Source of the DNA: an uncultured Altererythrobacter sp.
Lineage (GTDB): Bacteria > Pseudomonadota > Alphaproteobacteria > Sphingomonadales > Sphingomonadaceae
DNA length: 64,000 nt
Reading direction: 5' to 3'
Assembly (NCBI GenBank): GCA_913056125.1
Contig: CAJXNC010000001.1
Span: 248,001 to 312,000 of the forward strand
Shown here: positions 1 to 64,000 of the stretch, piece by piece
Numbering within the stretch: position 1 is the first letter of the stretch
Layout: each line of letters opens with the position of its first letter
Made by a program: the position numbers and the translations under genes
The notes under the pieces: generated by a model
The model's input: the letters and a program-made list of their open reading frames with translations, nothing else
The model's database searches: none
Told to the model about the DNA's origin: nothing

Positions 1-1
1 T

Positions 2-1414
2 ACCAATGATGGCTATAACAGCATCGAGTGGGGTCACGGCGGCGGTAACACGTTCAAGATCGGCGATTTCGGCGCATCGATCATCACCGACGATCCGGTC
101 AGCTTCAACGTGCCGATTTATGTCATTGACGGCGATGATGACATGGTCGCCTCCGGCAATCTGGACATAACTCTCAATCCGGTCGAACCCATTGTTGCTC
201 TCGATCTTGACGGTGACGGCGTCGAATTCCTCGGGACCGATGCCGGGATCATGTACGATCTCAACGGCGATACCGTGGCAGAGAGCGTGGCCTGGGTGGG
301 GCCGGATGACGGCTTCCTGGTCTACGACTTGAACAGCAATGGATCGGTCGATTCCGCCGCCGAGATTGTATTCGAGAACGGCTCCAAAGACGCATTCGAC
401 TATCTTGCGGCATTCGATACCGCCGGTATTGCCGGCGCCCTCGATGCAGCGGATGGCATCTGGGGCCAGCTCGGCGTATGGCAGGATCTTGATAGCGATG
501 GTGTCTTTGATGGTGGAGAGTTCTTCACCATGTCCGATCTCGGCATTACCTATATCGAGATTGTCGATGACGACGTGTCGGCTTCGCCCGCGAATGGTGA
601 GGTGGTGCTGCACGGAAGCGCCGAATTCAATGCGGACGGAACCGGCACGCTTGCCTCGGGGACTTATGCCGTTGCCAATGCGCTGCTCGACCCCTCCACT
701 GAGGAAAACCGACAGGCGCAGACAGTCCAGAGTACGGCCTTGGCGGCCGGCATCGCCGGCTTCATTGCCGAGCCAACGCTATACGAATTTGATGACGATG
801 CGGTTCTGTCTGGCGAACGCTCGGAGACCCAGTCCGATGTCGGGGAAATGAGCACGATCTCGCTGTCGTCCGAAGAATCAGGAGATGGCGAAACCGATGA
901 CGTTTCCCTGCTCGACACGCAGGATCAGACGTCGGATGGCGAGACGGATACAGCTGACGCTGGTTCCACACCATCCGAAGAGCTGGATACGCAAATCAGC
1001 GATACGCAGGCGTTGGATGCAGACCAGCCTGTCGATCAATCGGATGGCTTGACCGAGGATGCTGGCGACGCTGTCTTCGCATCGGCTGATGGGGCCTCTT
1101 CGACCTCGGCGTTGATGGAAGCCTTGCTGGCCATGTCGAGCGAAGACGGTACAACGGAAACGAGTTCCACTGACGAAGGTCAGGTCGACTCGGTGCTAGA
1201 AGATGCACTGGCGGAAAGTACCGTTGACAGTGTAATCGAGGCGTCGGCAGAAAGCAGTGATGGCGCAACGTCAGGGGCAGACGATCAAGCTGACCATGGT
1301 GTACTGGCAGCATTGCTGGACAGCAATCTGGGTGGAGACAGTTCACATGTGGCGCAGATCCAAGTCGATGATACACTGGATCAAGCAAGCATGACCGCTG
1401 AAGCGCACGCATAG
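2..1414 (+). CDS. 3' end of a large secreted adhesin (5' truncated by window edge)
   Basis: The frame is open from base 2, so the gene starts before the window; 470 residues are visible. They contain three acidic calcium-loop-like motifs (LDLDGDGVEF at visible residues 67-76, DLNSNGSVD near 109-117, DLDSDGVFDGGE near 162-173). A low-complexity tail follows (about 280-470), rich in Asp, Ser, Thr and Glu and almost free of Lys and Arg. No RTX nonapeptide repeats lie in the visible part. An OmpA, TolC, ABC exporter, HlyD and LapG gene set follows directly, the known setting for giant LapA/BapA-type adhesins exported by type I secretion, so I infer that this is their substrate. The GTG at 110 is an internal codon, not a start. 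The N-terminal retention module that LapG would cut lies outside the window. Exact adhesin class is unknown. Confidence 0.8.
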   Translation, partial: TNDGYNSIEWGHGGGNTFKIGDFGASIITDDPVSFNVPIYVIDGDDDMVASGNLDITLNPVEPIVALDLDGDGVEFLGTDAGIMYDLNGDTVAESVAWVGPDDGFLVYDLNSNGSVDSAAEIVFENGSKDAFDYLAAFDTAGIAGALDAADGIWGQLGVWQDLDSDGVFDGGEFFTMSDLGITYIEIVDDDVSASPANGEVVLHGSAEFNADGTGTLASGTYAVANALLDPSTEENRQAQTVQSTALAAGIAGFIAEPTLYEFDDDAVLSGERSETQSDVGEMSTISLSSEESGDGETDDVSLLDTQDQTSDGETDTADAGSTPSEELDTQISDTQALDADQPVDQSDGLTEDAGDAVFASADGASSTSALMEALLAMSSEDGTTETSSTDEGQVDSVLEDALAESTVDSVIEASAESSDGATSGADDQADHGVLAALLDSNLGGDSSHVAQIQVDDTLDQASMTAEAHA

Positions 1415-1441
1415 GAGATGAAGGCCTTGGGGAGACTGATA

Positions 1442-2176
1442 ATGCGAAAAGATGCTATTGGGGCATTCGGTGTGGTCACGCTGGCGGCGGTCCTTCCGGT
1501 GGCTGCCCAGGCGCAGGACTCAGATTTTGCGCAACTCTTGGCGATGGATGACCGGTCCCTGGAGTCTGAAATCCAGTCTCGGTACGACGCGGCCTTGGCT
1601 GCGTCGCTCAATGATTCGGTCATTGCGGCGGACGATCCACGCTATCTCTGGGCGCTCGAGGCCAAAGTGCAGTGCGGGATAGCATTGGGATATCTCAAGT
1701 CCTCGACCCGGGACGAGACGAGCATCCGCAACTGCCAGCGGGCGTATTCTCTTATGAGTTACGTCGCGGCACCGCCTCCGCCGCCTCCGCCGCCACCTCC
1801 ACCACCGCCGCCACCTCCGCAGCAACTGCCTTCCATCTGCAATGATGAGGTTGTCGGGATCGTCTTCTTCGATTTCGACTCGGATGTCGTTGCGGCCGAG
1901 GCAGGCGCCACCCTCGATACGATCGTCACCAATATCCCGGTATGCGGTTGGCAATCGCTGCAGATCGTTGGTCACACCGATCAAGCAGGCAGCGATTCCT
2001 ACAATCTCGGTCTTTCGCAGGCCCGCGCCGATGCCGTCGAGGCGGCTTTCGGATCGCGTGGTGTTGCCGATAGCATGATGAGCACTTCAGCCATGGGCGA
2101 AAGCAACCCTCGTGTGCCCCTGCCGGACGGCACGAGGAGCCCGCAGAACCGGCGCGTCGAAATTTCGGCAGAGTGA
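1442..2176 (+). CDS. OmpA-family outer-membrane/peptidoglycan-binding protein with polyproline linker
   Basis: This encodes 244 residues: a signal peptide (about 1-24, ending AAQAQD), an alpha-helical N-terminal region, a run of 16 consecutive prolines (residues 111-126, bases 1772-1819), and a C-terminal OmpA-like domain (about 133-244) with the typical IVGHTD and NRRVEI motifs that bind peptidoglycan. I chose the ATG at 1442 because GGGGAGA lies 7 bases before it. An in-frame ATG at 1418 would add 8 residues but has its AGGAG directly abutting the start. The gene lies 27 bp after the adhesin and 19 bp before tolC, so it is probably co-transcribed. OmpA-like genes are commonly found in Bap-type secretion operons, where they may anchor the export channel to the wall. 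Family call is strong; role in secretion is inferred. Confidence 0.88.
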   Translation: MRKDAIGAFGVVTLAAVLPVAAQAQDSDFAQLLAMDDRSLESEIQSRYDAALAASLNDSVIAADDPRYLWALEAKVQCGIALGYLKSSTRDETSIRNCQRAYSLMSYVAAPPPPPPPPPPPPPPPPQQLPSICNDEVVGIVFFDFDSDVVAAEAGATLDTIVTNIPVCGWQSLQIVGHTDQAGSDSYNLGLSQARADAVEAAFGSRGVADSMMSTSAMGESNPRVPLPDGTRSPQNRRVEISAE

Positions 2177-2195
2177 AGGTCAAGGAGAGGACGAC

Positions 2196-3593
2196 ATGAA
2201 GTACATCCACACATTGACTGCTGCCTTGTTGCTCACTGCTGCTGCTCCCGCGGCAATGGCTCAGGAAGTCAGCGAACCGATCGACATGCGCCAGGCGATC
2301 GAGATTGCCGTGGCTTCGAACCCGGAGATCCTGCAGGCACAGTTCAACACAGAGGCGATCCAGTTCGAGCGCGACCAGGCGCAGGGGCTCTTCTTTCCCA
2401 CGCTCGACGTCGAATTGTCGGCCGGTGCGCGTCGGCTCGAGAACCAGACAAGGCGGACGCTGAACATTGCGGACGACTGGCTTTACCCGCTCGAAGCACA
2501 GGCACGGGCGGACTGGACATTGTTCGATTTCGGTCGGCGTCGCGGCGAATTGTTGCGACAGGCCGCCCGCGTGGACGGCGCTTCGCTCCGTGTTGTCGAG
2601 CGTTCGGAGTTCATCGCCCTGCAGGTTGCTCGCCAATATCTCAATGTCTTGCTGCAGGAACGCGTCGTCGCTGCTGCGGAGGACAATGCGCTGTTTCACC
2701 AGCAGCTGACCAACAGCTTGGCTGAGGGTGTAAATCAGGGTTCGATAAGCACTGCAGACCTGCAGCAGGCCGAAGAGCGACTGCAGGGGGCCATTGTGCT
2801 GCAGGAAGAGGCGCGTGAAGACCTGACCAATGCCCGCACGGCATTGCGCCGGCTTACCGGGCTCGACATCAATTCCGTGGTCCTGCCGGGGAATCTGGTT
2901 TCCTATATGCCGCCTGATCTGGAGCAAGCCATTGCCATGGCCCGGACCGACAATCCGCTGGTGCGGGAAGCGCAGGCGGATGTGGATGCGTCCAATGCGA
3001 TGGTTATGTCTTCGCGCGGCGGGCTATTCCCACAAATTGGCGTCGACATTTCCGGCCGTATCGGTGACGACATCGATGGATTTGCCGGTGAGACCAACGA
3101 TGTGATCGGCCGCGTCTATCTTCGCTGGAACCTGTTCAACGGCGGCATCAAGGAAGCCGAAGTGCAGGAGATGGTCCGTCGTGCCAGCGAGGCACGCTAT
3201 CGTCTGCATGACCGTGTCCGTGAGGCCGAGGAAGATGTGACCAATGCATGGACTGCACTGGAAACTCAGCGGAGCGTCGGACAGACGCTCGAGCGTCAGT
3301 CGCAGGTAAGCGACGACTTGCTGCTCTCCTACAGGAGCCAGTTCAATATCGGTCGTCGCTCGCTGCTGGACGTACTTGATGCGCAGAATACGCGCTTCAA
3401 CACGCAGGTGCGCCGCGAGACTTCGCGCTTTTCCGAAATGTTCGCCGGCTACCAGATCCTGGCAGCGACGAACCAGTTCCTTGACGCGCTTAGCGTTGCT
3501 CCCGGTGCTGGCGCAGGAGCGATGGAGCGCGACCGCTTCGACTATGGTCCGTCGGTGCCTGCCGAACTCGATCGTCGCCGCTATTCGCGCTGA
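2196..3593 (+). CDS. TolC-family outer-membrane channel of type I secretion (LapE-like)
   Basis: The product has 465 residues: a signal peptide (AAAPAAMAQE cleavage region) and two OEP repeats of long amphipathic helices, ending in a family-typical block (YRSQFNIGRRSLLDVLDAQN near 375-395). It would form the trimeric outer-membrane duct through which the adhesin leaves the cell. The ATG at 2196 has a strong AGGAGAGG 5 bases upstream; a longer in-frame extension to 2112 overlaps ompA and lacks a signal peptide. Length fits the TolC/LapE family (about 430-490). The exporter gene follows 26 bp later, consistent with one operon. Confidence 0.93.
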   Translation: MKYIHTLTAALLLTAAAPAAMAQEVSEPIDMRQAIEIAVASNPEILQAQFNTEAIQFERDQAQGLFFPTLDVELSAGARRLENQTRRTLNIADDWLYPLEAQARADWTLFDFGRRRGELLRQAARVDGASLRVVERSEFIALQVARQYLNVLLQERVVAAAEDNALFHQQLTNSLAEGVNQGSISTADLQQAEERLQGAIVLQEEAREDLTNARTALRRLTGLDINSVVLPGNLVSYMPPDLEQAIAMARTDNPLVREAQADVDASNAMVMSSRGGLFPQIGVDISGRIGDDIDGFAGETNDVIGRVYLRWNLFNGGIKEAEVQEMVRRASEARYRLHDRVREAEEDVTNAWTALETQRSVGQTLERQSQVSDDLLLSYRSQFNIGRRSLLDVLDAQNTRFNTQVRRETSRFSEMFAGYQILAATNQFLDALSVAPGAGAGAMERDRFDYGPSVPAELDRRRYSR

Positions 3594-3619
3594 CGGGGCG
3601 TTACGCAAGGAAACGAAAG

Positions 3620-5761
3620 GTGTACCAGGTCGAGGAGTTCGTAGCTGCTGAGGAGCAGGATCCGCTGATCTTGGCCATTGTGTGCCTCGCAGGACGTTTC
3701 GGATTCGCGCCGCCCAGCGGCATTTTCGACCTGCTGCCTCGCAATGCCGAGGGGCGCCTGCCTTTTCATGAGGCAGGTGCGGCGCTGGAACTTGTCGGGC
3801 TGAATTTCGAACGTGCGACGGTGCGCAAGCTGCCGCGGCGCGAGGGTTTCTTCCCTGCGCTGGTCAAGATGGAGGATGGCGGCTCGGCAGCTCTGCTTTC
3901 CATATCCGATGGCGATGCCCTGGTTTGGGAAGTTGGGCGGGAAGAAGCACAATGGGAGCCGATTTCCGAAGTGGAGAGCCGCATTACCGGCGACTTCTAT
4001 TCAGTCATCGGGAATCCGGACAAACTCCGCGAACAGGACGCTCCCTGGCACGCAAAGGGTCGAACGCACTGGTTCTGGTCGGAATTGCGCAAGGAGCGTG
4101 CGGCGTTTCGGCCGGTGATACTGGCCTCGCTGCTGGTCAATTTCCTTGCTCTCTCCCTGCCGCTGTTTTCGATGAATGTGTACGACCGCGTTATTCCCAA
4201 TGAAGCAGAGGCAACCCTGTGGGTTCTGGCCACGGGCGTCGTGCTGGCTTTCTCCCTCGAACTGGCCTTGCGATCGGCACGCACCAGCGTGGTGGACCAG
4301 ATAGGGCGCCGTCTCGATCTGCGGCTTTCGCAGAAGATCTTCTCGAGGCTGCTCGCTTCTCCGCTAAGCGCACGTAAGGGAAGCACGGGTGCCCTTGCCG
4401 CTCGCGTCAGCGAGTATGCGATTGTCAGGGATTTCTTCGCCTCGACGACGATCGTGACCATGGTCGACATGTCCTTCCTGGTCCTGTTCATCGCGGTAAT
4501 CGCCTACATCGCCGGATGGCTGGCGCTGGTGCCGGTCGTCGTGACCGCGCTCATGGCTGGCGCCGGATTTTACCTTCAGCGCAAGGTCACCGATGCAGCG
4601 CGCGACGCTCAGGCGGACCACGGCCTGCAACAGACCATGCTCGTTGAATCCGTGGCGGGCATGGAAACCCTGAAGAGCGTTTCGGGTGAAAGGGCGATGC
4701 TGGGCCGGTGGCATTCACTGGCGGAAATCGGCAGCCACTCCCAGCTGCGCTTGCGGCGGATCAGTGCCATCGCGGTGTCCCTGGCCTCCACCTTCCAGCA
4801 GATTTCGAGCGTTTCCCTTGTCGTGGGTGGCTATTACCTGTTCGCTGCGGGCCACATCACGATGGGCGCCATTATTGCAATTGTCATGCTGGCATCGCGT
4901 TCGCTCGCGCCGGCGGGCCAGCTTGCCTTCCTGCTTACTCGAGGCCGCCAGGCCCGAGAGGCGTTGGCATCGATCGAGAACCTGTTCGAAGTACAGGATG
5001 AGCGTCAGCAGGGCAGCATGGCGCTGCCTGCTTCCACGGGCGGACTCACCCTCAAGCTCGAGAAGCTCAAATTTACCTATCCGGAAGCGGATGTCGCGGC
5101 GCTCGAGGGGCTCAACCTCGAGATCAAGCCCGGGGAGCGGGTTGCGGTGATCGGCAAGGTCGCGTCGGGCAAGTCCACGCTCGGGCGCATCCTTTGCGGC
5201 CTGTATGAACCCAGTGACGGCGCAATGCTGATCAACGGTGTTGATAGCAGGCAGTTCAGGCCGACCGAATTGCGCAAGAGCTTCCGTTTCGTGGGGCAGG
5301 ATGCCAACCTGTTTACCGGTACGATCAGGGACAATCTTGCGATCGGCAAGCCTGGTGCCAGCGATGCCGATGTCCTCAACGCTCTCAATCAAAGCGGCGC
5401 TGCCAACTTCCTGGCGAGGGATTCTGCCGGTTTCGAGCGCCAGGTTGGAGAACATGGACGGCGATTGTCGGGCGGTCAGCGCGCCTTCCTCGCTCTTTCC
5501 CGTGCCTTCATTTCCCCCTGTGAACTCCTCTTTCTCGATGAACCCACGGGCGCAATGGACAGCCGCACCGAACGGGCCCTGGTAGAACGGCTGCAGCAGT
5601 CTCTTTCCGACAAGCAGACGCTTATCGTTGCGACGCATCGCCCGGCGCTTTTCTCTCTTTGCGATCGGATCATCATCATGGATCAAGGCCATGTGATTGC
5701 CGATGGCCCCAAGGAAGAGATCCTCGCGCGCGCTGGCAAGCAGGCAGGGTTCGAGCAATGA
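3620..5761 (+). CDS. lapB: Type I secretion ABC exporter with degenerate C39 domain (LapB-like)
   Basis: This inner-membrane ATP-driven exporter has 713 residues. Residues 1-130 resemble the C39-like domain of this family (opening EEQDPLILAIVCLAGRFG) but lack a catalytic Cys, so it likely docks substrate without cutting it. A six-helix membrane domain spans about 150-440. The ATPase domain has Walker A GKVASGKS (about 512-519), signature LSGGQ, Walker B LLFLDEP and the H-loop VATHRP. The start is GTG at 3620, preceded by an AAGGAAA/GAAAGG region. The gene's stop overlaps the next start by ATGA (5758-5761), indicating translational coupling to the cell-wall hydrolase. Family assignment is strong; the adhesin as substrate is inferred from position. 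Confidence 0.93.
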   Translation: MYQVEEFVAAEEQDPLILAIVCLAGRFGFAPPSGIFDLLPRNAEGRLPFHEAGAALELVGLNFERATVRKLPRREGFFPALVKMEDGGSAALLSISDGDALVWEVGREEAQWEPISEVESRITGDFYSVIGNPDKLREQDAPWHAKGRTHWFWSELRKERAAFRPVILASLLVNFLALSLPLFSMNVYDRVIPNEAEATLWVLATGVVLAFSLELALRSARTSVVDQIGRRLDLRLSQKIFSRLLASPLSARKGSTGALAARVSEYAIVRDFFASTTIVTMVDMSFLVLFIAVIAYIAGWLALVPVVVTALMAGAGFYLQRKVTDAARDAQADHGLQQTMLVESVAGMETLKSVSGERAMLGRWHSLAEIGSHSQLRLRRISAIAVSLASTFQQISSVSLVVGGYYLFAAGHITMGAIIAIVMLASRSLAPAGQLAFLLTRGRQAREALASIENLFEVQDERQQGSMALPASTGGLTLKLEKLKFTYPEADVAALEGLNLEIKPGERVAVIGKVASGKSTLGRILCGLYEPSDGAMLINGVDSRQFRPTELRKSFRFVGQDANLFTGTIRDNLAIGKPGASDADVLNALNQSGAANFLARDSAGFERQVGEHGRRLSGGQRAFLALSRAFISPCELLFLDEPTGAMDSRTERALVERLQQSLSDKQTLIVATHRPALFSLCDRIIIMDQGHVIADGPKEEILARAGKQAGFEQ

Positions 5762-6801
5762 CCGTATGGCGCCCACATCTGCCTAAGCACAAGGGGCTCG
5801 GATTATCGATTCGAATGGCATTCGGGCTGCTATTGCTGGCCACGCTTACCGCGCCGGCGCCTTCGCAAATGGAGCCTGGCCTGAACCCGGTATACCAGGC
5901 CAAGGGCTCTGAAGGTGCTTCCGAATTCGGTGAGCTTGGCAATCTCACGCTGGCGGCGAATGCCCGCATTCTCGAGCGGGGCAAGGGCGCCGCGGAGCAC
6001 AATGCCCTGATCCCCCTTTCCGTCGAGCCGCTCGAAACCATGAAGGCGTTTCGCCTGAGTGACGATGCAGGTGGTGCCTATGATGTGGCTCTCTCCTGCC
6101 TCGCCCAGGCGGTTTACTATGAAGCGGCGGTGGAACCCGTCGAGGGGAAGCGCGCTGTCGCGCAGGTGGTGCTGAACCGCGTGCGCCACCCTGCCTATCC
6201 CGCATCTGTCTGCGGGGTCGTTTATGAAGGGTGGAACAAGCAGGTTTGCCAGTTCAGCTTCACATGCGATGGATCCTTGCGCCGTTCGCCGCTTGCCGAA
6301 GAATGGAACCAGTCGCTCGATGTCGCGCGGTCCGCATTGGCTGGCCATGTGGAGCGATCGGTCGGCAGCGCTACCCACTATCATGCGGATTATGTCCTTC
6401 CGCGCTGGGCCTACACATTGGGCAAGGTCGATCAGGTCGGCCGCCACCTCTTCTATCGTTTCCCCGGGCGTGCCGGCCGGGAGCAGAGTTTCACGGCGCG
6501 TTGGACCGGACGCGAGCGCAAGCCGGAAATCGATCTTGCAAGGTTCGACTTTGTGGATGCCGCCGATCCGGCATCGGTCGCATATACTGGAGCAGGTCCC
6601 GAACCTGTGCAGGATCCGACCGATCGTCGCGCCGAGAACGACATTGGCGGGCGGTTGGACACGAGCAAGGATTGGCGCCTTGCAATTCCCGATCCGGTCA
6701 ATGCCAGCGCCGGCTATGAAGCATCCCGCCAGTCGCAGCTTTCGGCCCGTACGCTAGCCCTTGCCAATGAAGGGACAATGTCCGGAGGGGAGGCACAGTG
6801 A
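5758..6801 (+). CDS. SleB-type cell-wall hydrolase inside the secretion operon
   Basis: The product has 347 residues: an N-terminal hydrophobic segment (about 20-38) acting as signal or anchor, then a Hydrolase_2/SleB domain (about 105-230) with the conserved LAQAVYYEA motif containing the likely catalytic Glu, plus QVVLNRV, QFSFTCDG and ATHYHAD blocks. This family cleaves peptidoglycan. The start is ATG 5758 in an ATGA overlap with the exporter gene, and the end overlaps the HlyD gene by GTGA (6798-6801). It is thus locked between the two inner-membrane parts of the secretion machine. It may open the murein for the export complex or tune adhesin anchoring; that role is inference. About 100 residues after the domain show no recognised fold. 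Confidence 0.9.
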   Translation: MTVWRPHLPKHKGLGLSIRMAFGLLLLATLTAPAPSQMEPGLNPVYQAKGSEGASEFGELGNLTLAANARILERGKGAAEHNALIPLSVEPLETMKAFRLSDDAGGAYDVALSCLAQAVYYEAAVEPVEGKRAVAQVVLNRVRHPAYPASVCGVVYEGWNKQVCQFSFTCDGSLRRSPLAEEWNQSLDVARSALAGHVERSVGSATHYHADYVLPRWAYTLGKVDQVGRHLFYRFPGRAGREQSFTARWTGRERKPEIDLARFDFVDAADPASVAYTGAGPEPVQDPTDRRAENDIGGRLDTSKDWRLAIPDPVNASAGYEASRQSQLSARTLALANEGTMSGGEAQ

Positions 6802-8063
6802 CCCTTCGTGAAAGGCTCGAATTGTGGGGCCCCGAACAGAAACTGATCGCCACGGCCGCTATCGGTCTCGGCATCCTCGTTCTTTGGGCGAGCATCGCCC
6901 AGGTCGACGAAATTACCCGCGGTATTGGCCGTGTGATCCCCTCCAGCCAGGCGCAGCTGGTCCAGGCCGCAGAGCCCTCGGTTATTGCGGAAATCCTCGT
7001 ACGGAGCGGGGAACAGGTCGAGCAGGGGCAGGTTCTCGTCCGGCTCGATGACACGCTCGCGGATTCGGAGCTCGGCCAGTTGCAGGCGGAGAATGAACGG
7101 CTTGCTGTCCGTGCCGACAGGCTTGCCGGCGAAGCGAGCGGTTCGGCCATGGGTTGCGAGGAAGGGACCTTGTGTTTCGAGGAACAGCGCTTGCAGGAAG
7201 CACGACTTGCAACGGCTCGGACACGCGAAGCTGCGCTTGGCGCTGCCGTGGAACAACGACGTCGCGACAAGCGTGAAGCCGATGCTACCGTGAATTCTCT
7301 GGAGGAATCCCTCGATCTCGCGCAGCAGGAAGTGACTATGCTTGAGCCGCTGGCGGAACAGGGCATCGTGCCGCAGACAGAGCTGCTTGCCGCGCAACGC
7401 GAGCTGGTGGACATTCGCGGACGTCTCTCCGCGGCGCGTCAGGCAAGTGCCCGCGCCACTGCCGCGATTAGCGAGGCGCAGGCGGACTTGCAGGCGGCAC
7501 GGCTCGATTTTCGTCAGCAGGCGTTGAACGAAAGAAGCGAGGTGGCAACGCGCATTGCCGTGAATGAAGAGAGCATTCGAGGGGCGGAGGCGCGCCTCAA
7601 CCGGAATGAATTGCGTGCCCCGACCAACGGTATCGTCAACGACGTGCAGATCACGACGGTTGGAGGGTTCGTCAATGCCGGCGAAATGATCATGCAGGTC
7701 GTGCCGGTGGGCGATCGGCTATTGATCGAAGCGCGCGTGAGTCCGCGAGATATCGGTTTTGTCGCCGTCGGCGATCCTGCCAACGTCAAGATTACTGCCT
7801 ATGACTTTGCGACCTATGGGGGACTTACCGGCAGTGTCCGCGAAGTTTCCGCCGATAGCATTTACGACGAGGTAGAGCGTGAGGCCTATTATCGCGTGCT
7901 GATCGAGACCGATGCGAGCTTTGTCGAGAAGGATGGCCGGAAATACTCGATCGTTCCCGGGATGGTCACCGATGTGGAAATCATCACCGGCGCGAAGAGC
8001 ATCCTATCCTATCTCCTGAAGCCCATCACGCGTGGCTTCGATGTCGCCCTGACCGAACGTTAG
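6798..8063 (+). CDS. lapC: HlyD-family membrane-fusion protein (LapC-like)
   Basis: This periplasmic adaptor has 421 residues. It has a short cytoplasmic N-terminus, one transmembrane helix (about 17-37), a first lipoyl half-domain, a long coiled-coil hairpin (about 90-265, Glu/Ala/Arg-rich), a second lipoyl half (LRAPTNGIVNDVQI) and a C-terminal beta-barrel domain. It would bridge the ABC exporter to TolC. The GTG start at 6798 has a strong GGAGGGGAGG upstream and overlaps the hydrolase stop. A Cys pair (GCEEGTLCF, near 116-124) in the coiled coil is a possible disulfide. The last 60 bases overlap, tail to tail, the opposing lapG gene. Confidence 0.93.
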   Translation: MTLRERLELWGPEQKLIATAAIGLGILVLWASIAQVDEITRGIGRVIPSSQAQLVQAAEPSVIAEILVRSGEQVEQGQVLVRLDDTLADSELGQLQAENERLAVRADRLAGEASGSAMGCEEGTLCFEEQRLQEARLATARTREAALGAAVEQRRRDKREADATVNSLEESLDLAQQEVTMLEPLAEQGIVPQTELLAAQRELVDIRGRLSAARQASARATAAISEAQADLQAARLDFRQQALNERSEVATRIAVNEESIRGAEARLNRNELRAPTNGIVNDVQITTVGGFVNAGEMIMQVVPVGDRLLIEARVSPRDIGFVAVGDPANVKITAYDFATYGGLTGSVREVSADSIYDEVEREAYYRVLIETDASFVEKDGRKYSIVPGMVTDVEIITGAKSILSYLLKPITRGFDVALTER

Positions 8064-9014
8064 GAGCGTTCGCCGCCGGGGAGGGGTACTTGTTATGCCA
8101 TGCAGCCAGGCAGAATCGCCACTGAAGCTCAGTGTCGGACGATAATCGTAGGAAAGGTTGGCCGGGAGAATGGCATCGGTTGCATTGTCGAGCAGGAAGA
8201 AGCGCCCTTCGTGGCGGACCACGAGCACTGCATGATCGGCATTTCGCGCCAGATCCCTTGCAAGGGTGAGGAACATGTCCTCCGGCGCCACACCGATCGC
8301 GCGAAGCATCTGGTATTTCAGGATAGCGAGGTCCTCGCAGTCACCTTCGCGTCGGCTAAGCGTTTGCGAAGCGAGCGCCCAGTAATCCCTGCTGTTCCAG
8401 ATCTCGCGATCCTCTGCATAAGCGATGGCGCGATTGACCCACCCATTGACCGTTTGGAGCGTGGCGGTGGCGCCTGCACTTCGGTTGCCAATGAGCTTGC
8501 GGACCTCGTCGCCCGTTATGGTGTCGCTGGCGACGCGATTCCACTGCGCCGAAAGGCTCGTTTGCCCTATCGCGATCCGCGGAGAGGCAAGGAAATTCTC
8601 ATCCGTGCCCGAAGATTGCGGGCTTTCGGGCCTGACCGGAACGGCCAAGTTGAGACCGCTGCAGTTCACGCTGACCGGAAGGCGCATGCTGGCGACGGTT
8701 TCGACAGGTGGCCTCTGCACCAGTCCGGCCTGTTGCTGGCGAATACGATCAAGCGCGCTCTGGGCACCGCCGAGAATAGCATTGGATTTCGAAAGGGTTG
8801 CAGGGCCAGCCTCGGGCGTTGGAACATCGCGAACGATCGTATCCAGGATCGCGCAATTTGCCTGCAAAATGCCCGCGGCCGCGCTCATCTGCGGGTTCAT
8901 CTGAGCCTTCGCCGGGAAGGAAACAGCGCCCAGCGCTGCCATTACGGCAACGGCCATGCCGGGGAAGGCATGAAGCTTGCGCACAAAAGGTTGGGCGGCG
9001 TTTCGCATTGCCAC
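8004..9014 (-). CDS. lapG: LapG-type periplasmic cysteine protease (BTLCP family)
   Basis: The product has 336 residues with a signal peptide (cleavage near FPAKAQ) and a bacterial transglutaminase-like cysteine proteinase domain. The expected triad is visible: Cys226 in REGDCEDLAIL, His261 in NADHAVLVV and Asp276 in FLLDN. In Pseudomonas, LapG cuts the N-terminal retention module of LapA and releases the adhesin from the surface; LapD controls it through c-di-GMP. No LapD-like gene is in this window, so the controller is elsewhere or different. The gene converges on the HlyD gene and the two share bases 8004-8063. It diverges from the unknown gene at 9095 across about 80 bp. MRNAA two codons in is an alternative start. 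Confidence 0.9.
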   Translation of the reverse strand: MAMRNAAQPFVRKLHAFPGMAVAVMAALGAVSFPAKAQMNPQMSAAAGILQANCAILDTIVRDVPTPEAGPATLSKSNAILGGAQSALDRIRQQQAGLVQRPPVETVASMRLPVSVNCSGLNLAVPVRPESPQSSGTDENFLASPRIAIGQTSLSAQWNRVASDTITGDEVRKLIGNRSAGATATLQTVNGWVNRAIAYAEDREIWNSRDYWALASQTLSRREGDCEDLAILKYQMLRAIGVAPEDMFLTLARDLARNADHAVLVVRHEGRFFLLDNATDAILPANLSYDYRPTLSFSGDSAWLHGITSTPPRRRTLLTFGQGDIEATRDGLQEIG

Positions 9015-9094
9015 CCTATGCGCAACAGGCTCACTAGAAAGCGTCGCCAGGCGTGGTTAACGATGGCGAAAGCATTCTGGGCAAGGGGGCAGGG

Positions 9095-9799
9095 ATGCAG
9101 ATTCTCACCATGAAATCGGATTCGGCAGCGCAGGGGCACTGGAAAACCGCCTTCCTCGCGATTCCCCTGGTTTTCGTGCTCCTTGCTGCGATTTTCGCGG
9201 CGACCCCGGAAGAGTACCGCCCCGCAGCATTGTCGCGACTTATTTCGGGCTATCCATTGCACATCGAGCTCGAGGAAGTCGAAGCGATAACCCTGGTGAA
9301 CGACCTGGCGCAGGAGCGAGCCGAGCGTCTCGCGGCCGAAAGGGAAGAGGCCGAGTTGGCGAGAACCCTGCGCGCGCAGGTCCCTGCGGATCCTGCAATG
9401 TCAGAGGATGAGACGCTGTCGCCTGATCTTGAAGAGGAAACTGCCTTGGCCAATCTGGATTCCTCTCCTGACGGACTTGAGGATAGCCTTGCCGGATCGG
9501 CCCCGACCGGCCTTATTCCTATCGATTTTGATTTGGCAGGCGGCCCGACGGCAGACAGTACTATCCGGGTCGAAAAGGAGGTGAGGGACGCCCAAGGTGT
9601 GCTCGGACGTATTGAAGTCCGGATCGACAACAACTCGTCGATCTTTGTCTCTAGCGACGATGTAAAGGATGTCCTCACAGAAGCCGAGCAGGAGTCCCTT
9701 TCGCTGCAGCAGGATTTCATACCGCTTTCCGAATTGCGGGAGGGAGGAGTGAACTTGCGCTATGATCCTACGGAGGATCGGTTCGTCCTGTTCGACTAG
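9095..9799 (+). CDS. Unknown acidic membrane-anchored protein next to lapG
   Basis: I do not recognise this 234-residue protein. It has one N-terminal transmembrane helix (about 16-36), a Glu/Ala/Arg-rich probable coiled coil (about 62-100), an acidic linker, and a compact C-terminal region (about 165-234) containing VRIDNNSSIFVSSDDVKDVL and ending NLRYDPTEDRFVLFD. The ATG at 9095 is preceded by a purine-rich GGGGGCAGGG; a GTG at 9053 is possible but less likely. It is divergent from lapG and follows the Lap-type operon, so a part in adhesin control or secretion is possible; this rests only on position. Composition matches its neighbours, and the length and codon pattern look like a real gene. 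Confidence 0.75.
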   Translation: MQILTMKSDSAAQGHWKTAFLAIPLVFVLLAAIFAATPEEYRPAALSRLISGYPLHIELEEVEAITLVNDLAQERAERLAAEREEAELARTLRAQVPADPAMSEDETLSPDLEEETALANLDSSPDGLEDSLAGSAPTGLIPIDFDLAGGPTADSTIRVEKEVRDAQGVLGRIEVRIDNNSSIFVSSDDVKDVLTEAEQESLSLQQDFIPLSELREGGVNLRYDPTEDRFVLFD

Positions 9800-9812
9800 T
9801 CCTGCCTTCGGA

Positions 9813-9840
9813 GAGCAAGCTGTGGGTGTCTGGCTTGCTT
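9813..9840. terminator. Possible bidirectional terminator hairpin
   Basis: AGCAAGC (9814-9820) can pair with GCTTGCT (9833-9839) around a 12-base loop, in the 60-bp gap between two convergent genes (unknown gene at 9095 and the GlxA-type regulator). The stem is only 7 bp and there is no clear T-run, so this is a weak call. Confidence 0.3.
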
Positions 9841-9859
9841 CATCGGTGTCTTTTGCCGC

Positions 9860-10831
9860 CTAGCCCTGTTCACGCACCGCAGAGGGACTTGATCCCGTAT
9901 GCTGCTTGTAGCTGCGGGAGAAGTGACTTGCACTCCTGAAGCCGCAGGCCAGCGCAATTTGCGTAACCGATAGGCCAGTGGAGCGCAGCAGGTGTTCGGC
10001 GCGTGTGAGCCTGATATCGAGATAGGTAGCGCTGATGGTCTGCCCCAGTTCGGCAAGGCACAGCCTTTCCAGTTGCCGCAGCGAGATTCCGGCAATCTGC
10101 GCCAATCGGGTGCGGGAAAGCGGCTCCTCCAACGCGCCTTCCATCGCTGCCAGCATCCGCAAGAGACGCATGTTCACCGTGCCGAAGCGTTCCTTCAAGC
10201 TCGGCCGCTGCGACGCCGTACCTGTTCGCGGCTGGGTACGGATGAACCATTCGCCCACGCGCGCTGCCAAGGCGGGGCCGTGGTCGCGCTCGATCAGCGA
10301 AATAGCAAGGTCCATGCCTGCCGTGCCGCCGGCGCAGGTCATGCGCGCGCCGTCGATCACGAACAGGCTCGGCTCAAGTTCGAGCTCGGGAAATTCCTGC
10401 GCCAGTGCCGGGGCATGCTCCCAGTGGATCGTTGTGCGGTATCCCTCGAGCAGGCCAGCTCGGGCGAGCAGGTACGGGCCGCCTGATACGCCCGCGAGAT
10501 GGGTGCCGCGCCGCGCCCGCGCGCGGAGCCAGGCGAAACATGTCCGGTCCTTGAAGCTCGCCGGATCGCCTGCTGCGAAGACGAAGATGCGTGAGCACTC
10601 GGGGGCGCTTGCCATGTCGCAATCGGCCTTGATGGTCATGTGGTTCGACGCGCTCACTTGTGAGCCGCTCACAGCGATGTGGTTCCAAGCGTAGAACTCC
10701 TGCCCGGCAAGCACATTGGCCGCCCGGAAGGGCTCGACGATGGAGGCATAGGACATCAGCGAGAACCCCTCGACCAGCAGCAGGCCAAGACGGATGGGAG
10801 CTCTTTCAGGGATGGCGTCGCTTACAGACAT
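9860..10831 (-). CDS. GlxA-family (DJ-1/PfpI + AraC) transcription regulator of the methylamine cluster
   Basis: The product has 323 residues. The N-terminal part (about 10-180) is a DJ-1/PfpI glutamine-amidotransferase-like sensor domain; the C-terminal part (about 215-315) is an AraC-type double helix-turn-helix (LAQIAGISLRQLERL and VTQIALACGFRSASHFSRSYK). The layout matches GbdR/GlxA-type activators, some of which control betaine, sarcosine or methylamine catabolism. It is divergent from mgdA, so it probably controls that operon. The start ATG at 10831 is chosen by family fit; the frame stays open to 10885. A 12-bp direct repeat overlaps the start region. No good ribosome site is seen at either start, so the N-terminus is uncertain. 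Confidence 0.88.
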   Translation of the reverse strand: MSVSDAIPERAPIRLGLLLVEGFSLMSYASIVEPFRAANVLAGQEFYAWNHIAVSGSQVSASNHMTIKADCDMASAPECSRIFVFAAGDPASFKDRTCFAWLRARARRGTHLAGVSGGPYLLARAGLLEGYRTTIHWEHAPALAQEFPELELEPSLFVIDGARMTCAGGTAGMDLAISLIERDHGPALAARVGEWFIRTQPRTGTASQRPSLKERFGTVNMRLLRMLAAMEGALEEPLSRTRLAQIAGISLRQLERLCLAELGQTISATYLDIRLTRAEHLLRSTGLSVTQIALACGFRSASHFSRSYKQHTGSSPSAVREQG

Positions 10832-10851
10832 GATTATGACGCTTACAGACA
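10819..10851. promoter_or_regulatory. Direct-repeat operator candidate, 21-bp spacing
   Basis: CGCTTACAGACA occurs at 10819-10830 and again, identical, at 10840-10851. The 21-bp spacing is two helical turns, the usual geometry of paired AraC-family half-sites. The repeats lie 65-97 bp upstream of mgdA and overlap the start of the divergent regulator gene. A coding micro-duplication is an alternative, since both copies read LSVS or MSVS in the regulator frame. Confidence 0.4.
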
Positions 10852-10915
10852 GGATTGAGCTTCGGAAAGCCCATATCATTGGCACTCAACCCTTCGGACG
10901 AGTGCTCACGCCTCC

Positions 10916-12169
10916 ATGCGCTATTCGATTGCATCGCTCGCGGCTCAGGCCTTCAAGGGCCACCGCAACTGGCAGCCCGCCTGGCGCAATGCCAGCCCGG
11001 CCGAAGGCTATGACGTGGTCATTGTCGGCGGCGGCGGCCATGGGCTGGCGGCGGCCTATTACCTCGCCAAGGTTCACGGCATCACGCGCGTCGCCGTGCT
11101 CGAAAAGGGCTGGATTGGCGGCGGCAATGCGGGGCGCAACACCACCATCATCCGCTCCAATTACGGACTGCCGGGCAACGAGCCTTTCTACGAATTTTCG
11201 ATGAAGTTGTGGGAGGGGCTGGAGCAGGACCTCAACTACAATGTCATGGTCAGCCAGCGCGGCATCGTGAACCTGTTCCATTCGGATGCGCAGCGCGATG
11301 CCTATGCAAGGCGCGGCAATGCCATGATCCTGCACGGAGCCGATGCGCAATTGCTCGATGTCGATGGCGTGCGCAGGCTCGCCCCCTTCCTCGATTTCGA
11401 GAATGCCCGCTTCCCGATCCAGGGTGGACTATTGCAGGCACGCGCCGGGACCGCGCGGCACGATGCCGTGGTCTGGGGCTATGCCAGGGCGGCTTCGGCG
11501 CTCGGCGTAGACATCATCCAGAATTGCGAGGTCACGGGCTTCCTCACCGATACAGCGGGCGCGGTCACGGGCGTCGAGACTTCGCATGGCACGATCCGGG
11601 CGGGCAAGGTGGGCCTCTCCGTAGCGGGCAATTCGGGCCGCGTCGCCGCGCTTGCCGGTCTGCGCCTGCCGATCGAAAGCCATGTGTTGCAAGCCTTCGT
11701 GACCGAGGGCCTCAAGCCCGTCGTGCCGGGCGTCATCACTTTCGGCGCGGGCCATTTCTACATCAGCCAGTCGGACAAGGGCGGGCTGGTCTTTGGCGGC
11801 GATATCGACGGCTACAACAGCTACGCCCAGCGCGGGAACCTGCCGGTGGTCGAGGATGTCTGCGAAGGCGGCATGGCGGTGATGCCCGCCATCGGCCGTG
11901 CGCGCCTGCTTAGGAGCTGGGGCGGCATCATGGACATGTCGATGGATGGCTCCCCGATCATCGACCACTCGCCGATCGGCGGCCTCTATCTCAATTCGGG
12001 CTGGTGCTATGGCGGCTTCAAGGCGACGCCCGCCGCCGGATATTGCCTCGCCCACTTGCTTGCGACCGACGCCTCGCACGAGGTGGCGAGGGCCTTTGCG
12101 CTCGACAGGTTCCGCACCGGTCACCTGATCGACGAAAAGGGAGCGGGCGCGCAGCCCAACCTCCACTGA
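10916..12169 (+). CDS. mgdA: N-methylglutamate dehydrogenase subunit A (SoxB-like flavoprotein)
   Basis: The product has 417 residues and matches the beta subunit of heterotetrameric sarcosine oxidase: an N-terminal FAD site (VVIVGGGGHGLAAAYYLAK, about 37-55), the GGGNAGRNTTIIRSNY block and a C-terminal HSPIGGLYLNSGWCYGGFKATP block. In the N-methylglutamate pathway the homologous MgdABCD complex oxidatively demethylates N-methylglutamate to glutamate and a formaldehyde-level C1 unit carried on tetrahydrofolate. I call it mgdA rather than soxB because mgsABC and gmaS are in the same cluster. The start at 10916 fits the family N-terminus (MRYS), although the ribosome site is poor. It overlaps mgdB by TGATG. 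Confidence 0.9.
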   Translation: MRYSIASLAAQAFKGHRNWQPAWRNASPAEGYDVVIVGGGGHGLAAAYYLAKVHGITRVAVLEKGWIGGGNAGRNTTIIRSNYGLPGNEPFYEFSMKLWEGLEQDLNYNVMVSQRGIVNLFHSDAQRDAYARRGNAMILHGADAQLLDVDGVRRLAPFLDFENARFPIQGGLLQARAGTARHDAVVWGYARAASALGVDIIQNCEVTGFLTDTAGAVTGVETSHGTIRAGKVGLSVAGNSGRVAALAGLRLPIESHVLQAFVTEGLKPVVPGVITFGAGHFYISQSDKGGLVFGGDIDGYNSYAQRGNLPVVEDVCEGGMAVMPAIGRARLLRSWGGIMDMSMDGSPIIDHSPIGGLYLNSGWCYGGFKATPAAGYCLAHLLATDASHEVARAFALDRFRTGHLIDEKGAGAQPNLH

Positions 12170-12420
12170 TGCGCATTGCCTGCCCCTTTTGCGGAGACCG
12201 CGACGCGCGCGAATTCACCTATCGCGGTGATGCTTCGCCGCAGCGTCCCGAGGGCGGGGAGGGCATGTATGACTATGTCTATGTGCGCGACAATCCCGCC
12301 GGGCCGATCCGCGAGCTGTGGTATCACACGCAGGGTTGCCGCCAATGGCTGGAGGTGACGCGCGACACGCGCAATCACGCCATCGAAAGCGTCGAACTGG
12401 CGGATGGAGACAAGGCATGA
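12169..12420 (+). CDS. mgdB: N-methylglutamate dehydrogenase subunit B (SoxD-like, zinc-binding)
   Basis: This small protein of 83 residues has the SoxD pattern: CPFCGDRDAREF near the start, then a conserved YDYVYVRDNPAGP stretch and HTQGCRQW. The cysteines and His likely bind a structural zinc, as in sarcosine oxidase delta subunits (about 80-100 residues). The start overlaps the mgdA stop as TGATG (12167-12171) and the end overlaps mgdC as ATGA (12417-12420), so synthesis of the subunits is translationally coupled. Confidence 0.92.
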   Translation: MRIACPFCGDRDAREFTYRGDASPQRPEGGEGMYDYVYVRDNPAGPIRELWYHTQGCRQWLEVTRDTRNHAIESVELADGDKA

Positions 12421-15368
12421 GCCGTCTTCCCACAGGCGGATTGATCGACCGTTCGCAGCGGCTGGACTTCACTTTCGATGGCAAGCGTCTGTCGGGCTTC
12501 GCGGGCGATACGCTCGCTTCGGCGCTTGTCGCCAGCGATGTGAAGCTAGTCGGGCGCAGCTTTAAATATCATCGCCCGCGCGGGATCCTGACCGCCGGGA
12601 GCGAGGAGCCCAATGCGCTCGTCACGCTGCATGGCGGCGCGCGATCCGATCCCAATTGCCGCGCGACCATGGTTGAACTGTTCGGCGGCTTGGAGGCGAA
12701 GAGCCAGAATAATTGGCCCAGCCTGAAATTCGATGCGCTGGCGGTGAACCAGACGCTTTCGCCCATCTTCGTCGCGGGCTTCTACTACAAGACCTTCATG
12801 TGGCCCGCGGCCTTGTGGGAGAAGCTTTACGAGCCGCTGATCCGCCGCGCGGCGGGGCTCGGCGCGCTCTCCATGCTGCCCGATCCCGACAGCTACGAAC
12901 ATGCGCATGACTTCTGCGATGTGCTGGTGATCGGCGCCGGTCCGGCAGGCCTTGCGGCGGCTTTGACGGCGGGCAGGGCAGGGCTGCGGGTGACAGTGCT
13001 GGAGGAGGATTTCCTTCCCGGCGGATATTTGCTCGGATCGCGGCAGAGTGTTAACGGCATGGCAGGCAGCGCATGGGCGGCACAGGCCCATGCTGAGCTG
13101 CAAGTGCTTGATAATGTTCGTACCCTGACCCGAACGAGTGCTTTCGGCATTTATGATGGCTGCCAATATGGCGCGCTCGAGCGGGTCAGCGATCACCTGC
13201 CGGAGATTGCGCCGGGCAGGCCGCGCCAGCGCCTGTGGAAGATCGTCGCCAAGCAGGCGATCCTCGCGACAGGTGCGATCGAGCGGCCCATCGCCTTTGG
13301 CGGGAACGACCGCCCGGGCGTGATGACCGCTGCGGCAGTTTCCAAATATATCAATCGCTTCGGCGCGCTCCCGGGCCGCAAGGCGCTGGTCTTTACCGCC
13401 TGCGACAGCGGCTGGGACACGGCTAGCGACCTCCTCGAAGCGGGTGCGAGCGTCACCGTGGTCGATCCGCGAGAAGAGGTGCACAAAGGGGCTGAACTGC
13501 AGCACAAGGGCGCAGAACTGCACCTAGGGGCGCAGATCGTCGGCACAAAGGGGGCTCCGATCCGCAAGGCCGAGATCCTGCTCGCCGATGGCGGGCGGCG
13601 AACCATCGATATCGATCTCCTCGCCATGTCGGGCGGATGGAATCCTGCCATCGGGCTGGCCTCCAATCTCGGCCACCGACCGCAATGGAACGAGGGGCTC
13701 AACTGCTTCCTCGTTGACCAGGCGCCACCGGAATTGACGACGGCGGGTGCGGCCAATGGCAGCTTCGCGCTTGGCGAGGCCTTGCGCTCCGGCGCGCAGG
13801 CCGCCGCCGATGCGGTGGAAGCACTCGGCAGGCCGCGACCCAGCATGCAGAAATTCACCGCCGATGACGATGCCTGCGAAGGTGCGCCCTTCTGGTTCGT
13901 CCCCGAAAGCAAGGGCAAGGCCTTCGTCGATTTCCAGAACGATGTGACCGACAAGGACATGGCGCTCGCGGTGCAAGAGGGCTTCACTTCGGTGGAGCAT
14001 CTCAAGCGCTACACCACCTGGGGCATGGCGACCGACCAGGGCAAGACCAGCCAGATGACCGGCCATGCCCTGCTTGCCGCCGCGACCGGCAAGTCTATTG
14101 CCGAGGCAGGCACGGTGCTTTCGCGCCCGCCCTACCAGCCCGTGGCGCTCGCCGCCTTTGCCGGCCATCATCGCGGCAAGAATTTCCGGCCCGAGCGGCT
14201 GACGCCCGCGCATGATTTGCACAAGGTGATGGGCGCGGAATTTGTCGATACCGGATTGTGGAAGCGCCCGCGCTGGTATGCCCGCGAGGGCGAGAGCGAC
14301 TGGCTGCAGATCGTCAATCGCGAGGTTGCAATGACGCGCGGCGGCGTGGGCGTGTGCGATGTCTCGACCTTGGGCAAGATCGAGCTGCAGGGCCCCGATG
14401 CGGCCACGCTGATCGAGCGGCTCTATGTAAATTCCTTTGCCCGCCTGCCGGTGGGCAAGACGCGCTATGGCGTGATGCTGCGCGAGGACGGGCTGGTCAT
14501 GGATGACGGAACCGTCACCCGTTTCGGACAGCAGCGCTTCTACATTACAACCACCACCGCAAATGCCGCGCGGGTCATGCAGCATATCGACTTTGCGACG
14601 CAGGTTCTGTGGCCGGATCTCGACGTGCAGGCCATTTCGGTGACGGAGCAATGGGCGGCATTCGCCGTGGCCGGTCCGCATTCACGCAAGCTGCTCCAGC
14701 GTGTTCTGCCCGATTTCGACCTCTCCAACGAGGCCTTCCCCTTTATGGCAGCGGCGCCCATCACATGGAAAGGCACGCGCTCGAGGCTCTTCCGCGTCTC
14801 CTTCTCGGGCGAGCTCGCCTATGAGATCGCGGTGCCCGCCAACCGTGCGGAGGAAATGCTGGAGGAGCTCTTCACCGCCGGCCGCGATCTTGACGTCGTA
14901 CCCTATGGCAGCGAGGCGCTCGGCGTGATGCGTGTCGAGAAAGGCCATGCCGCAGGCCCTGAACTGAACGGCCAGACAACGGCGGAAGACCTTGGCATGG
15001 GTCGTATGGTCTCGGGCGCCAAGGACTTTGTCGGCCGAGAGCTGGCGCAAAGGCCGGGTCTGGCCGATCCCGCGCGCCCCGCGCTGGTCGGCCTCAAGCC
15101 GATCGACCAGGATGCGCGCTTGCGCGCCGGTGCCCATGTCCTGTCTCCGGGTGCGCAACCCGTGGCAGAGAATGACCAAGGGCATGTCACCTCTGCCGCA
15201 TTCTCCCCGACGCTGGGACACTCGATTGCGCTGGCGCTGGTCGCCAATGGTCGAAGCCGATTCGGCGAGCAGGTGGAACTGCACGACCCGATCAGGGGTG
15301 CGCCGCTGAAGGCGGTCATCTGCAATCCGGTCTTCGTCGATCCGCAAGGGGAGAGGCTGCGTGGCTGA
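12417..15368 (+). CDS. mgdC: N-methylglutamate dehydrogenase subunit C (SoxA-like alpha subunit)
   Basis: The product has 983 residues, the usual size of the sarcosine oxidase alpha subunit. It opens with a 2Fe-2S-like Fer2_4 fold segment (LDFTFDGKRLSGFAGDTLASAL), then a dinucleotide-binding oxidoreductase module (VLVIGAGPAGLAAALTAGRAG, about 169-189), and a C-terminal aminomethyltransferase/GcvT-like half (about 600-983) that binds tetrahydrofolate and takes the methyl group at formaldehyde level. A 21-bp tandem duplication (13481-13522) repeats HKGAEL within the nucleotide-binding half. The start is ATG 12417 in an ATGA overlap with mgdB; the end overlaps mgdD by 8 bp. Confidence 0.92.
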   Translation: MSRLPTGGLIDRSQRLDFTFDGKRLSGFAGDTLASALVASDVKLVGRSFKYHRPRGILTAGSEEPNALVTLHGGARSDPNCRATMVELFGGLEAKSQNNWPSLKFDALAVNQTLSPIFVAGFYYKTFMWPAALWEKLYEPLIRRAAGLGALSMLPDPDSYEHAHDFCDVLVIGAGPAGLAAALTAGRAGLRVTVLEEDFLPGGYLLGSRQSVNGMAGSAWAAQAHAELQVLDNVRTLTRTSAFGIYDGCQYGALERVSDHLPEIAPGRPRQRLWKIVAKQAILATGAIERPIAFGGNDRPGVMTAAAVSKYINRFGALPGRKALVFTACDSGWDTASDLLEAGASVTVVDPREEVHKGAELQHKGAELHLGAQIVGTKGAPIRKAEILLADGGRRTIDIDLLAMSGGWNPAIGLASNLGHRPQWNEGLNCFLVDQAPPELTTAGAANGSFALGEALRSGAQAAADAVEALGRPRPSMQKFTADDDACEGAPFWFVPESKGKAFVDFQNDVTDKDMALAVQEGFTSVEHLKRYTTWGMATDQGKTSQMTGHALLAAATGKSIAEAGTVLSRPPYQPVALAAFAGHHRGKNFRPERLTPAHDLHKVMGAEFVDTGLWKRPRWYAREGESDWLQIVNREVAMTRGGVGVCDVSTLGKIELQGPDAATLIERLYVNSFARLPVGKTRYGVMLREDGLVMDDGTVTRFGQQRFYITTTTANAARVMQHIDFATQVLWPDLDVQAISVTEQWAAFAVAGPHSRKLLQRVLPDFDLSNEAFPFMAAAPITWKGTRSRLFRVSFSGELAYEIAVPANRAEEMLEELFTAGRDLDVVPYGSEALGVMRVEKGHAAGPELNGQTTAEDLGMGRMVSGAKDFVGRELAQRPGLADPARPALVGLKPIDQDARLRAGAHVLSPGAQPVAENDQGHVTSAAFSPTLGHSIALALVANGRSRFGEQVELHDPIRGAPLKAVICNPVFVDPQGERLRG

Positions 15369-15864
15369 GACCCGGATCATTGAACCATGCAGCGAGTTTG
15401 ATCTGGCCAGTGTGATAGCGGGCAGGAATGCCGATCCTTCGCGCCTGTCTGCTGCCCTTGGAGCGGCGCTGCCCTCCGGGCCGCGCTCGCTGGTCTACGG
15501 TCAGGACCGAATGATCGGCGTCGCACCGGACCGCTGGCTGGTCCTGCGCAAGAATGGCGCGGTCGACTTGGCCGGGGAACTGGAAGAAAAGCTTGCCGGC
15601 CTTGCCCTCGTCGTTGACCAGTCGAGCGCCTACAGCCTTTGGCGGCTGAGAGGTGAGAAGGCGCGCGAACTGCTCCAGCGCGGCATCTCCATCGACCTGC
15701 ATCCTGCCAGCTTTTCTGTCGGTTCGGCCGCTGTGACGCAGCTTGCGCATATCGGCGTGATGCTTTGCCAGACAGGCGACCAGCCGAGCTATCTCGTGGC
15801 CTGCTATCGTAGCTTTGCCGGCAGCTTTGCGCACTGGATGGAAGAGCAACTCGCCGCATTGTGA
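15361..15864 (+). CDS. mgdD: N-methylglutamate dehydrogenase subunit D (SoxG-like gamma subunit)
   Basis: The product has 167 residues and resembles the sarcosine oxidase gamma subunit (about 160-200), with the VDQSSAYSLWRLRGEKARELLQ core typical of this GcvT-related fold. It is the fourth subunit of the complex. The GTG start at 15361 is preceded by GGGGAGAGG inside the end of mgdC and overlaps it by 8 bp. It is the last gene of the mgd group; the XRE-cupin regulator follows after 28 bp on the same strand. Confidence 0.9.
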   Translation: MAETRIIEPCSEFDLASVIAGRNADPSRLSAALGAALPSGPRSLVYGQDRMIGVAPDRWLVLRKNGAVDLAGELEEKLAGLALVVDQSSAYSLWRLRGEKARELLQRGISIDLHPASFSVGSAAVTQLAHIGVMLCQTGDQPSYLVACYRSFAGSFAHWMEEQLAAL

Positions 15865-15892
15865 TGACAAGCCCGGCAAGCGGGCCTAGCAT

Positions 15893-16573
15893 TTGCCTTA
15901 CATCTCAGGCGCGAATGGAGAGTGGGCAATTTCGGGCAAGGCGAACGAGGCAGGCGAAACCGACACGCAGACCGGGTCCAATGCGCCCAGCGTCCCCGAG
16001 CGCAGCCTCGAAAAGGCATTAGGCCTGCAAATCCGTTCGCTGCGGCGTCAGCATGACCTTTCCGTGGCCGACCTTGCCGGCGCGGCCGGAATTTCCAGCG
16101 GCATGCTGTCCAAGATCGAGAATGGCGGCATTTCCGCCTCGCTCACCACTTTGCAGGCGATTTCGGGCGTGCTGCAGGTGCCACTGTCGAGCCTTTTCGC
16201 CAGTTTCGAGGAGCGGCAGGATTGCTCCTACGTGCCTGCGGGCAAGGGCCTGACGATAGACCGGCGTGGGACCAAGGTCGGCCACGTCTATTCGCTGCTC
16301 GGCCATGTGCTGCGCGGTGATGTGGCGGTCGAACCCTATCTCATCACGCTCAGCGCCGATGCCGCACCCTATACCAGCTTCCGCCATTCGGGTGTCGAAT
16401 TCCTCTACATGATGAAGGGCGAGGTGACCTATCGCCACGGCACGGAAAGCTATCATCTGAGCGAAGGGGACTCGTTGCTGTTCGACAGCGCCGCTCCGCA
16501 TGGCCCCGAAGTGCTGAGCGGCAAGGAAGTGACCTATCTTTCGGTGATCGTCTATCCGCGCAGCCAAGACTAG
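15893..16573 (+). CDS. XRE-family regulator with C-terminal cupin sensor
   Basis: The product has about 226 residues. A Cro/CI-type helix-turn-helix (about 42-98, LSVADLAGAAGISSGMLSKIE) precedes a cupin domain (about 145-222, FRHSGVEFLYMMKGEVTYRHG and SAAPHGPEVL) that could sense a small ligand. This architecture is common in regulators of amine and amino-acid catabolism. It sits between mgdABCD and mgsABC, so I infer that it controls the mgs-gmaS unit and perhaps mgd. The start is uncertain: an in-frame stop lies at 15887-15889, no ATG follows before the HTH, and TTG at 15893 is the first usable codon. The ribosome site is weak. Confidence 0.85.
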   Translation: MPYISGANGEWAISGKANEAGETDTQTGSNAPSVPERSLEKALGLQIRSLRRQHDLSVADLAGAAGISSGMLSKIENGGISASLTTLQAISGVLQVPLSSLFASFEERQDCSYVPAGKGLTIDRRGTKVGHVYSLLGHVLRGDVAVEPYLITLSADAAPYTSFRHSGVEFLYMMKGEVTYRHGTESYHLSEGDSLLFDSAAPHGPEVLSGKEVTYLSVIVYPRSQD

Positions 16574-16587
16574 TCCCGCAGTTCAGA

Positions 16588-16648
16588 GTTTCCTTAGAAG
16601 AAAATATGTTTCCTTTAGATTGACAGGCGGCATGGCCTGCCGGTAAAT
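16588..16648 (+). promoter_or_regulatory. Promoter and direct-repeat operator candidate before mgsA
   Basis: GTTTCCTTAGA (16588-16598) and GTTTCCTTTAGA (16608-16619) are near-identical direct repeats 20 bp apart in an AT-rich patch of otherwise GC-rich DNA. A perfect TTGACA follows at 16620-16625, with a weak -10-like GTAAAT at 16643-16648 (17-bp spacer). A site just upstream of the -35 box would suit activation by the XRE-cupin regulator encoded immediately before. Both the promoter and its regulator are inferences. Confidence 0.45.
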
Positions 16649-16681
16649 GCCGGTCATCACCGATCGAAGGGAATCGAATCT

Positions 16682-17551
16682 ATGTGCGGGATTGTCGGAC
16701 TGTTCCTGAAGGACAGTTCCCTTGAGCCCCAACTGGGGGAGCTCATGGCCGGAATGCTGGAAGTCATGACCGGGCGCGGTCCCGATAGCGCGGGCTTTGC
16801 CGTCTATGGCTCAGGCACGCCTGGCTTTGTGAAACTGACCCTGCGCGGCAGCGACCTCGAAGGCCTGGCCGATACGCTCGGCGTTTCCGGTACGCAGCGC
16901 GATACGCATCTTGTCCTCTCGGTTCCCGAAGCAGAAGAAGAGCGGGTGCGCGGCTGGCTCGCCGCCAATCGCCCCGACCTTGTGGTGACCGGTGCAGGCT
17001 CACGGATCGAGCTGTATAAGGAAGTGGGTTTGCCCGCCGATGTCTCGGCACGTTTCGGCTTGCCCGGAATGTCCGGCACGCATGGCGTGGGCCATACACG
17101 TATGGCTACCGAAAGCGCGGTGACCACAAATGGTGCGCATCCCTTCTCGACCGCGAATGACCAGTGCTTGGTGCATAATGGCTCGCTCTCCAACCATCGC
17201 AGCCTGCGCCGCATGCTCGAGCCCGAAGGCATCAATATCGCCACCGACAATGACAGCGAAGTGGCCGCCGGATATCTCAGCTGGAAGATCCAGAACGGCG
17301 CCACGCTGGCAGAAGCGCTCGAAGCCAGCCTCGACGATCTGGACGGCTTCTTCACCTTCGTAGTCGGCACAGAGGACGGCTTTGCCGTGCTGCGCGATCC
17401 CATCTCCTGCAAGCCTGCGGTGATGGCCGAGACCGACCAATATGTCGCCTTCTGCTCCGAATATCGCGGTCTCGCCCATCTGCCGGGAATCGAGGATGCC
17501 CGCGTGTGGGAGCCCGAGCCCGCCCATGTCTATGCCTGGGAGCACAAGTGA
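16682..17551 (+). CDS. mgsA: N-methylglutamate synthase subunit A (class II glutamine amidotransferase)
   Basis: The product has 289 residues and begins MCGIVGLF; Cys2 is the expected N-terminal nucleophile of Ntn-type amidotransferases. Later motifs (HTRMATESAVTTNGAHPF, VHNGSLSNHRSLRR, DNDSEV) match the GATase_2 domain. In the pathway, MgsABC makes N-methylglutamate from gamma-glutamylmethylamide and 2-oxoglutarate. AAGGGA upstream supports the ATG at 16682. The stop overlaps mgsB by TGATG. It corresponds to the glutaminase part of glutamate synthase, split off as its own gene, as in GlxB. Confidence 0.92.
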   Translation: MCGIVGLFLKDSSLEPQLGELMAGMLEVMTGRGPDSAGFAVYGSGTPGFVKLTLRGSDLEGLADTLGVSGTQRDTHLVLSVPEAEEERVRGWLAANRPDLVVTGAGSRIELYKEVGLPADVSARFGLPGMSGTHGVGHTRMATESAVTTNGAHPFSTANDQCLVHNGSLSNHRSLRRMLEPEGINIATDNDSEVAAGYLSWKIQNGATLAEALEASLDDLDGFFTFVVGTEDGFAVLRDPISCKPAVMAETDQYVAFCSEYRGLAHLPGIEDARVWEPEPAHVYAWEHK

Positions 17552-18240
17552 TGCCGGCCTTCGACCTCGCGACCCAGTCCAAGCGCGACCTGAACCAGAG
17601 GCTGCACAATCTCCCCGCCGATACCAATGAGACGCATTGGACGGTGGCAAACCCGGCTGGCGAGCACGCCATTGCCTGCGGCCTCGATGCGCCTCTGACC
17701 GTCGAAATCCAGGGCCATGCCGGATATTACTGCGCGGGCATGAACAAGCTCGCCACGGTGATTGTCGAAGGCAATGCCGGGGTCGGCGTGGGCGAGAACA
17801 TGATGTCCGGCACGGTCCATGTGAAGGGCGATGCCAGCCAGTCGGCGGGCGCCACCGCGCATGGCGGACTGCTGGTGATCGACGGCAATGCCTCGGCCCG
17901 CTGTGGCATCTCGATGAAGGGCGTCGATATCGTCGTCAAAGGCTCGATCGGGCCGATGAGCGCCTTCATGGCGCAGTCGGGCAATCTCGTCGTGCTGGGC
18001 GATGCCGGCGATGCCCTGGGCGATTCCATTTACGAGACGCGCATCTATGTGCGCGGCGCGGTGAAGAGCCTTGGTGCGGATTGCATCGAAAAGCCGATGG
18101 AGGCCAAGCACAAGGCGGATTTGCGCCGCCTGCTCGATGCCGCCGGTGTGGGGCCGGAGGTCAGCGTGGACGAGTTCAAACGCTACGGCTCGGCCCGCCA
18201 GCTCTACAATTTCCACGTCGACAACGCTGCGGCCTACTGA
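17551..18240 (+). CDS. mgsB: N-methylglutamate synthase subunit B (GXGXG structural domain)
   Basis: The product has 229 residues and consists mainly of a right-handed beta-helix of the glutamate-synthase GXGXG type, seen as repeated turns such as VIVEGNAGVGVGENMMSG, VHVKGDASQSAGA and LVVLGDAGDALGDSIYE. This is the GlxC-like subunit that joins the amidotransferase and synthase parts. The ATG at 17551 is in a TGATG overlap with mgsA; an in-frame start at 17506 would overlap mgsA further and is unnecessary. mgsC follows after 11 bp. Confidence 0.92.
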   Translation: MPAFDLATQSKRDLNQRLHNLPADTNETHWTVANPAGEHAIACGLDAPLTVEIQGHAGYYCAGMNKLATVIVEGNAGVGVGENMMSGTVHVKGDASQSAGATAHGGLLVIDGNASARCGISMKGVDIVVKGSIGPMSAFMAQSGNLVVLGDAGDALGDSIYETRIYVRGAVKSLGADCIEKPMEAKHKADLRRLLDAAGVGPEVSVDEFKRYGSARQLYNFHVDNAAAY

Positions 18241-18251
18241 GGAAACGGACC

Positions 18252-19583
18252 ATGGATACCAGCTCTATCCCGCAGACCCTGCCGCGCTTCTCGGCAACGC
18301 TCGACCCGGCTAGCATGGCGGAAATCCGCCGCGCGGCGGCTACCGGCATTTATGACATTCGCGGCGGCGGGGCGAAGCGCAAGGTGCCCCATTTCGACGA
18401 TTTGCTGTTCCTCGGCGCATCGGTCTCTCGCTACCCGCTCGAAGGCTACCGCGAGAAATGCGCCACCGATGTCACGCTCGGCACGCGCTTTGCAAAAAAG
18501 CCGATCAAGCTCGATATTCCGATCACCATTGCCGGGATGAGCTTCGGCTCGCTCTCGGCGCAGGCCAAGGAGGCCTTGGGTCGGGGGGCGAGCATCGTCG
18601 GCACCTCGACCACGACGGGCGATGGCGGCATGACGCCCGAAGAGCGCGGCCAGTCCAAGGCGCTGGTCTACCAGTATCTCCCTTCGCGTTACGGCATGAA
18701 CCCTGACGATATCCGGAAGGCCGATGCGATCGAAGTGGTCATCGGCCAGGGCGCCAAGCCGGGCGGCGGAGGCATGCTGCTGGGCCAGAAGATTTCCGAC
18801 CGCGTGGCCGAGATGCGCACTCTGCCCAAGGGCATCGACCAGCGCAGCGCCTGTCGCCATCCCGACTGGACCGGGCCCGACGACCTCGAGATCAAGATCG
18901 AGGAGCTGCGCGAGATCACCGATTGGGAGAAGCCGATCTATGTGAAGGTCGGCGCGACCCGTCCCTATTACGACGTTGCCCTGGCGGTGAAATCGGGCGC
19001 GGACGTGGTCGTGCTCGACGGCATGCAGGGCGGCACGGCTGCGACGCAGGAAGTCTTCATCGAGCATGTCGGCATCCCCACGCTCGCGGCGATCCGCCCG
19101 GCGGTACAGGCGCTGCAGGACCTCGGCATGTACCGCAAGGTGCAGCTCGTGGTCTCGGGCGGTATTCGCAACGGGGCGGACGTGGCCAAGGCCATGGCGC
19201 TGGGTGCGGATGCGGTCTCGATTGGCAGCGCGGCTTTGGTGGCGCTGGGTGACAACGATCCGGCGCTGGAGGAAGAGTACCAGAAGCTTGGCACGACGGC
19301 TGGTGCCTATGATGACTGGCAGCTCGGCCTCGACCCGGCGGGCATCTCCACGCAGGACCCCGAGCTGGCGAAGCGGCTCGACCCGGTTGCGGCGGGGCGG
19401 CGGCTGGCGAACTACCTCTCCGTGCTGACGCTGGAAGCACAGACCATCGCGCGGGCATGCGGCAAGAGCCATTTGCACAACCTTGAGCCGGAGGACCTTG
19501 TCGCCCTTACCATCGAGGCGGCGGCCATGGCCAAGGTGCCGCTGGCAGGAACGGACTGGATTCCCGGGCTGTCGGGCATGTAG
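18252..19583 (+). CDS. mgsC: N-methylglutamate synthase subunit C (FMN glutamate-synthase domain)
   Basis: The product has 443 residues and matches the GltS FMN-binding barrel: ITIAGMSFGSLSAQAKEAL, GTSTTTGDGGM, GQGAKPGGGGMLLG, DVVVLDGMQGGTAATQE and VVSGGIRNGADVAKAMALGADAVSIG. It would carry out the reductive transfer that yields N-methylglutamate. The ATG at 18252 has GGAAACGG in front; the frame is open much further upstream but that part is antisense-like filler within mgsB. A 9-bp hairpin starts 5 bases after the stop and gmaS follows. Confidence 0.92.
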   Translation: MDTSSIPQTLPRFSATLDPASMAEIRRAAATGIYDIRGGGAKRKVPHFDDLLFLGASVSRYPLEGYREKCATDVTLGTRFAKKPIKLDIPITIAGMSFGSLSAQAKEALGRGASIVGTSTTTGDGGMTPEERGQSKALVYQYLPSRYGMNPDDIRKADAIEVVIGQGAKPGGGGMLLGQKISDRVAEMRTLPKGIDQRSACRHPDWTGPDDLEIKIEELREITDWEKPIYVKVGATRPYYDVALAVKSGADVVVLDGMQGGTAATQEVFIEHVGIPTLAAIRPAVQALQDLGMYRKVQLVVSGGIRNGADVAKAMALGADAVSIGSAALVALGDNDPALEEEYQKLGTTAGAYDDWQLGLDPAGISTQDPELAKRLDPVAAGRRLANYLSVLTLEAQTIARACGKSHLHNLEPEDLVALTIEAAAMAKVPLAGTDWIPGLSGM

Positions 19584-19588
19584 GATAC

Positions 19589-19622
19589 CGAACGGGGTAC
19601 AAGAAAAGACATTCCCCGTTCG
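19589..19622 (+). other. Intercistronic hairpin between mgsC and gmaS
   Basis: CGAACGGGG (19589-19597) pairs perfectly with CCCCGTTCG (19614-19622) around a 16-base A-rich loop, beginning 5 bases after the mgsC stop. There is no T-run. It may protect the mgsABC message end, act as a partial terminator, or mark a processing point that sets gmaS apart from mgsABC. Confidence 0.5.
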
Positions 19623-19707
19623 CAGGATGGATCGAGAATTGGACAGGCCGGTGGCCCGCGCATGATGGCGTGTGATTGTCGCCGGAGCGAACGGAAGGAT
19701 GAAGACC

Positions 19708-21006
19708 ATGACAATCAACCTCGGCGATGTCGCCAAGGAAAAGGGCATCAAATATTTCCTGGTGTCCTTTACCGACCTGTTCGGCAGCCAGCGCGCCAAG
19801 CTGGTCCCGGCCTCTGCCATTGCCGGCATGCAGGAAGACGGTGCGGGCTTTGCCGGTTTCGCCACCTGGCTCGACATGACGCCCGCCGATCCGGACTTGT
19901 TCGCCAAGCCCGATCCCGACAGCCTGATTCAGCTTCCGTGGAAGCCCGAACTCGGCTGGCTTGCCGCCGATCTGTGGATGAATGGCGAGCCCGTCGCCGC
20001 CAGCCCGCGCAATGCGCTCAAGGCGCAGATGGCGCTGGCGGCAGAGCAGGGCCTGCAGATGAAGACCGGCGTTGAATGCGAGTTCTTCCTGATCTCGCCC
20101 GATGGCACGGAGATTTCGGACGAAGCAGATACGCAGGCCAAGCCGTGCTACGATCAGCAGGCGCTGCTGCGCCGCTATGACGTGATTACCGAGATCTGCG
20201 ACTGCATGCTGGAACTGGGTTGGCAGCCCTATCAGAACGACCATGAGGACGCGAACGGCCAGTTCGAGATGAACTGGCACTATGACGATGTTCTGGTCAC
20301 TGCCGACCGGCAGGCTTTCTTCAAGTTCATGGTCAAGTCGATTGCCGAAAAGCACGGGCTGCGCGCCACCTTCATGCCCAAGCCCTTTGCGCATCTGACC
20401 GGCAATGGCTGCCACATGCATGTCTCGCTGTGGAAGGGTGGCACCAATGTGTTCGAGGATGCGGCGAGCACTTACGGCCTGTCCGATACCGGCCTCGCCT
20501 TTATCGGCGGCATCATGCATTCAGCGCAGGGGCTGGCCGCGATCACCAACCCGACGGTCAACAGCTACAAGCGCATCAATGCCCCGGCGACGCTTTCCGG
20601 CGCGACCTGGTCGCCCAATTCTGTGACATGGACGGGAAATAACCGCACGCACATGATCCGCGTGCCCGAAGGTGACCGCTTCGAGCTGCGCCTCGCCGAC
20701 GGTTCGACCAATCCTTATCTCATGCCCGCCGCCGTGCTGGCACTGGGGCTCGACGGCATGGCGAATGGTCGCGATCCGGGGCCGCGCCTCGACATCAACA
20801 TGTATACCGAGGCCGAGAAGGCGGGCGAGGTGAAGAAGCTGCCGCTCAATCTGCTCGATGCGCTGCGCGCGCTGGAAGCATCGGACGTGCTCATGGAGTC
20901 ACTGGGCGAACTGGCACCGTCCTATCTCAAGCTCAAGCATGCCGAGTGGAACGAATATTCCCGCCAGCTGACCGATTGGGAGCGCGCCGCCACTCTCGAC
21001 TGCTGA
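19708..21006 (+). CDS. gmaS: gamma-glutamylmethylamide synthetase (glutamine-synthetase family)
   Basis: The product has 432 residues. The glutamine-synthetase fold is clear: FTDLFGSQRAKLVPA, CEFFLISPDG (metal-binding Glu), GNGCHMHVSLWKGG, NPTVNSYKRINAP and the RVPEGDRFELRLADGSTNPYL block. GmaS ligates methylamine to glutamate with ATP, the first step of the indirect methylamine pathway; its place with mgsABC and mgdABCD decides for gmaS over an ordinary glnA or glnT. The ATG at 19708 stands 9 bases after GGAAGG; ATG 19699 is an alternative but abuts that site. The gene converges on the alpha-glucosidase gene. Confidence 0.92.
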   Translation: MTINLGDVAKEKGIKYFLVSFTDLFGSQRAKLVPASAIAGMQEDGAGFAGFATWLDMTPADPDLFAKPDPDSLIQLPWKPELGWLAADLWMNGEPVAASPRNALKAQMALAAEQGLQMKTGVECEFFLISPDGTEISDEADTQAKPCYDQQALLRRYDVITEICDCMLELGWQPYQNDHEDANGQFEMNWHYDDVLVTADRQAFFKFMVKSIAEKHGLRATFMPKPFAHLTGNGCHMHVSLWKGGTNVFEDAASTYGLSDTGLAFIGGIMHSAQGLAAITNPTVNSYKRINAPATLSGATWSPNSVTWTGNNRTHMIRVPEGDRFELRLADGSTNPYLMPAAVLALGLDGMANGRDPGPRLDINMYTEAEKAGEVKKLPLNLLDALRALEASDVLMESLGELAPSYLKLKHAEWNEYSRQLTDWERAATLDC

Positions 21007-21021
21007 GTTGATCTGGATCTA

Positions 21022-21040
21022 GATTCAGCTGCGCTGAATC
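21022..21040. terminator. Short hairpin after gmaS
   Basis: GATTCAGC (21022-21029) pairs with GCTGAATC (21033-21040) over a 3-base loop, 16 bases after the gmaS stop. There is no T-tract, so terminator function is only a guess. Confidence 0.4.
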
Positions 21041-21051
21041 GGTTGCGGCAC

Positions 21052-21120
21052 CAGCCCACTCCCCCACCCGGCCACCCAAACAGGATAATGTCTTGGGAGG
21101 CCGGGTGGGGGAGTGGGCCG
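21052..21120. repeat. Long GC-rich inverted repeat between convergent genes
   Basis: CCCACTCCCCCACCCGGCC (21055-21073) is the exact reverse complement of bases 21099-21117. With the flanking G-C pair the perfect stem is 20 bp. After one mismatch the loop side adds CCCAA/TTGGG (21075-21079 with 21093-21097), giving a hairpin of nearly 70 bases. It lies in the 142-bp gap between convergent gmaS and the alpha-glucosidase gene, so a bidirectional terminator is plausible. The very regular, strand-asymmetric (C-rich/G-rich) arms also resemble a dispersed REP/MITE-like palindromic element. Confidence 0.75.
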
Positions 21121-21148
21121 GAGCCGTTTCCACATCAGTGGACTAATC

Positions 21149-22759
21149 CTAGACCGCCAGCTTGCCGATAAAACCGGAGAGGCCGGGCAGGACCCGGCCG
21201 CTCGCGCCATTGATCGATGCCAGCCTGGCCATGTCCTTCGCCTCGGGCGGCATTGGCGCGTCATCCTGGCCGAAATTGAAGGCGCAGAGCACGCAGCGAT
21301 CGCCCAGGCAGCGACGAAAGACGAGCACGCCGTGTAGCGCCTGCACCAGCTCGAAACTGCCATGGCGCAGTTCGGGCGAGCCCTTGCGGATCGCGAGCAG
21401 TCTCCTTGTGGTTTCCAGCATGCTCTGCGGCTTGCCGACCTGTGCTGATACCGCCTTCGCCCGGTTTGCTTCGCCCAGCGGCAGCCAGGGTTCACCAGCC
21501 GAAAAGCCGCCCAATTCTTCGTCTACCCAAGGCATGGGCGTGCGTGCACCGTCGCGCGACAGGGTCAGCGGCCAATTGGCTATGGCTTCGGGATCCTGCA
21601 ATTGCTCGAAGGGGATATCGACCTGTTCGAGGCCCAGCTCCTCCCCCTGGTAGATGATCGGATTGCCGCGCAGGCATAGCAGCAGCGCCATCTTGACCGG
21701 CGCGAAGCGGTCCATGTCCTCCGGCGCGCACCAGCGCGATACGGCGCGCGGCGCATCGTGGTTCTCGAACGCCCAGCTCGGCCAGCCTTCGCCGCGATCG
21801 CCCGGCCATTCTGCCATCGCCTCGGCCACCAATTTTGGGGTCAGTTCAGGCGAATAGAGGAAGTCGAAACTGTATGCGCTGTTGAGGCGACCGTCCCCGA
21901 GAGTGAAGGCTTTCATCTCCTCCAGCGCATTGTCGCCGCCGATCTCCGCCATAGTGAAGATTGCGCCATAGCTTTCGGCAAGGCCCCTGATCCGTTCGGC
22001 GAAATAGACCATCTCGGGCTGCGACTGGCTGTGCAGCTTGGTCTGAAAATCGAAGGGACGGCTGCGGCGCTGGCCCTTCTTCTCCGGCGCCGGCGGATTG
22101 TCGCGCAGCAGCGGGTCGACCATGGCATGGTTGAGCGCATCGAGGCGGAAGCCGTCCACGCCGCGTTCGAACCAGAACTTCGCCACGTCCAGCAGCGCAT
22201 CCTGCACTTCGACATTGTGCAAATTGAGCTGCGGCTGCTCCTTGAGGAAAGTGTGCAAATAGTACTGACAGCGCCGCGCATCCCAGGTCCATGCCGGGCC
22301 GCCGAACAACGATTGCCAGTTATTGGGCGGAGCGCCGTCTTGCTTGGGATCGGCCCAGACATACCAGTCCGCCTTCTCGCCCGTCTTTGCCGCGCGGCTT
22401 TCGGCGAACCATGCATGCTGGTCCGAGCTGTGGGCATAGACCTGGTCGATCAGGACTTTCAGGCCAAGCTCATGCGCGCGGGCGACCAGCGCATCGAAAT
22501 CCTCGAGCGTGCCGAAGATCGGATCGATCGCGCAATAATCTGAAATGTCGTAGCCGAAATCCTTCATGGGGGAGGCGAAGAAGGGCGAGATCCAGATTGC
22601 CTCCGCGCCAAGCTCTGCGACGTGATCGAGCCGGCTCGTGATTCCCTTCAAATCGCCGACACCATCGCCATTGCTGTCCTGGAAACTGCGCGGATATATC
22701 TGGTAGATCGAGGCGCCGCGCCACCAAGGCAGGTTCGAAGCATCGGGCATGGAAGCCAT
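21149..22759 (-). CDS. GH13 alpha-glucosidase (oligo-1,6/maltase type)
   Basis: The product has 536 residues with no signal peptide, hence cytoplasmic. Motifs of GH13 are in order: SIYQIYPRSFQDSNGDGVGDLKGI, GVDGFRLDALNH (nucleophile Asp), FTMAEIGGD (acid/base Glu) and FENHDAPR (third Asp). It would hydrolyse malto-oligosaccharides or similar alpha-glucosides. The ATG at 22759 has AGGA about 8 bases upstream; ATG 22750 is possible, and the longer frame to 22786 would need TTG. It is divergent from glgP across a 265-bp region with a palindromic operator candidate, so maltodextrin use and glycogen turnover may share control. Confidence 0.92.
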   Translation of the reverse strand: MASMPDASNLPWWRGASIYQIYPRSFQDSNGDGVGDLKGITSRLDHVAELGAEAIWISPFFASPMKDFGYDISDYCAIDPIFGTLEDFDALVARAHELGLKVLIDQVYAHSSDQHAWFAESRAAKTGEKADWYVWADPKQDGAPPNNWQSLFGGPAWTWDARRCQYYLHTFLKEQPQLNLHNVEVQDALLDVAKFWFERGVDGFRLDALNHAMVDPLLRDNPPAPEKKGQRRSRPFDFQTKLHSQSQPEMVYFAERIRGLAESYGAIFTMAEIGGDNALEEMKAFTLGDGRLNSAYSFDFLYSPELTPKLVAEAMAEWPGDRGEGWPSWAFENHDAPRAVSRWCAPEDMDRFAPVKMALLLCLRGNPIIYQGEELGLEQVDIPFEQLQDPEAIANWPLTLSRDGARTPMPWVDEELGGFSAGEPWLPLGEANRAKAVSAQVGKPQSMLETTRRLLAIRKGSPELRHGSFELVQALHGVLVFRRCLGDRCVLCAFNFGQDDAPMPPEAKDMARLASINGASGRVLPGLSGFIGKLAV

Positions 22760-22821
22760 CGGCGGTGTTCCTGGTTCAACTGCCAACAGACTAGCACGAA
22801 TTCGCGTATCTCAAAGCAACT

Positions 22822-22836
22822 TGCTGCAATGCAGCA
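22822..22836. promoter_or_regulatory. 15-bp palindrome (operator candidate) between alpha-glucosidase gene and glgP
   Basis: TGCTGCA-A-TGCAGCA is a perfect palindrome around one central base, in the divergent intergenic region (22760-23024). Several TTGC/GCAA words surround it. It could bind a LacI-type sugar repressor; no such gene is in the window. The remaining roughly 190 bases up to glgP show no gene, only the ribosome site AAGGAG at 23011-23016. Confidence 0.4.
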
Positions 22837-23024
22837 TTTTGTGACCTTTGCAGTGCGAAGATTGCTTGTCGTTTTGCGGCTTGCGTCCTACCAATCTGCA
22901 GTTGCACTGTCTGGCCGGTGCGACAGCGGCCCGGTTCGCACCGGGTGAGCGACAGGCCGGGCGACTGCAGGAGAGGACGGCAACAAGCGCCGCACAGTGC
23001 GCGCGCGTTCAAGGAGCGTGGCAG

Positions 23025-25439
23025 ATGACCACCAGTCCAGACCTGCAGACCCCCAGCATGGAAAAGCATATTATCGATGTCTTGCGCCACCGCGTGGGCA
23101 AGGACGAGCGCGCGGCGAAACCGCATGACTGGTACACCGCCACGGTCCTGGCGCTGCGGGACAAGGTGATCGACAGCTGGATGGAATCGACGCGCCGTAC
23201 TTATGATGATGGCGGGAAGCGGGTCTATTATCTCAGCCTCGAATTCCTGATCGGGCGCCTGCTGCGCGATGCGCTCAACAATATGGACCTTACGCAGGAG
23301 ATCACTGCGGCGCTGAAGGAGCAGGGCCTCGATCTCGCCGTGCTCGAAGAGCTTGAACCCGATGCGGCGCTCGGCAATGGCGGCCTGGGTCGGCTTGCGG
23401 CCTGCTTCATGGAAAGCCTCGCCAGTCTCGATATCCCTGCCTATGGCTATGGCATCCGCTATGTGAACGGCATGTTCCGCCAGCGTATCGACGATGGCTG
23501 GCAGATCGAACTGCCCGAGACATGGCTGAGCCACGGCAATCCGTGGGAATTCGACCGCCGCGAAAGCGCCTATCGCATCGGCTTTGGCGGCGAGGTGGTT
23601 GAAGCCAATGGCGGCGTGAAATGGGTACCGCACGAGGTGATCGAGGCCTCGGCGGTCGATACGCCGGTGGTCGGCTGGCGTGGCAAGCGGGTCAACACGC
23701 TGCGCCTGTGGACCGCCCATGCGCTCGACCCGATCAAGCTCGATGCCTTCAATGCTGGCGACCATGTCGGCGCGCTGGAGGCAGAGGCGCGGGCGGACAG
23801 CTTGGTGCGGGTTCTCTACCCTGCTGATTCAACCGCAGCCGGACAGGAACTGCGCCTGCGGCAGGAGTATTTCTTCTCCTCCGCTTCGATCCAGGACATC
23901 GTTCGCCGCCACGTCCAGTACGAGAAGGATATCCTAACGCTGCCCGAAAAGGCCGCGATCCAGCTTAATGACACACATCCCGCCGTTGCCGTAGCCGAGT
24001 TGATGCGCCTGCTGGTGGACGATCACGGACTGGAATTCGACGTAGCCTGGGACGTTACCCAGCGTACCGTTGCCTACACCAATCACACGCTCCTTCCCGA
24101 AGCGCTGGAGAGCTGGCCGCTGCCGCTGTTCGAGCGCCTCCTGCCGCGCCACATGCAGATCATCTATGCGATCAACAGCCGGGTAATCCGTGATGCCCGC
24201 AAGGCCGGGCTGGATGGCGCAGCGATTGCCGCGATCTCGCTGATCGACGAGGGTGGGGAGCGGCGTGTACGCATGGCCAATCTAGCCTTTTCCGGCGCGC
24301 ACAGCATCAATGGCGTGGCCGCGCTGCATACCGACCTGATGAAGGTCACCGTTTTTAAGGATTTGCACGCCCTCTATCCCGATCGCATCAACAACAAGAC
24401 CAATGGCGTGACCCCGCGCCGCTGGCTGATGCAGTGCAATCCGGGCCTTACCGGCGTGATCAAGGATGCGATCGGCCCTGCCTTCCTCGACGATACCGAG
24501 AAGCTGGCGGACCTCAACGCGCTGGCCGCGGACGCCGCGCTGGGCGAGCGGATTGCCGAGGTCAAGCGCTCCAACAAGCTGGCCTTGTCCGATTACATCC
24601 ACAAGCTGATGGGCATTCGCCTTGATCCCGATGCGCTGTTCGACGTGCAGATCAAGCGCATCCACGAATATAAACGCCAGTTGCTCAACCTGGTGGAGAC
24701 CGTTGCGCTTTACGACCAGATCCGCAGCCACCCGGAAAAGGACTGGGTGCCGCGGGTGAAGATCTTCGGAGGCAAGGCGGCGCCGAGCTATCACAACGCC
24801 AAACTGATCATCAAACTGGCCAATGACATTGCTCGGCGCGTCAACCTCGATCCGGCGGTGGGCGGGCTGCTCAAGGTCGTGTTCGTCCCGAACTACAATG
24901 TCAGCTTCGCAGAACGGCTGATTCCCGCCGCCGATCTGTCTGAGCAGATTTCTACCGCCGGCATGGAAGCCTCGGGCACCGGGAACATGAAGTTCGCGCT
25001 CAACGGCGCGCTGACCATTGGCACGCTCGATGGCGCCAATATCGAGATCAAGGACCATGTCGGGGACGACAACATCTTCATCTTCGGCCTGACCGCAGAA
25101 GAAGTCGCCGCGCGGCGCGAGGACAGCTACAATCCGCGCGAGGTGATCGAGCATTCGACCGAGCTGTCGCAGGCGCTCGAAGCGATCAGGAACGGTGTGT
25201 TCTCGCCCGATGACCCGGATCGCTATCGCGACCTGATCAACGGCATTTACGACCATGACTGGTTCATGGTCGCAGCCGATTTCGACGATTATGCCGCGGC
25301 CCAGCGCAAGGTGGACCAGGTCTGGCTCGACACTGCGGCATGGCGCGAGAAGGCAATTCGCAATATTGCCAATGTCGGCTGGTTCTCTTCGGACCGCACG
25401 ATAGGCGAATACGCCAAAGACATTTGGGGAGTGATGTGA
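23025..25439 (+). CDS. glgP: Glycogen/starch phosphorylase
   Basis: The product has 804 residues, the usual size. It has the family blocks RVYYLSLEFLIGRLL, DAALGNGGLGRLAACFMESLA, KTNGVTPRRWL, FGGKAAPSYHNAK and the pyridoxal-phosphate lysine region EASGTGNMKFALNG. It releases glucose-1-phosphate from glycogen with phosphate in the cytoplasm. The ATG at 23025 is preceded by AAGGAG; the frame is open to 22848 but lacks family similarity there. It is the first gene of the glg operon and overlaps glgB by GTGA (25436-25439). Confidence 0.97.
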   Translation: MTTSPDLQTPSMEKHIIDVLRHRVGKDERAAKPHDWYTATVLALRDKVIDSWMESTRRTYDDGGKRVYYLSLEFLIGRLLRDALNNMDLTQEITAALKEQGLDLAVLEELEPDAALGNGGLGRLAACFMESLASLDIPAYGYGIRYVNGMFRQRIDDGWQIELPETWLSHGNPWEFDRRESAYRIGFGGEVVEANGGVKWVPHEVIEASAVDTPVVGWRGKRVNTLRLWTAHALDPIKLDAFNAGDHVGALEAEARADSLVRVLYPADSTAAGQELRLRQEYFFSSASIQDIVRRHVQYEKDILTLPEKAAIQLNDTHPAVAVAELMRLLVDDHGLEFDVAWDVTQRTVAYTNHTLLPEALESWPLPLFERLLPRHMQIIYAINSRVIRDARKAGLDGAAIAAISLIDEGGERRVRMANLAFSGAHSINGVAALHTDLMKVTVFKDLHALYPDRINNKTNGVTPRRWLMQCNPGLTGVIKDAIGPAFLDDTEKLADLNALAADAALGERIAEVKRSNKLALSDYIHKLMGIRLDPDALFDVQIKRIHEYKRQLLNLVETVALYDQIRSHPEKDWVPRVKIFGGKAAPSYHNAKLIIKLANDIARRVNLDPAVGGLLKVVFVPNYNVSFAERLIPAADLSEQISTAGMEASGTGNMKFALNGALTIGTLDGANIEIKDHVGDDNIFIFGLTAEEVAARREDSYNPREVIEHSTELSQALEAIRNGVFSPDDPDRYRDLINGIYDHDWFMVAADFDDYAAAQRKVDQVWLDTAAWREKAIRNIANVGWFSSDRTIGEYAKDIWGVM

Positions 25440-27601
25440 AGCCACCAGGATCGGCAATAGAGGCGCTGCTTTCCGGCACCCATGCCGATCCGTTTTCGCT
25501 ATTGGGAACGCATGCGGGGCCGGACGGGACCTTCGCCCGCGCCCTGTTGCCCGGCGCGCAGGAGGCCAATGCCTTCACCCTCAAGGGCGGGTTCCTCGGG
25601 AAGATGGAGCGCGTCGACGCGCGCGGCCTGTTCGAAGGGCATCTCAAGGGCAAGCCACGACCGGTCAAATATCGTTGCACAGCGGGCAAGCACAGCTGGT
25701 GGGTCACCGATGCCTACAGCTTCGGACCCGTTCTGGGCCCGGTCGACGATTTGCTGATCGCCGAGGGCACCCACTTCCGCCTTTTCGACAAGATGGGCTC
25801 GCATTTGATCGAGCATGAAGGTGCCAAGGGCGTGCATTTCGCCGTCTGGGCACCCAATGCGCGCTGCGTCAGCGTGGTAGGCGATTTCAACGACTGGGAC
25901 CCCGCCCGCAACCAGATGCGCCGCCGCAACGATATCGGCGTGTGGGAGATCTTCATTCCCGATATCGGCGAATGGCACGCCTACAAATACCGTATCATCG
26001 GTCCCGATGGCACGGTTCTGCCTCTGAAGGCCGATCCGTTCGCCTTTGCCAGCGAGCTGCGGCCCAAGACTGCTTCGCTCACTGCGCGGCCCGCCAAGCA
26101 GGATTGGGGCGACGAGGCGCACCGCGCGCATTGGGCCAGCGTCGATCCGCGGCGCGAGGCGATCTCGATCTACGAGGTCCATCCCGGCTCATGGCAAAGG
26201 AACGAGCATGGCTGGTTCCTGACCTGGGACGAGATGGCCGAGCGGCTTATCCCCTATGTCGCGGAGATGGGCTTCACCCATATCGAGTTCCTGCCCGTAT
26301 CGGAGCATCCCTACGATCCGAGCTGGGGCTACCAGACGACCGGCCTGTTCGCCCCCTCATCGCGCTTTGGCGGGCCGGACGGCTTTGCCCGCTTCGTCGA
26401 TGGGGCGCACCGCGCCGGTGTTTCGGTGCTGATCGACTGGGTCCCGGCCCATTTCCCGACCGACGAGCACGGCCTTGCCCGTTTCGATGGCACCGCGCTG
26501 TACGAGCATGAGGATCCCAAGCTTGGCTTCCACCCGGACTGGAACACCGCGATCTACAATTTCGGGCGCCGCGAAGTGTCGAGTTTCCTCGTCAACAATG
26601 CGCTGTTCTGGGCCGAGCAATATCACGTGGACGGCCTGCGCGTGGATGCCGTCGCCTCCATGCTCTACCGCGATTATTCGCGCGAGGAAGGCGAATGGGT
26701 GCCCAATGAGGAGGGCGGGCGCGAGAACTGGGAAGCGGTCGATTTCCTGCGCGCCGCGAACCGCGCCGTCTATGGCAGCCATCCCGGCTTCCTCACCATT
26801 GCCGAGGAAAGCACAGCCTGGCCCGGCGTGACCCTGCCTGCCTATGAGGACGGCCCACGGAGCAATCTCGGCTTTGGCTTCAAGTGGAACATGGGCTTCA
26901 TGCACGACACGCTGAAGTATATGGGGCGCGATCCGGTGCACCGGAAGTTCCACCACGACGATATCACCTTCGGCATGATGTATGCCTTCAGCGAGAACTA
27001 TGTCCTGCCGCTGAGCCATGACGAGGTGGTCCATGGCAAGGGTTCGATCCTGGGCAAGATGAGCGGCGATGACTGGCAGCAATTCGCCAATCTGCGCGCC
27101 TATTACGGATTGATGTGGGGCTATCCCGGCAAGAAGCTGCTATTCATGGGGCAGGAATTCGCCCAGCGCCGCGAATGGGCGGAAGACCGAGCGCTCGATT
27201 GGGATTTGCGCGATGCGCCGGCGCATGAGGGCATCCGCAACCTCGTGCGCGACCTCAACCATATCTACCGCTCGAAGCCTGCGCTCCATGCGCGCGATTG
27301 CGAGGGCGAGGGGTTCGAGTGGCTGGTGGTCGACGATGCCGAGAATTCCGTCTTTGCCTGGCTGCGTAGGTGCCCGGGCCAGCCGCCCATCGCCGTGGTC
27401 AGCAACATGACCCCGGCCACGCATGAGGGGTATTGGCTACGCCTGCCGCAGGACGGCGAATGGAGCGAAGTGCTCAACAGCGACGCACAGGTCTATGGCG
27501 GCAGCGGGAAAGGGAATTTGGGAAGGGTCAACGCGCATCATGGCGGGGCGCATGTAACATTGCCGCCGCTGGCTACGCTTATGTTCGAATTCAACGGCTA
27601 A
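25436..27601 (+). CDS. glgB: 1,4-alpha-glucan branching enzyme
   Basis: The product has 721 residues: an N-terminal GlgB-specific domain and a CBM48 ([24 protein letters not shown], near 140), then the GH13_9 catalytic domain with [15 protein letters not shown] (nucleophile Asp), LTIAEEST (acid/base Glu) and [12 protein letters not shown]. It makes alpha-1,6 branches. The start is GTG at 25436, which overlaps the glgP stop and has GGGGAG before it. The glgC start follows 17 bp after the stop. Confidence 0.97.
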
Positions 27602-27618
27602 GCATCCGGGGAAAGAAA

Positions 27619-28878
27619 ATGAGAGAACCCTATTCGCAACCGCTCGCCCGAGAGGCCATGGCCTATGTGCTGGCCGGTGGCAGGGGCAGCAGGCTCAAGG
27701 AACTGACAGACAACCGAGCCAAGCCGGCGGTCTATTTCGGCGGCGTCTCGCGCATCGTCGATTTTGCCCTCTCCAACGCGATCAATTCGGGCATTCGCCG
27801 CATCGGCGTTGCCACCCAGTACAAGGCGCATTCGCTGATCCGGCACATGCAGCGCGCCTGGAACTTCATGCGGCCCGAACGCAATGAGAGCTTCGACATC
27901 CTTCCGGCATCGCAGCGTGTTTCGGAAACGCAATGGTATGAAGGCACGGCCGATGCCGTGTTCCAGAATATCGACATCATCGAGGCACATGCGCCCAAAT
28001 ATATGGTCATCCTGGCAGGCGACCATGTCTACAAGATGGATTACGAGCTGATGCTGCGCCAGCATGTCGAAAGCGGCGCGGATGTGACGGTCGGCTGCCT
28101 CGTCGTGCCGCGCATGGAAGCGACAGCTTTCGGCGTCATGCATGTCGACAAGAGCGATCGCATCACCGCCTTTGTCGAAAAGCCCGCCGACCCTCCCGGC
28201 ATTCCGGGCGAACCCGACATGGCGCTGGCCAGTATGGGCATCTACGTTTTCGAGACCCAATTACTGTTCGACCAGCTACGGCGCGATGCGGCGGACCCGC
28301 ACTCGAAGCGCGATTTCGGCGGCGACATCATCCCCTGGCTGGTCAAGAACGGGAAGGCGCAGGCACACCGCTTCACCCAGTCTTGCGTGCGCGCAGCCGA
28401 GGAAATCGAGGAATATTGGCGCGATGTCGGCACGGTGGACGCCTATTTCGAGGCCAATCTCGACCTCACCGACGTGGTTCCCAAGCTCAATCTCTACGAT
28501 CGCGAATGGCCGATCTGGACCGACCAGGTGGTCGCCGCCCCGGCCAAGTTCGTCCATGACGAGGAAGGTCGCAGGGGCATGGCGATATCCTCGCTCATTT
28601 CGCAGGATTGCATTGTCTCGGGCGCGCTGGCGAAGCGCAGCCTGCTCTTCACCGGCGTGAAGATGGGCAGCTATTCTTCGGTCGAGCGGGGCGTGATCCT
28701 GCCCTATTGCAATATCGGTCGGAATGCGCGGCTCAAGAACGTCATCCTCGATAGCGGCGTGCGCATTCCCGAAGGGATGGTCGTAGGCGAGGATCCGGAG
28801 CTCGATGCCAAGCGCTTTCGCCGCACCGACAAGGGCGTTTGCCTGATCACCAAGGACATGATCGCGAGGCTTGATTGA
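27619..28878 (+). CDS. glgC: Glucose-1-phosphate adenylyltransferase (ADP-glucose pyrophosphorylase)
   Basis: The product has 419 residues. It has the nucleotidyltransferase signature [20 protein letters not shown] (about 18-37), [23 protein letters not shown] and VEKPADPP, and a C-terminal left-handed beta-helix. It makes ADP-glucose, the regulated step of glycogen synthesis. The ATG at 27619 has a GGGGAAAG ribosome site. The stop overlaps the TTG start of glgA (28875-28878). Confidence 0.97.
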
Positions 28879-30323
28879 CGCTAAAGGTTCTCTCGGTAGC
28901 CTCCGAGGCGGTGCCGCTAATCAAGACCGGCGGGCTGGCCGATGTGGTGGGTGCCTTGCCTGCCGCACTGGCGGGCGAAGAAGTGGAAATGATCACGCTC
29001 CTGCCCGGCTATCCTGCGGTCATGGCAAAGGCCGGCAAGGTGAGGAAAGTGGTCGGTTTCGACAGCCTGCTCGGCGAACCTGCGCGGATCGTCTCGGGCA
29101 GGATGGCGGACGGGCGCAAGCTGCTGGTGCTCGATGCGCCAAACTATTTTGCGCGCGAGGGCGGGCCCTATGGCGATCCCTCGGGGTCCGACTGGGGTGA
29201 CAATTGGCGCCGTTTTGCCGCGCTTGGCTATGCCGCGGCACATCTGGCCGGGGCATTCGGTGCCAAGAAGCGGTTCGACCTCGTCCATGCGCATGACTGG
29301 CAGGCAGCAATGGCCTGCGTTTACTTGCGATATGGCGGCAAACCGGTGCCGAGCGTGCTGACCATCCACAACATGGCCTTCCAGGGATTTTTCGGCGGCG
29401 AGATATTCCCCCGGCTCGGCTTGCCCGATGCGGCCTGGACGATCGATGGCGTCGAATTCCACGGCGGTGTGGGGATGCTAAAGGGCGGCATGGTCTGCGC
29501 CGATGCAATCACCACGGTCAGCCCGACCTATGCCCGTGAGATACATACTGCCCGCTTCGGCATGGGCCTCGACGGGGTGATCCGGGCTCGCACCCATCTC
29601 GTCGAAGGCATCTTGAACGGCATCGACAAGGCCGAATGGGACCCTGCCAGCGACCTCAACCTCACTTCACAATTCGATTCCGGCCATCTGGGCAAGCGCA
29701 AGGCGAACAAGCGCGCCCTGGAAAAGGTCTTCGGCCTCGACAAGGGCGAGGGCCCGCTCTTTGTCGTGGTCAGCCGCCTGACCTGGCAAAAGGGGATCGA
29801 CGTCCTGCTCGAAGTGATCGACCATCTGATCGGTCTGGGTGGTCGGCTGGCGCTGCTTGGTGCGGGCGATGCCTCGCTCGAAGCGGGCCTGCGCGAGGCG
29901 GCCGAGCGCCATAAGGGCAAGGTCGGGCTGCATTTCGGCTATGACGAGGCGCTGTCGCACCTGATGCAGGGCGGCGGCGATGCCATCCTTGTCCCTTCGC
30001 GTTTCGAGCCTTGCGGCCTGACCCAGCTTTACGGTCTTGCCTATGGCTGCGTGCCGGTGGTGACGCGTACGGGCGGGCTGGCGGATACGGTCATCGATGC
30101 CAATCCTGCCGCCATGGGCGAAGGAACCGCAACCGGCATCGTCTTCACCGAAGCGAGTTACGACGAGTTCTCGCTCGCCATCAGCCGCGCGATCCGCCTC
30201 TATGCCGACAAGCCGGCATGGAAGCGGTTGCAGAAGAGCGGGATGCGCGCCGATTTCGGCTGGGAAGCGAGCGCCGCCGCCTATGCCGCGCTCTACCGGC
30301 GGCTGACCGGACGCGCGCAATGA
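28875..30323 (+). CDS. glgA: Glycogen synthase (ADP-glucose, GT5)
   Basis: The product has 482 residues and opens [29 protein letters not shown], where KTGG binds ADP-glucose. Later [13 protein letters not shown] and [19 protein letters not shown] are the GT5 catalytic and nucleotide motifs. It extends alpha-1,4-glucan chains. The start is the rare TTG at 28875, inside a TTGA overlap with glgC, so its yield is likely tied to glgC translation. The end overlaps glgX by ATGA (30320-30323). Confidence 0.96.
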
Positions 30324-32125
30324 GCATGCTGCCCGGCGTAACCGTCACGCCCGAGGCAACCACCTTTGTCGTCCGCGCACCCCATGCCCATGCGGTGGCA
30401 CTGTGCCTCTCAAAAAGGCGCGGCAGGAAAGAGACCAAAGTGCCGATGGAGCAGCATGGCGAGAGCTGGGTTGCCGTGATCCCGCGCGATTGCACCGGCG
30501 AATGTTATGGCTACCGCGCCGATGGTGAATGGGCGCCCGATCGCGGGCTGTGGTTCGATCCCGCCAAATTCCTCGTCGATCCCTATGCGCTCGAGCTGGA
30601 CCGGCGCTTCATCCAGCATCCCTCGCTGGCGCAATTTGGTGCGGATACGGCGGAAGTGGTGCCGCGCGCTGTGGTGACCGGGCCGCTACCCGAAGCGATG
30701 GTAGATGCCCCGCTGCTGCCGCAAGGCGGGCTGGTCTATGAGCTCAACGTCAAGGGCTTCACCCAGCTTCATCCGGACGTTCCGGCAAAGCTGCGCGGAA
30801 CGGTGGCGGCGCTCGCGCACCCAGCGATTATCGCGCATCTGAAGAAGCTGCATGTCGATGCAGTGGAACTGATGCCGGTCACCGCCTGGATCGATGAGCG
30901 GCACCTGCCTCCGCTCGGCCTTTCCAATGCCTGGGGCTACAACCCGGTGGCGATGATGGCGCTCGATCCCGGCCTGTGCCCGGGCGGCATTGCCGAACTG
31001 CGCGAGACCGTGGCGGCGCTCCATGCCGAGGGGATCGGCGTGATCCTTGACCTCGTGCTCAACCATACGGGCGAGAGCGACATGCATGGCGGGGTGATCA
31101 GCCTGCGCGGGCTCGAGGACAGCGCCTATGCGCGCCAGCCGGACGGGCAGCTCATCAACGATACGGGCTGCGGCAATACGCTGGATTTCGCGCAGCCGCA
31201 TGTGCGCGCATTGGCGCTCGATACTCTCAGACATTTTGTGCGCCATTGCGGCGTTGACGGATTCCGCTTCGATCTGGCCCCGGTGATGGCGCGCGGTCCC
31301 GGTTTCGACCGCCACGCGCCGATATTCCAGGATATCGCCGAGGACCCGCTGCTGAGCGATCGCGTGCTGATTGCCGAGCCCTGGGACATCGGGCCGGGCG
31401 GCTACCAGCTCGGCAGTTTCCCGGCGGAATGGCTCGAATGGAACGACAGATATCGCGACGATTTGCGGCGCTTCTGGCGCGGCGACGGCACGATAGGCGA
31501 GCTGGCCATGCGCGTATCAGGCTCCTCGGACGTGTTTGGAGAAGCTTGCCGGAGCGTCAATTTCCTTGCTGCGCATGACGGTTTTACGCTGGCCGATACG
31601 GTCTCCTACGAACACCGCCACAACCTTGCCAATGGCGAGGAGAACCTCGATGGGCATGGCGAGAATTTCAGCTGGAACAATGGCGTCGAAGGGCCGAGCA
31701 GCGATCCACGTGTGCTGGCCAATCGGGCAGAGGATTTGCGCGCCATGCTCGACACGCTGTTCGTCTCCACTGGCACGATCATGCTCACCGCGGGTGACGA
31801 ATTCGGGCGCAGCCAGCAGGGCAACAACAACGCCTATGCGCAGGACAATGCGATTTCCTGGCTCGACTGGGCAAACCGCGACCTCTCTTTGGAGGCGCAT
31901 GTTGCTCGCTTGGCCGAGCGCCGGGCGACGCATCTGGACGTGTTCGCCAGCTTCCCCGAAGATGGCCAGTGGAGCGCGCTCGACGGCAGCGCGCTGACGC
32001 CCGCCGATTGGGAGGATCCCGCCACGCCGGGCCTGCGCTATCGCCTGGGCGACGCGGACTGCGTCTTCGAGGTCGAGATCGACCGTCCGAACAGGCAGGT
32101 GCGGATCACGCCAATCGAGAGCTGA
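30320..32125 (+). CDS. glgX: Glycogen debranching enzyme
   Basis: The product has 601 residues: an N-terminal beta-sandwich, then a GH13_11 barrel with GLVYELNVKGFTQLHPDVP, VILDLVLNHTGESD, GVDGFRFDLAPVM (nucleophile Asp), LIAEPWDIGPGGYQLG (acid/base Glu) and NFLAAHDGFTLADTVSY. It removes alpha-1,6 branches left after GlgP. It is somewhat shorter than the E. coli enzyme (about 657). The ATG at 30320 overlaps glgA. It converges on yejF, with only 6 bases between the stops, so there is no room for a separate terminator. Confidence 0.94.
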   Translation: MSMLPGVTVTPEATTFVVRAPHAHAVALCLSKRRGRKETKVPMEQHGESWVAVIPRDCTGECYGYRADGEWAPDRGLWFDPAKFLVDPYALELDRRFIQHPSLAQFGADTAEVVPRAVVTGPLPEAMVDAPLLPQGGLVYELNVKGFTQLHPDVPAKLRGTVAALAHPAIIAHLKKLHVDAVELMPVTAWIDERHLPPLGLSNAWGYNPVAMMALDPGLCPGGIAELRETVAALHAEGIGVILDLVLNHTGESDMHGGVISLRGLEDSAYARQPDGQLINDTGCGNTLDFAQPHVRALALDTLRHFVRHCGVDGFRFDLAPVMARGPGFDRHAPIFQDIAEDPLLSDRVLIAEPWDIGPGGYQLGSFPAEWLEWNDRYRDDLRRFWRGDGTIGELAMRVSGSSDVFGEACRSVNFLAAHDGFTLADTVSYEHRHNLANGEENLDGHGENFSWNNGVEGPSSDPRVLANRAEDLRAMLDTLFVSTGTIMLTAGDEFGRSQQGNNNAYAQDNAISWLDWANRDLSLEAHVARLAERRATHLDVFASFPEDGQWSALDGSALTPADWEDPATPGLRYRLGDADCVFEVEIDRPNRQVRITPIES

Positions 32126-32131
32126 GCCCGG

Positions 32132-33754
32132 TCAGGCCGCGCGGATATCGACATCCAGCGCCGCATTGATCAATTGGCGCGTATAATCCTCTCGCGGATT
32201 GTCGAACACTTCGCTGGCCGATCCTGCCTCGACCACCTTGCCATGGCGCATCACCAGCAAATCGTTGGCCAGCGCGCGCACCACTTTGAGGTCGTGCGAA
32301 ATGAAGATGTAGGTCAGGCCGTGCCGCGCTTGGAGGTCGCGCAGCAGCGCCACGATCTGCGCCTGCACGCTGAGATCGAGCGCGCTGGTCGGCTCGTCGA
32401 GCACGACGAGGTCGGGATTGAGGATCAGCGCGCGGGCAATGGCGATACGCTGGCGTTGCCCGCCGGAGAATTCGTGCGGATAGCGGTCAAGCACGTCCTG
32501 CGGCAGACCGACTTCCTCGATTATGTGGCTGATCTCCTCCGCACGCTGTTCGCGCGTCAGTTCGCTCCGGTGCAATGGCAGGCCTTCGCCGACGATCTGC
32601 CGCACGCTCATCTTCGGGCTTAATGAGGCGAAGGGGTCCTGAAAGACGATCTGCATGCGGCTGCGCAGGGGGCGCATGGCCTTGGTATTGCGGGTGGAGA
32701 TATCCTCCCCGTCGAAGCGGATTTCACCATTACTCGGCAGGATGCGCAGCATGGCGAGGCCAAGCGTGGTCTTGCCCGATCCGCTTTCACCGACCACGCC
32801 CAGCGTCGAGCCGCGCTTGAGGTCGATGGATACCCCGTCGACCGCCTTCACATGGTCCTTGGGCTTGCCGAAGAAGCCCTTGATCGGAAACCACACTTTG
32901 AGGTCCTGCGTCGAGGCGATGGTCGGCGCATCATCCGGGGTTGGGGCGGGTTTGCCCTTGGGCACGGCGTCGAGCAGCTTCCTGGTGTAGGCGTGCTGCG
33001 GATGGTCGAAGACTTCGCCAGTCACCCCCTCCTCGACGATGCGGCCTTCGGTCATCACGCAGACCCGGTCCGCCATCTTCCTGACCACTCCGAGGTCGTG
33101 GGTGATCAGCAGCATGCCCATGCCGAGCCTTTGCTGGAGGTCGTGCAGCAGTTCGAGCACCTGCGCCTGGATAGTGACGTCGAGCGCGGTGGTCGGCTCG
33201 TCCGCGATCAGCATGTCGGGCTCGTTCGCCAGAGCCATGGCGATCATCACGCGCTGCCGCTGTCCGCCCGAGAGCTCGTGCGGATAGCTGTTCATGCGCC
33301 GCTTGGGATCGCGCACGCCCACCAGCGTGAGCAATTCCTCTACCCGGTCGCGCGCCTCGGCGCGGCCCAGATCCTTGCGGTGCAGTCGGATGCACTCGGT
33401 AATCTGCCGCTCGACCCTGTGCAGCGGGTTGAGCGATGTGAGCGGCTCCTGCGGGATCAGGGCGATACGATTGCCCCTGATGCTGCGGATCGCCTCCTGC
33501 GAAGCGCCGAGCAATTCCTCGCCTTCGAACAGGATCGATCCCGAAGGGTGGAAGGCCGGTGGATAGGGCAGCAATTGCAAAATGCTCATCGCCGCGGAGG
33601 ACTTGCCCGATCCGCTTTCGCCGACCAGCGCCAAAGTCTCGCCCGCCGCCACGTCGAAGGAGATATTGCGCACCGCCTGCACTTCGCGCCCCTCGGAGCG
33701 GAAGGAGACCGACAGATCGCTTACGCGCAGGATCGGGTCTTGCGGAGCGCTCAC
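32132..33754 (-). CDS. yejF: Peptide ABC importer, fused double ATPase (YejF-like)
   Basis: The product has 540 residues and carries two complete ATPase domains: first Walker [10 protein letters not shown] with [10 protein letters not shown] and [12 protein letters not shown]; second GESGSGKTT with [10 protein letters not shown] and [12 protein letters not shown]. Each has the D/OppF-type C-terminal extension (HAYTRKLL and EDYTRQLI). This fused form is typical of YejF. The GTG start at 33754 overlaps the yejE stop (GTGA) with GAGGAAAA upstream; the frame is open further to 33856 but this lies inside yejE. It is the last gene of the yejABEF operon. Confidence 0.94.
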
Positions 33755-34833
33755 AGGCTTTTCCTCGGGTCGAAGGCATCGCGCGCCGCCTCGCCGATGA
33801 AGATCAGCAGCGAAAGCATCACTGCCATCACGGCGAAGCCCGACAGGCCGAGCCACGGCGCGAAGAGGTTGTTCTTCCCCTGGTTGAGCAAATCGCCGAT
33901 CGAGGGATAGCCACGCGGCAGGCCGAAGCCGAGGAAGTCGAGCGCGGTCAGCAGGGTAATGCTGGTTGTGAGGATGAAGGGCAGGAAGGTCAGGGTCGCC
34001 ACCATCGCATTGGGCAGGATATGGCGGAACATGATCGTGCGGTTGCCAAGGCCGAGCGCGCGGGCGGCGCGGACATATTCGAGGTTCCGCGCGCGCAGGA
34101 ATTCGGCGCGCACCACCGGCACCAGCGTCATCCAGCTGACCAGCAGCAGCACGCCGAGGATCGAGAAGAAGCCCGGCTGGATCAGGCTCGACATGATGAT
34201 CAGCAGGTAGAGCACGGGCAGGGATTGCAGGATCTCCACCCCGCGCTGGAACAGCAGGTCGGTCAGCCCGCCGAAATAGCCCTGTATCGCACCCGCCGCG
34301 ATACCTACAGCCGAGCTGAGCAGCGTAAGTACCAGCCCGAAAGTGATCGAGAGGCGAAAGCCGTAAATGGTCAGGGCAAAGACGTCGCGCGCCTGGCTGT
34401 CGGTTCCCAGCAGGTGCCGGGAATCGGGCGCTGCCGGGGCGGTCTTGCCCAACTCGTAATCGATCGTGTCATAGGAGAACGGGATGATCGGCCAGATCGC
34501 CCAGCCGCCATCCTCGATCAGCTGCTGCACGTAAGGATCGCGGTAATCCGCCTCGGTCTCGAACTCGCCGCCGAACGCGGTTTCCGGATAGGCGACAAGG
34601 GCGGGGAAATAGAGATCGCCGTGATGGCTCAGTACTACCGGCTTGTCGTTTGCGATCACCTCCGCGCCGAGCGAAAGCACATAAAGCACCACGAACAGGA
34701 CGAGGCTGTAATAGCCGCGCCTGTTGGCCTTGAAGACGCTCCAGCGACGCTTCCCCATCGGGCCGAGCCAGCGCGACACGGAGATACGCTTCTGCACCTG
34801 GGTCTGGAGCGTGATCGGGGGAGCCGTCGCCAT
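33751..34833 (-). CDS. yejE: Peptide ABC importer permease (YejE-like)
   Basis: The product has 360 residues: an N-terminal helix, a long periplasmic segment (about 65-140), then the five-helix permease core with the coupling motif RAARALGLGNRTIMFRHILPNA, and a C-terminus FIGEAARDAFDPRK common to DppC/OppC-type permeases. The extra periplasmic region fits YejE. The ATG at 34833 shares a base with the yejB stop (TGATG); GTG 34836 is an alternative. It pairs with YejB in the membrane. Confidence 0.93.
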   Translation of the reverse strand: MATAPPITLQTQVQKRISVSRWLGPMGKRRWSVFKANRRGYYSLVLFVVLYVLSLGAEVIANDKPVVLSHHGDLYFPALVAYPETAFGGEFETEADYRDPYVQQLIEDGGWAIWPIIPFSYDTIDYELGKTAPAAPDSRHLLGTDSQARDVFALTIYGFRLSITFGLVLTLLSSAVGIAAGAIQGYFGGLTDLLFQRGVEILQSLPVLYLLIIMSSLIQPGFFSILGVLLLVSWMTLVPVVRAEFLRARNLEYVRAARALGLGNRTIMFRHILPNAMVATLTFLPFILTTSITLLTALDFLGFGLPRGYPSIGDLLNQGKNNLFAPWLGLSGFAVMAVMLSLLIFIGEAARDAFDPRKSL

Positions 34834-35909
34834 CACACGTCCCGCTTTTCAAAATCGATGCGCGGATCGACCAGGGTGTAGGTGATGTCGCCCAGCAAAT
34901 TGGCGACAAGGCCGAGCAGCGAAAAGATGAACAGCGTGCCGAGCATGACCGGGAAGTCCCGGTTGATCGTCGCCTCGAAGCCGAGCAGGCCCATGCCGTC
35001 GAGCGAAAAGATCACCTCGATGATCAAGGTCGATGTGAACAGCACGCCGATCAGCGCCGCGGGAAAGCCGGCGATCACGATCAGCATGGCATTGCGGAAG
35101 ACGTGGCCATAGAGCACGCCGCGCTCGCTCTGGCCTTTTGCCCGCGCGGTGGTGACATATTGCTTGCCGATCTCGTCCAGGATCGAATTCTTGGTCAGCA
35201 TGGTGAGCGAGGCGAAAGTGCCGATGACCATGGCGGTAACGGGCAGGGCGAGGTGGTGGAAATAGTCGATTATGCGGGCGGGCCAGCTCAGGTCCTCCCA
35301 GTTCTCCGATACCAGCCCCTGGCTCGGAAACCAGTCGAAGAACGTCCCCCCGGCGAACAGCACGACCAGCAGGATCGCGAAGAGAAATCCGGGAATGGCA
35401 TAGCCTATGGTGACCGCAACGCTGGTCCAGGCATCGAAGCGCGTGCCCGCCCTCACCGCCTTGCGCACGCCGAGCGGGATCGAGACGAGGTAGGTCAGCA
35501 ATAGCGTCCACAGGCCGAGCGAAACCGAGACCGGAAGCCGCTCGACGATCAGCTCGATAACGGGCCTGTCCTTGTAATAGGAATCGCCGAAATCGAAGCG
35601 GGCGAAATCCCATAACATCTTGAAATATCGCTCATGCACAGGCTTGTCGAAGCCGTAGAGCTTCTCCAGCTCCTCCATCATTTCCTCGGGCAATTCGCCG
35701 GTCGCGGACATGGTGCCGCCTAGCGCGCCGCTATCGCCGCCGATCGTCGCCGTGGCGGAAACCTGCGCGCCCATCAGCCGCGCCTGCATCTGTTCGATCG
35801 GGCCGCCGGGCACGAACTGGATGATGATGAAGCTGATTGTGACAATGCCGATCAGCGTCGGCACCATCAGCAGCAGGCGCTTGGCCACATAGGCCCACAT
35901 GCCGGTCAT
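34833..35909 (-). CDS. yejB: Peptide ABC importer permease (YejB-like)
   Basis: The product has 358 residues. It opens with the DppB/OppB-type helix (YVAKRLLLMVPTLIGIVTISF), has a periplasmic insertion (about 45-90), and the coupling motif VTTARAKGQSERGVLYGHVFRNA, ending in DITYTLVDPRIDF. The ATG at 35909 has GGAG about 9 bases upstream and lies 13 bp after yejA; an ATG at 35939 would overlap the yejA end. It forms the channel with YejE. Confidence 0.93.
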   Translation of the reverse strand: MTGMWAYVAKRLLLMVPTLIGIVTISFIIIQFVPGGPIEQMQARLMGAQVSATATIGGDSGALGGTMSATGELPEEMMEELEKLYGFDKPVHERYFKMLWDFARFDFGDSYYKDRPVIELIVERLPVSVSLGLWTLLLTYLVSIPLGVRKAVRAGTRFDAWTSVAVTIGYAIPGFLFAILLVVLFAGGTFFDWFPSQGLVSENWEDLSWPARIIDYFHHLALPVTAMVIGTFASLTMLTKNSILDEIGKQYVTTARAKGQSERGVLYGHVFRNAMLIVIAGFPAALIGVLFTSTLIIEVIFSLDGMGLLGFEATINRDFPVMLGTLFIFSLLGLVANLLGDITYTLVDPRIDFEKRDV

Positions 35910-35922
35910 GCCGCGGGCTCCG

Positions 35923-37818
35923 TCACTTGAAGGCTCCATGGGAGAGGCGAGCCTCTTTCTCCGGGTCCCACCACCAGGTGCTGAGCGCGCGATAGTCGAA
36001 GTTCCAGGCCTCGGTCACATCGGGTCGACCGAAGCGGTCCCAATAGCTGATCGGAAGCTCGCCGACCGGCGTGGGGTAAAGATGCTGGAGCGGAATCGAG
36101 TAATATTGGAAGCGTTCCACCCGGTCCATCACGCGCATGGCATCGACCACGCTCTGCCGGTCGGTGGCGGTAATCATGCGGGTGAGCGCATCGTCGATGG
36201 CCGGTTCGCTGATGCCGATATAGTTCATCGTGCTGGGGCGGTTGGCGGCATCGGTCGACCAGATCGTGGCCATGCCCGCACCGGGCGTGGGCAGCGGCGC
36301 GAAAACCGGCCGGATCAGCGCCAGGTCAAAATCGTATTCGCGGGCCATCAGCCGCATCTGCGCGCTGTCCATGGAGCGGAACTGCACCCCGATCCCGAGT
36401 TTTTCGAGATTGGCGATGAACAGGCTCACCTGGTCGATCAGCAGGGGCGAATAGCTCAGCATGTCGAGCACGACGGCCTCGCCCGTTCGCGGATCGATGA
36501 GCTTCATGTCCTCGATCCGGTAACCTGCCTCGCGCAGCAGGTCTCGCGCCTCCAGCAAATTGGCGCGCATCCGTTCCCTGCTGCCGCCGACAGAGATGGA
36601 TGGCGGCTCGGTGAATATCTCCGGCGGCAGCGTGTCGCGATATTGCTCGAGAATTTCCAGTTCCCCGGGGCCGGGCAGGCCGCTGGCGACAAACTCCGAA
36701 TTGGCGAAATTGCTGGTCACGCGGCCGTAATCGCCGCCCAGCACCACATCCTTCACCCATTCGAAGTCGTAGGCCAGCGACAACGCCTTGCGCACCCTCC
36801 TGTCTGACAGGAAGGGGCGGCGGCTGTTCATGGATAGCGAGTTGTAGATCGTCCCATTGGCATAGGGGAGGCGATCCTGCACGATCTCCCCTGCCTGCGC
36901 AGCGGGTAGGAGGTGAACCCGCTCCATCACCTGCGCATTACTGTCGACCCTGAGATGCGCGAGGCCCGAATTGAATGCTTCGTCCGCCAGCTGCTGGTCG
37001 CGATAGACATCGTATCGCACCACGTCGAAATTGTAGCGCCCGCGATTGACTGGGTGGTCCTTTGCCCAATAGTCTGGATCGCGGGTGAACTCGATGAAGC
37101 GGCCCGGGAAGAAATCGCCGATTGTGTAGGGTCCCGGCATGACCGGCGGGTCGCGCGTAGAGCGGGTCACGTCGCGGCTTTCCCAATAATGCTTGGGCAT
37201 GATCGGCATGAGCGCGATCACGGTGGGCAGCGTCGGATTGTCCTTCATGTTGTAATGGACGCGCAGGCGATGCGGATCGTCGCTTTCGATCCGGTCGAGC
37301 GCCTCGATCACCCGGGTCAACCCGGGAACGGCCAGCGGATTGCGCGCCAGCTCGACGGTATAGATGATGTCTTCTGCGGTAATCGGATGGCCGTCCGAGA
37401 ATGTCGCGCGCTCATCGAGCTCGAACTCCACCCATGACAGGTCCTCCGGGTAGGAAATGGTCTTGCAGACGAGGCAGTAGAAGGCCGCTACCTCGTCGCG
37501 GCTTTGCCGCATCAGCGTGTCCTGTAACTGCGTCTGCAGGACCGGCGCCAGACTGCGGATGTTGATGTTGTTGAGGCTGTCGAAGGATGAGGTGTCGGCA
37601 AAGCGGTAGGTGCCGCCCTTGGGGGCATCAGGATTGACGTAGTCGAAATGCTCGAAGTCCGGACCATATTTGAGGTCGCCGAACACGGCATAGCCATGCG
37701 AGGTGGTTATCCGCTCGCCCGCATTGTCGGCCGCCGAGGCGAACGGCCCCGCCAGCACAAGCAGCAGCGCTGCCAGCGCGAACCGGCATGCGCGTGTGAA
37801 TGCGGAATTCCCCGCCAT
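35923..37818 (-). CDS. yejA: Peptide ABC importer periplasmic binding protein (YejA-like)
   Basis: The product has 631 residues: a Sec signal peptide (cleaved near PFASAAD) and an SBP_bac_5 fold, opening HGYAVFGDLKYGPDFEHFDYVNPDAPKGGTYRFAD, a block typical of YejA rather than OppA. In enterobacteria YejABEF imports short peptides and microcin C-like peptide-nucleotides; the substrate here is unknown. The start at 37818 has GGAGAG upstream. It is divergent from a MarR regulator across 117 bp holding a tandem operator-like repeat. Confidence 0.94.
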   Translation of the reverse strand: MAGNSAFTRACRFALAALLLVLAGPFASAADNAGERITTSHGYAVFGDLKYGPDFEHFDYVNPDAPKGGTYRFADTSSFDSLNNINIRSLAPVLQTQLQDTLMRQSRDEVAAFYCLVCKTISYPEDLSWVEFELDERATFSDGHPITAEDIIYTVELARNPLAVPGLTRVIEALDRIESDDPHRLRVHYNMKDNPTLPTVIALMPIMPKHYWESRDVTRSTRDPPVMPGPYTIGDFFPGRFIEFTRDPDYWAKDHPVNRGRYNFDVVRYDVYRDQQLADEAFNSGLAHLRVDSNAQVMERVHLLPAAQAGEIVQDRLPYANGTIYNSLSMNSRRPFLSDRRVRKALSLAYDFEWVKDVVLGGDYGRVTSNFANSEFVASGLPGPGELEILEQYRDTLPPEIFTEPPSISVGGSRERMRANLLEARDLLREAGYRIEDMKLIDPRTGEAVVLDMLSYSPLLIDQVSLFIANLEKLGIGVQFRSMDSAQMRLMAREYDFDLALIRPVFAPLPTPGAGMATIWSTDAANRPSTMNYIGISEPAIDDALTRMITATDRQSVVDAMRVMDRVERFQYYSIPLQHLYPTPVGELPISYWDRFGRPDVTEAWNFDYRALSTWWWDPEKEARLSHGAFK

Positions 37819-37882
37819 CGATCTCTCCCTGCGGAGATGTTTCGCAAGCTAAGGAATTTGACGCAATGGGGAAAATCGAACA

Positions 37883-37919
37883 ATTGGTGCCTTGCCACTT
37901 CACGATTGGTGCTTCGCCA
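37883..37919. promoter_or_regulatory. Tandem operator-like repeat between yejA and marR
   Basis: ATTGGTGCCTTGCCA (37883-37897) and ATTGGTGCTTCGCCA (37905-37919) match at 13 of 15 bases with 22-bp spacing. Each has TGG...CCA dyad ends, as expected for a MarR-type dimer site. They lie in the divergent region just upstream of the MarR gene, so autoregulation and control of yejABEF are plausible. Confidence 0.45.
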
Positions 37920-37935
37920 TCTAGGGCAAGGACAC

Positions 37936-38514
37936 ATGGGGGATCCGGCAAGCCCGGACGGAAACGTAATCGGACATAGTATGAGCGCAACCAAGGCCGA
38001 TGGACGTTCTTCTCGCAAGGGGCGGAACAAGAATACTTTCGACATCTATCGCGAGGGCGGTAGCACGGCGGAAATCCTCCTGACGGTCCAGCTCGTCCTT
38101 GCTGCCCGCCGTTGGCGTTCGCTGCTCGACGAGAAGCTTCGCCCGATCGAGCAGAGTTCGGCCCGGATGGAGGCCATGTCCGCCATCCTCAATTCGCCCG
38201 ATATGCCGGCGCAGGTCGATATCGCCAAGCGCTTGCGCATCGAGGGTCCAACGCTCACCCGCATGCTCGACACGCTGGAAAAGGACGGGCTGGTCGATCG
38301 TATTCCCGATCCGACAGACCGACGTAGCAAGCAATTGCGCCTGACGGATGATGGTGAGGAAGCGCTCGCGCAAATCTTCGATGTCGCCGAAGTCTATCGC
38401 TCGCGCCTGCTCGACGACGTCGATCCCGAGACCATGGCGGTGGTGAATTCCTTCCTGCGCGGCCTTCTGGCAAAACTCGATTCCGGCCTGCCGGGTGTCG
38501 AGGCCGCCGAGTGA
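37936..38514 (+). CDS. MarR-family transcription regulator
   Basis: The product has 192 residues. It has the winged-helix core (about 70-145: AEILLTVQLVLAARRW..., PAQVDIAKRLRIEGPTLTRMLDTLEKDGLVDRIPDPTDRRSKQLRLTDDG in outline) with the usual DRR wing. The ATG at 37936 has CAAGGA 5 bases upstream; ATG 37981 lacks such a site. It is divergent from yejA. MarR proteins usually repress and are released by small ligands, often aromatics. The ligand is unknown. The gene converges on the tRNA-Sec gene. Confidence 0.9.
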   Translation: MGDPASPDGNVIGHSMSATKADGRSSRKGRNKNTFDIYREGGSTAEILLTVQLVLAARRWRSLLDEKLRPIEQSSARMEAMSAILNSPDMPAQVDIAKRLRIEGPTLTRMLDTLEKDGLVDRIPDPTDRRSKQLRLTDDGEEALAQIFDVAEVYRSRLLDDVDPETMAVVNSFLRGLLAKLDSGLPGVEAAE

Positions 38515-38538
38515 TCGCTTGATCGCCGGCAACGGGCC

Positions 38539-38634
38539 TGGCGGAAGAGAGTGGGGGTCGAACCCACCCGGGACCGGCTGACGGCCCCACCCGGTTTTGA
38601 AGACCGGACGTACCACCGGGTACGAATCTCTTCC
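38539..38634 (-). tRNA. selC: tRNA-Sec (anticodon UCA), CCA encoded
   Basis: On the minus strand this folds as a selenocysteine tRNA. It has an 8-bp acceptor stem (GGAAGAGA with TCTCTTCC), a 6-bp D stem (CGTACC/GGTACG), a 5-bp anticodon stem with loop CTTCAAA (anticodon TCA at 38598-38600), a long variable arm, and a T arm GTGGG-TTCGACC-CCCAC. Discriminator G and CCA are genome-encoded. The long acceptor and D stems and UCA anticodon are diagnostic. It lies 4 bases downstream of the selB stop on the same strand, so it may be co-transcribed. Confidence 0.96.
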
Positions 38635-38638
38635 TTAC

Positions 38639-40576
38639 CTAGGCTGCTTCGCGCACCTCCTCCCGGAACTGCGAGATGCGCGGCGGGTCGATAAGCCTGA
38701 CGTCGCCGCGCCGCAAGGTCAGCCTCCTGCGGTCGAACCACTCGAGGAGCTGGATCGTCACCTTGCGGCCATTCTCCAACCTGTCCCGCACATGGATCAC
38801 GCCGAAAGTGCCATCCTCGCTTTCGCTAGCCAGCTCTTCGAGCACGGCGGCGATTTCCTGCAAGGTCTCGCGCAGGAAATAGTGTTCGGGCGCGATTTCG
38901 ACTGCGTGGCCCTGTCGCGCCATCAGGCGCAGCACGTTGCGGCATTCGAATTCGCGCGCCTGCAATTGTTCGGCAATCTCGCTCGTGCGTGGAGGGCGGA
39001 AGCGGTTTTCGCCTGAAAGCAGCGGCTCGATCTTCTGCCAAAGCGCCTCTTCCTGCCGGTCCGGGCCGAGCTTGTGGCCTGGCAGGCGCAGCATGCCCGC
39101 TTCCTGCTGCAGCAGCCCGCGACCGACCATCAGGCCGATCGCCGCGGCCGCAACATCGTGCGAGACCGGCGGATCGAGCGCGTTTTGCAGCCGTTGTAGG
39201 TTGGGTCCCAGGAAATGGGGGAAACGCTCATGGAAGCGGCCAACCTCCTCCAAGGCGCAACGTGTCAGTCTTTCCCAGCTATCGGGCGCAAGGAGATGCG
39301 TCTTGCCATCCGCTTTTGCAGCGATGTGCGGCACGCTGCCGAGGATCGCGGAAAGCTGCTCCCCGCCCAACGCCCGGTCGCGCGCGAATTCCTCCAGCTC
39401 GACCGACCAAGGCCAGATGGAAAGCTGTGCCGCGAGCGACGCGGTGGGGTCCTCGATATCCATCGCATCGAAGCGGGCCAGTTGCCGCGGCTGCCTGCGT
39501 CTGCGTCGCGGCGCGCGCAGGTTCACGATCCGGCCACCACCTATGGTTCGGCGTCCTTCATTGTCGCGCAGGATGAAGCGGTCGCCAATGGCACCTGCAA
39601 TGTTCTGTTCGAGCACGATCTGGATGCGGCCGCTACCGCCCGGTCCGATCGGCTGGTCGTCGAGCAGGGCGATGCGCGCCGGAAACTCTCCGGCACCATG
39701 GTGCAGGCGAACCGGTTGCCACTGGCTGAGCGACCGTTGCTCGCTGTCGAGCAGGTGCACAAAGGCGTTGAAGCGCTCGGTCGGGGCGTGGAGGGCGGGA
39801 TCGAGCAGGAAGTCCCCGCGTGAAACCTCGGACAGGTCGACCCCGCCAAGGTTCACACCGCAGCGCTGTCCCTTGTGTCCGGTGTCGGCGGGCCTGTTTT
39901 GCACATGCAAGGCGCGCACGCGCGCCTCCGTACCCGATGGCGAGATTATCAACCTGTCGCCGACCTTGATCTCGCCCGAGAGCACAACCCCGGTCGCCAC
40001 TGTGCCGCTGCCGAGAAGGGTGAAGGTACGGTCCACGGCGAAGCGAAGCGGCCCCTTGGCGTCGGGAGGCGCAGTCTCGCGCGCAGCATCCTCGAGCGCG
40101 GCCCTGAGTTCGCCTATGCCGGTGCCATCGACTGTCGAAGTGCGTATGATGCGGGCACCGGATAGGCAGGTCCCTTCGAGCAGTCCGACAATCTGCGCCT
40201 CGACCTCGACAATCCGCGCCTCGTCCGCGAGGTCGCATTTGGTCAGCGCCACCATGCCGCGCGTCACGCCCAAAAGGTGAAGCACGGCCAAGTGCTCACG
40301 CGTCTGCGGCATAATCCCGTCATCGAGGGCGACGGTCAGCAGGACGAAATCGACACCGCCAGCGCCCGCCAGCATGTTCTTCATGAAACGTTCGTGCCCC
40401 GGAACGTCGACGAAGCCGATTACCTCGGCATTGCCGAGCGGGAGATAGGCAAAGCCGAGGTCGATAGAGATGCCGCGCGTCTTTTCCTCGGGCAGGCGAT
40501 CAGGATCGGCGCCGGTCAGTGCAGTAACCAGCGCGGACTTGCCGTGATCGACATGCCCTGCGGTACCGACGATCAT
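38639..40576 (-). CDS. selB: Selenocysteine-specific elongation factor
   Basis: The product has 645 residues. The GTPase domain has GHVDHGKS (7-14), DVPGHERF (57-64) and TKCD (112-115); EF-Tu-like domains follow, then a C-terminal set of winged helices that reads the SECIS hairpin. It delivers Sec-tRNA-Sec to in-frame UGA codons. The ATG at 40576 overlaps the selA stop as ATGA; the frame stays open to 40801 within selA, which is not coding for SelB. Length fits the family (about 610-650). The tRNA-Sec gene follows at once. Confidence 0.96.
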
Positions 40577-41931
40577 GGGCTTGCCAGATTGGCGAGGAAG
40601 CGGGGTTCCTCGTCCCTGCCGAGGCAGCGCAGGTCGAGCCGGAGCGCCCCTTCGGCAATGCGACCGATCACCGGTTCGGGGAGTGCGCGCAGGCGATCCG
40701 CGAGGCCCTCGATTTCCTCCGCTCCTACGGACCGCAATGCGAGGCCGGCGCTGGGCAGGGTCGCGGTAGGCGAAGCACCCGAGCCCACCTGGCTGCGGCA
40801 TGGCTCGACAGAGACGGACCAGTCTTCTCCCAGCGCCTCAGCCACAAGTGGAGCCAGCGCCTTGGCGCGGGCGAGGATCTCCTCGCTGGGCCGCTGGAGC
40901 ATGGCGAGGATGGGAATTGCCTCTTCGGGCCGGGCTGCTGCGCGATAGGACCGTAGCACCGCCTCGAGCGCGGCAAGCCTGATCTTGTCGAGCCGCAGTG
41001 CGCGTTTCATCGGGTTCTTGGCCAGCTTCTCGGCAAGGTCCGCCCGGCCGACCACGAATCCCGCCTGCGGCCCGCCGAGCAGCTTGTCGCCCGAGAAGGT
41101 GACGAGGTCCGCGCCCTCGGCCACCGCTTCGGCCACGGTCGGCTCCTTGGGCAAGCCGTAGCGCGAAATATCTACCAGCGTGCCCGAGCCAAGGTCGTTG
41201 ACAAGCGGCAGGCCGTGTTGCTTCGCCAGCGGGGCCAGTTCGGATGCCGTCACGTCCTTGGTGAAACCCTCGATCCGGAAGTTCGAGGGATGCACCTTCA
41301 TGATCAGCCGCGTGTTCTCATTGATGGCGTTGGCGTAATCCTTGAGGTGCGTGCGGTTGGTGGTGCCGACTTCGACCAGTTTCGCACCCGTCGCCGCCAT
41401 GATGTCGGGCATGCGGAAGGCGCCGCCGATCTCGATCAGCTCGCCCCGGCTGACAATGACTTCTCCGCCCTTGGCCAGCGTATCGAGCACCAGCATGACG
41501 GCAGCGGCATTGTTGTTGACCAGCACCGATCCGGGCGCGCCGGTCAGTTCGGCGAGGTGTTCGCGCAGCACGCTGTCGCGCTCGCCTCTCTTGCCTGTGG
41601 CAAGGTCGTATTCCAACGCCACCGGGCGGGCCATCGCCGCAGCTGCCGCATCGACGGCGGCTTGCGGCAGGATTGCGCGGCCCAGATTGGTATGCAGCAC
41701 GGTGCCGGTCAGGTTCCAGACGGGCCGCAATTGAGGAAGGTCACTTGCGGCAAAGCCCTGCGCCGCCGCTTCCAGCAGTTCGCCTTCATCGAAGCTCTCG
41801 GCGGCGCGTCCCGCTTCGATTGCCGCGCGCAGGGCGGCCACGGTCGGCTTGTGCCCATATTGCGCAAGCAGCACCTGCCCGCCCTCGCTTTCGAGCAGGC
41901 GTGATACCGAAGGCGGGCGGGCAATGGTCAT
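40573..41931 (-). CDS. selA: L-seryl-tRNA(Sec) selenium transferase
   Basis: The product has 452 residues. It is a pyridoxal-phosphate enzyme with Lys283 in TFSGDKLLGGPQAG, the NNNAAAVMLVL and SRGELIEIGGAFRMPDIM motifs, and VHPSNFRIEGF. It converts Ser-tRNA-Sec to Sec-tRNA-Sec using selenophosphate. It is coupled to selB by ATGA and lies 14 bp after the TrxB-like gene, so selD, trxB-like, selA and selB likely form one operon. Confidence 0.96.
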   Translation of the reverse strand: MTIARPPSVSRLLESEGGQVLLAQYGHKPTVAALRAAIEAGRAAESFDEGELLEAAAQGFAASDLPQLRPVWNLTGTVLHTNLGRAILPQAAVDAAAAAMARPVALEYDLATGKRGERDSVLREHLAELTGAPGSVLVNNNAAAVMLVLDTLAKGGEVIVSRGELIEIGGAFRMPDIMAATGAKLVEVGTTNRTHLKDYANAINENTRLIMKVHPSNFRIEGFTKDVTASELAPLAKQHGLPLVNDLGSGTLVDISRYGLPKEPTVAEAVAEGADLVTFSGDKLLGGPQAGFVVGRADLAEKLAKNPMKRALRLDKIRLAALEAVLRSYRAAARPEEAIPILAMLQRPSEEILARAKALAPLVAEALGEDWSVSVEPCRSQVGSGASPTATLPSAGLALRSVGAEEIEGLADRLRALPEPVIGRIAEGALRLDLRCLGRDEEPRFLANLASP

Positions 41932-41945
41932 GCGTCAGACTTGCA

Positions 41946-42866
41946 CTACCAGGCGCCGCTGTCGAGATAGCGGGCGGCTTCGACGGCGGCGGTCGCCCCG
42001 TCACCCATGGCCCCGGCTGCGCGCCAGCTATTGCCCGAGCGCAGGTTGCCCACGGCGAACACGCCCTTGGCGCTGGTCCGCAATGCGCCATCGACGGCAA
42101 TGCGGCCATCATCGGCGAGTTCGACCAGATCGGCGGCGGGATCGAGATTGGGCTCTAGGCCCACAAAGGCGAACAGGCCCTGCACCTCCAGCGTGCTTTC
42201 CGCGCCCGAGGAAACCTCCTTCAGGATGACCTGTTCGAGCTTGTCCGCGCCGCTGATGGCGGTCACTTCCATGCCGGTCATCACCTCGATGGCAGGCTCG
42301 GCCTCGACCGCCTCGACATACGAAGCCTGGCCGCTCAGCGCCTCGCCGCGTTCGACCAGCAGGACTTTCTCGACATGTTGCGCCAGGGTAAGCGCCTCTT
42401 GCATGCCGGAATCGCCGCCGCCGGCCACGACCACGGTCTTGCCGCGCAGCAGCGGCCCGTCGCAGGTCGCGCAATGCGAGACACCGCGCCCGGTGAACTC
42501 TTCTTCGCCCGGAACGCCGAGCTTGGCGACATGCGCGCCCATGGCGAGGATTAGAGCGCGGGCGGCATATTCATTGCCATCGGCCAAGACCACATAGCCC
42601 TCATCCGATGAGCTGATCGTCTCGGCGGTTTCGGTGATGATCTCGGCCCCGGCAGCTGTCGCCTGGTCCATGGCGATGGGGCACAGGTCGAAACCGGCAA
42701 TGCCTTCCTCGTGGCCGGGAAGCCCGTCAATCAGCTCGATATTGAGCAGTTCGCCGCCCGGGACGCCGCCCGAAATCACACCCACGCTGCGCCCCAGCCG
42801 CGCTGCGGTCAGGGCTGCGCTGAGGCCGGCGATCCCGCCGCCGATCACGATAATGTCGAATTCCAT
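41946..42866 (-). CDS. Thioredoxin-reductase-like flavoprotein in the sel operon
   Basis: The product has 306 residues: an FAD site (IIVIGGGIAGLSAALTAARLG, 5-25), a redox pair Cys132-Cys135 (SHCATCDGPLL), an NAD(P) site (VVVAGGGDSGMQEALTLAQ) and the closing GVFAVGNLRSGNSWRAAGAMGDG. It is shorter and more divergent than housekeeping TrxB (about 320). Its place between selD and selA suggests that it reduces the selenoprotein at 44037-45710 or feeds electrons to selenium metabolism; this is inference. The start at 42866 is 10 bp after the selD stop. Confidence 0.9.
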   Translation of the reverse strand: MEFDIIVIGGGIAGLSAALTAARLGRSVGVISGGVPGGELLNIELIDGLPGHEEGIAGFDLCPIAMDQATAAGAEIITETAETISSSDEGYVVLADGNEYAARALILAMGAHVAKLGVPGEEEFTGRGVSHCATCDGPLLRGKTVVVAGGGDSGMQEALTLAQHVEKVLLVERGEALSGQASYVEAVEAEPAIEVMTGMEVTAISGADKLEQVILKEVSSGAESTLEVQGLFAFVGLEPNLDPAADLVELADDGRIAVDGALRTSAKGVFAVGNLRSGNSWRAAGAMGDGATAAVEAARYLDSGAW

Positions 42867-42876
42867 GTGTCGTCCT

Positions 42877-43953
42877 TCAGTCTGTCACTACGGCGAGTTT
42901 TGGCGCGCCTGCGCGGACCTCGCCAATGATGGCTGCTTGGGTGAAACCTTCTGCGTGGATCAGGGCGAGCACCTCTTCGGCGGCCTCTGCCGCGAGCGAG
43001 ACCAGCAGCCCGCCTGAAGTCTGCGGATCGGCCAGCAGGTCGCGCTGCCAGTCGGGCAGTCCATCGGGCATCGCGATTCCGTCAGCGGCGCTGGCCAGAT
43101 TGCGGCTCGATGCTCCGGTGATCTTGCCCGCCTGCGCCAGCTCCCCCGCTTGCTTAAGGAGTGGAACCTTGTTCGCATGTACTTGCAGCGTCAGGCCCGA
43201 TGCGCGCGCCATTTCGAGGCCGTGGCCGACAATGCCGAAGCCCGTCACATCGGTGAGGGCATGGATCGCCGGATGCTGGCCCAGTGTCAGTCCCACCGAA
43301 TTGAGCCGCGTGGTGCTCTCGACCATTTCGGCATAGCCTGCATCGTCCAGCTCGCCCTGTTTCAGCGCGGCGGAATAGACGCCGACGCCGATCGGCTTGG
43401 TGAGGATCAGCACATCGCCCGCCCGCGCACCGGCATTGGTCTTCATATGCTCGTGCTTGACCTCACCGATCACGGCGAGGCCGTAAATCGGTTCGGCGCT
43501 GTCGATCGAATGGCCACCTGCCACGGGAATGCCCGCGGAGGCACAGGCGGCAGCGCCACCTGCCAGGATTTCGCGCACGGTTTCGGTTGCGATCTTGCCA
43601 AGCGGGATGCCGAGGATGGCCAGCGCGAATAGCGGTCGTGCGCCCATGGCATAGATGTCCGAAATCGCATTGGTCGCCGCGATCCGCCCGAAATCGCGTG
43701 GATCGTCGACAATCGGCATGAAGAAATCGGTGGTGGAGACGATACAGCGGCCATCTCCGCCTTCGAGCTCCCACACCGCGGCGTCATCCGCAGCCCCATT
43801 GCCCACCAGCAATTGCGGAAAGCCGCTGGCGGCGAATTGCCCTTCGAGCAGTTCGCGCAGCACGCCGGGCGAAAGCTTGCAGCCGCAGCCACCACCATGG
43901 GCGAGCGCGGTCAGGCGCGGCTGGTCTGACAAATCGGGCTGTTGCGCTTGCAT
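42877..43953 (-). CDS. selD: Selenophosphate synthetase
   Basis: The product has 358 residues. The active-site loop [11 protein letters not shown] has Cys23 and Lys26, which align with Cys17 and Lys20 of E. coli SelD, so this enzyme uses Cys, not Sec. Further family blocks are [32 protein letters not shown] and [15 protein letters not shown]. It makes selenophosphate from selenide and ATP. The selenoprotein gene ends 83 bp upstream on the same strand. The ribosome site before 43953 is only moderate. Confidence 0.96.
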
Positions 43954-44036
43954 GCTTCGGGCATCCCTTCGGGGAATGCCATAGCCAGCGGTCCTTATGC
44001 TGGCAAGATCGTTAGTATGCTAAGCAGATTGACCGG

Positions 44037-45710
44037 TCAGCGCCACTTGTCGATCGAGAGCAATTTCCCGGCGGTCTGCGATGGACGCCGTTCATTGCCG
44101 CGCGGCATTTGCCCCACCAGCCGTCCGCTGATCATCTTGAAGGCACCCTGCGTCTCCCCGCCGGTTACCAGGATCTCGATATCCTTATCACTGAAGATGC
44201 TGATCAGCTCGTCCGGATCGGCGCGCAAACGGCTGGCAGCAGGTTCGATCCCGGCTTCGGCATGTGGCTTGACCAGCGTGGTGGTCCACTGGTCGTCCCA
44301 GTAATACTTGGCCTTCATCTTTGCGTTTTCGGCGCACCATTCGATCAGGCCTTGCTTGGTAAAGCCCATCTTGTTGAAATCTTTCGCGACGAGCGGGTCC
44401 ATCACGATGAAGGGGTTGGAGAAGTGGTCCGTCGCTGTCAGGCAGCGGATGAACTTTTCCTTCCACGTCTCGCGCGGGCCGAAGCCGCTTTGCGTGTACC
44501 AGCCGCCGAAGAAGATCGCGGCTGTGCTTTCCTCCGCCTTGTGGCCCTTTTGCACGTGGAACGGCTCCCACGGGCTTGCTTCCTCGTTCTCGGCGAAGCA
44601 GGCGGTGTAGTTCCAGTTGCTGCCGACCGATCCCATGTATGTATTGCCCGGCTCGCTGCCGCCCTGCGCATTCATGCTGAGCAGGCAATAGGCGCGCCCG
44701 ATCGAGGCATTGGCCTGGTTGTAGGGGCCGAGCGCGCCGATCCCGTAATTCATGCCGATCTCGTTGCGGATCGGACCGTTGATGCAGCTGATCGTCGCCC
44801 AGCTGGTGGTCGAGCTTGAGCGCGCGGAGAAGCCTGAGGAGCACAGCGCCAGGATGACGGGGAGGTATTCGGGCCGTGCGCCCGCCATTACCGCGTTGAT
44901 AGCCACCTTCTCGACATCGAAATCCCACTTCTCACGGAAGGCCGTTGGGCTCATCCGGTTGACGAACTCATCCGCCGCATGGCTCGTGCCCTTGAGCATG
45001 GCCTCGACGCGCTGCTCGGTCGGCAGGATTATGGGGAGGAAATCGGTCCACCCCTCTTCGATGAAGAGCTGGCGGATATTGTCTTCCGTATCCGGTTCGA
45101 GGAAGCGCGGCGTGGTGCGTTCGAAGCTGGCATCGGCATAGTCTTCATCGGTCAGCGGTCCGGTCAGACCGTCGAGCACGACTTGCATGAAGGGCTTCTT
45201 GGCGATCGGATCGTCGGCTTCGATATAGGCGCGCAGCTCTCCGGGGGAGAGACCGACGACCGGCTGCGGGACGAAGGCGTTGCGCGTGGTCGGCATGCCC
45301 GCCGCCTTGGTGGTGGCCTTGGCCAGCCGCGCGAAGGCGTGGGTGCTCACCGGGATCGTCGGGATCCCGGCCTTTTCCAACTCCAATGCGAACCCCACGA
45401 CCGTGGGGCAACAAGTGCTTCAGAGGCCAACGCCAATGATGGCGGCGTCGCCTCCGGCGACGACCTTGGCTCTCATTTCAGGATCGTCGACCCAGCTTTC
45501 CTTGGGCCGGATCATGCGCGTTTCGACCTTGGGCATGTGCTCGGCAAACCACAGCCGCAGCTGCTCCATGAACACGTCCGCATTATCGAACAGGCAGTCG
45601 ATCAAATACAGGACCTTGCCATCGAGCGTTTCGGGCCGGATGGCGAGGCGCTTGCCTTCGACCTTTGGCGGGTAACCCCGCGGGTCCATTACCGTGATTT
45701 TCTCGGCCAT
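44037..45710 (-). CDS. Selenoprotein with in-frame UGA (UGSC-like family), Sec at residue 97
   Basis: The gene reads through one in-frame TGA (45420-45422) to give 557 residues. Before it lies IIGVGL and after it STCCPTVVGFALELEKAGIPT, so the joined motif is GVGL-U-STCC with Sec97 and Cys100/Cys101. The continuous similarity of both halves to proteins I know as the UGSC (seleno)protein family is from memory and not checked; the function of that family is unknown to me. The large second part is rich in conserved blocks (LRAYIEADDPIAKKPFMQ, LPIILPTEQRVEAMLKGTSH, NGPIRNEIGMNYGIGALGPYNQANASIGRAY). No signal peptide or membrane segment is seen. The ATG at 45710 has AGGGAA upstream. A SECIS-like hairpin follows the UGA, and all sel genes are adjacent. 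Naive annotation would split it into 96- and 453-residue pieces. Confidence 0.93.
45393..45422 (-). promoter_or_regulatory. SECIS-like hairpin directing UGA recoding
   Basis: Reading the minus strand: TGA, then 11 bases, then CCCCAC (45408-45403), loop GGTC (45402-45399), then GTGGGG (45398-45393). The perfect 6-bp stem, GGUC tetraloop and 11-base distance match the minimal E. coli fdhF SECIS recalled from the literature. Unlike fdhF there is no bulged U in the stem. It overlaps coding sequence, as bacterial SECIS elements do. Confidence 0.85.
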
Positions 45711-45816
45711 TGGTTCCCTTCCACAAAAGCGCCCATGTGCAGCAGATCGTTAGCACTCTACCTATTGCAAGGCGGGCCGTCCTGTCAATTGCAGGCCGCT
45801 ATGACGGTGGATTGCC

Positions 45817-46838
45817 TCAGGCCTGGTGGTCGGTCCCGACGCAGAACGGGCAGTTCGACACCCAGTGGCCGGGCTGCATTTCCACCAGCGGCGGCTCGAC
45901 GGTCTTGAGCTCCTCGCTATGTTCGACCGGGCTGCGCGGCCAGAACTTGCACCCGTCGGGCGGCGACATGGGCGAGGGCGGATCGCCTTCGAGCACGATG
46001 CGATGGCGGTTTCGCTCGGCATTCGGGTCCGGCTCCGGAATCGCGCTCATCAGCGCCTTGGTGTAGATGTGCAGCGGATGATCGACGATCGCCTCGGCAT
46101 CGCCCAATTCGATGATCTTGCCCAGATACATCACCGCGATCCTGTCCGAGATATAGCGCACCACTGACAGATCGTGGCTGATGAAGATCATGGTCAGGCC
46201 CAACTCGCGGGTCAGGCGCTTGAGCAGGTTTAGGATCTGCGACTGGATCGACACGTCGAGCGCCGAGACAGGCTCGTCGGCGATGATCAGCTCGGGTTCA
46301 GGGGCAAGCGCGCGGGCAATCGCCACGCGTTGGCGCTGCCCGCCGGAGAATTCGTGCGGATAGCGCTTCATCTGGAACGGGTTCATGCCGACCGTGCGCA
46401 GCAGCTCCGCAACGCGGCCGCGCAGCGCGTCGCCCTTCAGCTCGGGATGTCGCGTGCGCACCGCTTCGCCGAGCGTATCGAGCACCGTCATGCGCGGATT
46501 GAGCGAGGCGTAGGGATCCTGGAAGATCATCTGGAAGTTGATCCGCTCGCTGCGAATATCCGCGTCGGAGATCGCGCTCAGCTCGCGGCCCTTGAGCCAG
46601 ATATGCCCGGAAGTGGGGCGCAGCAGCTGCATGATCGTGCGGCTGAGCGTGGACTTGCCGCACCCGGACTCGCCGACCAGGCCAAGGATCTCGCCCTTGT
46701 TGATCGTCAGCGAAACGCCGTCGACCGCCTTGACCACGCCCTTGCTTTCGCGCGTGAGCAGCGTTGTGCCCATGTCGAAATGGGTCTTCACCTCGTCGAG
46801 GACGAGGAAGTCCTCCTGCGGATTGCCGATCAGCGCGT

Positions 46839-46842
<4 letters not shown>
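45817..46842 (-). CDS. oppF: Oligopeptide ABC importer ATPase (OppF-like)
   Basis: The product has 341 residues with Walker [10 protein letters not shown], the Q-loop [34 protein letters not shown] and a C-terminal Cys-containing extension ([16 protein letters not shown]) seen in OppF/DppF proteins, which can hold an Fe-S cluster. The start at 46842 overlaps oppD by ATGA. It is the last gene of the opp operon; the selenoprotein gene starts 106 bp beyond on the same strand. Confidence 0.95.
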
Positions 46843-47879
<1,037 letters not shown>

Positions 47880-47883
47880 CAGG

Positions 47884-48804
47884 TCAGTCCTTGGCGCTCT
47901 TGGGATCGAGCGCATCGCGCAGCCCGTCGCCGATGAAGTTGAGGCAGAACAGCGTCACCGCGAAGAAGGCGGCGGGGAACAGCAGCAGCCAGGGATAGAT
48001 TTCCATATTCGCCTGCCCCTCATTGATGAGTACGCCCCAGGAGGCGTTGGGCGGCTGCACACCGAGGCCGAGAAAGCTCAGGAAGGCCTCCAGCAGCATG
48101 ACGGCGGGAACGGTCAGCGTGGCGATCACGATCACCGGGCCGAGCACGTTGGGGATCAGGTGGCGCAAGATGATGCGGCTGTGCGAATAGCCGAGCGAGA
48201 CCGCGGCCTCGACAAATTCCTGCTTCTTCAGGCTGAGCACGCCCGAGCGCACGATACGCGCCATGGAAAGCCATTCGACGCAACCGATGGCGACGAACAT
48301 CAGCCACATGGAGCGTCCGAAGGCGACCATCAGCAGGATCACGAAAATGGTGAAGGGCAGGGCGTAGAGCAAGTCCACGAAGCGCATCATGGAGGCATCC
48401 ACCTTGCCGCCGATATAGCCCGCCGTGGCGCCGTAGATCACGCCGATGGCTAGGGCCACGACCGTGGCGACGAGCCCGACCATGAGCGAGATTCGCCCGC
48501 CGACCATGACGCGCACCATCAGGTCGCGGCCGAGCGTATCGGTGCCGAACCAGTGATCTGCAGAGGGGCCTTCCGCGCCGGAAAACAGGTCCTGCGCATT
48601 GGAGTCATAGGGAGAAAGGAACGGGCCAAGGACGCAGAACAGGCATATGAGGACGAAGACGACGAGGCTGCCCACGGCAACCTTGTTCTTCCTCAGCCGG
48701 GCCCAGGCGTCCTTCCAGAGCGAGGAACCTTCGACCAGCTCTTCCTCGGCGATTACCGGGGCGGAGTCCTTTCCCAGGACGGCGGTTTCGGAGTGATCAG
48801 TCAT
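47884..48804 (-). CDS. oppC: Oligopeptide ABC importer permease (OppC-like)
   Basis: The product has 306 residues: a cytoplasmic N-terminus of about 40 residues, a helix at about 44-64, a periplasmic loop with SADHWFGTDTLGRDLMVRV, five more helices and the coupling motif EAAVSLGYSHSRIILRHLIPNVL. The length matches E. coli OppC (302). It overlaps oppB by 8 bp. Confidence 0.95.
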   Translation of the reverse strand: MTDHSETAVLGKDSAPVIAEEELVEGSSLWKDAWARLRKNKVAVGSLVVFVLICLFCVLGPFLSPYDSNAQDLFSGAEGPSADHWFGTDTLGRDLMVRVMVGGRISLMVGLVATVVALAIGVIYGATAGYIGGKVDASMMRFVDLLYALPFTIFVILLMVAFGRSMWLMFVAIGCVEWLSMARIVRSGVLSLKKQEFVEAAVSLGYSHSRIILRHLIPNVLGPVIVIATLTVPAVMLLEAFLSFLGLGVQPPNASWGVLINEGQANMEIYPWLLLFPAAFFAVTLFCLNFIGDGLRDALDPKSAKD

Positions 48805-49714
48805 ATTTCAACCGCGGATTGAGGGCGACCTGCACGATGTCGACAAGCAGGTTCATGATGACGATCATCGCCGCGAACAGGACGGTCAGGCCCAGCACGA
48901 GGAAATCGTCACGGTTGAGGGCAGCGCGTACGAACCATTGTCCGAGGCCGGGGATCTGGAAGATTGTCTCGACCACGAAAGAGCCGGAGATAATCCCCGC
49001 CAGCGCCGGGCCAAGGAAGGTGATGGCCGGGATCAATCCGCCCTTGAGGCAGTGCTTCCAGATGATCGTGTGTTCGGGAACGCCCTTTGCGCGCGCCGTG
49101 CGCACCCAGTCCTGGTTGAGCATTTCCAGCATGCCGCCGCGCGTCAGGCGGGCGAAATAGGCGGCGTAATAGAGGCCCAGCGTGGTTGCCGGGAGCACGA
49201 CATATTCGGGACCATACCAGCCTGCTACGGGCAGCATCTTCAGGATCAGGCCGAAGACCAGCGCCAGCAGTGGACCCATCACGAAGGTCGGCAGGCAGAT
49301 ACCGGCCATAGAAACCGACATGGGCAGGTAATCGAGCCAGGTATTGCGCTTGACCGCAGCAAGGATGCCGGCGGGAACGCCCAGCACCAGCGCCAGGAGC
49401 AGCGAGATCGAACCCAGCTTGATCGAAACCGGGAAGCTTTCGGCGATGATTTGCGTCACCGTGCGGTTGGCATAGACTGCGGAAGGTCCGAATTCGCCCT
49501 GCAGGACATTGCCGAGCGAGGTGATGAAGCGTTCGCCCAGCGGTTTGTCATAGCCGTAAAAGGCCTCGATCTGGGCAAGGATTTCCGGGGCGATCGCGCG
49601 TTCGGAACTGAACGGGCTGCCTGGGGTCGCGGCGACCAGAACGAAGGTCACGGCGTAAATGCCCAGCAGGACGAGCATTCCCTGCAGCAGCCGCAAGGCT
49701 ATGAATTTCAACAT
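48797..49714 (-). CDS. oppB: Oligopeptide ABC importer permease (OppB-like)
   Basis: The product has 305 residues, as E. coli OppB (306). It begins with FIALRLLQGMLVLLGIYAVTFVLV and has the coupling motif VRTARAKGVPEHTIIWKHCLKGGLIP and the IPGLGQWFVRAALNRD loop. It forms the membrane channel with OppC. It follows oppA by 41 bp, a gap in which I see no clear hairpin. Confidence 0.95.
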   Translation of the reverse strand: MLKFIALRLLQGMLVLLGIYAVTFVLVAATPGSPFSSERAIAPEILAQIEAFYGYDKPLGERFITSLGNVLQGEFGPSAVYANRTVTQIIAESFPVSIKLGSISLLLALVLGVPAGILAAVKRNTWLDYLPMSVSMAGICLPTFVMGPLLALVFGLILKMLPVAGWYGPEYVVLPATTLGLYYAAYFARLTRGGMLEMLNQDWVRTARAKGVPEHTIIWKHCLKGGLIPAITFLGPALAGIISGSFVVETIFQIPGLGQWFVRAALNRDDFLVLGLTVLFAAMIVIMNLLVDIVQVALNPRLKYD

Positions 49715-49755
49715 GTCTTGATCATCCGGCCTGCTGCATCCTCATTCCGTTTCTG

Positions 49756-51402
49756 TTATTCGCCTGCATCGCCATTCGGCTGCAGCCAGACATATTTGTA
49801 GGGGTGGGCATCGAGCAGTTTGGGATGCCATTCCTGCACCATCGGGCTCATAAGCTTGACGCGCGTGTACCAGTAGATCGGGATGATCGGCATCTCCTCG
49901 AGCAAGAGGTCCTCCGCCTCGTGGAAGAGTTCCATTCGCTCTTCCTCGGTTTCGGCCACCCAGGATTGTGCGACAAGCGCATCGTAGCGCGTATTGCTCC
50001 AGCCGGTGTCGTTATTGCCATTGCCGGTGGTAAACATGTCGGTGAAAGTCGAGGGATAGACGAAATCGCCGATCCAGGCCGAGCGCGAGATGTCGTAATC
50101 GAGGTTGGACTGGCTATCGAGATAGACCTTCCATTCCTGGTTGTAGATGCCGACATCTATGCCGAGCTCTTCGCGCCAGAGGGCCTGGATCGCTTCGGCA
50201 ATCTTGCGATGGGCCTCGCTGGTATTGATCATGATCTCTGTGCGGGGGAAGCCTTCGCCGCCCGCATAGCCCGCCTCGGCCAGCAGTCGGCGCGCCTCGT
50301 CGGGATCGTACTGGACTGCGGTGGAGGGCTCGTAGCCGGGGATGCCCGCAGGTACGAAACCTGTTGCCGGGGCCTGCCCGCCCTTGGTCACCCGCTCGAC
50401 GATTGTCTGCTTGTCCAGTGCCAGCGCCAGCGCGCGGCGAACGCGCACATCGGTGAAAGGTTCGCGCGTCACGTTGAGGCGGTAGAAATAGACGCCCAGG
50501 TAAGGCGTGATGCTCATTTCTTCGGGCATCTCCTCCTGGAAGAAGGGAATCTTGTCCGGGTTGACCGTATTGGTCATGTGCAACCGATCATTGCGGAACA
50601 TCGTCTCTTCGGTGTTGGCATTGTCTATCGGGTAGAAACGAATGCCGTTGAGGCGGACGGTTTCTGCGTCCCAGTAGGTGGGACTCCGCTCGACCTCGAT
50701 CACCTGGTTGGTGACCCATTCCTTGAGCTGGAATGCGCCGTTGCCGACATAGTTTTCGAAAGTGGACCAGCCGCTCTGGCGGTCCAGCATGCCGCCATTT
50801 TCTTCCACCGCGCGCGGGTTTACCGGGAAATAGCTGGTATGCTTGATGACGTTGAGGAAGTGCGGGGTCGATCCCTGCAAGGTTACCTGCAGCGTCTTGT
50901 CGTCCAGCGCCTTGACGCCGACCTGGCTGAAATCCTCGATCTCGCCGCGATTGAACTGCTCTGCATTCTCGATGAGGTAAAGCATGGGCGCATATTCGGC
51001 ACCCAGTTCGGGGCTGAGGATTCGCTGCCAGCTATAGACGAAATCGCTCGCCAGCACCGGGTCGCCATTGCTCCACTGGGCATCGCGCAGATGGAAGGTC
51101 CAGACCGAGAAATCCTCATTGCTCTCCCAGCTTTCGGCCATGCCCGGAGCAGGCTCGAGGTCGTTGGTCGGGTGGCTGGCGATGAGGCCTTCGAGCAGGG
51201 AGCGGATGATCGTGCTCTCAGGAACACCCGTGACGAGATGCGGATCGAGACCCTTGGGCTCCGAGCCATTGCCCATCAGGAGGATACCTTCCTGGGCAGC
51301 TTTTTCGGTTTCGGGAATTCCGCCACCGCAGGATGTGACGGTGAGTCCAAGAATGGCAACGAGGAAAAGGCGCGCAAAAGCACGCATGAATTGAGGGGTC
51401 AT
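49756..51402 (-). CDS. oppA: Oligopeptide-binding protein, lipoprotein form (OppA-like)
   Basis: The product has 548 residues. A lipobox ends at Cys25 (LTVTSC-GGG), so it is a lipid-anchored periplasmic binding protein, unlike the free OppA of E. coli. The SBP_bac_5 fold opens with MGNGSEPKGLDPHLVTGVPESTIIRSLLEGLI and holds LRDAQWSNGDPVLASDFVYSWQRILSPE, both typical of OppA/MppA. The start could also be ATG 51387; neither has a strong ribosome site. It is the first gene of the opp operon and diverges from pobA across 179 bp in which no clear operator is seen. Confidence 0.93.
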   Translation of the reverse strand: MTPQFMRAFARLFLVAILGLTVTSCGGGIPETEKAAQEGILLMGNGSEPKGLDPHLVTGVPESTIIRSLLEGLIASHPTNDLEPAPGMAESWESNEDFSVWTFHLRDAQWSNGDPVLASDFVYSWQRILSPELGAEYAPMLYLIENAEQFNRGEIEDFSQVGVKALDDKTLQVTLQGSTPHFLNVIKHTSYFPVNPRAVEENGGMLDRQSGWSTFENYVGNGAFQLKEWVTNQVIEVERSPTYWDAETVRLNGIRFYPIDNANTEETMFRNDRLHMTNTVNPDKIPFFQEEMPEEMSITPYLGVYFYRLNVTREPFTDVRVRRALALALDKQTIVERVTKGGQAPATGFVPAGIPGYEPSTAVQYDPDEARRLLAEAGYAGGEGFPRTEIMINTSEAHRKIAEAIQALWREELGIDVGIYNQEWKVYLDSQSNLDYDISRSAWIGDFVYPSTFTDMFTTGNGNNDTGWSNTRYDALVAQSWVAETEEERMELFHEAEDLLLEEMPIIPIYWYTRVKLMSPMVQEWHPKLLDAHPYKYVWLQPNGDAGE

Positions 51403-51581
51403 CCAGACAGGCTAGGGAAAACCTCCGCGCGAGACAATATGGTTTGGACTGCAACTACCTAATTTCTGGTCCTTGCGTGTGTGTCCGTACGGCCGGGATG
51501 ATTGATTTGGGGCATTGACCCGGAAGCTGCGGTTCAGCATCGAGGGGCCAAACACGCTATTACAGGGTCGGGGCAGAGGTA

Positions 51582-52751
51582 ATGAAGACACAGGTTTGCA
51601 TCATTGGCGCCGGACCGGCGGGCCTACTGCTTGGTCATTTGCTGCGCGCGGAAGGCGTCGATTGCGTGGTGCTGGAACGGCGCTCGCCAGAATATGTCCT
51701 CTCACGCATTCGCGCCGGGGTGCTGGAGAATATCACCGTCTCGCTGATGGAGCGGCTCGGCCTCGATGCGCGGCTCAAGGCCGAAGGTCTGCCCCATGCC
51801 GGCTTCAACCTTGCCGATGGCGAGCGGCTGATCCGCATCGATATGGAGGAGCTGACCGGCCAGCACGTGGTGGTCTACGGCCAGACCGAAGTGACCAAGG
51901 ATCTGATGGATGCCAGCGCGGAACGCGGGCTTGAAGTGATCTATGAGGCGGACGAGGTCGCGCTGCACGACGTGGAAAGCGAAGCGCCTTACGTCACCTA
52001 TCGCAAGGGCGAGGAGCTGCAGCGCGTTGATTGCCGCTTCGTGGTCGGGTGCGACGGCTTCTATGGACCGAGCCGCAAGGCGATCCCGGAGAAGGTCGGG
52101 CAAAATTACGAACTCGTCTACCCCTTCGGCTGGCTCGGCATGCTCTCGGACGTGCCGCCCTGCAATCACGAGCTGATCTACGCCAATCACGCGCGCGGTT
52201 TCGCGCTCGCCTCGATGCGGAGCCCTACGCGCAGCCGTTACTATATCGACGTGCCGCTGAGTGACCGGGTCGAGAAGTGGAGCGATGACAGGCTATGGGA
52301 CGAGCTGGCGATCCGCCTTGGCCCGGAGGCCGCGGCGAACATGACCCGCGGACCCTCGCTGGAAAAGAGCATCGCTCCTTTGCGCAGCTTTGTCTTCGCG
52401 CCGATGCGGCATGGCTCGCTCATGCTGTGCGGCGATGCCGCGCATATCGTGCCGCCGACCGGGGCCAAGGGCCTCAACCTCGCAGCGAGCGACGTACATT
52501 ATGCGGCAGAGGCGCTGACGGGCTTTTTCAAGAGTTCTGACAACGATGCCATCGCCGCCTATTCGGACAAGGCGCTGTCACGCGTTTGGAAGTCCGAGCG
52601 TTTCAGCTGGTCGCTGACCAAGCTGATGCACCGTTTCCCTGAGGACGGGCCGTTCGAGCGGGCGATGCAGGTTGCAGAACTGGACTATATCGCTTCGAGC
52701 CGCGCTGCGCAGACTTCGATCGCCGAAAACTACGTCGGCCTGCCTGTGTAA
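51582..52751 (+). CDS. pobA: 4-hydroxybenzoate 3-monooxygenase
   Basis: The product has 389 residues, against 394 in Pseudomonas. FAD motifs are in place: IIGAGPAGLLLGHLLRAEG (7-25), the RIRAGVLE substrate-side block, CRFVVGCDGFYGPSRKAIP and CGDAAHIVPPTGAKGLNLAASD. It hydroxylates 4-hydroxybenzoate to protocatechuate with NADPH and oxygen. The start has AGAGG upstream. It converges on the AraC gene with no base between the two stop codons. Protocatechuate ring-cleavage genes are not in the window. Confidence 0.95.
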   Translation: MKTQVCIIGAGPAGLLLGHLLRAEGVDCVVLERRSPEYVLSRIRAGVLENITVSLMERLGLDARLKAEGLPHAGFNLADGERLIRIDMEELTGQHVVVYGQTEVTKDLMDASAERGLEVIYEADEVALHDVESEAPYVTYRKGEELQRVDCRFVVGCDGFYGPSRKAIPEKVGQNYELVYPFGWLGMLSDVPPCNHELIYANHARGFALASMRSPTRSRYYIDVPLSDRVEKWSDDRLWDELAIRLGPEAAANMTRGPSLEKSIAPLRSFVFAPMRHGSLMLCGDAAHIVPPTGAKGLNLAASDVHYAAEALTGFFKSSDNDAIAAYSDKALSRVWKSERFSWSLTKLMHRFPEDGPFERAMQVAELDYIASSRAAQTSIAENYVGLPV

Positions 52752-53717
52752 TCAGTTGCCCTCTTCGAGGTGCAGGCGGCGATATTCGCGCGGGGCGATG
52801 CCGTATTTCTGGTGGAAGGTGCGGGTGAAATGCGCCGCGCTGTTGAAGCCCCAGGAAAAGGCGATTTCGGTCAGTGTGTGCGCCTTCCAGGCCGGATTGG
52901 CCATCTGCCGCGCGCATTCCTCTAGCCTGCGGCGAAGGATGTAACTGCCCATCTTCTCCCCGCCGCTGGAAAAGACCGTCCGCAAGTAACGCGGCGAAAC
53001 GCGCAATCCCTTGGAGATCGAGGCGGGCGATAGCTGCGGATCGCGCAGGTTCAGCTCGATATATTCGATCACGTCCTTGCGCCGTTGCCATGCAATCGCC
53101 GTGGCTTCCTCGGAAGGTGCCATGCCCGAGGTGTACGCCATGGAGATCATTTCGAGCAGGTAACGCGCCACGCGTTCTTCTGAATCGGGGCCGATCCCTC
53201 CGCCTTCGCTGGTGCTCAGCTCGCGAGTCATGGCGGCCACCGCGCCGGTGAGACCGCTGGCGCGGCCGAGACGCTGTCCGCAATACTGCTCGGGCGTGGG
53301 CAAATATGTGCGCAGGACATTGCCCGGCACGCGCACCATGACGGTAACCGAATGGCCATCGGTGCGGAAGAAATGCGGCAGGCCGGTATCGCACAATACG
53401 AAGTCGCCAGCCTCCAGCTCGGATTCCTTGCCGCAATGGACGAAGGTGCTCGCCCCTTCCGCCTGCAGCAGGAAATTGTACAGGCGCGGCGCATTGCGGG
53501 CGATGCTACTCTGCTTGAGCTCGACGCTACAGGGTTCGACCGTGAGCCGTGCCAGCTTGACCGGGCCGAGGCTCTCAATGCTGAGTTCTGCATCGAAGCC
53601 GCTCTTGCTGCGCGGGGTGAATTCGCAATGGCTCATGCGCGTGGCATAGAGCTCGGACCAAGCCGCTGCCCGTCCGTCTATCGGCAATCCCGCTGTCGAG
53701 AGAAATTCCCTGGCCAT
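52752..53717 (-). CDS. AraC-family transcription regulator
   Basis: The product has 321 residues: an N-terminal ligand-binding cupin-like region (AraC_binding_2 type, about 40-180) and a C-terminal AraC domain (about 220-318) with PASISKGLRVSPRYLRTVFS and LTEIAFSWGFNSAAHFTRTFHQKYG. The ATG at 53717 has AAGGATTGGGG upstream; the frame is open to 53804. It lies downstream of, and on the same strand as, the amidohydrolase/propeller gene group, so it may control that group, or pobA, which converges on it. PobC/PobR-type regulators of this class exist. Confidence 0.9.
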   Translation of the reverse strand: MAREFLSTAGLPIDGRAAAWSELYATRMSHCEFTPRSKSGFDAELSIESLGPVKLARLTVEPCSVELKQSSIARNAPRLYNFLLQAEGASTFVHCGKESELEAGDFVLCDTGLPHFFRTDGHSVTVMVRVPGNVLRTYLPTPEQYCGQRLGRASGLTGAVAAMTRELSTSEGGGIGPDSEERVARYLLEMISMAYTSGMAPSEEATAIAWQRRKDVIEYIELNLRDPQLSPASISKGLRVSPRYLRTVFSSGGEKMGSYILRRRLEECARQMANPAWKAHTLTEIAFSWGFNSAAHFTRTFHQKYGIAPREYRRLHLEEGN

Positions 53718-53846
53718 CCCCAATCCTTGCGTTCCCGCCTCCCCGGCAGGCGTCCCGGCTTTCCGGTGACGCGCATGGGTCGCATTCGCCGCAATCGGCG
53801 TCAATCCCTTTCGGAGTGGACCAATTATTGTGATCTAAGGGAGCGG

Positions 53847-55016
53847 CTAGTCGATCGAGAAGATGCTGCGCTGCACATGGCGTACGCCGCCTGCGGCCTG
53901 CACCGGGTCGTGTTTGCTGTTGAAGTAATAGAGCGTGCCCACCTCGCTGCCGCCGACATGCCAGGCATTGGGATAGCCCAGATCCCAGCTGCCGCCATCG
54001 TCGCGCACGATCAGTTCGCGGCCCCAGGTCTCGCCGCCATCCTCGCTCACGCGGGCGCGGATGCCAGAGGGCATCAGGCGGTAGCCATAGATCGCCACAA
54101 CCCGGCCGTCGGGCATGACCACCAGGCTGGCAGGCGCCCCGAAATCGTTTACCCGGCTGAGAAAATACCAGCTGCGTCCCTCATCCTCGCTGCGGTAAAT
54201 TTCCGCCCACATCACGCCGGTTGGATCGCGCTGGCAGCGCATCACGCAGATGATCTTGCCATCGGGCAGCATGTAGCCGCGCGGATAGAACCAGCGATGG
54301 CCGACAAAGGCGACGCTGGGATCGTCATAATTCCCATCCGCATTGCCGAAAGGATCGGCCTCGGGGACAATGTAGTTCATGAAATGGAAGCTGCGCCCGT
54401 CCTGGCTGCTGCCATAGACCAGCGGTCGGCGGTTCGAATTGTCCTTCTCGACCGAGAAGAGAAACATCAGCAATCGCCCGTCGGGCCGCACCAGGGTCGA
54501 CTGGATGCCAGTCGTGGCAGGCAAATGGTCGAGCGGGACCTTGATCGCGCGGCTCCATGTCCTGCCACCATCGCGGGAGAGCTGCGCGGTCGCCTGTGTC
54601 CTACCGGTGGCGAAGCCGCCCATAACGCCGCTGGAAACGAGGACATTGGGATCGGAATAGTCGACCGGCTCGTCGAACTCCTCGGCCATTTCCTCGCGCG
54701 ACTGGCCGTTGCCCCCGGCACCTGGGCCGGACATCATATTGTATTGCGGGTCGTCGCCATCCCAGGTCAGGCCGCGATCGTATGAGCGGACGGTGACCGT
54801 GCGCGGATTGGTGCTGTTCTGCCCAAGCACGTCGTGGCGGATGGCATCGCCGCTATCGTAAACGACATTGCGCGTGGTGAAATTGGCGATCAGCGTGCCT
54901 TCGCCATTCTCCCAGAAGCCGCTGGTGAAGGGCCATGAACAGAACTCGTCCTCGCGCCGGTAGACCACCGCGTGATCGAGCCCGTTTGGCGCAATGGGAG
55001 GTCGCATGTCGGCCAT
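53847..55016 (-). CDS. Asp-box (BNR/sialidase-fold) beta-propeller protein, no signal peptide
   Basis: The product has 389 residues. Four Asp-box motifs (S-x-D-x-G-x-T-W) are seen: RSYDRGLTW (77-85), LSRDGGRTW (146-154), RSEDEGRSW (275-283) and VSEDGGETW (323-331), the mark of a sialidase-type six-bladed propeller. It is a paralogue of the protein at 56969-58228, with the same GYRLMPxGIRARVSED block and the same C-terminus RSIFSID. This copy begins at the propeller (HAVVYRRED) with no export signal, so it is probably cytoplasmic. Sialic-acid genes are absent, so a true sialidase role is doubtful; an enzyme acting on another substrate is likelier. The gene lies 19 bp after an amidohydrolase gene. 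Confidence 0.85.
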   Translation of the reverse strand: MADMRPPIAPNGLDHAVVYRREDEFCSWPFTSGFWENGEGTLIANFTTRNVVYDSGDAIRHDVLGQNSTNPRTVTVRSYDRGLTWDGDDPQYNMMSGPGAGGNGQSREEMAEEFDEPVDYSDPNVLVSSGVMGGFATGRTQATAQLSRDGGRTWSRAIKVPLDHLPATTGIQSTLVRPDGRLLMFLFSVEKDNSNRRPLVYGSSQDGRSFHFMNYIVPEADPFGNADGNYDDPSVAFVGHRWFYPRGYMLPDGKIICVMRCQRDPTGVMWAEIYRSEDEGRSWYFLSRVNDFGAPASLVVMPDGRVVAIYGYRLMPSGIRARVSEDGGETWGRELIVRDDGGSWDLGYPNAWHVGGSEVGTLYYFNSKHDPVQAAGGVRHVQRSIFSID

Positions 55017-55035
55017 GGCGCTTCTTGCTCCCTGC

Positions 55036-56007
55036 CTACATGCCGCGCCCGCCGGGGACGTGGATCCGCTCGGCCGTGTTGAAGAACAGGTCTTCCTGCT
55101 GCTGCATGGTCAGCCCCTCGGCAGAACCGAGTGCATATTGCACCCAGCCGAACATGCTGCCCGGCGTATTGCCGACATCGCTGCCCCAGGTCATCTTGTC
55201 GGCCCCGAAGGTCTCGACCATGTTTTCGAGGAAGGGCTTTTCCTCGACGCCCTGCGAATGCAGCTGCTCGATCAGCAGCGAGGTGTATTTGTAGTTCACA
55301 TTGTCGAGGTCGGCGAGCGCGATATGCTGCGGTGTCAGGCCCCATGTGTCGGGCATGTTCCACGGCTGCGGGAAGCCGATATGGTCGAGCAGGAACTGCA
55401 CATTGGGATAGCGCATGGCATGCTCGCCGATCTGCGCCATGGCATCTGCGCCGCCGCCGATCGGCATGAGCACCACGACCAGTCCGAGGCGGTTGGCCGC
55501 TTCCCATGCGGGCTGGGCGGCATCGCTGAGGAAAACATATTCGCCATTTTGCGGCACGCCGGTAAAGCGCACGCCGGCAATGTTGTTCTCCGCCGCCATC
55601 TGCTCGAGCGTGTCGGGCGTTGCCTCGTCCACCGGGTTGAGGATCACCACCGGGATGATGCGGTCGGGATGCTGGGCGGATACGTCGAGCAGATAGCTGT
55701 TATCGAAGCGATAGGTGCTGGAATATTGCACACCTGCGCCCTTGGAGATGCCGCATTCGTCCCAGAAGGCGAGCACTTCCTTGGGTCGCTGCGGGAAGCG
55801 CATGGCCTTGGCCACCATGATTTCGGGGCCGTACCGCGCGGTCTGCGAATTGAACGGGTAAGTATCGACATCGTTGGTGTAGAAATGCCCATGCGTGTCG
55901 TAGAGCGGGAAGCTCGGCTTGATGACGTGGGCGAAAGCGCTGCCGGGCAGGGCAAGTGCGCCACCTGCAGCCAGCGAAGTCCCGATGAAATTGCGGCGAG
56001 TAATCAT
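55036..56007 (-). CDS. Exported Amidohydro_2-type hydrolase or decarboxylase (Tat signal)
   Basis: The product has 323 residues. It opens MITRRNFIGTSLAAGGALALPG, a twin-arginine signal, then a TIM-barrel metal hydrolase with DTHGHF (metal-binding His-x-His), LLDHIGFPQPWNMP and WGSDVGNTPG with the conserved Asp. The family includes ACMSD-like decarboxylases and lactone hydrolases such as LigI. I chose ATG 56007, which has GGGGAG and GAGG upstream, over 56028. A Tat signal on this family is unusual. It is followed by the propeller gene at 53847, forming an amidohydrolase/propeller pair. Confidence 0.87.
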   Translation of the reverse strand: MITRRNFIGTSLAAGGALALPGSAFAHVIKPSFPLYDTHGHFYTNDVDTYPFNSQTARYGPEIMVAKAMRFPQRPKEVLAFWDECGISKGAGVQYSSTYRFDNSYLLDVSAQHPDRIIPVVILNPVDEATPDTLEQMAAENNIAGVRFTGVPQNGEYVFLSDAAQPAWEAANRLGLVVVLMPIGGGADAMAQIGEHAMRYPNVQFLLDHIGFPQPWNMPDTWGLTPQHIALADLDNVNYKYTSLLIEQLHSQGVEEKPFLENMVETFGADKMTWGSDVGNTPGSMFGWVQYALGSAEGLTMQQQEDLFFNTAERIHVPGGRGM

Positions 56008-56051
56008 CCTCAATTCTCCCCATCCCATTTGTATTATCGCTTAGCTTCCTA

Positions 56052-56090
56052 CCCTTGTGCGGCAGCGGCGACTTGACCGGAGCGGCGCAG
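56052..56090. promoter_or_regulatory. Motif set shared with the 59.2-kb divergent region
   Basis: CCCTTGTGCG (56052-56061), CTTGAC (56072-56077) and GGCGCAG (56084-56090) lie upstream of the Tat amidohydrolase gene. The same three words in the same order occur at 59225-59234, 59253-59258 and 59265-59271. The spacing differs (20 against 28 bp between the first two). Possibly sites for one regulator of the cluster; weak evidence. Confidence 0.3.
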
Positions 56091-56111
56091 CCACTTCACG
56101 GGGCCTGATCC

Positions 56112-56957
56112 TCAATCCAGCGCGCGGTGGAGCAGGGCGGTGAGCTTGGCAATTGCGCCTTGCGCTTTCGCGGCGTCGAAGCCCGCATTGTCGTACATGG
56201 CAAAGCCATGCGCGGCGTCGATCACTTCGACCTCCGCCGTCAGCCCCGCCGCGTCGAAGGCATTGCGCAGGTCGAACTTGTCTTCCGGCTCGCGCGCATC
56301 GTCGGGACCGGCAATGGCGATGTAATATTCGGCCGTGGAATCCTGCACAAAAAGGTGCGGGCTGTTGGGCCGCGTGGTGGCGATGCGGCTGGGGTGGATC
56401 GTCGCCACCGCCTTCACGCGCTCGGGCATGGCAGCGGCAAGGTTGAAGGCATAGGGCGAGCCATAGTCGAAGCCGACCATGCCCAGCCTGCCTTCCGGAT
56501 CGGTATCGGGCAGGGCATCGAGGAAGGCGATATAGGCCTCGGCATCGCTATAGATGCCGCCTTCGTCGAGCGGCGGAGTCCATTCGCCTGCGCGGCGCAT
56601 CACTTCGGGGAAGTCGATCGCTTCCTGCTCGTGGAAGCCGTCGAATTCGGCCGTGCGGTAGAAGGCGTTGGGTGCGAGGACCACGAAGCCCTGCCAGGCG
56701 ATCCCGCGGCCGATCTCGGCCACGGTCGGGCGCAACCCGTTAATGTCGCCCCACAATATGACTGCGGGCCAGGGGCCTGTCCCCTCGGGCGTGAAGAGCA
56801 GGGCATCGACCGTGCCGTCCGGCGTCGAAATCTGCTGCGCGGTCTGTGCGACGACGGTGATCGGTTCACCGGCGGCGGGGGCAGCAACGCTGTCGGCGCA
56901 GGATGAGAGCGTAGCGGCAAGCAGCAGGGCGGCTGCGGAGGTAATGAAGGGACGCAT
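56112..56957 (-). CDS. Dienelactone-hydrolase-like lipoprotein with Asp at the nucleophile position
   Basis: The product has 281 residues: a lipoprotein signal with Cys20 (LAATLSSC), then an alpha/beta-hydrolase of the dienelactone hydrolase family (WGDINGLRPTVAEIGRGIAWQGF). The nucleophile elbow reads GMVGFDYGSPYAF, with Asp164 where the family has Cys (GYCLGG). His250 (AAHGFAMYD) and an acidic residue near 219-220 are retained. Asp nucleophiles occur in dehalogenase and epoxide-hydrolase branches of the fold, so the chemistry may differ from lactone opening, or the protein may have lost catalysis. It lies 11 bp after the Tat propeller gene. Confidence 0.87.
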   Translation of the reverse strand: MRPFITSAAALLLAATLSSCADSVAAPAAGEPITVVAQTAQQISTPDGTVDALLFTPEGTGPWPAVILWGDINGLRPTVAEIGRGIAWQGFVVLAPNAFYRTAEFDGFHEQEAIDFPEVMRRAGEWTPPLDEGGIYSDAEAYIAFLDALPDTDPEGRLGMVGFDYGSPYAFNLAAAMPERVKAVATIHPSRIATTRPNSPHLFVQDSTAEYYIAIAGPDDAREPEDKFDLRNAFDAAGLTAEVEVIDAAHGFAMYDNAGFDAAKAQGAIAKLTALLHRALD

Positions 56958-56968
56958 GGAATTGGGCC

Positions 56969-58228
56969 TCAGTCGATCGAGAAAATGCTGCGCTGGATAT
57001 GGCGCACGCCGCCATCGAGCTGGATCGGATCGTCCTTGGAATTGAAGGCATAGATCACCCCGACCCTGCCATCGTCCATCGCCCAGGCATTGGGATAGCC
57101 AAGGTCCCAGCTTCCGCCATCGTCGCGAATGATCAGCTCCTGCCCCCAGGTCGCGCCTTCATCTTCGCTCACGCGGGCGCGGATGCCGGCTGGCATCAGG
57201 CGATAGCCATAGACCATGACCAGCCGCCCGTCGGGCATGATGACGAGGCTGCCCGGCGCGCCGAAATCGTTCACCCGGCTGAGGAAGCCCCATGTGCGCC
57301 CGGCATCGTCGCTCTTCCATAGCTCGGTCCACATCACCCCGCGCGGATCGCGCTGGCTGCGCAAGGTGCATAGCATGCGGCCATTGGGCAGGAGATAGCC
57401 GCGGGGATAGAACCAGCGATGACCGCCATAGCGGAAGGTGCTCTGGTAATCGCCATCCGCCGCGCCCTTGGGATCGTGCTTCGGGGTAATGAAGGTGAGG
57501 AAGTGAAAGTCGTGCCCGCCCGGCGGCAGGGCATGGATAAGCGGGTGGCGGTTCCAGCCGCTCTCATCGACCTCCATCAGCCAGATCAGCGCGGTCCCGT
57601 CGGGCCGGACCAGCGCCGAATTCATGCCCGACAGCGAGTTGAGCGCGTCGAGCGGCACGGGGATGGGCGGGCTCCAGCTGGCCCCGCGATCCTTCGAGAC
57701 GCTGACCGTAGTGCGTCCCTCGGGCGTGCCGAAACCGGCGGAGCTATTGGCGATGATCGTGTCCGGATCGAGGAAGTCGATCGGCTGCAAATCCACCATG
57801 CGTTCCGCACCCGCCATGGACGGATCGCGATTGGTCATCATGTTGCGGACCGGCTCGCTCCAGGTGCGGCCATAATCCATGCTGCGGAAGGCAAGCTGTC
57901 GGGTGCCGAGACCTTCGCTGCCGAGATTGTCATGGCTGACATTCTCGACATTGCCATAGGTGGTGGTGATCGAGGTGACCTGCTGCAGCAGCTCGCCATT
58001 GCCGAAATTCCAGTAGCCCATGACATGCGGCCAGCCGACCTGCTCGTCATTGCGGCGATAGACGATCGCATGCTCGACCTCGCTCGGGCGGCGCGGCGGC
58101 GGGGTAGCAGTCACGCCGACGGGGCGGATCTGCGCATTGGCGATGGATGTGAACAGCGCCGATCCTAGCGCGGAACCTCCGGCGAGCGCGCCGCGCCGCG
58201 TCATGGGGAAGGCCTCGGGCCGGGTCAT
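56969..58228 (-). CDS. Exported Asp-box (BNR/sialidase-fold) beta-propeller protein (Tat signal)
   Basis: The product has 419 residues: a twin-arginine-like signal (MTRRGALAGGSALGSALFTSIANAQ, in outline), then a propeller with Asp boxes RSMDYGRTW, VSKDRGASW, KSDDAGRTW and VSEDEGATW. It is a paralogue of the protein at 53847, sharing GGHRWFYPRGYLLPNG, SRVNDFGAP and the RSIFSID end. The start overlaps the preceding amidohydrolase stop as ATGA (58225-58228), so the two are translationally coupled. The substrate is unknown; I see no sialic-acid genes. Confidence 0.87.
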   Translation of the reverse strand: MTRPEAFPMTRRGALAGGSALGSALFTSIANAQIRPVGVTATPPPRRPSEVEHAIVYRRNDEQVGWPHVMGYWNFGNGELLQQVTSITTTYGNVENVSHDNLGSEGLGTRQLAFRSMDYGRTWSEPVRNMMTNRDPSMAGAERMVDLQPIDFLDPDTIIANSSAGFGTPEGRTTVSVSKDRGASWSPPIPVPLDALNSLSGMNSALVRPDGTALIWLMEVDESGWNRHPLIHALPPGGHDFHFLTFITPKHDPKGAADGDYQSTFRYGGHRWFYPRGYLLPNGRMLCTLRSQRDPRGVMWTELWKSDDAGRTWGFLSRVNDFGAPGSLVIMPDGRLVMVYGYRLMPAGIRARVSEDEGATWGQELIIRDDGGSWDLGYPNAWAMDDGRVGVIYAFNSKDDPIQLDGGVRHIQRSIFSID

Positions 58229-59181
58229 GCGGTCTTCCTCTGCTCTTCTTCCAGTTCGGCGCCGACGAGGCCGTAAATCCGCGCTGCATTGTCATGCAGG
58301 AACTTGCGTGCATCCTGGTGCGAGAGACGAGCGCAGGCGTCGTGCGCCATCGCCACCTTCTGATCATAGTTCCACAGCGCGCTTTGGCCCACGTCGGAGC
58401 CCCAGACCATGCGATCGGGCCCGAAGATTTCGACCATGCGATGGACGATGTCGGCCGCCGGGACGCCCGCCTTCATCAGGTTTTCCATGTTGATTTCGGT
58501 GATCTTGAAACTGACATTCGGCGTGTCGGCGAAGATATCGATTGTGCCGGTAATGCCGTAATCGGGCGGGGGCGGCAGGATCACCTGCTCACCTGCTTCT
58601 TCGCGCAAGGCAACTTCATATTGCGAGATGCCATATGGCATGGCGCCGTGGTCGAGCAGGATCGGCAGCTCCGGATACATCTGCGCGATCAGCTTGATTA
58701 GCGGCAGCACGTAGGAGAGCTGGTTGTCGAACACGATCACCGTCATCGGCGTGCCGAGATCGGCGCAGGCCCGCCACAGCTCCATCGCCGTGGGTGAGCT
58801 GATCCAGGCGGTGTCGAGTATCCACGGCCGGCTGTTTGCAAGGCGCAATCCCGCAACGCCACGATTGCGCACCAGATCGCGGTAATGGTCCGCGGTTGCC
58901 GGGTCCTGCGCATCGAGGATCACCACCGGATGGAAACGATCCGGATAGCGCTCTGCTGAATCGAGGATATAGCCATTGTCATAGCCATAGACATGGCCGC
59001 GCTGCACCAGGCAGGCGCTGGCCACATCGTGCCTGTCCATATGCGCGAGCAATTGCTCGGCGGTCATGCTCTGTTTGGGCCTGTCGGGAACGGGAAGGTC
59101 GGGCGTGAAAGGCCGCGCGCGATAGGTTTCCCAATCGTCCGAAATCAGGTGAGCATGCGTATCGATCAAAGGCTCACGCAT
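58225..59181 (-). CDS. Cytoplasmic Amidohydro_2-type hydrolase or decarboxylase
   Basis: The product has 318 residues, with no signal peptide. Metal ligands are seen in DTHAHL (7-12), ILLDHGAMPYG and MVWGSDVGQSALWNYDQK, typical of the ACMSD/LigI-like amidohydrolases that decarboxylate or hydrolyse aromatic-derived acids. It is the first gene of the minus-strand group and is coupled to the Tat propeller gene by ATGA. It diverges from the triple SnoaL gene over 241 bp, which holds the shared motif set at 59225-59271 but no gene. Confidence 0.9.
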   Translation of the reverse strand: MREPLIDTHAHLISDDWETYRARPFTPDLPVPDRPKQSMTAEQLLAHMDRHDVASACLVQRGHVYGYDNGYILDSAERYPDRFHPVVILDAQDPATADHYRDLVRNRGVAGLRLANSRPWILDTAWISSPTAMELWRACADLGTPMTVIVFDNQLSYVLPLIKLIAQMYPELPILLDHGAMPYGISQYEVALREEAGEQVILPPPPDYGITGTIDIFADTPNVSFKITEINMENLMKAGVPAADIVHRMVEIFGPDRMVWGSDVGQSALWNYDQKVAMAHDACARLSHQDARKFLHDNAARIYGLVGAELEEEQRKTA

Positions 59182-59224
59182 GGGCCTGTCTTCCCCTCCA
59201 CCCCTCTTGTGTATCCTCTAGGTT

Positions 59225-59271
59225 CCCTTGTGCGCCACGGGTTGTGCATGCGCTTGACTACGGAGGCGCAG
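59225..59271. promoter_or_regulatory. Shared motif set in the divergent region before the SnoaL gene
   Basis: CCCTTGTGCG (59225-59234), CTTGAC (59253-59258) and GGCGCAG (59265-59271) repeat the words and order found at 56052-56090. A second TTGTGC (59242-59247) and a further CCTTGACC just downstream may be additional half-sites. Function is inferred from position only. Confidence 0.3.
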
Positions 59272-59422
59272 CGCCTTGACCGGATGAACCGGCCCGAAAA
59301 AGTCGCGAATTGACTGAAAAGGACCTCATTCCTCGCTGGCGGCTTTGGGGGCTTGAACGCAGCGCTTCGGGCCAACATGCTCCCGCGCGAAAAGACAACA
59401 GCACGCTTTGCGGAGAGAGAAC

Positions 59423-61546
59423 ATGCGGCGAGTTTCGAGCTGGATAGCGGCGATAGTGCTGGCCTTGGCTCCAACCGGCTTGGCGGCGCAAGACGTGAGC
59501 CAGGCGCAGGTGGATGCGCTGGCCCGCGATGTCTCCCGTGTAGAATCTATTCGTGATGTCAAGGACTTGCAGCGTTTCTACGCGCAATATGCGCAGTTCG
59601 GCCTGTGGCAGGAAATGGCCGATCTCTTCACCCAGGATGCCGAGTTTATCTGGGGCGACCGGACTATCACCGGCAAGGCAGCGATTGCCGCTTTCCTGCG
59701 CGAAAGGGTTGGCGGCGTGCGCGGCCTCACCCCCGGCGCGGTCTTCGGCGAAATGATCGAGGAGCCGCTGGTCAATCTCTCGGTCGATGGCCTGACTGCT
59801 GAATCCCGCTGGATGGGCCTGCTGATGGCCGGAGACGGGCAGGGCGGCAGCACGATCGAAGGCGGCATTTACGAGAACGACTATGCCCTCGACGGCGGCG
59901 TGTGGAAGATCTCCCGCTCGCATTATTTCCCGCAATATGAAGGCAATTACGAGGAAGGCTGGGCCAATTACCGCAATGAGGAATTGCGCATGTTCCCCTT
60001 CCACTTCACCGTCGATGAAAGCGGCATCCCGATCCCGCCCGCAGAGGGCGACGCGCCCGCCAGCGGGGCGACATTGGCCGAGCTGGAGAACCGCATCGCG
60101 GCGATGAATGCGGAGGATACCGTCCGCAATCTGCAGAACGCCTACGGCTATTATGTCGACCGCAAAATGTGGACCGATGTGGTCGATCTCTTCACTGCGG
60201 ATGGCGTGGTCGAGATTGCCGGTGTCGGCACCTTCTCGGGTCCGGACGGCATTCGCGAGGCGATGGAGCGCATCGGCCCTGAAGGCCTGCGCATGGGCGA
60301 TACCAACGAATATCCCAGCTTCGATACGGTGGTGACCATGCAGCCGGGCAACCGCGAAGCCTATGCGCGCGGTTTCGCGCTCGGCATGCTGGGTGACCGG
60401 ACCGAAGGCACGGCAGGCTGGGAATTCCAGATCTTCCGCAACCGCTTCGTGCTCGATGGCGGGATCTGGAAGATCCGCGAAATGCGTCTCTATCCGTTGG
60501 TTGAGGCAACTTACGAGGATGGCTGGGGCGCAGGCGGCACCTCGCACCTCGCACATGGCGGATTTCCCGCCTTTACCGAGCCGCATCCGGTAACCGGCGC
60601 GCATGTCACGATAGACGGCTTTACCGAGCTTGGCGCGACGCCGCTGCTCGATGCCGCGCCCGTGCGCAAGATGGCGCCTGTCGTCGGGAACGAGACCGCG
60701 CGCTTGCTTGATGCCGAGCGCCGCCTGGCGCGCAGCTGGGCCTATGACGGCGTGGTCAATGTCTCCTCCGCCTACGGCTATTACATCGACGAATTCCACT
60801 GGCTGGAGATGGCATCGATCTTCGCCGAGAACGGCAACAAGCACTCGCCCTTTGCCGGCTTCTACCTTGGCCGTGACCGGGTGCAGGCAGCGGCGACGAC
60901 CATGTGGGGCGATCCGCCCGAACTGCGCTCGGGCATATCCTTCCACTGGCGCTTCCAGCCGGTGATCCACGTTTCGCATGACGGGCGCTCGGCGAATTTG
61001 CGCACGCGATTGTGGCAGCCGCGCACCGGCATGCGCCGCGAGGGTGTCGAGAATGATGCACTGTCTTCGCCCGGCTTCAATTCGGGCATGTATCCGAACG
61101 ACCAGGCGGTGATCGAAGACGGCATCTGGCGCCTCTGGAGCCTGACCATTGACGAGCATTACATGACGAGCGCCAATTGGAAGACCGGCTGGGCGGGCGT
61201 CGAGCCGGTCTCCTCCGAGGAAGCTGCCGGGCAGAGCCCGTTGGTCGAGCGTCTCCCGCCCGATATATTGATGGGCGAGCTGGGCCGCCGTGCCGAGCAT
61301 TTCCGCGGCGGTACGGGCGAGACGATCCAGTGGCCCGGCATCCTGCCCATGTGGTTCCACTACAAGAATCCGGTCTCCGGACGCGTGCCCGAGCTTTACT
61401 GGCCCGACAGCGTACCCGGGCTCGGCCTGCCCGAGGCTCGGCTGGTCAGCAATGGCTACCAGATGCCGCCCAATGGCCCGGAGCAGGACGGTATCCATAT
61501 CGAACTGACCCCGCCCGAAGCGATCGTCATGGACAGCGGGGACTGA
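59423..61546 (+). CDS. Exported protein with three SnoaL/NTF2-like domains
   Basis: The product has 707 residues: a Sec signal peptide (cleaved near GLAAQD), then three copies of an NTF2-like cone fold, near residues 45-185, 215-370 and 440-610. Each copy shows a helix with YAQYAQFGLWQEMADLF, YGYYVDRKMWTDVVDLF or YGYYIDEFHWLEMASIF, followed by D/N-G-GxWKI-type strands (GGVWKISRSHYFP, GGIWKIREMRLYP, DGIWRLWSLTIDEHY). A proline-rich C-terminal 100 residues has no recognised fold. SnoaL-like proteins are isomerases, dehydratases or binding proteins; three in one exported chain is uncommon. GGAGAGAGA precedes ATG 59423. It heads the plus-strand group with the aldolase and cupin. Confidence 0.87.
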   Translation: MRRVSSWIAAIVLALAPTGLAAQDVSQAQVDALARDVSRVESIRDVKDLQRFYAQYAQFGLWQEMADLFTQDAEFIWGDRTITGKAAIAAFLRERVGGVRGLTPGAVFGEMIEEPLVNLSVDGLTAESRWMGLLMAGDGQGGSTIEGGIYENDYALDGGVWKISRSHYFPQYEGNYEEGWANYRNEELRMFPFHFTVDESGIPIPPAEGDAPASGATLAELENRIAAMNAEDTVRNLQNAYGYYVDRKMWTDVVDLFTADGVVEIAGVGTFSGPDGIREAMERIGPEGLRMGDTNEYPSFDTVVTMQPGNREAYARGFALGMLGDRTEGTAGWEFQIFRNRFVLDGGIWKIREMRLYPLVEATYEDGWGAGGTSHLAHGGFPAFTEPHPVTGAHVTIDGFTELGATPLLDAAPVRKMAPVVGNETARLLDAERRLARSWAYDGVVNVSSAYGYYIDEFHWLEMASIFAENGNKHSPFAGFYLGRDRVQAAATTMWGDPPELRSGISFHWRFQPVIHVSHDGRSANLRTRLWQPRTGMRREGVENDALSSPGFNSGMYPNDQAVIEDGIWRLWSLTIDEHYMTSANWKTGWAGVEPVSSEEAAGQSPLVERLPPDILMGELGRRAEHFRGGTGETIQWPGILPMWFHYKNPVSGRVPELYWPDSVPGLGLPEARLVSNGYQMPPNGPEQDGIHIELTPPEAIVMDSGD

Positions 61547-61557
61547 GGCGCGAGCGC

Positions 61558-62313
61558 ATGGAGAATTTCGCGGACCATATCAGGCAATCCTCTCGCGGCC
61601 TGCTCGGCACATGGGTCAAGATCCCCTCGATCGAGACGGTCGAGCTGCTCGGCCATGCCGGTTTCGATTTCGTGGTGGTCGACATGGAGCATGCGCCCCA
61701 TTCGCTCGACCTCGCCTATCGCCTCGTCTTTGCCGCGCAGGCAATGGGCATGGCGGCCCTGGTGCGCCTGCCCGACCATTCGGGCGCGACGATCCAGCCT
61801 TTGCTCGATGGCGGGGCGGACGGGCTGCTCGTCCCGCGCGTGACCAGTGTCGAAGTGGCGGAAGAAGTGACACGCAAAATGGTGTTCAGTCCGGTGGGCG
61901 AGCGTGGCCTTGGCCTCACTTCCCGCGCAGGCAAGTGGGGCTTGGGGAGCATGCCCGACTATCTCGTCCGGGGGAACGAGCAATGTCTGCGCATGGTCCA
62001 GTTGGAAGACTGGACATCGCTCGAAGCCGCAGCGGATTTTGCCGCGCTGGAACACGTCAACGGCATCTTCATCGGCCATGGCGATCTGTTCCTTTCCAGC
62101 GGCAAGCCATCGGGCGATGCTGCGGTAAAGGAACTGACTGCACAGGTGCTCGAAGCCACCAAGACGGCGGGTGTCTTCTCGGGCGCTGCCGCCGCCAATC
62201 CGCAAGAGGCGAAGGCCTATCTCGACATGGGTTTCTCCCTCGTCATGGTCAGCAATGATACAACGCTGTTCGGCCGTGCGGCGGCCGAGGCGGTGAAAGC
62301 AAGTCTGGAGTAA
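61558..62313 (+). CDS. HpcH/HpaI-type class II pyruvate aldolase
   Basis: The product has 251 residues. The catalytic set is visible: His45 in VDMEHAPHS, Arg70 in ALVRLPD, metal ligands Glu150 (MVQLED) and Asp176 (FIGHGDLFLS). The family cleaves 4-hydroxy-2-oxo acids to pyruvate or a related keto acid and an aldehyde, and ends many aromatic meta-cleavage routes. The ATG at 61558 lies 11 bp after the SnoaL gene; the longer frame to 61177 lies within that gene and is not real. The cupin gene starts 4 bp after the stop. The substrate is not known. Confidence 0.92.
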   Translation: MENFADHIRQSSRGLLGTWVKIPSIETVELLGHAGFDFVVVDMEHAPHSLDLAYRLVFAAQAMGMAALVRLPDHSGATIQPLLDGGADGLLVPRVTSVEVAEEVTRKMVFSPVGERGLGLTSRAGKWGLGSMPDYLVRGNEQCLRMVQLEDWTSLEAAADFAALEHVNGIFIGHGDLFLSSGKPSGDAAVKELTAQVLEATKTAGVFSGAAAANPQEAKAYLDMGFSLVMVSNDTTLFGRAAAEAVKASLE

Positions 62314-62317
62314 ATGA

Positions 62318-63211
62318 ATGTACGAAGCCGACGATCCGCGTTCCGCCATGTCCGCCAAGGCCCCCGCTGGGGGTAGCGGGGCCTTCGGGCAGAGCACCTA
62401 TGCGCGCTTCTATGCCGAGGAACCGCAGGAGACTGGCGAGGGCGTGAAGACCTGGTACACGCGCGGGCAGAATTTCGTGGTCTGCTATTCGGAAGTTCAG
62501 GACGGCGCCGTGTTCGAGCGCAAGGGCCAGGCCGACGAATATGTCCTGTTGCTACATGACCGCGACACGAGTGCGCTGGTCGAGGCCAATGGCGAGAGCA
62601 TAGAAGTGCCGGGCTTCACCATCACCATGGTGCCGCCGGGCGACAGCAAGGTCACCGTTCGCGGCAGCGGCACGGTGGTGCGGCTGATCTCGACGCAGAA
62701 CGAAGACGTGGTGGCCAAGGTCTCCAACCCGGAGAAATATGCAGGTGAGCATCCGCATTGCCCGCCTTTCGAGCCATGGCCCACACCGGCGGACGGTTTC
62801 CGCATCCGCAGCTACAGCCTCGATGTGCCCGACGAGCCGGGGCGCTTCGGCAAGATCTTCCGCTGCACCACTTTCATGGTCAATGTCTTCCCCAGCATGG
62901 AAGCGCGCGACCTGACCAAGCTCTCTCCGCACCACCATGACGATTTCGAGCAATGCTCGCTCGCGCTGGATGGCTGGTACATGCACCACCTCCGCTGGCC
63001 CTGGACCGCGAACCTGCATGACTGGCAGGAGGACGAGCACGAGAAATGCGCTGCGCCTTCGGTCTGCGTGATCCCGCCGCGCGTGATCCACACCTCCGCC
63101 CCGTCAGAGCCCGATGCCAATGTGCTGGTGGACATCTTCGCCCCGCCGCGCGAGGACTTTTCCGACATGAAGGGCTGGGTGCTGAACGCGGACGATTATC
63201 CCCGAAAGTAG
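62318..63211 (+). CDS. Cupin-fold protein of unknown function
   Basis: The product has 297 residues. I do not recognise the exact family. The N-terminal half (about 40-140) and C-terminal half (about 165-285) each look like a beta-rich cupin barrel. The second holds probable metal ligands in LSPHHHDDFEQCSLAL and PPRVIHTSAP, so a dioxygenase or isomerase of the cupin type is possible. The ATG at 62318 has GGAG 7 bases upstream. It is packed 4 bp after the aldolase gene, so it probably acts on an intermediate of the same pathway. After it, 166 bases (63212-63377) hold no gene I can see. Confidence 0.75.
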   Translation: MYEADDPRSAMSAKAPAGGSGAFGQSTYARFYAEEPQETGEGVKTWYTRGQNFVVCYSEVQDGAVFERKGQADEYVLLLHDRDTSALVEANGESIEVPGFTITMVPPGDSKVTVRGSGTVVRLISTQNEDVVAKVSNPEKYAGEHPHCPPFEPWPTPADGFRIRSYSLDVPDEPGRFGKIFRCTTFMVNVFPSMEARDLTKLSPHHHDDFEQCSLALDGWYMHHLRWPWTANLHDWQEDEHEKCAAPSVCVIPPRVIHTSAPSEPDANVLVDIFAPPREDFSDMKGWVLNADDYPRK

Positions 63212-63377
63212 CTTGCACCCACATTCAGCCCTAGCGGCCTGCAAATGGCAGTATTGCGCGCTTCCGGTGCTCACGACCCATCAGGTCGCTGCGCTCCGGG
63301 CCGCGAAACCCCACCATTTTCGGCTCGCTATCATCTGAATGTCGATACAAGCTTCGGTCGTCAAAAGGAGGTCAGGC

Positions 63378-64000
63378 ATGGCTGAGCAGCGAGGTCCGCG
63401 GGTGGATTGCCATGCGCATGTCTTCGGCCCGGACCTGCCCGTCGTGCCCGGCGCATGGACCACTATCGACTACGCCTTCACGCCCGAGGACCTGCTGGCG
63501 CAGATGGATGCGCATGGGGTGGAGAAGGCCGCGCTTTCCGGCCTCTCGATCACCGGCAGCAACAACTCCTATCTGATCGAGGCACTGCGGGCACACCCGG
63601 ACAGGCTGTGCGGAACGGCGATCCTCGACGTGCCGGGCGATCTCGCCGCGATGAAGGCGCTGGCGACACAGGGTATTCGCGGCATCCGCCTGCAACTGGC
63701 CCGCGCGCCGGAGCTGCCCGATCTGGCGAGCGAGGAGTGGCGGACCATGCTGCGCCATGTCCGCGATCTCGGCTGGCATGTGCAACTGGCGCTGGAGGGG
63801 GATCGGATACCCTTGCTCCTTCCGCAGCTGATTGCATCGGGCGTCGATGTGGTGGTCGACCATTTCGGCCATCCTGACCCGTCCGACCCGCTCAACTGTC
63901 CCGGCCTCGCCGCCGTGCTGGCGGCGGTCGATACGGGTCGTTGCTGGGTCAAGATATCGGGCGGGTTCCGGCTGGCGGGGACCTCCTCATGGCAGGACCC
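63378..64000 (+). CDS. Amidohydro_2-type (LigI-like) hydrolase, 3' truncated by window edge
   Basis: The frame is open from ATG 63378 to the end of the window (207 codons). AAGGAGG stands 6 bases upstream, a near-perfect ribosome site. The visible part begins VDCHAHVFGPDLP (metal-binding His-x-His) and has GVEKAALSGLSITGSNNSYLIEALRAHPDRL, GIRGIRLQLAR and VVVDHFGHPD. The order of these blocks resembles 2-pyrone-4,6-dicarboxylate hydrolase (LigI) more than the two other amidohydrolases in this window. It would be the third such enzyme in this catabolic region. The C-terminal catalytic Asp lies outside. Confidence 0.88.
   Translation, partial: MAEQRGPRVDCHAHVFGPDLPVVPGAWTTIDYAFTPEDLLAQMDAHGVEKAALSGLSITGSNNSYLIEALRAHPDRLCGTAILDVPGDLAAMKALATQGIRGIRLQLARAPELPDLASEEWRTMLRHVRDLGWHVQLALEGDRIPLLLPQLIASGVDVVVDHFGHPDPSDPLNCPGLAAVLAAVDTGRCWVKISGGFRLAGTSSWQD

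Follow-up and report, generated by a model that had tools for sequence, protein, structure and literature searches.

The minus-strand gene at 44037-45710 of the window (the whole 64,000-nucleotide stretch analysed, from an uncultured Altererythrobacter sp.) almost certainly encodes a selenoprotein, judging from its sequence and that of its relatives. It belongs to the UGSC family, and its gene neighbourhood and distant homologies suggest a reductase fed by a thioredoxin reductase (TrxR)-like flavoprotein.

A UGSC gene with an in-frame UGA

Read from 45710 on the minus strand, a 96-codon open reading frame starting with ATG ended at a TGA (45422-45420). A 453-codon frame starting with GTG began seven codons past this TGA and extended to 44037, in the same frame, as the preliminary description had reported. 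Reading the TGA as selenocysteine (Sec) gave a protein of 557 amino acids (557 codons and a stop) with no other in-frame stop, in which a UGSC domain (residues 6-162; 45225-45695) was fused to a second, C-terminal domain (about residues 203-557; 44040-45104). The Pfam model PF24696 (UGSC family) matched a segment that contains the TGA (residues 6-162; E 6.6e-25, 88.6 bits against a cut-off of 25), which bears out the earlier assignment to a UGSC-like family. The halves on either side of the TGA each matched the model on their own. Since the match spans the TGA, the continuity of the reading frame across it is not a product of chance.

A single in-frame TGA was present at the same place in six relatives, with identities down to 42%. 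These were Croceibacterium soli (87%), a Sphingomonadaceae MAG (83%), a Bradyrhizobiaceae MAG (74%) and, more distantly, a Rokubacteria MAG (48%) and two Acidobacteria MAGs (42 and 44%). In total, 31 UGSC domains were drawn from the window and 25 fetched stretches. Two were dropped before counting, one from Sporomusa with neither Sec nor Cys and one partial match (L041). Position 97, the proposed Sec codon (45420-45422), was Sec in 17 domains and Cys in 12, the alternation that the preliminary description had proposed to look for. On the 29-row tree the exchange of the two residues required seven changes, at least five of which were forced by well supported branches. Cys100 (45411-45413), the partner of Sec97 in a UxxC motif, was present in all 15 aligned full proteins. 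Cys101 occurred in five of them, namely the window protein, the three relatives nearest to it and an Acidobacterial paralogue. The earlier proposal of a redox centre with Sec beside Cys100 and Cys101 therefore stands for Cys100 and falls for Cys101, and the alignment suggests that the redox pair is Sec97-Cys100. The bare TGA-N6-TGY pattern was rejected as evidence, as it was observed 70 times in the window against 58 expected.

Under the standard code the UGA is a stop, and this is the sole point in favour of a pseudogene or a sequencing error at codon 97. The same UGA across three phyla, conserved coding on both sides of it and a complete adjoining set of sel genes make such an explanation exceedingly improbable. 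We give hardly any credence, either, to the UGA being a true stop that yields subunits of 96 and 453 residues. The two open reading frames do share one frame, and two genes for the UGSC system do occur in other lineages. However, the short gene of the two-gene lineages examined continues beyond the Sec/Cys position, with the break falling between the domains, and the Cys relative L010 is continuous. The preliminary description regarded the two frames as one gene, and none of the two-gene lineages examined was divided at the UGA.

Selenium genes and the SECIS-like hairpin

Past the selenoprotein gene and on the same strand, the order was selD, a TrxR-like gene, selA, selB and the tRNA-Sec gene. 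The matches were to selenophosphate synthetase for selD (42877-43953; TIGR00476, 400.9 bits, cut-off 125), selenocysteine synthase for selA (40573-41931; TIGR00474, 556 bits, cut-off 267.9) and the Sec-specific elongation factor for selB (38639-40582; TIGR00475, 421.5 bits, cut-off 242.25). The tRNA-Sec gene, selC (38539-38634), had the anticodon TCA (RF01852, 79.1 bits, gathering cut-off 47). The Sec machinery by which bacterial selenoproteins are judged (SelA, SelB, SelD and tRNA-Sec) is thus present in the genome.

Among 396 genomes of the order, nine had a UGSC relative and three had SelA. These three were the same three that carried a TGA in the UGSC gene, and the six other carriers had no stop (Fisher p 9.7e-8 over the 396 genomes and 0.012 within the nine). 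Formate dehydrogenase is a common Sec user. Since none of nine matches to formate-dehydrogenase-type proteins in the three SelA genomes had an in-frame stop, this enzyme is not the reason for their sel genes. A two-gene UGA-containing UGSC locus in genome G692 (L042) lay near selA and selB, and clustering of UGSC with sel genes thus recurs outside the order.

A SECIS-like hairpin (45392-45409, minus strand) with a 7-bp stem and a GGUC loop followed the UGA, its stem starting at the 11th base. The median energy of the best hairpin was -11.9 kcal/mol in the 17 Sec genes and -4.95 in the 12 Cys genes (p 7.5e-6). Compared with synonymous recoding, the mean z was -1.51 for Sec genes and +0.14 for Cys genes (p 1.8e-4). 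Both p values are optimistic because the 17 Sec rows include four near copies and five rows from one Acidobacterial stretch; singly, seven of the 17 rows reached 5% against synonymous recoding, four of them near copies. The window hairpin was unremarkable against dinucleotide shuffles (z -0.97 and -0.39). The Cys genes are the better control, since they are under similar protein constraint. A SECIS-like hairpin directly after the UGA is thus indicated by the comparison of Sec with Cys genes and not, in the shuffles, by the window alone. A scan for promoters and terminators was uninformative. Decoding of UGA 97 as Sec by the adjoining SelA, SelB, SelD and tRNA-Sec set, via the hairpin, is strongly supported by these comparisons.

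Status and annotation of the UGSC family

The preliminary description took this type of selenoprotein to be unlisted, which was mistaken. A family of "UGSC-containing proteins" has been in print since at least 2008 (PMC2398784) and is modelled in both Pfam (PF24696) and NCBIfam (NF041046). In the parts of the 2008 paper available to us the Sec domain is described as thioredoxin-like and the family has no stated function, in keeping with the earlier remark that none was known. The window protein is a member of PF24696, as it is over the gathering cut-off and carries the U/CxxC motif, here with Sec, where the family has it. Against the equivalog model NF041046 (UGSC_fam) it scored 67.6 bits, under the 125-bit cut-off, and it is not filed there. 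Like the family, it has a UGSC domain, Sec in UxxC and Cys homologues. Unlike the family, its motif is U-S-T-C and not U-G-S-C, and unlike the 147-position NF041046 model it is 557 residues long with a second domain. The UGSC/Unknown_1 fusion of the GOS survey also joins a UGSC domain to a conserved unknown domain, according to the available part of that report (PMC2398784), and perhaps has the same architecture. This likeness is one of description.

Gene callers had been expected to split or truncate such genes, and plasmid records provided examples. On the conjugative IncP plasmid p2-T1 of Acidovorax sp. T1 (L044:8001-9650) the UGSC gene is full-length and contains the UGA, yet the record shows a 97-codon "hypothetical protein" ending at the UGA and no gene for the remainder. 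On pFER4 of Paracoccus ferrooxidans (L093:5360-5929 and 10332-12107) a short UGA-containing UGSC gene is listed as two hypotheticals flanking the UGA; a second-domain gene follows it, with selB about 3 kb further on. The UGSC-type gene on pNgVX of Neorhizobium galegae VafX2 (L045:7962-10545) is recorded as two hypotheticals that overlap, and a TrxR-like stretch lacking annotation there is in two pieces, pointing to possible frameshifts or a decaying locus in that record.

Two further loci departed from the usual form. The homologue on plasmid pSPTER of Sporomusa termitida (L048:7659-9383) had Met in place of Sec and Ser in place of Cys100, and had thus lost both catalytic residues while keeping the two-domain layout. 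An Acidiferrales MAG (L005:3826-17241) held five paralogues of UGSC plus second domain within 14 kb, each with an in-frame UGA. By eye, three of these had a signal-peptide-like start, which in two of the three opened with RRK as in a Tat signal, and these three are possibly exported selenoproteins.

The second domain

The C-terminal domain was matched by none of the Pfam families; with E allowed up to 10, the top rows were at chance level (0.15-0.26). It was fused to the UGSC domain in the window protein and all six relatives; the same fusion was seen in Neorhizobium, Variovorax boronicumulans, Acidovorax and Sporomusa. A separate gene adjoining a short UGSC gene encoded it in other sphingomonads, Roseovarius, Arthrobacter and several haloarchaea, where the break fell between domains rather than at the Sec codon. 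From this distribution of fused and adjacent genes, we conclude that the second domain belongs to the UGSC system.

The AlphaFold model of the second domain (pLDDT 79.1, pTM 0.82) had no PDB match in Foldseek at E up to 0.001. Several weak rows, with E of about 1 and above, were to cyclic-amide hydrolases (Toblerone fold), and because of these and of malonate genes found near UGSC, barbiturase-like chemistry was considered. A cyclic-amide hydrolase was ruled out by a profile probability of 0.1% against four PF09663 proteins, three of them sound and one (L099) read on the wrong strand.

The TrxR-like neighbour

The proposed electron donor is a TrxR-like flavoprotein encoded at 41946-42866 on the same strand, just past selD. 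It resembles thioredoxin reductase (TrxB) in its Pyr_redox_2 domain and CATC motif. Unlike TrxB, it scored 266.4 bits against TIGR01292, below the cut-off of 343.45, and two more TrxR-like genes lie elsewhere in the genome.

Of 13 genomes, 6 had a TrxR-like gene no more than 5 kb from UGSC, where 0.1 would be expected (P 2.4e-10), and the other 7 had none in this range. In the fetched stretches of four of the six linked genomes (G366, G117, G530 and G534) no sel gene was found, so the sel operon does not by itself account for the link. Sequence comparison also placed a TrxR-like gene beside UGSC in four plasmids (two of Variovorax, one each of Neorhizobium and Roseovarius). By annotation, Arthrobacter (L092) has the order trxB-trxA-second domain-UGSC, and in Haloterrigena an oxidoreductase of similar size, known by name only, is nearby. 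No annotated TrxR stood beside UGSC in 11 of the 17 plasmid stretches viewed, one of which was unannotated, from a total of 24 plasmid matches.

A tree was made of 32 TrxR-like proteins, with several long branches; on it, the linked state required at least three changes, compared with 9.8 in shuffles. Nine of the 12 linked proteins fell outside the main TrxR group and three inside it. Seven of 39 rows were omitted from this tree, four as short or weak and three as copies. Gene position suggests that the TrxR-like protein is the electron donor.

Predicted fold and relation to GrdB and PrdB

AlphaFold modelled the whole protein with a pLDDT of 80.7 and a pTM of 0.77. In the UGSC domain strands and helices were predicted to alternate, with Sec97 right after strand 89-95 and Cys100 at the beginning of the next helix, a layout that is Rossmann-like in the prediction. 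The thioredoxin-fold topology, used for comparison, was not found in the predicted model, which does not support the thioredoxin-like fold given in print. In Foldseek the whole-protein model had no PDB match at E up to 0.001, and none of the best 50 of 1572 matches was named thioredoxin. A sequence search of the PDB gave no match up to E 10 with the window protein and two chance-level rows with a GRDB-type protein.

Aligned by hhalign to seven PF07355-type proteins, the UGSC profile gave a probability of 94.4% and a score of 56.5 over 66 columns, with the Sec/Cys columns of the two families coinciding. The seven sequences came from the same class, a further GRDB-type row (L054) having been left out because it was in the wrong frame. 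Controls scored lower: none of 150 column shuffles exceeded 22.3, the reversed profile gave 13.3, and 15 other families, several of them represented by thin alignments (1-4 relatives), reached no more than 19.7. PF07355 includes GrdB and PrdB of the glycine/sarcosine/betaine and D-proline reductases, and the UGSC proteins are like these in that UxxC follows a strand and precedes a helix and then a "GIPT"-like strand. They differ in that none of the 15 family members matched PF07355 directly or is filed there, and in a second domain that matches no Pfam model. By profile comparison, then, the UGSC domain is distantly homologous to PF07355 and not a member of it.

The second domain was also considered as a counterpart of PF09338, which we take to be the pyruvoyl-type partner subunit of GrdB/PrdB. 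PF09338 had no match in 299 genomes including the organism's own; the control gave no match either. Eight alphaproteobacterial PF07355-type genes (L053-L060) had a U-PxC motif, seven with an in-frame UGA and one (L059) with Cys.

Neighbouring genes and possible substrates

An oligopeptide-type ABC importer (oppF, oppD, oppC, oppB and oppA, 45817-51402) is encoded upstream of the selenoprotein gene, likewise on the minus strand. No opp set was directly beside UGSC in L001, which had a TonB receptor upstream and an ABC permease and ATPase past the sel genes. In the Rokubacteria stretch (L003) an OppA-type binding protein adjoined UGSC. The Opp importer beside the window gene is probably a local feature and may not be part of the system.

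Many UGSC neighbourhoods were catabolic, with tripartite/TRAP acid transporters, CoA transferases, acyl-CoA dehydrogenases, aldehyde dehydrogenases and LysR regulators. In genome G366 (L031) the genes after a UGSC-TrxR pair encoded an AMP-binding enzyme and malonyl-CoA decarboxylase. The N. galegae pair came after genes for malonyl-CoA decarboxylase and synthase. Malonate may be a product in these two clusters. Since the transporters and catabolic genes vary between clusters, no one substrate is indicated. A phosphosulfolactate synthase, by annotation, was near UGSC in Arthrobacter (L092) and Natrinema zhouii (L103), and an organosulfur link for UGSC is possible.

Proposed mechanism and alternatives

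GrdB and PrdB are thought to work by attack of Sec and resolution by Cys, a view drawn in part from a review (PMC13188914). By analogy, the two-domain UGSC selenoprotein would be the catalytic part of an NADPH-driven reductase. NADPH would reduce the TrxR-like flavoprotein, which would keep the Sec97-Cys100 pair reduced. The selenolate of Sec97, at the end of a beta-strand in the GrdB/PrdB-like Rossmann domain, would attack an imported organic acid that the C-terminal domain helps to hold, and a bond would be cleaved reductively. Cys100 would then resolve the selenium intermediate as an Se-S bond, to be re-reduced by the TrxR-like flavoprotein, directly or through thioredoxin. The reductive chemistry and the order of electron flow are inferred, and that the substrate is a carboxylic acid is a guess. 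We consider a TrxR-fed reductase the probable nature of the protein, if by a modest measure, and give the mechanism as a whole an even chance; bond cleavage of the GrdB type is a possibility towards which we are rather more sceptical. Several observations count against the mechanism. A TrxR-like gene is missing near UGSC in more than half of the genomes and of the plasmid stretches, and the GrdB link is at profile level. Some Acidobacterial copies have signal-peptide-like starts, by eye, and would not be reached by a cytoplasmic TrxR, and the Sporomusa homologue lacks Sec/Cys at both positions.

A UxxC motif with an adjoining TrxR, and once TrxA, would also be expected of a thiol-disulfide oxidoreductase of the thioredoxin type or an antioxidant, with the second domain as its target or regulator, and the available part of the 2008 account (PMC2398784) favours such a protein. 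This is rather unlikely given the predicted alternation of strands and helices with Sec after strand 89-95, the structure matches (no thioredoxin by name among the best 50 of 1572, and none at E up to 0.001) and the catabolic enzymes and acid transporters of many clusters. We attach similarly little weight to a non-redox enzyme (a racemase, isomerase or lyase) in which Sec or Cys acts as an acid-base or nucleophilic residue and TrxR protects it from oxidation. A reactive Cys/Sec where a strand ends in a Rossmann-like domain would suit such an enzyme, as would the CoA transferases, lyases and amidase nearby and the aconitase X genes that adjoin UGSC in Sporomusa and Vibrio. However, Cys100 is as invariant as position 97 (15 of 15), which suggests a redox pair, and on the tree no fewer than three changes are required for the linked state of TrxR.

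In the literature searched, from which most subscription papers and bioRxiv fell outside, there was neither a Rossmann-like prediction nor a PF07355 link for UGSC, and within the same limits neither the partnership with the second domain nor the recurrent TrxR-like neighbour was found. What is new here is a set of testable functional clues for a known family, as the recurrent partner domain, the recurrent proposed electron donor and the distant link to glycine/proline reductases make it an enzyme open to testing. The window is a compact case, with selenium genes, proposed donor and selenoprotein in one stretch, and it shows how annotation splits or truncates such genes. We tentatively suggest that UGSC, the second domain and the TrxR-like protein may form an unrecognised class of selenium-dependent reductase, related to GrdB/PrdB of anaerobes. 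It would break bonds of organic acids in catabolism in Erythrobacteraceae and other proteobacteria and, in its Cys form, in haloarchaea, and it might be the main or only reason for the Sec machinery in the few sphingomonads with the Sec form.
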